A stretch of 21,312 nt of DNA from a virus: positions 1 to 21,312 of IMG/VR virus record IMGVR_UViG_3300010885_021359; one strand, written 5' to 3'. Below the pieces are notes generated by a model. That model saw nothing but the letters and a program-made list of their open reading frames with translations. It made no database searches and was not told the DNA's origin. Both the position numbers and the translations under genes were made by a program. Shown one piece after another: positions 1 through 21,312 of this stretch (positions are counted from its first letter, which is position 1; every line of letters starts with the position of its first letter).

Positions 1-1
1 T

Positions 2-79
2 AGGGGCGCTCCGCAGATGCAAGGGCAGTTTGCCTTTGCTGCTGCTTTGCAAAACAAAATTCGGGAGGAAAACACATGA
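2..79 (+). CDS. C-terminal end of an unidentified protein (5' partial)
   Basis: An open frame enters from the left edge and ends at TGA 77-79, overlapping the next gene's ATG (76-78) in the compact ATGA arrangement used throughout this genome. The visible 25 residues are rich in Ala, Gln and Phe and end in KIREENT. No domain can be recognised from so short a tail. That it is a real gene end is inferred from the absence of stops and the coupled junction; the next gene's SD lies inside this frame. Confidence 0.6.
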   Translation, partial: RGAPQMQGQFAFAAALQNKIREENT

Positions 80-291
80 GACATCTACGAGTACACGGAA
101 ACGAAAAGATATGGCGAGCCAAGCTGGTAGAAGAATACAACATTGATGACAAGCATCACAAGAATGCAATGGCGGCATTGATAGGGGACATCAAGGAACT
201 TGCACTGGTGCGCAACTACTACATTGACCGTGAAACAATTTCAAAGTTGTACGACAGACACATTTCATATCAGGAGAAGATCGGTGCTTGA
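76..291 (+). CDS. Hypothetical small phage protein (71 aa)
   Basis: Unrecognised 71-residue basic, mostly helical-looking protein with no Cys pairs, signal peptide or membrane segment. The ATG has a strong SD (GGGAGG, about 7 nt upstream) and overlaps the previous stop. Its stop lies inside the start of the next gene (GTG at 284), so the two are probably translationally coupled. It is the second gene of a rightward series leading into the ParB-like and helicase genes, so a role in early or replication functions is likely, but only by position. Confidence 0.75.
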   Translation: MRHLRVHGNEKIWRAKLVEEYNIDDKHHKNAMAALIGDIKELALVRNYYIDRETISKLYDRHISYQEKIGA

Positions 292-445
292 AGCAATCAG
301 AACATTCTTTGGCAAGCTGCGGGGAGACAGAGGCAACAGGCAGACAGTAGTGGAACAAGGAACATTGTGGCGCTGCACCAAGTGCCACATGATATTTACA
401 ACCAAGGAAGCAGGAGAAAAGCATGGGTGCAGTGAACGCATTTGA
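284..445 (+). CDS. Zinc-finger-like mini-protein (53 aa, GTG start)
   Basis: A 53-residue frame fills the gap between two clear genes. The GTG at 284 has SD AGGAGA at 272-277 (6 nt spacing) inside the preceding gene. The C-terminal half carries Cys-x2-Cys (CTKC) followed about 13 residues later by His-x-Cys (KHGC), a plausible C2HC zinc site. The N-terminal half is basic. It overlaps the preceding gene by 8 nt and the following one by 23 nt. The frame also stays open upstream to about position 200, but that part is antisense-like shadow of the 76-291 gene. The function is unknown; nucleic-acid or protein binding through the zinc site is inferred. Confidence 0.6.
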   Translation: MLEAIRTFFGKLRGDRGNRQTVVEQGTLWRCTKCHMIFTTKEAGEKHGCSERI

Positions 446-854
446 TTGGAAAGCATTTACCGATGAAGAACACGCAAGGCGAGGAGATCCTTTTGCCGAC
501 ATCAAGCGCAATGCAGTCATCAGCGCAAGCGTATCGGAGGGAATACATAAGCTGCGGGAAAAGAATCCGGGGCATGGCACCGTCCACGGCATCAGCGCCA
601 AGAGGTTAAACATCAAAGCGCCTGAGATGATGGGTGGGGCGCGACCGAATTCAGGAAGGCGACTACCCAAGATTGATGAGCGCAGAGCCATGTCGCTGCT
701 CAATCAAGGACTGACCAAAAAGTTAATTGCAGAGAAATTTGGCGTACCCTACAAATCAATGCTGACATTTTTTAAAAAAAAGGGCGCACAAAAATTGCGG
801 GGAGAGTATGAGTGGACAGGCAAATACAAAAAGGAGAATTCATGCACAACGTGA
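423..854 (+). CDS. Helix-turn-helix DNA-binding phage protein
   Basis: A 143-residue protein. Residues about 70-83 hold a GGARPNSGRR segment like the GGARPGAGRP motif common near the N-termini of small terminases and other phage DNA-binding proteins. Residues about 86-118 read as a resolvase/HTH_7-type helix-turn-helix (RRAMSLLNQGLTKKLIAEKF, then GVPYKSM). The C-terminus is strongly basic. SD AGGAG precedes the ATG. It overlaps its neighbours on both sides (284-445 and 842-1009), so it is part of the same transcript. It may be a transcriptional regulator or replication accessory factor. It is unlikely to be the small terminase, because a better terS candidate precedes terL at 11218. Confidence 0.75.
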   Translation: MGAVNAFDWKAFTDEEHARRGDPFADIKRNAVISASVSEGIHKLREKNPGHGTVHGISAKRLNIKAPEMMGGARPNSGRRLPKIDERRAMSLLNQGLTKKLIAEKFGVPYKSMLTFFKKKGAQKLRGEYEWTGKYKKENSCTT

Positions 855-1009
855 ACAAGGTAAGGACAGCGTTTGAAGGCTGGGCTACTGCAAGGGGAAG
901 GGTTGAACAGCTTAAATGGCTGGGCAACAGGTATGACCATCCAAGAATTCAATCTCAATGGATTGCTTTTCTGATGGGCTGGACAATGTGTAATAACCAA
1001 AAAGGATAA
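842..1009 (+). CDS. Hypothetical small phage protein (55 aa)
   Basis: The frame is open from 812, but the ATG at 842 is preferred because AAGGAGAA sits just upstream; the earlier ATG has no SD. The product is 55 residues, Trp- and aromatic-rich, with the stretch RYDHPRIQSQWIAFLMGW near the C-terminus. It resembles small conserved phage proteins of unknown role. No membrane segment or zinc motif is visible. It overlaps the HTH gene by 13 nt and is followed 2 nt later by the ParB-like gene, implying coupled expression. Confidence 0.7.
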   Translation: MHNVNKVRTAFEGWATARGRVEQLKWLGNRYDHPRIQSQWIAFLMGWTMCNNQKG

Positions 1010-1011
1010 AA

Positions 1012-1803
1012 ATGTTTAACATCGAATTAATTAGAATAGACAAGGGAACTCAATCACGCATAGCCATCAGTCAGGAGACAGTTGATGACTACGCCAGACA
1101 CATGGAAGATGGGACAAAGTTTCCTCCAGTCGTAGTATTTCATGATGGAGTTGAGTACTATTTGGCAGACGGATTCCATCGCTACTTTGCTACCCGTAAG
1201 CTCAATCGGGACAGTATTGACACCGACATCGTCAAGGGTACGCTGCGGGAAGCTATTTTCTATAGCCTGAAGGCCAACAAAGCGCACGGCCTACGTCCAT
1301 CCATTGAAGACAAACGCAACAGCGTTACCAAGATGCTGACTGACCACGAATGGAAACTATGGGCAGACCGAGAAATCGCACGGCATTGCGGCGTTTCCCA
1401 TGTGTTCGTTGCCAAAATGAGAAAAGAAGTATCTGGCGGCAAAGTGCAGACCACCCGCAAATTTAAAGGCAAGGGTGGTAACGTTTCTACCTTTACCAAT
1501 CATCAGCCTGAGCCAGAGCCAGAGGCACCAGCCTATGACGAGAAGCAGGAAATGATGGAAGCCCTGATTGCTGAGAATGAAAAGCTGGCTGAGCAGTTGG
1601 CGATTGCAAGCATAGACGGCACAGTAGACGAAAAAGACTTAGCTGAAACCCTTATCAAAGAGCAGAAGGAAGAGATTCGGATACTCAAGATTGAGATGGT
1701 TGCCGTCAAGAAGAGTAGGGATATGTTCCAGTCTGAGAACGCACAGCTCAAGAAGCAGGTTGCCATGCTGCAAAAGAAACTGAAGGCGCAAGAAGATGCT
1801 TGA
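1012..1803 (+). CDS. ParB-like domain protein with HTH and coiled-coil tail
   Basis: A 263-residue protein. Residues about 5-90 match the ParB/sulfiredoxin fold: the 'SRIAIS...VDDYARHMEDG' segment, PPVVVF, and the signature ADGFHRYFA (GFHR at 54-57), the nucleotide-binding motif of ParB N-terminal domains. Residues about 118-138 form a HTH (DREIARHCGVSHVFVAKMR). After a linker rich in Pro and Glu, residues about 180-260 form a long charged coiled coil, unlike the compact dimerisation domain of chromosomal ParB. Phage ParB-like proteins are varied: regulators, partition factors or nucleases. The final 8 nt overlap the helicase gene. It carries one copy of the GGTAACG motif within its own coding sequence (1477). 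Confidence 0.85.
   Translation: MFNIELIRIDKGTQSRIAISQETVDDYARHMEDGTKFPPVVVFHDGVEYYLADGFHRYFATRKLNRDSIDTDIVKGTLREAIFYSLKANKAHGLRPSIEDKRNSVTKMLTDHEWKLWADREIARHCGVSHVFVAKMRKEVSGGKVQTTRKFKGKGGNVSTFTNHQPEPEPEAPAYDEKQEMMEALIAENEKLAEQLAIASIDGTVDEKDLAETLIKEQKEEIRILKIEMVAVKKSRDMFQSENAQLKKQVAMLQKKLKAQEDA
1477..1489 (+). promoter_or_regulatory. GGTAACGNTNCYA motif in ParB-like gene
   Basis: GGTAACGTTTCTA, within the ParB-like coding sequence. It is preceded by GGT, as in the two structured repeats upstream of terL. Together with the sites at 3551, 4415, 5204, 12242 and 12291 it makes six exact matches to one motif in 21 kb. Function as a binding site is inferred. Confidence 0.4.
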
Positions 1804-3268
1804 ACTACGGGGCTATCAGGCTGATACCTTGGAAGCACTGCGTTTAGGGTTTGCCAGAGGCGAACGAGCGCAGATTCTTTATGCCCCTACGGGGGCAGGG
1901 AAGACAGAGATGGCTATTGCCTTACTTGAAGCCACCCGAAAGAAGGGTAACAGGGCGGCAATGCTGCTCGACCGGATCATTCTTTGCGACCAGACCAGCC
2001 AACGATTGGAAAAGTATTCCATTGACCACGGAGTGATGCAGTCAGGCCACTGGAGGTACAGACCGCATGAACGAATCCAAGTCTGCTCTGCTCAAACCTT
2101 GGAGAGAAAGGGAGAATTTCCCGGACTTAACCTACTGATCGTTGACGAGGCGCACCAGACACGGCAGCAGACGATGGAGTTCATTCGGAACAATCCTGAC
2201 ATCAGAGTAATCGGTCTGACCGCTACGCCATTCACCAAAGGATTGGGCAAGACATACACCAATGTGATTTCTACCGTGACCACCAAGCAGTTAGTCGATC
2301 AGAGTGTTCTTGTCCCGCTGAAAGTGTTTATATCAAAAGAGATAGACATGACTGGCGCAAAGAAAGTAGCTGGTGAGTGGAGTCAGACTGAGGCCACGAC
2401 AAGGGGCATGAAGATCACAGGCGACATCGTATCGGAGTGGGTAAAGAAAACCCATGAGATATTTGGCAAACCAGCCAAGACGATTGTGTTCTGCTCGGGC
2501 GTGAACCACGGCGCAGACTTGGCAAGGAAGTTTGCAGAGCAGGGCTACAACTTTATATCCGTCAGCTACAGGGACGATGAGACATTCAAGCGTGATGTGA
2601 TTGAAGACTTCGGCAAGCCTGACACAGAGATTCATGGCCTCATAGCCACCGACATCCTGACCAAAGGGTTTGATGTGCCTGATGTGATGATCGGCATATC
2701 GGCAAGGCCATTCAGCAAATCCTTGTCATCCCATATCCAGCAGATGGGGCGCATCATGCGCGGCTGCGAGGGCAAAGAGTTTGCTGTTTGGCTGGATCAC
2801 TCAGGCAACTACCTGAGATTCCGTGCTGATTGGGAAGATGTATTTGAGAACGGCGTGGACAAGCTGGACGATGGCAAAGAGAAAACCAAGCCAGAGCCAA
2901 CAGACAAGGAGAAAGAAGCGGCAAAGTGTCCAGCCTGTGGATCTTTGTGGCCTTCCAATTCGGATGCTTGCAGTAACTGCGGTCATGTGCGCGAGAGAAG
3001 AAACAAAATCGTGGAATTGCCGGGTGAATTACAGGAACTCAAAGGCACCATGACCAAGGCTGACAAGCAGGACTGGTGGTCGCAGCTACAGTGGTATGTC
3101 AAATCTCAGGGCTGGTCGAATGGTCGCGCAGCCCATGTGTACAGGGATAAGTTTGGCGTATGGCCTCGCGGCTTGTCGGACACAGCCGCAGTACCTACCG
3201 CTGAAGTTGTCAAGTTTATAGACAAGGGCATCAAAGCCTACATTCGGCAGATGAAAAAGGGGCGGTAA
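1796..3268 (+). CDS. Superfamily 2 DNA/RNA helicase with zinc ribbon
   Basis: A 490-residue SF2 helicase in the RadD/type III restriction-like group. Visible motifs: RGYQ near the N-terminus (5-8), Walker A PTGAGKT (31-37), DEAH (117-120), motif III TATP (142-145), second RecA domain with ATDILTKGFDVP (284-295), and motif VI QQMGRIMRG (315-323) with the arginine finger. A charged linker leads to a four-Cys zinc ribbon (C378, C381, C392, C395) and a Trp-rich C-terminal domain, probably DNA-binding. It overlaps the ParB-like gene by 8 nt and abuts the Cys-rich gene through TAATG. The likely role is strand separation or branch processing in phage replication or recombination. No nuclease domain is seen. 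Confidence 0.92.
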   Translation: MLELRGYQADTLEALRLGFARGERAQILYAPTGAGKTEMAIALLEATRKKGNRAAMLLDRIILCDQTSQRLEKYSIDHGVMQSGHWRYRPHERIQVCSAQTLERKGEFPGLNLLIVDEAHQTRQQTMEFIRNNPDIRVIGLTATPFTKGLGKTYTNVISTVTTKQLVDQSVLVPLKVFISKEIDMTGAKKVAGEWSQTEATTRGMKITGDIVSEWVKKTHEIFGKPAKTIVFCSGVNHGADLARKFAEQGYNFISVSYRDDETFKRDVIEDFGKPDTEIHGLIATDILTKGFDVPDVMIGISARPFSKSLSSHIQQMGRIMRGCEGKEFAVWLDHSGNYLRFRADWEDVFENGVDKLDDGKEKTKPEPTDKEKEAAKCPACGSLWPSNSDACSNCGHVRERRNKIVELPGELQELKGTMTKADKQDWWSQLQWYVKSQGWSNGRAAHVYRDKFGVWPRGLSDTAAVPTAEVVKFIDKGIKAYIRQMKKGR

Positions 3269-3498
3269 TGAACAAGCCGTGTGATCTTTGCCCATGCAAG
3301 CCAACTACTCCTGAGTTGCATCGCGGCATTTTGCGAAGCGTGATGGCTGAGATTAAAAAGTCGGATGGCTTTCCTTGCCACCACCTACATCCAGAAGCTC
3401 ATGCGCTGAGCGAGACAGCGGTCGGATCGGATGGAAAGTTTTACATGACAGACTGTGTTGGCTACAAATTATGGGGATTGAACGATGGATTTAATTGA
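3268..3498 (+). CDS. Cys/His-rich small protein (76 aa)
   Basis: A 76-residue protein starting in a TAATG overlap with the helicase. It has six Cys and several His: CDLCPC at residues 5-10, FPCHHLHP in the middle and DCVGYKLW near the end. This suggests a zinc or Fe-S site. A conserved-looking HRGILRSV helix lies between the clusters. Its last 14 nt overlap the TOPRIM gene. The location between helicase and primase fragment suggests a DNA-metabolism accessory factor; no specific activity can be assigned. Confidence 0.75.
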   Translation: MNKPCDLCPCKPTTPELHRGILRSVMAEIKKSDGFPCHHLHPEAHALSETAVGSDGKFYMTDCVGYKLWGLNDGFN

Positions 3499-4294
3499 TT
3501 TCTGTCGGACGCAGGGCATCATGATTGATACGCCTCCACCGATTGGATACTGGAAGCGTTACCACACAGTTGACCATCCCAACAAAAGGAATGGGGCAGT
3601 TAAGTTCATGGGCGACCATGCCTTTGTCCAGAACCATGCCACTGATACAGAAGTTTCCGTATGGAAGCCTGACTCAATCAATGAGAGTGGACGCAGGGAC
3701 TATGCTCGGCTGGCGCAACAGGCTGAGCAGGAAAAGATTCGGATGCAGGAAAAGGCAGCAGCCAAGGCAAGGGATATGCTCAACGCATCAGTCCTGACCA
3801 CCCATCCATACCTGAAGTCCAAAGGATTTCCGGATGAACAAGGATGGGTAAACGATAAGAAGCTGGTCATTCCTGTTCGGCTGGATGGTGAGCTGGTCGG
3901 GTGCCAAGTGATAGACGAGGCAGGGGATAAGAAGTTTCTGTATGGTCAAAGGACATCAGGGGCATCGTTTGATTTCGATAACAAGGGGAAACATTACCAT
4001 TGTGAGGGCTACGCCACAGGCTTATCGTTGCGTCATGCGCTGCGGAGTTTGAAGCGCAACTATGTGATCCATGTTTGCTTTTCGGCTGGTAACTTGTTGA
4101 AGCTGGCGCAGAAATTCGGAGGGTTCGTGATTGCGGATAACGATGCAAGCGGGACGGGGGAGAGGGTTGCGAAGCAAACAGGCTTGCCTTATTGGATGAG
4201 TGAAGTAGTAGGCGAGGATGCCAATGATGCTCATCAAAGGCTTGGGCTATTCAAATTCACCCAAAGCCTTACTAAATCATTGCCTATACGATGA
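3485..4294 (+). CDS. TOPRIM-domain primase-like protein (stand-alone)
   Basis: A 269-residue protein. The N-terminal ~60 residues (WKRYHTVDHPNKRNGAVKFMG) resemble the region ahead of the catalytic domain in phage and plasmid primases, but without a Cys zinc finger. Residues 65-105 form a charged helix. Residues about 168-252 form a TOPRIM fold: catalytic Glu in HCEGYATG (E174), the DxD pair in IADNDASGTG (D218, D220), and the downstream EDANDAH seen in DnaG/gp4-like primases. Those proteins usually continue into a helicase or primase C-domain. Here the protein stops after TOPRIM, so the helicase function is separate, perhaps the SF2 gene upstream. The last 18 nt overlap the convergent gene at 4277. 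Confidence 0.85.
   Translation: MDLIDFCRTQGIMIDTPPPIGYWKRYHTVDHPNKRNGAVKFMGDHAFVQNHATDTEVSVWKPDSINESGRRDYARLAQQAEQEKIRMQEKAAAKARDMLNASVLTTHPYLKSKGFPDEQGWVNDKKLVIPVRLDGELVGCQVIDEAGDKKFLYGQRTSGASFDFDNKGKHYHCEGYATGLSLRHALRSLKRNYVIHVCFSAGNLLKLAQKFGGFVIADNDASGTGERVAKQTGLPYWMSEVVGEDANDAHQRLGLFKFTQSLTKSLPIR
3551..3563 (-). promoter_or_regulatory. GGTAACGNTNCYA motif in TOPRIM gene
   Basis: Reverse-strand GGTAACGCTTCCA, identical over 13 nt to the copy at 12242-12254 although the two lie nearly 9 kb apart in unrelated contexts. It lies in the 5' part of the TOPRIM gene. Confidence 0.4.
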
Positions 4295-4483
4295 CAAGGT
4301 ACAGGGTTCAACATAAACATTATCGGTCATCTTCTCAAGGATCATCAGACCCTCAAGAATTTCCATACCAAGGTGAAAAGAATGTTCACCCTGTCCCACA
4401 TATTCGGTTCGGACGGTAACGATACCATTCTCATCTTCCATGAGGAACACGGCGAACAAAGTTTTGGCTGGTTTCTGTTTCAT
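4277..4483 (-). CDS. Hypothetical protein (68 aa), last gene of leftward cluster
   Basis: Unrecognised 68-residue protein with an N-terminal beta-rich half (KTLFAVFLMEDENGIVTVRTEYV) and a Met/Leu-rich helix. Its ATG overlaps the stop of the upstream leftward gene. Its 3' end overlaps the convergent TOPRIM gene by 18 nt. The SD is weak, so translation probably depends on coupling. A GGTAACGATACCA motif (4415-4427) lies inside it. It marks the end of the leftward cluster; no terminator is visible past it. Confidence 0.7.
   Translation of the reverse strand: MKQKPAKTLFAVFLMEDENGIVTVRTEYVGQGEHSFHLGMEILEGLMILEKMTDNVYVEPCTLSSYRQ
4415..4427 (+). promoter_or_regulatory. GGTAACGNTNCYA motif in 4277 gene
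   Basis: GGTAACGATACCA inside the last leftward gene, antisense to its coding direction. A one-mismatch relative, GGCAACGATACCA, lies at 4567-4579 in the next gene. Confidence 0.35.
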
Positions 4484-4665
4484 TTGCCTGTGGCAATCTC
4501 TGTTTTGATGTAGTCGGAAAAAATCTGCACGATTTGCTTTTCAATTTCGTCTGAAAAATACTCCTCGGCAACGATACCATCATCATGCCCTAGTCTGCGG
4601 AGAATACTGCTAATGGCTGCATCCAAACCAGCAGTAGCGATGATTTCAATTTGTCTGTCGTTCAT
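4480..4665 (-). CDS. Hypothetical protein (61 aa)
   Basis: A 61-residue acidic, helical-looking protein with no recognised domain. The start has a good SD (GGAGG about 3-5 nt upstream) and overlaps the preceding gene's stop by 4 nt (ATGA), as does its own stop with the next gene. The central segment ILRRLGHDDGIVAEEYFSDE contains no catalytic signature. It is a member of the leftward small-gene cluster. Confidence 0.7.
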   Translation of the reverse strand: MNDRQIEIIATAGLDAAISSILRRLGHDDGIVAEEYFSDEIEKQIVQIFSDYIKTEIATGK

Positions 4666-4844
4666 TGTCCCTCCGCTATCTGTGCTGCGGCTGCCTTGGA
4701 TGCGGCAACCTGTTCCTCTGTCATTCCTTGCGCTATTACTACGGCAAGCATGGTAGCCAAAAGGCTTTTATGCTCAGTCTCTGCTGTGAGTGAAAGAATC
4801 AAGGCTTGGGTGAGGGCTTGTGTTCGGCTGATAGTTTCAGTCAT
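4662..4844 (-). CDS. Hypothetical Ala-rich helical protein (60 aa)
   Basis: A 60-residue protein rich in Ala, Thr, Glu and Gln, predicted by eye to be almost entirely helical. One hydrophobic stretch (LLATMLAVVIAQGM) is too short and interrupted for a confident membrane segment. GGAG lies 5 nt before the ATG. Stop and next start overlap by 4 nt. The function is unknown. Confidence 0.65.
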   Translation of the reverse strand: MTETISRTQALTQALILSLTAETEHKSLLATMLAVVIAQGMTEEQVAASKAAAAQIAEGQ

Positions 4845-4846
4845 GG

Positions 4847-5020
4847 TTACTCCAAAATAAGATCTTTGAATTCTTGATTGCGCTCTTGTTCAGTAGAAAA
4901 CCACCATACATCAGTAGTTTCTAAATAATCATCGTCATCGTCCAGCTCAATGGCTTCTATGCCATAGGGATAGTCGGGATGCTTAAGATCTTCAACCTTA
5001 ATGTAGTTAATGTGTGTCAT
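4847..5020 (-). CDS. Hypothetical acidic mini-protein (57 aa)
   Basis: An open frame of 57 codons fills the space between its neighbours. ATG at 5018-5020 (reverse), stop at 4847-4849. SD AAGGAAG lies about 6 nt upstream. The product is very acidic, with a run of five Asp (LDDDDDYLE) and paired Trp (DVWWFSTEQE). Such negatively charged mini-proteins in phages sometimes mimic DNA, but nothing specific supports that here. The 2-nt gap to the next gene and the SD support it as real. Confidence 0.7.
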   Translation of the reverse strand: MTHINYIKVEDLKHPDYPYGIEAIELDDDDDYLETTDVWWFSTEQERNQEFKDLILE

Positions 5021-5029
5021 GCTGCTTCC

Positions 5030-5524
5030 TTAAAATAAACAAACTTGGCAACTGGAAAAATTCGCACGATAGATAATCGTGGTGTCTGTTTCGCTAATTT
5101 TTTTGCCAGCAGACTTGCTCATGTTCATGTTCTGCTCATTCAATGGGCGCAGCTTTGAATCGGTGTAGTCAAAGTCCAACACCTTGCGGGTACCCTTTTC
5201 AATGGTAACGATTCCATTGCCACAGCCTCGGTACTTTTTCTCAAGCAGCTCAGTTGGGATGGAATAAACATTCTTGTTTGTCTCCCTGTTCTTCAAAATT
5301 TGCTCAATGGCTTTATCAACATACTTCTGCATAACTTCATCAGGCTGTTCGGCTGATAACTTGTCATCGTGCAGGAACATGGCAAGCAGTCGGGGAAAGT
5401 TGGAAATCTCTTGACCTTCAAGGGCGAAGCCCTTCAGCATTGGCATGATCTGAGTTACTTTACCCATCAGGGCAATAGCCATAACATCAATCGCACTCCA
5501 TTTTTTTTCATAATCTTTAAACAT
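5030..5524 (-). CDS. Hypothetical protein (164 aa)
   Basis: A 164-residue protein of no recognised family. The ATG at 5522-5524 is chosen over the one 12 codons upstream because AAGGAGAG precedes it. The N-terminal half is hydrophobic and helical (IDVMAIALMGKVTQIMPMLK); the middle is charged. The C-terminal third is beta-like with KKYRGCGNGIVTIEKG and ends with Cys (SSCQVCLF). It overlaps the next gene upstream by 8 nt. A GGTAACGATTCCA motif lies within it. Confidence 0.8.
   Translation of the reverse strand: MFKDYEKKWSAIDVMAIALMGKVTQIMPMLKGFALEGQEISNFPRLLAMFLHDDKLSAEQPDEVMQKYVDKAIEQILKNRETNKNVYSIPTELLEKKYRGCGNGIVTIEKGTRKVLDFDYTDSKLRPLNEQNMNMSKSAGKKISETDTTIIYRANFSSCQVCLF
5204..5216 (+). promoter_or_regulatory. 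GGTAACGNTNCYA motif in 5030 gene
   Basis: GGTAACGATTCCA, antisense to the 5030-5524 coding sequence. The flanking ATT/AAT bases extend the similarity to the 4415 copy. Confidence 0.35.
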
Positions 5525-6017
5525 TTGCGCTCTCCTTGTAAATTGATAAAGCCTCGTCAAAAGGCAAAAAATTCAAAACTTTTTTCGCTTTTAGGATTTC
5601 TTGCAAGCGGGTTTGGTTTAAATGGACTTTCAAATCAGTCGCTGGCATGGTCTTGGTTTCGTAAATCTTGCCGTCTTCCTTTTGGAAAAGAATCCGATTA
5701 GCCATTGCCCTTTTCAAGTCCTTTGCGTTTAACCATTCTTTGAGCAGTTCACCAAAAATAATTTCGTGCGTCTGGTGCATGACAAAAGGCTTATCTGTTT
5801 TCGGGTCGATCCATTCGCACACAATAGGCGGCAGCGTCTTGGCGTAGGCATCTATCTCTTGCGCTAATTGCCAAGGGGTTACATGGTCGGCACCACCTTG
5901 TCCGTCATTGCTTACCAATCCCTCTCGCTTGCCATTGATGTAAATGGTTGCCTCGTAGCAGCTTGTTTCATGGCTGGCAAACTCGCTGTACTTGATGTTT
6001 TTCAGTTCAATCTTCAT
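5517..6017 (-). CDS. Hypothetical conserved-type phage protein (166 aa)
   Basis: A 166-residue protein. The N-terminal part reads as a small beta-rich domain (MKIELKNIKYSEFASHETSC, then YEATIYINGKREGLVSNDGQ), a pattern I associate with uncharacterised phage proteins. The C-terminal part is helical and basic. SD AGAGGTGG precedes the ATG, which overlaps the upstream stop by 4 nt. One Cys-Glu-Trp (CEWID) and one His-rich stretch (VMHQTHE) are present but form no known site. Function unknown. Confidence 0.8.
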   Translation of the reverse strand: MKIELKNIKYSEFASHETSCYEATIYINGKREGLVSNDGQGGADHVTPWQLAQEIDAYAKTLPPIVCEWIDPKTDKPFVMHQTHEIIFGELLKEWLNAKDLKRAMANRILFQKEDGKIYETKTMPATDLKVHLNQTRLQEILKAKKVLNFLPFDEALSIYKESANV

Positions 6018-6193
6018 GCTGCCACCTCTTTCAGTTCTTCAACTTCGACAATGCACCAATCACCATCACCATCGTGCCTAAATTCAGATCCGTCTGCTTC
6101 CTTGGCATTCAGCCATGCTTGCCGTTCGTTCTCTGCCTTTATTTCCAGCGTGAAATAGGTAATGCTTGAGGCAAGTACTTTGTAGGTTTTCAT
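6014..6193 (-). CDS. Small DpnD/PcfM-like protein (59 aa), paralogue of the next gene
   Basis: A 59-residue protein. The ATG at 6191-6193 is used because AAGGAGG lies 6 nt upstream; a longer frame from 6226 lacks support. The layout MKTYKVLASSITYFTLEIKA, then ENERQAWLNAKE, is a beta-beta-alpha unit like the DpnD/PcfM-like family, in which a short beta hairpin is followed by an AxxxEAxxxA helix. The adjacent gene at 6190 has the same plan, suggesting tandem duplication. The role is unknown; the family assignment is tentative. Confidence 0.75.
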   Translation of the reverse strand: MKTYKVLASSITYFTLEIKAENERQAWLNAKEADGSEFRHDGDGDWCIVEVEELKEVAA

Positions 6194-6438
6194 GCTGCCT
6201 CCTTGTTCAGTTCTTCGCATCGGCACCCAAAGCCATCAAATGCAGGGCAGTCGAAATGATGCTTATCTTCCAGCTCATCCACTTGGTTAATGAATTCCTC
6301 AGCGTGTACTACATCGTAGTTTTCGCTGCCTGTGAATTCTTCCTCTGCTATATCCTCGGCTTCATCTTTGCTGTTGGCTTCGACCTCCAGCCGATAAACT
6401 TGATGCTCAATCCGTACATAATGGACTAGGTATTTCAT
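6190..6438 (-). CDS. Small DpnD/PcfM-like protein (82 aa)
   Basis: An 82-residue protein beginning MKYLVHYVRIEHQVYRLEVE followed by ANSKDEAEDIAEEEF, the same beta-hairpin plus EA-helix layout as its downstream neighbour. It has an added C-terminal tail containing three Cys (HFDCPAFDGFGCRCEEL) that could bind a metal. The ATG overlaps the upstream stop by 4 nt; AAAGGGC is a moderate SD. Acidic overall. Function unknown. Confidence 0.75.
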   Translation of the reverse strand: MKYLVHYVRIEHQVYRLEVEANSKDEAEDIAEEEFTGSENYDVVHAEEFINQVDELEDKHHFDCPAFDGFGCRCEELNKEAA

Positions 6439-6641
6439 GCTGATGCCCTTTCAAAAAATTCGTTTAACAAACCCGCATCTTGGAGGGCGCATTCAATGTT
6501 AAAGACAAAATCACTTAGACTCTTGGTCATTTCCGTGCCGCTTTCATCGTATGCACGGCGCAAGGAATCCACAAGATAAAGAGCAGACTCTGCATCTCCG
6601 TGGAAAGTCAGGGCTTTTTCTTTTGCGTAGATGATTTTCAT
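6435..6641 (-). CDS. Hypothetical protein (68 aa)
   Basis: A 68-residue, largely helical protein with a short N-terminal beta segment (MKIIYAKEKALTFHGDAESA) and conserved-looking YLVDSLRRAYDESG. SD AAGGAGT lies 5 nt before the ATG. It overlaps the genes on both sides by 4 nt. No known domain. Confidence 0.72.
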   Translation of the reverse strand: MKIIYAKEKALTFHGDAESALYLVDSLRRAYDESGTEMTKSLSDFVFNIECALQDAGLLNEFFERASA

Positions 6642-6841
6642 GCTGACTCCTTCTGCTGTTGCGCGAATTTAATGGCTGAACTCCATATGCTTAATGCATC
6701 CATAATGCCTGTGTAATACTCGTCATAGGGTATATCTTTATCAGCTACCCATCTCTCTACAAAGTCTGTAACATAATCTTCAGACGCTTCACCATTCTGG
6801 CAATAGGCTTCAATAAAAGCGGATTGTTCTATAAGTTTCAT
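6638..6841 (-). CDS. Hypothetical protein (67 aa)
   Basis: A 67-residue acidic protein, helical, with aromatic-rich centre (DIPYDEYYTGIMDALSIWSS). The SD is weak (AGAAAG), but the 4-nt overlap with the upstream stop suggests translational coupling. The C-terminus is Gln/Lys-rich. No recognisable domain. Confidence 0.68.
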   Translation of the reverse strand: MKLIEQSAFIEAYCQNGEASEDYVTDFVERWVADKDIPYDEYYTGIMDALSIWSSAIKFAQQQKESA

Positions 6842-7023
6842 GATTTTCTTTCTGGATAAAGTTCGTTGGCAATGGTTCGGATGGCTTCATCGGTCAGACC
6901 ATTCTTGTAGTCTTCCCATGTTTTGATATAGACCAGCACATTCATGGCTTGATGGTCTTCAAGGTCTTGGCGTACTGCTTGGATGTCAAAAATACCCCAA
7001 TCAAGGGTTTTAAGTTTGGTCAT
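6838..7023 (-). CDS. Hypothetical protein (61 aa)
   Basis: A 61-residue protein, MTKLKTLDWGIFDIQAVRQD at the N-terminus and a helical remainder ending NELYPERKS. GAGGAA about 9 nt upstream serves as SD. The ATG overlaps the stop of the YubB-like gene by 4 nt. The gene contains one copy of the GGTTCGGATGG sequence described in the findings. Function unknown. Confidence 0.7.
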   Translation of the reverse strand: MTKLKTLDWGIFDIQAVRQDLEDHQAMNVLVYIKTWEDYKNGLTDEAIRTIANELYPERKS

Positions 7024-7559
7024 GAGTCACATTCCTCATGTTCTTCTATTCCCATTTCGTCCACAATGTCCTGCGGAATGTTTCCACGCGAAACCTCAAA
7101 GCAGTCATCCTGTCCGTCAATCCAGCGACCGCAAAAGTCGCATCCCATTTCATGGTAGTAGGCGCAGATTTCGTATCCCATAGCCTTCAACTTTTCGTAT
7201 GCGGCGCAGGGCGGCGACCATGCACTATCAAAGTTCACAGAAAAACTATTGCCTGAAACTATGGCATCTTCACCATAAGAGGGATGGCAACCTACATCCC
7301 ACTTAGTACCCCATTCGGCTAAACAATACTCATACCATGTTGCATAGCCATACTTCTCCATATTGGCGGCTACTTTGGCATCGTTTGCCTTTTGTTCTTC
7401 TTCTTCATTTGTCCAGCCTTTTACTGTTTCGATCAGTTCGGATGGACAAGGCACTAGAGTCTGCAAAAACTTGCCAGAATTCCATGCGTCTGCGGCTTTC
7501 TGCACCATTGCAGGATCGGTATGGCTGAGGGTCATTGTGTTGTTGCACCAGTTTGGCAT
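7020..7559 (-). CDS. YubB/DUF1281-like ferredoxin-fold protein (179 aa)
   Basis: A 179-residue protein. Its start MPNWCNNTMTLSH and later segments VNFDSAWSPPCAAYEKL and YYHEMGCDFCGRW are characteristic of the YubB/DUF1281 family, a ferredoxin-like fold found on plasmids and in phages, function unknown. Several Cys (WCNN, PPC, CDFC) could bind metal. SD AAGGAG lies about 8 nt upstream. The C-terminal region is acidic (EMGIEEHEECDS). It is the largest product of the leftward cluster. Family assignment rests on recognised sequence texture, not a search. Confidence 0.82.
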   Translation of the reverse strand: MPNWCNNTMTLSHTDPAMVQKAADAWNSGKFLQTLVPCPSELIETVKGWTNEEEEQKANDAKVAANMEKYGYATWYEYCLAEWGTKWDVGCHPSYGEDAIVSGNSFSVNFDSAWSPPCAAYEKLKAMGYEICAYYHEMGCDFCGRWIDGQDDCFEVSRGNIPQDIVDEMGIEEHEECDS

Positions 7560-7571
7560 GATGGTTTCTCC

Positions 7572-7874
7572 TTAGTTGTAATGAGTGAGGGCTGCGGTTC
7601 GGATGGTGTCCAGCATGGCAAGGGCTGTGCTGTGCTGCTTTTCAACGGCTGGCTTAGTGCATCGGGTCGATGATGAAATCAGCGTCTGATTGAAGTCTTT
7701 AAACGGCTCGTATGTGAACATATACCCGTCTTTTTTGCCGACTGTTACTGTGGTGGTAATGTTTCTGTCGAATCGTTTCATGGTGGTTAGGCATAAGTGC
7801 AGCCTGTCGTTTAATGGTGTCATGGTTTCAGCCATCCAAGTGCCGTAGCACGATTTTGCAATAGTCGTTTTCAT
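7572..7874 (-). CDS. Hypothetical protein (100 aa)
   Basis: A 100-residue Thr-rich protein. The N-terminal two-thirds look beta-rich (NITTTVTVGKKDGYMFTYEP) and the C-terminal third is helical (STALAMLDTIRTAAL). AGAGGA about 12 nt upstream is a distant SD. A 67-nt spacer with two small dyads (7895-7928) separates it from the upstream gene, one of few breaks in the cluster. Function unknown. Confidence 0.72.
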   Translation of the reverse strand: MKTTIAKSCYGTWMAETMTPLNDRLHLCLTTMKRFDRNITTTVTVGKKDGYMFTYEPFKDFNQTLISSSTRCTKPAVEKQHSTALAMLDTIRTAALTHYN

Positions 7875-7894
7875 GTTCGTATGATCCTCTGTTT

Positions 7895-7928
7895 AGGCAA
7901 AATTGCCTCCCAAACCCTGATGGCAGGG
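7895..7928. repeat. Pair of small inverted repeats in an intergenic gap
   Basis: Two dyads lie side by side between the 7572 and 7942 genes. AGGCAA/TTGCCT (7895-7900 and 7903-7908) has only a 2-nt centre, so it suits a dimeric protein-binding site better than an RNA hairpin. CCCTG/CAGGG (7915-7919 and 7924-7928) has a 4-nt loop. Neither is followed by a T-run on either strand, so a terminator is unlikely. A regulatory role is inferred. Confidence 0.35.
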
Positions 7929-7941
7929 CTTGGAAAGTCCT

Positions 7942-8109
7942 TTACATATCAAATTCATAGTCTTCTAAACTGGTAACGAGTCCGTCAAAGTCTTCGGATG
8001 ATCCGAGAATGCTCGCAAGGGCATAAACAATGTCTCGCGGATATTCTTCGCACAAACTCTCAAGGTAATCTCTGCGGCTTTGAAAGCCGTTTAATTGGTA
8101 TTCGGTCAT
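7942..8109 (-). CDS. Hypothetical acidic mini-protein (55 aa)
   Basis: Open frame of 55 codons, ATG at 8107-8109 (reverse) and TAA at 7942-7944. The sequence MTEYQLNGFQSRRDYLESLC, then DIVYALASILGSSEDFDGLV, is coherent, acidic and helical, with a texture of conserved phage mini-proteins. AAAGG lies about 9 nt before the ATG. About 100 nt of non-coding leader with alternative hairpins lies upstream. Function unknown. Confidence 0.72.
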   Translation of the reverse strand: MTEYQLNGFQSRRDYLESLCEEYPRDIVYALASILGSSEDFDGLVTSLEDYEFDM

Positions 8110-8156
8110 GGTCTGCCTTTCGTTGGTGGTTCGGATGGTATCTGTTAGGTTATGTG

Positions 8157-8195
8157 GTAACCTGTCAGGCAGGTTACTGGGTGAGTTGCTGCCTG
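8157..8195 (-). promoter_or_regulatory. Overlapping, mutually exclusive hairpins in a leader
   Basis: In the ~100-nt gap upstream of the 7942-8109 gene, GTAACCTG (8157-8164) pairs perfectly with CAGGTTAC (8170-8177) around a 5-nt loop. Within this, CAGGCAG (8166-8172) can instead pair with CTGCCTG (8189-8195). The two stems share bases and cannot coexist. No U-run follows on the minus strand, so this is not a standard terminator. It could be an attenuator-like element, a protein site or an mRNA processing signal. Confidence 0.35.
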
Positions 8196-8210
8196 TCTAA
8201 TGAATTATTT

Positions 8211-8390
8211 CTATCGGGTTTGTCTGGTCGATAGTCTGGCTTCCTGTCTGCCTTGTAGGATCAGCCTTCGGGCTTCCGTCTGGTGCGGTATCGTTTCCGA
8301 TTCGATCATGTGGCGCAGGGTTTGGGCTGGTGTTTTACCCTTTTCGAAGTCATACCCTGCCTGTATGTAAGCGGCTTCTGTGTGGTTCAT
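8211..8390 (-). CDS. Hypothetical basic mini-protein (59 aa)
   Basis: Open frame of 59 codons, start at 8388-8390 (reverse) overlapping the upstream stop as ATGA, TAG at 8211-8213. The N-terminus is MNHTEAAYIQAGYDFEKGKT; the C-terminal third is Arg/Gln-rich (RRLILQGRQEARLSTRQTR), suggesting nucleic-acid contact. No domain recognised. The coupled start and full use of the gap support the gene. Confidence 0.7.
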   Translation of the reverse strand: MNHTEAAYIQAGYDFEKGKTPAQTLRHMIESETIPHQTEARRLILQGRQEARLSTRQTR

Positions 8391-8638
8391 GGTGTCCCTT
8401 TAATCTGTCGGATGGTTTTCCGTGCGGCTGCGTGGCTCGGGTGGTTGTGGTGCGCGATATGCAACTGCAATAAATCCTCAGTAATTTGCAACAGTTCGGC
8501 GGCTCGTTTCTCTAGGCTGTCGGCATCGTTTGAGAATTGGTGCATGGCTGCGACAGAGTGCCGAAGAAAATTATTCGACTCGGCGCGGCGGTCGGCGGCT
8601 TGTGCCAACAGGTTGGCGGCTTGGGCTTGGGGTGTCAT
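8387..8638 (-). CDS. Hypothetical helical protein (83 aa)
   Basis: An 83-residue protein rich in Ala, Gln, His and Asn with heptad-like spacing (FSNDADSLEKRAAELLQITE), probably a helical or coiled-coil dimer. The SD is weak (GAAAG), which lowers certainty about the exact start. Its stop overlaps the 8211-8390 start by 4 nt. Local base composition is more GC-rich than the left part of the cluster, with many GCGGC runs. Confidence 0.68.
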   Translation of the reverse strand: MTPQAQAANLLAQAADRRAESNNFLRHSVAAMHQFSNDADSLEKRAAELLQITEDLLQLHIAHHNHPSHAAARKTIRQIKGTP

Positions 8639-8648
8639 GGTTTAACTT

Positions 8649-8939
8649 TCAAAATAGGTCGCGGGTGGTGTCTTTGCGGGGTGGTGCTGGCGGTGGTTGC
8701 AGCGCGAATAAAGCGGCTTCGTCTTGCTGGAAGTGGTCGGCATCGGCTCGGGGTGCAAAGTCCCCTAGGGTGCCGTCCCAGTAGTGGGTCTTATGCGGTT
8801 CTACTTTGAATGTCGCGGCAACAGCTAGGGCTTCGGCTGCGGTTTCCTTGTGGTTGCAGAGTGGCATTTCTTGAAATATTAAACTCCATCCGTGGGGTGA
8901 ATGAGACAGATAGCATTTTGGGGTGTCGGTCGGTTTCAT
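8649..8939 (-). CDS. Hypothetical protein (96 aa) ending in TTRDLF
   Basis: A 96-residue protein. The first half contains CYLSHSPHGWSLIFQEMPLC and an Ala-rich helix. The second half has a Pro-rich linker (LQPPPAPPRK) and terminates in DTTRDLF. The terminal (x)DLF after a flexible linker resembles a degenerate sliding-clamp-binding peptide; Arg replaces the consensus Gln, so this is weak. The ATG overlaps the upstream stop by 4 nt. Function unknown. Confidence 0.72.
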   Translation of the reverse strand: MKPTDTPKCYLSHSPHGWSLIFQEMPLCNHKETAAEALAVAATFKVEPHKTHYWDGTLGDFAPRADADHFQQDEAALFALQPPPAPPRKDTTRDLF

Positions 8940-9100
8940 TGGTCAATTCTCCATTGTTTGCAGGGTCGGCGGCTTAGATAATAGGTTGCGGTGCTGTCAC
9001 TTATGCGGTATTCAATTAAAGCGGCTCGCGCGGCTTTTAGGTTGTCGAATTCGTCAACGGTTTCAAGCTGCTGGCTGTCGCGGCGTTGTATGTAAATCAT
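8936..9100 (-). CDS. Hypothetical basic mini-protein (54 aa)
   Basis: Open frame of 54 codons with ATG at 9098-9100 (reverse) and TGA at 8936-8938; both ends overlap neighbours by 4 nt. MIYIQRRDSQQLETVDEFDN begins a beta-alpha unit, followed by an Ala-rich helix and RISDSTATYYLSRRPCKQW. Basic and aromatic; possibly nucleic-acid binding. No recognised family. Confidence 0.7.
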   Translation of the reverse strand: MIYIQRRDSQQLETVDEFDNLKAARAALIEYRISDSTATYYLSRRPCKQWRIDQ

Positions 9101-9246
9101 GGCAGCACTCCCAAGCGGCGAAGGGCGACATAATGCAGCCGGATATGTGTCTGGCTCATATATGCGGAGGGATTGGCTGCGCTGAGCTTGATTTGCTCAG
9201 GTGTAAAAAGCCGGATTAGGTCTTGGATATATTGCTGCTTTTTCAT
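9097..9246 (-). CDS. Hypothetical mini-protein (49 aa)
   Basis: Open frame of 49 codons, start MKKQQYIQDLIRLFTPEQIK, ending RLHYVALRRLGVLP. ATGA overlaps at both ends place it exactly between the 8936 and 9243 genes. Helical, basic and amphipathic. It is the shortest gene of the cluster. The junction geometry is the main support. Confidence 0.65.
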   Translation of the reverse strand: MKKQQYIQDLIRLFTPEQIKLSAANPSAYMSQTHIRLHYVALRRLGVLP

Positions 9247-9506
9247 AATGATTTGCTCACAATAGAAGCGGCAAAACAGAAAACATATCCCTTACCATCG
9301 GCGGAGTCGCCAAAGCGCATATCCTCGGTGTTCCAGTCTAAATTGTATTTTTCGATCAATGCTTTGACTGCTTGAAAGTGGCATTCTTCATGGCTAAATT
9401 CATGCGGGTAACTGATAACGGCGGTTTTTTTGGTGGTGGTGTACGCTTTGATTCTGCTTCCCTTGTGGTTTGATGCGGGGAAATACTTTGTGTGTATGGC
9501 TATCAT
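9243..9506 (-). CDS. Hypothetical protein (87 aa)
   Basis: An 87-residue protein with an N-terminal beta segment (MIAIHTKYFPASNHKGSRIK), a His/Glu/Cys-rich middle (YPHEFSHEECHFQAV) that could be a metal site, a helix, and a C-terminal beta segment (GKGYVFCFAASIVS). AAAGGA about 9 nt upstream is the SD. I recognise the overall texture as that of uncharacterised phage or plasmid proteins but assign no function. Confidence 0.74.
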   Translation of the reverse strand: MIAIHTKYFPASNHKGSRIKAYTTTKKTAVISYPHEFSHEECHFQAVKALIEKYNLDWNTEDMRFGDSADGKGYVFCFAASIVSKSL

Positions 9507-9509
9507 GAT

Positions 9510-9836
9510 TTATTTTCCTTTAATTAAATTGGCAGCGCGGAAAGCGGCTTTCCAGTACTTAGCAGCGCGGTCGGGGTTGTTGTGCGAAAAGTGTAGGCTG
9601 TTGATTGTTTCTTCTCCGGTCTGGTAATCGGTGTCGGTGTAGGTATCAAGCCATTCATGCGGTTCACCTGTGGCGGGTGAGCAGCTAACAGCGTTGAAAC
9701 CCTCAGACCGGATTAAGTGCAACAGTTCGCGGAATGTGTAGGGTTGATCTTCAAATACAAAGCCCTGCTCGGCGGCTTCTCCGTCTTCTATGCTTTCCGG
9801 CGTGAAAGTCTGGTATGTCATGGATACGAGAATCAT
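9510..9836 (-). CDS. Hypothetical protein (108 aa)
   Basis: A 108-residue acidic protein. The ATG at 9834-9836 is preferred over an internal Met at residue 6 because AGGAGGT lies about 7 nt upstream and the ATG overlaps the previous stop by 4 nt. Segments include FTFRELLHLIRSEGF-like helix (YTFRELLHLIRSEGFNAVSC) and HEWLDTYTDTDYQTGEE, which I associate with an uncharacterised family in phages and plasmids. The C-terminus is basic (KYWKAAFRAANLIKGK). Confidence 0.76.
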   Translation of the reverse strand: MILVSMTYQTFTPESIEDGEAAEQGFVFEDQPYTFRELLHLIRSEGFNAVSCSPATGEPHEWLDTYTDTDYQTGEETINSLHFSHNNPDRAAKYWKAAFRAANLIKGK

Positions 9837-10015
9837 TGTTTAACCTCCTGAATGTTTAGATCTGATTCGGATAAATTCTTTTCTTGGCAATAGTCTGAAT
9901 GGTCAATAAATCCGTGCCGTGAACAAAAAATATCAAGGGCTTGATTCATATCGGCGGCAATAATTGTTGTCTTGCTGTGCTGTCCGTCATGCCAGATATT
10001 GAATAAGTTGCTCAT
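9833..10015 (-). CDS. Hypothetical protein (60 aa)
   Basis: A 60-residue protein, MSNLFNIWHDGQHSKTTIIA then ADMNQALDIFCSRHGF. It has a beta-hairpin plus helix plan loosely like the 6014/6190 products. AAAGGG about 8 nt before the ATG. Two Cys and several His are present but not in a known arrangement. Function unknown. Confidence 0.7.
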   Translation of the reverse strand: MSNLFNIWHDGQHSKTTIIAADMNQALDIFCSRHGFIDHSDYCQEKNLSESDLNIQEVKQ

Positions 10016-10017
10016 TG

Positions 10018-10257
10018 TTAACCCTTTACAGCGAAGTGAAACAGCACAGGTGAAACCAGCACAGCGAACATTAGGAAGGCGATGCTGGCGCGATGGATCA
10101 GGTCTTCGCGGTGGGCGTGTTGTTCGTGCGCGGCTCTGAGGTCAAAGCTGGATATATTCCAATGGATTGCAGCGTTGATAACGGCGAGCGAATAGGGGAA
10201 ACCATCGGCGATGTCGCGGTCGATCTGCTTTAAGGCGGCTTTGTGGATGTATGTCAT
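10018..10257 (-). CDS. Small protein with a C-terminal membrane segment (79 aa)
   Basis: A 79-residue protein: N-terminal ~55 residues soluble, helical, His/Asp-rich (LRAAHEQHAHREDLIHRA), followed by about 20 hydrophobic residues (IAFLMFAVLVSPVLFHFAV) and a short VKG end. This is a probable tail-anchored single-pass inner-membrane protein, cytoplasm-facing by inference. The SD is weak (GAAAG). It is the only clear membrane protein in the cluster and could act on host membrane processes; unproven. Confidence 0.72.
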   Translation of the reverse strand: MTYIHKAALKQIDRDIADGFPYSLAVINAAIHWNISSFDLRAAHEQHAHREDLIHRASIAFLMFAVLVSPVLFHFAVKG

Positions 10258-10267
10258 GGTCGGGCTT

Positions 10268-10453
10268 TCAGAGGGTGATTAACTCGGGTGCTTGCTGAAT
10301 GACTTCAAAGCCTAGGGCTTTGATGGTCTTGAGTGCTGCGGGTGTCAATGTCTTCGTGCCGACCAGTTGCGCGAATAGCGCAGCAGTTGGGCAGCTAGGG
10401 TAAGCGGTAATGTTTCCATAAACTGATTTAATGGTGACTGTTACTGTCTGCAT
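10268..10453 (-). CDS. Hypothetical protein (61 aa)
   Basis: A 61-residue protein, MQTVTVTIKSVYGNITAYPS followed by two helices (CPTAALFAQLVGTKTLTPAA; LKTIKALGFEVIQ). Compact beta-alpha-alpha plan. SD AAGGAT is 6-7 nt before the ATG. The layout recalls small conserved phage proteins of unknown role. There is a 10-nt gap to the next gene downstream and 3 nt to the DUF6884-like gene upstream. Confidence 0.72.
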   Translation of the reverse strand: MQTVTVTIKSVYGNITAYPSCPTAALFAQLVGTKTLTPAALKTIKALGFEVIQQAPELITL

Positions 10454-10456
10454 GGT

Positions 10457-10861
10457 TTATCCTTGGTTGAGTTGTTTAAGCTTGCGGAGTTGTTGACCGA
10501 TTCCTAAACCGGCAAGCGGGCGGTCTAGGGTCGGGAATAAGTGAGCTATTGGGTCGGCGTAATGCTTACCAGCGAGAATGACGGCGGCGCGGCTCGTTAA
10601 CCCTGCGGCTTTGATTTGCTCGCAGACCATCGCACCCCATATGGTGCGCTGCGCTTTAGTCATTGCGTTTAAATAATCGTTGTAGGGTGCGGTGACTGTG
10701 TCGGGGTGGATTAGTCCATGCTTTGCGCTGAGGATCCAATAATCGGCGCGGTGCTTTTCTGCAAGCTGTCGCGCTGCTTTGAATGCTTGCCCTTGGTATA
10801 GGTCGCAAGCTGGCGCGGCTCGGTCGAGCTTGGTTGCGGAACAGGCTATAAAGTAAATCAT
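10457..10861 (-). CDS. DUF6884-like protein (134 aa)
   Basis: A 134-residue protein. The N-terminal ACSATKLDRAAPACDLYQG, then YWILSAKHGLIHPDTVTAPY, then ILAGKHYADPI and the C-terminal PLAGLGIGQQLRKL are the hallmarks of DUF6884-type proteins, where a small residue after ILSAK and an aromatic in PY(N/D) are conserved. The conserved Cys, Lys and His residues imply a catalytic or nucleotide-binding site, but the biochemical role is not established to my knowledge. It overlaps the 10858-11034 gene by 4 nt, so both are read from the start of the leftward transcript. Confidence 0.78.
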   Translation of the reverse strand: MIYFIACSATKLDRAAPACDLYQGQAFKAARQLAEKHRADYWILSAKHGLIHPDTVTAPYNDYLNAMTKAQRTIWGAMVCEQIKAAGLTSRAAVILAGKHYADPIAHLFPTLDRPLAGLGIGQQLRKLKQLNQG

Positions 10862-11034
10862 GCGAATAGGTCTGCTTGTGTGGTTTCTTCTATTTGTGGG
10901 GTTTGCTGCTTTTCATGGGCAATTAGCAGCAGTCTGCGCTTGAGCTGCGCGGGTGTTAATTCAATCGTTGGGTGCTTGGCGGAAGCTTCCAGTTCTTTAT
11001 AAGCTTGTTTCAATAATGCGCTATGGTCTGTCAT
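10858..11034 (-). CDS. First gene of leftward cluster; 58-aa protein ending in a QADLF clamp-binding peptide
   Basis: Open frame of 58 codons, ATG at 11032-11034 (reverse), TGA at 10858-10860. SD AAGGGG lies about 5 nt upstream. The N-terminal ~40 residues are helical and basic (TPAQLKRRLLLIAHEKQ), followed by a disordered acidic linker and the C-terminal QADLFA. QADLF matches the Q-x-(S/D)-L-F peptide by which bacterial proteins bind the sliding clamp (DnaN). A terminal position after a flexible linker is typical for such peptides. Being promoter-proximal, it should be the most highly expressed gene of the cluster. Clamp binding is inferred. Confidence 0.75.
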   Translation of the reverse strand: MTDHSALLKQAYKELEASAKHPTIELTPAQLKRRLLLIAHEKQQTPQIEETTQADLFA

Positions 11035-11063
11035 GATTTCCCCTTGTGTTGTTACTGTCTGCT

Positions 11064-11123
11064 ACATTCATTCACTACCTAACAGGTAGAACGGGTAAGC
11101 TTATTGATCGGTTGACTGAATGT
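11064..11123. repeat. Inverted repeats in the divergent control region
   Basis: ACATTCA (11064-11070) is the exact inverse of TGAATGT (11117-11123). Between them CTACCT/AGGTAG (11075-11080 and 11084-11089) forms a perfect 6-bp dyad with a 3-nt centre. The right arm of the larger repeat touches the -35 box of the rightward promoter. These are plausible operator sites in a region that separates two divergent transcripts. Confidence 0.4.
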
Positions 11124-11217
11124 CCAATGATTTGTTTTAATCGGTTTATCAGGGTCGATTGATTTTCTCTATTTGTTCCCATACAATGCGCCATCACAAC
11201 AGCGAAGCGGATCGGTT
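11107..11217 (+). promoter_or_regulatory. Three ATCGGTT direct repeats around the rightward promoter
   Basis: ATCGGTT occurs at 11107-11113 (overlapping the -35), 11140-11146 (overlapping the end of the -10 and reaching the expected start site) and 11211-11217 (immediately before the terS ATG). Three exact 7-mers within 111 bp, placed on functional promoter positions, suggest binding sites for a regulator, possibly one of the HTH proteins encoded here. Binding is inferred. Confidence 0.4.
11112..11141 (+). promoter_or_regulatory. Sigma70-type promoter of the packaging/head operon
   Basis: -35 TTGACT (11112-11117) and -10 TTTAAT (11136-11141) each match the consensus at five of six positions and are 18 bp apart. 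Transcription would start near 11148, about 70 nt before the terS ATG. It is the best promoter in the window. The divergent leftward cluster must start nearby, but no equally good minus-strand promoter could be picked out. Confidence 0.6.
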
Positions 11218-11889
11218 ATGCATAAGCTATCAAGGAAGGCAATCAACGAGGGACTGGATACAATACCAATGGCAGAGATACTAGGTGTTTCCTCCGGTGA
11301 CAAGGGATTGACACACAAGATGCAAACATTCGCTAAAGAACTGGCTCGCGGTACTACCAAAGCCGAAGCATATCGCAAGGTCTACAGTAAGACAGCTAAA
11401 CCCAAGACAGCAGGTGACGCTGGCTATAGGCTGTCCACCGATTCCCGAATATCTGCGGAAGTCGAAGCATACAAAGCGGCAATGGCTAGCGCAGCATATA
11501 GAACACCAGAACATTTACGACAATTAGTTATCAAAACCCTGGTTGATGTAGCCATTTCCCCTGACAGTAAAGACAGTGTGAAAGTCGCAGCGGTGAAGGT
11601 ACTCGGCACAGTTGTCGAAGTCGGTGCATTCCTAGAACGGCGCGAGGTTATCAATACAACCAGCAGCACACAGGCTAAGGCTGAGCTACTCCAGCAGATC
11701 CGCACACTAATGCAAGGGAATGCAGTCGATGCAATAGAGGTTGACGCTGATAGTCTACTGCGCGAGCTTGCGCCGGAAGTGGAAACGCTACCAGCCGACA
11801 CCCACCCCGATGCCACCCCCCACGATGCAGAATCGGAGTCCCAAGCTGTCAAACATACTATTCCACTCGAACAATCCCAAAATATTTAG
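11218..11889 (+). CDS. terS: Terminase small subunit
   Basis: A 223-residue protein. Residues about 33-90 carry the small-terminase pattern KMQTFAKELARGTTKAEAYR, KVYSKTAKPKTAGDAGYRL, an N-terminal DNA-binding helical domain that recognises the packaging site. Residues about 97-140 form the helical oligomerisation segment (ISPDSKDSVKVAAVKVLGTV). The C-terminal tail is acidic and Asp/Glu/His-rich, where large-terminase contact usually lies. The ATG at 11218 is used; the frame remains open to a TTG at 11173 with no SD, and the SD here is also weak. Position upstream of terL supports the call, although a winged-helix gene lies between. Confidence 0.82.
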   Translation: MHKLSRKAINEGLDTIPMAEILGVSSGDKGLTHKMQTFAKELARGTTKAEAYRKVYSKTAKPKTAGDAGYRLSTDSRISAEVEAYKAAMASAAYRTPEHLRQLVIKTLVDVAISPDSKDSVKVAAVKVLGTVVEVGAFLERREVINTTSSTQAKAELLQQIRTLMQGNAVDAIEVDADSLLRELAPEVETLPADTHPDATPHDAESESQAVKHTIPLEQSQNI

Positions 11890-11890
11890 G

Positions 11891-11928
11891 TACCCCCATG
11901 CAAATTCTAAACAAGCCACCGGGGGGTA
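11891..11928 (+). promoter_or_regulatory. Possible hairpin enclosing the start codon of the winged-helix gene
   Basis: TACCCCC (11891-11897) pairs exactly with GGGGGTA (11922-11928). The ATG at 11898 would be the first loop codon and the likely SD (TAGGT) would be partly in the stem. An A7-T5 tract follows at about 11931-11942. This could limit translation of the regulator gene or act as a DNA site. The loop (24 nt) is long, so stability is uncertain. Confidence 0.3.
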
Positions 11929-12227
11929 GTAAAAAAATTTTTAATGCAAAGATGATCCCTCGGCCTAGTGACATGACGTATGAGGAATGCATGGAGAAAG
12001 AAATGTCCCCGGCACAGAATGAAGTTTTCTTGGTGATAGATGAGTGGTGGAAGAAGTACCACTATGCGCCCACGTTGCGGGATATTGCGTATATCCGTGG
12101 AAAGATGGGACTGGCGAATACTAAGAGGCTGGTGGACAGGTTGGTAGATCTGGGTGTGGTGAAGAAGATTGAGAAACGGGGCAGGACAGTAAGACCTGTC
12201 TATATTAGGTTCAGGGACTTGGAGTAA
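11898..12227 (+). CDS. LexA-type winged-helix DNA-binding protein
   Basis: A 109-residue protein. Residues about 36-105 (MSPAQNEVFLVIDEWWKKYH, YAPTLRDIAY, TKRLVDRLVDLGVVKKIEKR) follow the LexA N-terminal winged-helix pattern: an opening (L/M)(S/T)xxQ helix, YxPTxRxIA, a recognition helix, then a basic wing (GRTVRPVYI). There is no autoprotease domain, so this is only a DNA-binding module. The start may be downstream at 11955 or 11973, as the SD at 11898 (TAGGT) is weak and within a possible hairpin. It sits between terS and terL, so it may be a late-operon regulator or a second terminase-associated DNA-binding protein. Confidence 0.75.
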   Translation: MQILNKPPGGSKKIFNAKMIPRPSDMTYEECMEKEMSPAQNEVFLVIDEWWKKYHYAPTLRDIAYIRGKMGLANTKRLVDRLVDLGVVKKIEKRGRTVRPVYIRFRDLE

Positions 12228-12231
12228 GGAA

Positions 12232-12322
12232 ACTGTAAGGTGGTAACGCTTCCACCTTTCACGAAACTTACAGTAAGGAGTTTGTAAGGTGGTAACGTTA
12301 CCAGTTTACGCGAAACTTACAA
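12232..12322 (+). repeat. Two tandem 49-bp structured repeats upstream of terL
   Basis: Two imperfect copies with a 49-nt period share GTAAGGTGGTAACG (14 nt) and CGAAACTTACA. Each folds: copy 1 outer stem ACTGTAAG/CTTACAGT (12232-12239 with 12267-12274), inner AAGGTGG/CCACCTT; copy 2 outer stem TTGTAAG/CTTACAA (12282-12288 with 12316-12322), inner perfect 14-bp palindrome at 12290-12303. The outer stems differ by a C-G to T-A pair change on both sides, a compensatory substitution. No T-run follows, so a terminator is unlikely. It could be a packaging-initiation (pac/cos-like) site, an operator array or structured RNA. Confidence 0.7.
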
Positions 12323-12334
12323 TAGAGGGAGACT

Positions 12335-13825
12335 ATGAAACTTGAGGATTTGATAGATAAATTGGAACCGCATGAGTATGAGAAGTTCATGGCTCAGGTG
12401 ATGGAGTATCGTGGGGCGGTGGAGAGGGAGAAGGCTCAAGAGGGCTTTATGCATTATGTAAAGATGATGTGGCCCGGATTTGTGAGTGGGAGGCATCATG
12501 CTTTGATGGCAAAGAAGTTTGAGGATATTGCGAACGGAAAGATTAAGAGGGCGATTATTAATATGCCACCACGACATACGAAGTCGGAGTTTGCCTCGTA
12601 TTTGCTTCCTTCATGGTTTCTGGGAAAGTTTCCAAATAAGAAAGTGATTCAGTGTTCTAACACGGCGGATCTGGCGGTGGGTTTTGGACGTAAGGTCAGG
12701 AACTTGGTTGACAGTGAGCAGTACGCGAAAGTGTTTCCTAATGTGGCCTTGAGACAGGATAGTAAGGCAGCAGGTAGATGGGCTACCAATGGAGGAGGCG
12801 AGTATTTCGCTATTGGTGTTGGGGGTACTGTTACGGGTAAGGGTGCTGACCTATTAATTATTGACGATCCGCATTCTGAGCAGGAAGCTGCTTTAGCTGC
12901 TGGCGACCCCAGTGTTTACGATAAGGTTTATGAATGGTATACATCTGGCCCACGGCAACGTTTACAGCCGGGCGGATCTATTGTGATCGTGATGACTCGC
13001 TGGGGAGACAGGGATCTGACAGGTAGGGTCATTAAGGATGCAGCAGGTAGAGATAAGAGTGAAGAGTGGGAAGTAATTGAGCTGCCTGCTATCATGCCGT
13101 CAGGAAAACCTTTGTGGCCTGAGTTTTGGAGTTATGAAGAGCTGTCTGCTCTAAGGGAAGAGTTACCAGCAGCCAAGTGGAATGCTCAGTATCAGCAGAG
13201 TCCGACTGGCGAAGAGGGTGCGATTGTTAAGCGGGAGTGGTGGAAGAGATGGACAAAAGAAGAACCGCCGGTATGTCAGTTTATTATTCAGAGCTGGGAC
13301 ACTGCTTTTACGAAAAGTGAGAGGAGTGACTATTCGGCTTGTACAACATGGGGCGTGTTTTATTTGAATGAGAATGCGGATGATGCGAACATCATTTTGC
13401 TGGATGCGTTTAAGAAGCGGATGGAGTTTCCGGAGTTGAAAGAGAAGGCTTACTCTAACTATATGTACTGGGAGCCGGATGCATGTGTGATTGAAGCAAA
13501 GGCAGCGGGTAGTCCGTTGATTTTTGAGTTGAGACAGATGGGCATTGTGGTGAGTGATTACACGCCGAGCCGTGGAAATGACAAGTTTGTGCGGATCAAT
13601 GCAGTTGCTGATTTATTTAGTTCAGGTAAAGTGTGGGCTCCAGAGACTCGCTGGGCTGACGAGTTGATCGAAGAGATGGCTGCATTTCCGAATGCGCCGA
13701 ATGATGACTTGGTGGATTCATCTACGCAGGCATTGATAAGGTTTCGCAAGGGCGGTTTTTTACGACTTGCATCCGATGAACGGGAAGAGCTGAAGAGCTT
13801 TCGCAGAAAACAAACTTACTATTGA
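12335..13825 (+). CDS. terL: Terminase large subunit
   Basis: A 496-residue packaging motor ATPase and nuclease. Walker A-like NMPPRHTKSE (76-85), Walker B LLIIDDPH (173-180) with the catalytic acidic residue after it, coupling motif MTRWGDRDL (220-228). The C-terminal RNase H-like nuclease has acidic residues in QSWDTAF (D322), VIEAKAAG (E387) and NDDLVDS (D457/D458). SD GAGGGAG lies 3 nt before the ATG. It translocates DNA into the prohead docked on the portal encoded next door. Length and motif order are normal for the family. Confidence 0.95.
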   Translation: MKLEDLIDKLEPHEYEKFMAQVMEYRGAVEREKAQEGFMHYVKMMWPGFVSGRHHALMAKKFEDIANGKIKRAIINMPPRHTKSEFASYLLPSWFLGKFPNKKVIQCSNTADLAVGFGRKVRNLVDSEQYAKVFPNVALRQDSKAAGRWATNGGGEYFAIGVGGTVTGKGADLLIIDDPHSEQEAALAAGDPSVYDKVYEWYTSGPRQRLQPGGSIVIVMTRWGDRDLTGRVIKDAAGRDKSEEWEVIELPAIMPSGKPLWPEFWSYEELSALREELPAAKWNAQYQQSPTGEEGAIVKREWWKRWTKEEPPVCQFIIQSWDTAFTKSERSDYSACTTWGVFYLNENADDANIILLDAFKKRMEFPELKEKAYSNYMYWEPDACVIEAKAAGSPLIFELRQMGIVVSDYTPSRGNDKFVRINAVADLFSSGKVWAPETRWADELIEEMAAFPNAPNDDLVDSSTQALIRFRKGGFLRLASDEREELKSFRRKQTYY

Positions 13826-13832
13826 GGATTAA

Positions 13833-16229
13833 ATGGACATCGCAAAATCACTTTATGTCGCGCCCCAAGGGTTGGAATCTTTAACAGAAGAGCCTGACTT
13901 GGAAATTGAAATTGAAGATCCTGAGTCCGTAACTATAGGTATGGGCGGGATGGAAATTACTTTAGGGTCTGATGATGACTCTGAACGGTTTGATTCCAAT
14001 CTGGCGGAGTTCATGGATGAGGGTGAGCTGGAACAAGTAGGCTCAGAGATTGTTGAGCTTGTTGAGGCAGACATTAACTCCCGTAAAGACTGGGTGGAGA
14101 TGTTTGTAAAGGGTTTGGAAGTATTAGGGATGAAGTATGAAGAGAGGACTGAGCCTTGGAATGGGGCTTGTGGAGTTTTCTCTACGATACTGACAGAGGC
14201 GGCGGTGAGGTTTCAGTCTGAGATGATTGTGGAAACGTTTCCAGCTCAGGGGCCAGTGAAGACAGAAATCATTGGTGCCATCAATAAGATGAAGGAAGAA
14301 GCTGCTGAGCGAGTTCGTGCTGACATGAACTACCAGTTGACTGAGGCGATGCCTGAATACAGACCAGAGCATGAGCGCATGTTGTTTAATTTGGGTTTAG
14401 CAGGGTCAGCCTTTAAGAAGGTCTACTATGATCCGGCGCTGGGAAGACAGACCTCTATATATATACCTGCTGAGGATGTGATTATTCCTTACGGCTCAAG
14501 TGGAGCTAGGACGGCAGAGCGTGTTACTCATGTGATGCGAAAAACAAAAAATGATATTCGTAAATTACAAGCCGCAGGTTTTTACAGAGATATTGATCTG
14601 GGTGAGCCGGTAGCTATTCATACTGACGTTGAGAAAAAGAAGGCCGAAGAGCAGGGCTACTCTTTGACTGACGATGACCGGTATCAGATATACGAAGTGC
14701 AGATTGATTTTGAAATGCCGGGGTATGAGGATGATGACTCTATCGCCTTACCTTATATCGTTTCGATTGATGCTGGTACGGGAAAGATTTTGTCGATCTA
14801 CCGTAACTACGAAGAAGAAGATGTAGTTCGATTGAAGAGACAACACATGGTGCAGTATGACTATGTGCCGGGGTTTGGCGCTTATGGATTTGGCTACATA
14901 CACTTGATTGGTGGATATGCACGGGCTGGTACTTCACTGATCCGTCAGTTGATTGATGCTGGTACTTTAAGTAATTTACCCGGCGGATTGAAATCGCGTG
15001 GCCTGCGAGTCAAGGGTGACGATACGCCTATCTCCCCCGGAGAGTTCAGGGATGTTGACGTACCCAGCGGGTCGATCAAAGACAACATCATGGCTTTGCC
15101 ATATAAGGAGCCGAGCCAAGTATTGGCGGCGCTGTTGGAAAAGATAACCGAAGAAGGCCGCAGGTTAGGTTCTATTGCTGATATGAAGATCAGTGATATG
15201 AGTGCAAACGCACCGGTGGGAACTACTCTGGCTATTCTTGAGCGACAGTTAAAGACGATGTCTGCTGTGCAGGCGCGAGTTCACTTTTCGATGAAGCAGG
15301 AATTCAAAATCCTGAAGAACATCATTCGTGACTACACGCCTACAGAGTATGAGTACGATCCTGAGAGTGGAGATCGTAAGGCTAAGCAAGAAGACTATGA
15401 CATGGTGGAAGTGATTCCAGTGTCAGACCCAAATGCAGCAACTATGGCGCAGCGGATTATGCAGTATCAGGCTGTGATCCAGTTGGCGCAACAGGCTCCG
15501 CAGATCTATAACTTGCCTCAGTTGCATCGTCAGATGATTGAAGTGTTGGGTGTAAAAAATGCCGACAAGCTGGTGCCAACAAAAGATGACCAGAAGCCAA
15601 GAGATCCGATCAGCGAGAACATGGCATTCTTAAGAGGTGAGCCGACAAAGGCTTTTATCTACCAAGATCAGGATGCGCATATTCAGGCGCACCAATCGTT
15701 CATGCAGGATCCAAGCATGGCGGCAGCTATGGGACAAAATCCTATGGCTCAGCAAATGCAAGCAGCGATCATGGCGCACATTGCAGAACACTTGGCATTC
15801 AAGTACCGCAAGGATGTGGAAGAACAAGTAGGCGTACCTCTGCCTAATCCTGATTCCGACCTTCCGGAAGATGTTGAAGTTCAGTTGTCTCGCTTGGTTG
15901 CCCAAGGTTCTCAGCAGTTGATGCAAAAGAATTCGGCTCAAGCGCAGCAGCAACAGAATCAACAGATGCAGCAGGATCCGCTGGTTCAAATTCAACAGGC
16001 TGAGCTTCAGGTCAAACAAGCTGATGTACAGCGTAAGACGCAGAAAGATCAGTCAGATGCGCAGATTGCAATGCAGAAATTGCAGCTTGAAAAGCAGCGC
16101 ATTGAAGCTGAGATTCAAAGAGAAGGTAAACGTATCCAGTCACAAGAGCTGCAAGCCAAGGCCAGAATTGAATCTGAAGTAACGATGCGTCAATTGGAAA
16201 TGATGAACCAACCAAGCAAAGGTGAGTAA
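13833..16229 (+). CDS. Portal protein (798 aa, podovirus-like)
   Basis: Large portal by length, position directly after terL, and sequence style: an acidic N-terminus (residues 1-90), a mixed alpha/beta body with GFGAYGFGYIHLIGGYARA and an N-A-P-V-G-T-T-L segment (SANAPVGTTLAILERQL, about 460-475) typical of P22/podovirus-type portals. The C-terminus is a Met/Gln/Ala-rich region (about 620-720) followed by a long charged coiled coil (about 720-790), resembling the barrel helix that extends into the capsid. SD GAGGA before ATG. It forms the dodecameric DNA port and docks the terminase. Recognition rests on sequence texture and synteny, not a search. Confidence 0.88.
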   Translation: MDIAKSLYVAPQGLESLTEEPDLEIEIEDPESVTIGMGGMEITLGSDDDSERFDSNLAEFMDEGELEQVGSEIVELVEADINSRKDWVEMFVKGLEVLGMKYEERTEPWNGACGVFSTILTEAAVRFQSEMIVETFPAQGPVKTEIIGAINKMKEEAAERVRADMNYQLTEAMPEYRPEHERMLFNLGLAGSAFKKVYYDPALGRQTSIYIPAEDVIIPYGSSGARTAERVTHVMRKTKNDIRKLQAAGFYRDIDLGEPVAIHTDVEKKKAEEQGYSLTDDDRYQIYEVQIDFEMPGYEDDDSIALPYIVSIDAGTGKILSIYRNYEEEDVVRLKRQHMVQYDYVPGFGAYGFGYIHLIGGYARAGTSLIRQLIDAGTLSNLPGGLKSRGLRVKGDDTPISPGEFRDVDVPSGSIKDNIMALPYKEPSQVLAALLEKITEEGRRLGSIADMKISDMSANAPVGTTLAILERQLKTMSAVQARVHFSMKQEFKILKNIIRDYTPTEYEYDPESGDRKAKQEDYDMVEVIPVSDPNAATMAQRIMQYQAVIQLAQQAPQIYNLPQLHRQMIEVLGVKNADKLVPTKDDQKPRDPISENMAFLRGEPTKAFIYQDQDAHIQAHQSFMQDPSMAAAMGQNPMAQQMQAAIMAHIAEHLAFKYRKDVEEQVGVPLPNPDSDLPEDVEVQLSRLVAQGSQQLMQKNSAQAQQQQNQQMQQDPLVQIQQAELQVKQADVQRKTQKDQSDAQIAMQKLQLEKQRIEAEIQREGKRIQSQELQAKARIESEVTMRQLEMMNQPSKGE

Positions 16230-16426
16230 TGGATCCAAAACTTGCTGACATTTTGAACAAGAAAATTCAAGAACACATTAATCAGAACATGGGAGTGCTA
16301 AGTGATGGCGCAGCTAAAGACTACGCCCATTACAAGGAGCTGTGCGGAGCAATCCGGGGTCTGCAAACCGCACAGATGGAAATCAATGACCTTGTGCGGA
16401 AGTTAAAGGATGATGATGATGACTGA
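16229..16426 (+). CDS. Small coiled-coil protein in the head operon (65 aa)
   Basis: Starts in a TAATG overlap with the portal gene, with AAAGGTG as SD. The product is a 65-residue helical protein ending in KLKDDDDD. The pattern HYKELCGAIRGLQTAQMEIN has heptad spacing. Small helical proteins at this position may be head-completion or scaffold-associated factors. The final codons (GATGATGATGATGAC) coincide with the start codons of the next gene. Function unknown. Confidence 0.75.
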   Translation: MDPKLADILNKKIQEHINQNMGVLSDGAAKDYAHYKELCGAIRGLQTAQMEINDLVRKLKDDDDD

Positions 16427-16817
16427 GTTTGATGTTCAAGCCGTTGATTTGTCGGGCATTTTGAATGCCACGGCAGAGGAAAAGGCAAAGCAAGTACCTG
16501 AGCCGGTGACTTACCACCTTCTATGCGTTCTACCGGACGTAGATGAGGAGTATGAAAGCGGTCTTGTTAAGGCTGGGCAGACCATGCACTATGAAGAGTT
16601 ACTGTCACCGGTGCTTTTTGTGGTCAAAATGGGGCCGGATGCCTTCAAAGATGAGAAGCGATTCCCATCTGGCGCGTCTTGTAAGGTGGGAGACTTTGTG
16701 TTGGTACGTCCAAACACAGGTACTCGCATCAAAATCCACGGAAAAGAGTTCAGAGTTATCAATGATGACTCTGTTGAAGCCGTGGTTCAAGATCCTCGCG
16801 GCATAACTCGTATCTAA
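16419..16817 (+). CDS. GroES-like co-chaperonin
   Basis: A 132-residue protein. After a ~28-residue extension it follows the GroES/Cpn10 plan: YHLLCVLPDVDEEYESGLV (beta strand plus 'sGiv' turn), a mobile-loop-like segment, LFVVKMGPDAF (the 'VvavGpg' strand), CKVGDFVLVRPNTGTRIK ('vkvGDxVlf' with 'GTxi') and GKEFRVINDDSVEAVV. Start codon: ATGs at 16410, 16413, 16416 and 16419 are all in frame; AAAGGA at 16405-16410 best spaces 16419. The gene overlaps the preceding one. GroES-like phage proteins such as T4 gp31 partner host GroEL in folding capsid protein, which fits its place between portal and capsid genes. Confidence 0.8.
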   Translation: MTEFDVQAVDLSGILNATAEEKAKQVPEPVTYHLLCVLPDVDEEYESGLVKAGQTMHYEELLSPVLFVVKMGPDAFKDEKRFPSGASCKVGDFVLVRPNTGTRIKIHGKEFRVINDDSVEAVVQDPRGITRI

Positions 16818-16826
16818 GGAGGAAAA

Positions 16827-17786
16827 ATGGAAAGAACAGAGTACAAATTTCCCGATGAAGTCGATGAAAAGCCTAAAAAACAGCAAGAAGAAGCTGAATT
16901 GAAGATTGAAATCGAAGGTGAAGGCGAAACTGAGATAGAAATTGTTGATGACACGCCAAAAACCAACAAAAAGATGGAAGATCCTCCCAAGGATGCTGAC
17001 GATGACGAGCTAAACAGCTACGGCGAGAAGGTTCGGCGCAGAATTCAGCATTTGCAGAAGGGTTACCACGAAGAAAAACGCAAAACTGAGCAAGCTTACA
17101 AAGAGCGAGAAGAAGCTATTAAGGCTGCACAGGTTGTTGTTGAAGAGAACAAAAAGCTTAAAGGATCTTTGAACCAAGGACAGACAGCATTGCTGGAGCA
17201 AGCCAAAAGAACGGTAGCTACGGAGATGGAAACTGCCCGTAGACAGTACAAAGAGGCTTATGAAGCTGGTGACTCTGAGGCGCTGGTAGATGCCCAAGAA
17301 AATCTAACTTCAGTCAAGATAAAGCTTGATAAAGTAAATAATTTTAGGCCTACCCCTTTACAAGAAGATCAAGTTGAGGTAAAAATACCGCAAGTTTCAA
17401 CTCCTTCCGTTGATCCCAAAGCGGAACGGTGGAGAGAGAAGAACGATTGGTTTGGGCCTGACGATGAAATGACCAGTTTTGCGCTTGGACTCCACAACAA
17501 GCTGGTTAAAAATGGAGTAGATCCGGCCTCCGATGATTACTACGAGAAAGTAGATTCTCGTATGCGACAAGTGTTCCCAGAAGCCTTCGATTCTGAGGAG
17601 CCCGCTGATGAGCCTGAAAAGGAAGTCAAGCGAACTAAATCGAATGTGGTTGCGCCAGCAACGAGAAGCTCTTCCCCTAAAAAGGTAGTGTTAACTCAAA
17701 CCCAAGTAAATATCGCCAAACGTCTGGGCGTTCCATTGGAACTCTATGCGCGTAAGGTTGCGGAACAAATGAGGAATTCAAAATGA
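16827..17786 (+). CDS. Capsid scaffold protein
   Basis: A 319-residue, highly charged protein: acidic N-terminus (ELKIEIEGEGETEIEIVDDT), a long coiled coil (about 78-168), low-complexity linkers and a basic C-terminal helix (VNIAKRLGVPLELYARKVAE), the element that in scaffolds binds the capsid protein. Strong SD AAGGAGG. It sits just before the head genes, as scaffolds do. It directs prohead assembly and is then released or degraded. No protease domain is visible. The call is by composition and position. Confidence 0.78.
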   Translation: MERTEYKFPDEVDEKPKKQQEEAELKIEIEGEGETEIEIVDDTPKTNKKMEDPPKDADDDELNSYGEKVRRRIQHLQKGYHEEKRKTEQAYKEREEAIKAAQVVVEENKKLKGSLNQGQTALLEQAKRTVATEMETARRQYKEAYEAGDSEALVDAQENLTSVKIKLDKVNNFRPTPLQEDQVEVKIPQVSTPSVDPKAERWREKNDWFGPDDEMTSFALGLHNKLVKNGVDPASDDYYEKVDSRMRQVFPEAFDSEEPADEPEKEVKRTKSNVVAPATRSSSPKKVVLTQTQVNIAKRLGVPLELYARKVAEQMRNSK

Positions 17787-18241
17787 CAGAAGCAGTTCAA
17801 AACCGCGCAAAACGCGAAACCGATAGCCGTGCAGCAGCTCAGCGTCCACTCAAATGGATGCCTCCCCAACTTCTGCCTGATCCTCATCCAGAGGAAGGGT
17901 ATGCGTTCCGTTGGATCCGTCTGTCTACATTAGGCTCTTCTGATGCTTTGAATATTTCCTCAAAACTTCGTGAAGGCTGGGAGCCCGTAAAGGCTTCGGA
18001 ACACCCCGAAATTGTTTTGATGAGTGGTCAAGCTAACCGCTTTCCGGACAGTATCGAAATTGGTGGACTGTTGCTTTGCAAGACCCCAGTCGAATTTACT
18101 GTACAGCGAGATGCGTATTTTGCCGATCAAGCAAATGCTCAGATGGCCTCAGTAGATAACACTTTTATGCGCGAGAACGATCCTCGGATGCCTATGTTCA
18201 AAGAACGAAGCTCTAAGGTGACTTTTGGCAAAGGTATTTAA
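17783..18241 (+). CDS. Putative head structural or accessory protein (152 aa)
   Basis: A 152-residue protein starting in an ATGA overlap with the scaffold, SD GAGGAA. Segments PLKWMPPQLLPDPHPEEGYA, FRWIRLSTLGSSDALNISSK and the C-terminal RSSKVTFGKGI are familiar from uncharacterised proteins located beside capsid genes in marine and freshwater podovirus-like phages. No catalytic motif. Virion or assembly role is inferred from synteny. A 23-nt spacer with a T-run separates it from the next gene. Confidence 0.75.
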   Translation: MTEAVQNRAKRETDSRAAAQRPLKWMPPQLLPDPHPEEGYAFRWIRLSTLGSSDALNISSKLREGWEPVKASEHPEIVLMSGQANRFPDSIEIGGLLLCKTPVEFTVQRDAYFADQANAQMASVDNTFMRENDPRMPMFKERSSKVTFGKGI

Positions 18242-18264
18242 TCTTTTTTTTGGAGCTTTAAAAC

Positions 18265-18861
18265 ATGGCTTACCCCACTGTCTCAGCACCATACGGCCTA
18301 AAGCCTATCAATTCAATTGATGGCAAGCCTTATGCTGGTGCTTTCCGACAGATTCCTGTTGCCGCTGCTTTTGCTACTGCTATCTTCTTTGGAGATACAG
18401 TTCAAATCGACAGCACGGGTTATCTGGTTCTTTCAACAGCTACCAACTCCGGTAATATTGTCGGCGTTTGCGTAGGCGGTCAGTACGTCAACTCCAGCGG
18501 TCAAACCGTTGAGGGTCAGTACCTCCCCGCATTAATTTCAACTGCAACCAACTTGGCTTATGCGTATGTTGTAGATGACCAGCAAGCACTTTTCAAAGTG
18601 GCTGTTGTTTCTTCTGGAACAACCATGAGTTCCGCTGGTCGCACCGTAGTTGGCTCTAACTTGGCCTTGGTTCTCAACGCTGGCAGCACTACCACTGGTA
18701 ATTCTGCCTACGCTGTGACCTTGACAGGTGCTGGCACTACAGCGACTATTCCAATTCGGGTGATTGATGTTGTGCCAGAAACCGCTACTGCGGCTGACAC
18801 TTACACCGAGCTGTTGGTGAAAATCAACACACACCAGTACAACAACACAACTGGTATCTAA
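18265..18861 (+). CDS. Capsid decoration-like structural protein (198 aa)
   Basis: A 198-residue protein rich in Gly, Ala, Thr, Val and Ser with a beta-strand pattern. The opening AYPTVSAPYGLKPINSIDGK and the segments FFGDTVQIDSTG and VGVCVGGQYVNSSGQ follow a common phage pattern (GL-P, 'GDxV', 'G-F-GxxY') of putative decoration or capsid-associated proteins next to the major capsid gene. SD GGAG is about 10 nt upstream. Extracellular virion component by inference. Cannot exclude a minor tail protein. Confidence 0.72.
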   Translation: MAYPTVSAPYGLKPINSIDGKPYAGAFRQIPVAAAFATAIFFGDTVQIDSTGYLVLSTATNSGNIVGVCVGGQYVNSSGQTVEGQYLPALISTATNLAYAYVVDDQQALFKVAVVSSGTTMSSAGRTVVGSNLALVLNAGSTTTGNSAYAVTLTGAGTTATIPIRVIDVVPETATAADTYTELLVKINTHQYNNTTGI

Positions 18862-18871
18862 GGAGTAAGAA

Positions 18872-19783
18872 ATGGCTATTTCACGCGCACAACTACTCAA
18901 AGAATTGCTCCCCGGATTGAACGCACTGTTTGGTCTTGAGTACGCCAAATACGGCGAAGAGCATAAGGAAATCTACGAAACAGAGACATCTGAGCGTAGC
19001 TTTGAAGAAGAAACGAAGCTGTCTGGTTTCTCTGCTGCACCCGTCAAGAACGAAGGCTCTGCCATCGCTTATGACAATGCACAGGAAGCATGGACTGCTC
19101 GTTACAACCACGAAACCATCGCAATGGGCTTCTCCATCACGGAAGAAGCAGTGGAAGACAACCTGTACGACAGTTTGTCCAGCCGCTACACCAAGGCTCT
19201 GGCCCGTGGTATGGCTTACACCAAGCAGGTCAAGGCCGCCTATGTGTTGAACAATGCGTTCACCACTACAGTGACCTACGGTGACGGCGTTGTGCTTTGC
19301 TCAACAGCCCATCCGTTGATCTCTGGTGGCACCAACAGCAATCGCCCAACTACCGGCGCTGACTTGAATGAGACTTCTCTTGAGAATGCCGTTATTCAAA
19401 TCGCAGGCTGGACAGATGAGCGCGGCCTGTTGATCGCAGCCAAGCCCAAAAAGCTGGTCGTTCCTCCTCAACTGATGTTCGTTGCAACTCGCCTCTTAGA
19501 GACTGAGCTGCGTGTCGGCACTACCGACAATGACGTTAACGCATTGAAGAACAACGGCTCCATCCCCGAAGGCTATACAGTCAATCACTACCTGACTGAT
19601 ACCAACGCATGGTTCCTGATGACTGACGTACCTAATGGTCTGAAGCACTTTGTCCGTACTCCGCTGGCTAACAGCATGGACGGCGACTTCGACACTGGTA
19701 ACGTTCGTTACAAGGCTCGTGAGCGTTATAGCTTCGGCGTGTCAGACCCTCTGGGTATCTTTGGATCGCCCGGTTCGTCTTGA
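18872..19783 (+). CDS. Major capsid protein (Mu gpT-like)
   Basis: A 303-residue protein related to the Mu gpT/HK97-fold capsid family: N-terminal MAISRAQLLKELLPGLNALF, then FEEETKLSGF, the 'E-loop'-like charged region, YNHETIAMGFSITEEAVEDN, an alpha-helical spine (SSRYTKALARGMAYTKQVKA), VLCSTAHPLISGG and the C-terminal RYKARERYSFGVSDPLGIFG, where 'R-R-SFGxxDPxGxFG' is a family hallmark. SD AAGGAG. Strong terminator follows directly. Forms the capsid shell. No N-terminal delta domain is obvious, consistent with the separate scaffold gene. Confidence 0.9.
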   Translation: MAISRAQLLKELLPGLNALFGLEYAKYGEEHKEIYETETSERSFEEETKLSGFSAAPVKNEGSAIAYDNAQEAWTARYNHETIAMGFSITEEAVEDNLYDSLSSRYTKALARGMAYTKQVKAAYVLNNAFTTTVTYGDGVVLCSTAHPLISGGTNSNRPTTGADLNETSLENAVIQIAGWTDERGLLIAAKPKKLVVPPQLMFVATRLLETELRVGTTDNDVNALKNNGSIPEGYTVNHYLTDTNAWFLMTDVPNGLKHFVRTPLANSMDGDFDTGNVRYKARERYSFGVSDPLGIFGSPGSS

Positions 19784-19797
19784 TAGAAAAATAAGAG

Positions 19798-19827
19798 AAG
19801 GGGGTCAAAAGCCCCCTTTTCTTTTTT
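19798..19827 (+). terminator. Rho-independent terminator after the capsid gene
   Basis: AAGGGGG (19798-19804) pairs with CCCCCTT (19812-19818) over a 7-nt loop and runs into a T-rich stretch (TTTTCTTTTTT). It ends about 40 nt after the capsid stop, so it would insulate the capsid operon from the following promoter-like region. It is the clearest terminator in the window. Confidence 0.9.
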
Positions 19828-19852
19828 CTAAATTAGTGTATATTTAAGCAAT

Positions 19853-19919
19853 CCGGGAAACCCGGCGTATCAAACAGTCCCGGCTGACCTCATGCAGATT
19901 GATACGCTATAACGCATGT
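19853..19919 (+). promoter_or_regulatory. Structured promoter-like region upstream of 19934
   Basis: CCGGG/CCCGG forms a hairpin with AAA loop (19853-19865). GCGTATCAA (19865-19873) is a perfect inverse of TTGATACGC (19899-19907), 25 nt apart. TATAAC (19908-19913) is a five-of-six -10 box with a poor -35 (CTGACC) 18 bp before it. Given the terminator just upstream, a second promoter, possibly controlled by a dimeric regulator at the inverted repeat, is likely. Which nucleotides matter is unknown. Confidence 0.5.
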
Positions 19920-19933
19920 AAAGGAAATCTATA

Positions 19934-20419
19934 ATGGGATTCGCAACTCACCTTGGCCCTTGGTTGTTGGGTACAGTTAAAAACACCACTGGAACTACCG
20001 CTGGCACTATTCGCAATATGGGCGCAACTATGGTTGCGCAGTCCAAAACCATTTTGTACACGGACATTACGGCAGCTACGGTTGCTTTTACAATCCCCGC
20101 TGGTTCACAAATTGTAGATGCTACGTTTAACACCACTGTTGCTTACGCAACAACCACCCCTACATACGTTTTGCAAGTAAATGGCACGGCCATTAACACA
20201 GCAGCAAACGGAAGCGTATTTACAAACACAGGTATTGTTAACTTGTTGCTTGGCAATAACAACGCCGCTGGCGCTGTATTGTGTAACAACGTAGGTACAG
20301 GCGATGCAATCATTACATTTACACAGGCTAACGTCACCGCCACCTCTGGTGCTGGTGTCTTGACTGTAAGATATATTGTCAAAGATTCTGACGGCTCTGC
20401 CAATCCAAGCCAAGCCTAA
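19934..20419 (+). CDS. Putative virion protein, beta-rich (161 aa)
   Basis: A 161-residue Thr/Ala/Asn/Val-rich protein. The opening MGFATHLGPWLLGTVKNTTG is a pattern I associate with uncharacterised virion proteins in freshwater and marine phages. The rest is repetitive beta (TVAFTIPAGSQIVDATFNTT, VYVLQVNGTAI-like). SD AAAGGAA. It begins the second late unit, after the terminator. Possible head decoration or neck/fibre component. Unknown function; virion role inferred from composition. Confidence 0.75.
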   Translation: MGFATHLGPWLLGTVKNTTGTTAGTIRNMGATMVAQSKTILYTDITAATVAFTIPAGSQIVDATFNTTVAYATTTPTYVLQVNGTAINTAANGSVFTNTGIVNLLLGNNNAAGAVLCNNVGTGDAIITFTQANVTATSGAGVLTVRYIVKDSDGSANPSQA

Positions 20420-20427
20420 TTAATCAC

Positions 20428-20443
20428 GGGGGCTTCGGCCCCC
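20428..20443 (+). terminator. GC hairpin with TTCG loop between virion genes
   Basis: GGGGGC/GCCCCC around a TTCG tetraloop, unusually stable. Only two T residues and then ATAAC follow, so termination would be weak. More likely it tunes read-through or protects mRNA ends between the 19934 and 20463 genes. It overlaps no coding sequence. Confidence 0.6.
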
Positions 20444-20462
20444 TTATAACAGGAGATTAATT

Positions 20463-21005
20463 ATGGGAATGCAATATGACGTAAAGGCTGCTCACTTAAA
20501 TGCAACTGGCATTGCAGTGAGTGGGCCTAATCGCCTCAAAGGTATTATTTACACCAGCGGAACTTCCGCTGGAACAATTAATATTTGGGATACGGTTAGT
20601 GCCGTAACTGCAATCACTTCGTACACCAGAACAGCGGCGGTAATCACTGTTACCTTGGCTTCACATGGCTTGGTTACGGGCGACAAGATTGGCTTAACTT
20701 TCAGTTCTGGTACTGGCGGCTATGGAACAAACGGCAATTATGTTGTTACTGTTTTAACTTCTAGCACCTACACCGTAACTGACATCAACTCAGGAACAAT
20801 TACTTCTGGTACTGGTGGTACGCAAACTGTTGCCGGTGGTCGCTGGTTGTTCTCTTTAGATACAGCCGCAACAACAACCTCTGGTCAGCCTAGTGCCACA
20901 AGCATTTTGATTCCCGGCGAAGGCATTAAGGCCGACACAGGCATTTATTGTCAATTGGGAACAGCGGTTACAAACCAAAACGGAGTTACGGTGTTTTATG
21001 GCTGA
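20463..21005 (+). CDS. Putative virion protein with FCCH-like domain (180 aa)
   Basis: A 180-residue beta-rich protein. The central segment ITVTLASHGLVTGDKIGL, then GTNGNYVVTVLTSSTYTVTD, matches the repeated beta module called the ubiquitin-activating-enzyme-E1 FCCH-like domain, which is frequent in phage structural proteins ('vtvt-thgLxtGdxVxf...ng-ytVt'). Flanking regions open with MGMQYDVKAAHLNATGIAVS. SD AGGAGA. The stop overlaps the following ATG (20998). Likely head or tail surface component; inferred. Confidence 0.7.
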   Translation: MGMQYDVKAAHLNATGIAVSGPNRLKGIIYTSGTSAGTINIWDTVSAVTAITSYTRTAAVITVTLASHGLVTGDKIGLTFSSGTGGYGTNGNYVVTVLTSSTYTVTDINSGTITSGTGGTQTVAGGRWLFSLDTAATTTSGQPSATSILIPGEGIKADTGIYCQLGTAVTNQNGVTVFYG

Positions 21006-21312
21006 TAAGAGCTTTAACTTGATTGGTCGCAAGCTAATGATTGCGATCCCTTGTTACGATGGCAAAGTAAACATCAGAACTGCTTTTGCTATTGCAGAAC
21101 TTGTGCCTAAGCTAGACAAGATGGGTGTGCGATTAAGCCTCGTACACATGTCTGGCTGCTCAATCATTACCAAGGCACGAAACAAGTTAGTTCGTAATTT
21201 CATGGAATCGGATTGCACAGACTTTTTGTTTGTGGATGCCGATGTTGTGATTAACACGGACGCTGTTACTCGTTTGCTTGCCTTGGCAACAGACAAAGAT
21301 GTTGTAGCTGGA
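20998..21312 (+). CDS. GT-A fold glycosyltransferase (3' partial)
   Basis: The first 105 codons of a protein cut by the window edge. KLMIAIPCYDGKVNIRTAFA, then SLVHMSGCSIITKARNKLVR and FLFVDADVV give the order of a GT-A glycosyltransferase: N-terminal beta strand, nucleotide-sugar-binding region and a DxD-like metal motif (VDAD). ATG at 20998 overlaps the preceding stop; the SD is weak (GGAG about 12 nt upstream). Phage glycosyltransferases modify DNA or host surface glycans, or decorate the virion. Its place among virion genes suggests the last; sugar and acceptor are unknown. Confidence 0.82.
   Translation, partial: MADKSFNLIGRKLMIAIPCYDGKVNIRTAFAIAELVPKLDKMGVRLSLVHMSGCSIITKARNKLVRNFMESDCTDFLFVDADVVINTDAVTRLLALATDKDVVAG

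Follow-up and report, generated by a model that had tools for sequence, protein, structure and literature searches.

ParB-type clamps are known from chromosome and plasmid segregation, from Noc and from silencing by KorB. In Bacillus subtilis one parS lies inside the parB gene (spo0J) itself, and Noc has its sites scattered around the chromosome. In the composite parS of plasmid P1, two regions of a single ParB, together with IHF, recognise the A and B boxes. KorB of plasmid RK2, which works with KorA (operators OB and OA), has a regulatory role beyond partition (PMC11790492). The mycobacteriophage stoperators, in turn, belong to a lysogeny repressor and are asymmetric (PMC9283540, PMC6550527). 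A survey of the ParB-CTPase fold covers ParB-fold proteins in phages and nucleotide binding and, in the sections considered here, describes no cognate sites for the phage members (PMC12704722). Our open-access literature search turned up no report of a phage ParB that lacks a ParA and has a genome-wide set of sites of its own, and our analysis points to an undescribed ParA-less network of ParB and parS-type sites in a large aquatic phage group, with site clusters at the terminase genes.

The window, i.e. the whole stretch of DNA analyzed here, is a virus contig of 21.3 kb. Like the composite parS of P1 it has two kinds of box with helical phasing, although the second box type has only candidate readers here. 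With chromosomal ParB-parS and Noc-NBS (PMC7383237) it shares a 14-bp palindrome, an HTH with a residue after a conserved Ser that sets specificity and a structural match, whereas the core is AACGTT instead of CACGTG or CCCGGG, no ParA was found, GTAAG boxes make the sites composite and the sites lie across the phage genome and at terminase genes. The likeness to RK2 KorB (PMC11790492) consists of the ParB-family fold (Foldseek matches 8qa8 and 8qa9), a number of palindromic operators comparable in length (OB has 16 bp) and a small HTH protein as putative partner; the present system, however, is on a phage, its sites are mostly inside genes and differ in sequence, and the candidate partner is a LexA-type winged-helix (wHTH) protein and not KorA. 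Sites are found at the wHTH/terL junction, but without a recognisable promoter. Stoperators (PMC9283540, PMC6550527) resemble our set in the many protein sites across a phage genome, but the sites described here have perfect dyad symmetry, go with a ParB-like protein and come with no sign of lysogeny genes.

In the window, terL (12335..13825, + strand; PF17289 E 1.8e-13, and relatives) is preceded by two tandem copies at 12217-12265 and 12266-12314 with a spacing of 49 nt and an identity of 78%, which bears out the tandem repeat reported in the preliminary description. The placement between terS and terL given there stands in part: the elements do lie upstream of terL, but the gene adjoining them upstream encodes the LexA-type wHTH protein of 109 aa (11898..12227, + strand; phrog_3502 E 4e-10; PF01726 E 6.8e-5, with 23.0 bits against a Pfam cut-off of 23.7), and terS (11218..11889, + strand; phrog_51 E 6.7e-6) comes before that gene. 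Both copies contain TGTAAGGTGGTAACG, and a 16-mer probe gave 3 matches in the window compared to 0.10 expected. The centre of each 49-nt copy is the 14-bp palindrome TGGNAACGTTNCCA. We took the anatomy of the element from an alignment of 21 distinct copies in close relatives, in which the consensus core is TGG[T/A]AACGTT[A/T]CCA. GTAAG boxes flank the palindrome symmetrically at -21.5, -10.5, +10.5 and +21.5 bp from its centre (on the right side as the mirror CTTAC), and neighbouring boxes on each side are one helical turn apart. This anatomy is identical across the alignment with invariant GTAAG and CTTAC arms; the least conserved box is the right inner one, which is lost in copy 2 of L003.

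Composite element 1, defined by direct reading and the 21-copy alignment, spans 12224..12271 (no strand is assigned to this or any of the following palindromic sites). Its 12-bp core TGGTAACGCTTCCA is located at 12242-12253 with the dyad at 12247/12248, its GTAAG boxes at 12224-12228 and 12235-12239, and the mirror boxes are CTTTC at 12256-12260 (degenerate) and CTTAC at 12267-12271. For composite element 2 (12273..12320), defined by the exact genome-wide motif and the alignment, the 12-bp core TGGTAACGTTACCA is found at 12291-12302 with the dyad at 12296/12297, GTAAG at 12273-12277 and 12284-12288, TTTAC at 12305-12309 and CTTAC at 12316-12320. By dyad symmetry the inner GTAAG mirrors the inner (C)TTAC and not the outer CTTACAG, to which it had previously been paired as an outer stem. 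Helical-turn spacing combined with exact dyad symmetry is the imprint expected of a protein complex on DNA, and among the earlier readings the operator array comes closest, since the palindromes look like protein sites on DNA. We recognized no sigma-70 promoter at the elements, and promoter and terminator signals there did not exceed shuffles. On the whole, the earlier interpretation is partly supported. The GTAAG boxes may be a second ParB-type half-site, perhaps the relic of an older specificity, or may alternatively be bound by another protein such as the wHTH protein, which stays a candidate for them.

RNA hairpins in the wHTH-terL mRNA that control terL translation or mRNA stability would suit the position of the elements directly ahead of the terL start codon, and both copies do fold better than shuffles (-13.5 and -11.5 kcal/mol, z -3.0 and -1.9). 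Such moderate folding is, however, accounted for by the fact that palindromic protein sites fold by construction. The preliminary description had inferred selection on structure from compensatory changes in the stems and had proposed a covariation analysis in homologous phages. Pair counts over the 21 copies under two alternative pairings revealed no covariation beyond shuffles, extra outer pairs were no more frequent than in shuffles, the arms are invariant and the -4/+4 pair is broken in 8 of the 21 copies. At 114 distinct sites, -4 and +4 are each occupied by A or T; the two are complementary in 53 of these and unpairable (often A/A or T/T) in 61, i.e. pairing occurs in about half of the sites, which is the chance level. 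An Rfam scan of the elements matched no family, and the core is also present inside genes genome-wide. The claim of compensatory change is not supported, and an mRNA element or covarying hairpin is in our view highly improbable.

The core palindrome is not confined to the tandem pair. Allowing at most 1 mismatch, GGWAACGTTWCC was found 11 times in the window compared to 0.12 expected, and 23, 21 and 18 times in the relatives G002, G006 and G016, respectively; a near-complete relative of 59 kb contains 13 exact copies, most of them within genes. As the 21-kb window holds too few exact copies for a strict-palindrome de novo scan, we used longer relatives. In this unbiased scan for gapped palindromes the motif ranked first in G002, G006, G016, G019 and the distant G018 and G015; it led the palindromes in 5 of 6 relatives and in the distant phage G018, and in G010 the leader was the variant TGGAA-N4-TTCCA. 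Genome scans of G011, G012 and G013 did not find the motif. Exact sites within ORFs numbered 10 in G002 and 13 in G006, compared to 0.17 and 0.25 in codon-preserving shuffles (~50-fold), so that conservation of the proteins can be ruled out as the origin of the dispersed set. T at position -7 is conserved in 91% of 139 distinct sites, though it is outside the search pattern, and conservation drops sharply beyond it, which argues for a site length of 14 bp. The parS core in ParB crystals has the same length (PMC7383237).

Dispersed sites of the window include GGAAGCGTTACC in a primase-like gene (3552..3563; exact GGAAACGTTACC in G002 and G016), the one-mismatch sites GGTAACGATTCC (5204..5215; at the same place in G002, G003 and G009) and GGAAACGCTACC near the end of terS (11781..11792), and the exact site GGAAACGTTTCC inside the portal gene (14231..14242). 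For individual sites, among them the one in the portal gene, protein conservation may be at least part of the cause. Relatives with a different ParB helix, such as L204, L205 and L309, also keep the portal site. A further site, GGTAACGTTTCT, lies inside the parB gene at 1477..1488 (codon 156, in the linker directly after the HTH) and reads GGTAACGTTTCC in most relatives. Because this same DNA site stands in frame in parB, the translations of the tandem copies resemble GGNVSTF of the ParB-like protein. That resemblance is real and had been taken as a hint that the pair is a tandemly duplicated piece of coding sequence, akin to the ParB linker, that has decayed. The motif occurs, however, in all reading frames of ORFs and in unrelated genes, and the dyad geometry is conserved in relatives; frame independence and geometry rule this origin out, so that we give it practically no chance.

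The proposed reader is a ParB-like protein of 263 aa (1012..1803, + strand; phrog_1033 E 8e-17). Pfam yielded no match for it at E 0.01. Its AlphaFold2 model has a mean pLDDT of 87, and the top Foldseek matches of the model are ParB, Noc and KorB over ~140 columns with E 2.6e-7 to 2e-5, so that model, Foldseek and phrog_1033 together identify the ParB N-terminal fold and an HTH domain. Conserved GTQSR and DGFHRY stretches resemble nucleotide-binding boxes. The recognition helix is CGVSHVFVAKMRKE with the specificity residue H130 after S129, and the varying helix residue is the counterpart of position 173 of ParB/Noc, which in Caulobacter ParB sets parS/NBS specificity experimentally (PMC7383237).

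A protein of this type could serve a partition or genome-organisation centre, with ParB at parS-like clusters compacting, sorting or counting phage genomes, and the ParB/Noc/KorB-type model, the parS-like sites and the sites inside parB agree with this. The ParA-binding motif [LFI]G[KR]G[LFI] is, however, absent from the protein, and neither ParA (PF13614, with positive control genomes) nor a tyrosine integrase was found in 12 contigs of 43-67 kb, which, as most contigs are metagenomic, may be incomplete. Absence of both from the 12 long contigs makes classical partition unlikely, and the missing integrase leaves no sign of a low-copy prophage plasmid needing partition. We therefore regard a partition or organisation centre as doubtful. 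Lysogeny operators were rejected for want of a tyrosine integrase in these contigs.

In order to relate helix and site we compared 183 ParB homologue loci with the surrounding DNA, first 87 and then 96 that were fetched later. In the first set, VSH homologues are surrounded by 117 GGNAACGTTNCC sites in 741 kb and all others by 3 in 700 kb, all 3 at one locus. The later set gave 40 sites for VSH versus 1 (Fisher p 3e-6), and in this sole exception the helix is cut off by the contig end. Sorted by class, VSHx[FY] helices account for 117 sites in 900 kb, compared to 7 in 1.4 Mb for all other helices. Perfect 12-bp palindromes with an AACGTT core were observed 79 times at the pooled ParB loci versus 5.5 expected, and no other core came near. 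Phylogeny-aware pairs were ~2.8 for and 0.1 against the association, which with p 0.25 are too few pairs for significance. The exact motif is lacking at 12 of the 58 VSHx[FY] loci (e.g. L161 and L219); the opposite exception is L204, which has a VSR helix and three sites. The proteins compared with the motif as readers were the ParB-like and the wHTH protein, and the neighbouring helicase and primase genes are co-inherited with parB. This association across sequences shows that the presence of the cognate palindrome goes together with the residue at the specificity position of the recognition helix in ParB.

Other helices come with other palindromes. Proteins with VSHTLV pair with TGGAAACTCTTCCA or TGGAAAAGTTTCCA and those with VSHMLV pair with TGTAAATATTTACA; sites of both classes are located at parB codons 147-157, in the linker directly after the HTH. 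L171 (VSYTFV) pairs with GACAACGTTGTC; in the closely related L172 (VSHPFV) the sites are of the GGT type. Helices of the type VS[SPA]xL pair with TGTAAGNNCTTACA, ACTAGTCNGACTAGT occurs eight times in the Manatee Spring phage MW202545 (VSQSFV), twice in parB and twice adjoining terL, and the gut phage MT835519 has CTGTCGN5CGACAG with 1 of 3 copies in the parB gene; these last classes were defined after looking, and taken singly they carry less weight than the VSH test. In view of the dispersed motif beyond chance, the ParB/Noc/KorB-type model, the tie between helix and site, and the cognate sites in parB and at the terminase junction, the ParB-like protein is very likely the reader of the core palindrome.

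The LexA-type wHTH protein would be the other obvious reader, regulating its own operon through the core palindrome, as the elements lie next to its gene, at whose start codon cognate sites are often located. Its recognition helices are, however, alike in phages with and without the motif, and our search found no wHTH homologue in the motif-bearing G018 or in MW202545, which makes such a reader quite improbable.

Around the terminase genes, relatives with a TerL identity of at least 93% have one to three copies at the wHTH-terL junction (L091 is near-identical to the window). The preliminary description had named relatives that lose the stems and retain the genes as evidence against its structural reading, and such relatives exist: among those listed at 70-89% TerL identity no copies are found there, and in many the wHTH gene abuts terL, so the elements are not needed for the terS-wHTH-terL block itself. 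Some of these relatives without the pair keep the dispersed motif (G010). In the dereplicated VSHx[FY] loci we counted 13 sites in parB versus 3.5 expected and 10 sites in the 650 bp upstream of terL versus 1.4 expected. At the terS-wHTH-terL junction, phages with another specificity likewise carry a palindrome of their own: between terS and the wHTH gene, L311 and L258 have three tandem 37-bp units, L253 has two, and L308 (19972-20325) has four 100-bp repeats with eight TGTAAG-N2-[CT]TTACA palindromes. In G018 and MW202545 pairs of palindromes directly follow terL. The pair of the window is one form of a recurring arrangement at terminase genes. As a separate observation, TGTAAG, the half-site of the L308-type palindrome, recurs as the word of the boxes that flank the cores of the window's elements.

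Since cognate sites recur at terminase genes across several specificity classes, up to eight of them in L308, and the elements adjoin terL, we keep a packaging role as a possibility, namely a pac/cos region where TerS, perhaps with ParB, binds the pair and packaging starts nearby. We consider it unlikely, however: copies of this core are scattered genome-wide, mostly in unrelated genes, the pair is missing from relatives whose terS and terL are homologous, and the palindrome tracks ParB and not TerS.

The pair likely consists of composite parS-type sites belonging to a genome-wide set that the phage's own ParB-like protein would read. ParB dimers would bind the palindromic sites, with the tandem pair upstream of terL as a strong parS-like loading cluster from which, by analogy with ParB, Noc and KorB, clamps would spread. 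Together with a partner that binds the boxes, possibly the adjacent LexA-type wHTH protein in the way that KorA works with KorB, the spread clamps could then silence the terminase/late operon or set its timing; this KorA-like role of the wHTH protein as a possible partner is inference only. Alternatively, ParB could label the phage DNA for the packaging machinery. That the main output is control of the terminase operon is conceivable, though we lean somewhat against it. In more general terms, these ParA-less and apparently non-integrating phages may use a stand-alone ParB clamp at dispersed parS-type sites and a centromere-like composite cluster at the terminase genes, where the cluster would link ParB loading to late transcription or genome packaging, and site and protein would have switched specificity together many times while the cluster stayed at the junction. 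All of this jointly is put forward tentatively, the balance tipping slightly to the negative side. The phages supply many natural pairs of recognition helix and palindrome and hence a ready system for ParB specificity change, and it becomes testable whether a ParB clamp helps the phage to time the terminase operon, or to select or compact phage DNA for packaging.

The cultured TerL relatives HTVC027P and DSL-LC04 have 0 and 1 site in the first 50 kb, and neither is among the ParB matches. In the motif-free G011 (contig of L019) we observed six gapped repeats AGAAAT-N8-ATTTCT, mostly intergenic (8082-8166, 8981, 21564 and 28822). The Vibrio phage CHOED (L336), whose distant ParB-like protein is annotated as streptomycin operon regulator, contains ten copies of AAGGT-N2-ACCTT compared to 0.17 expected.
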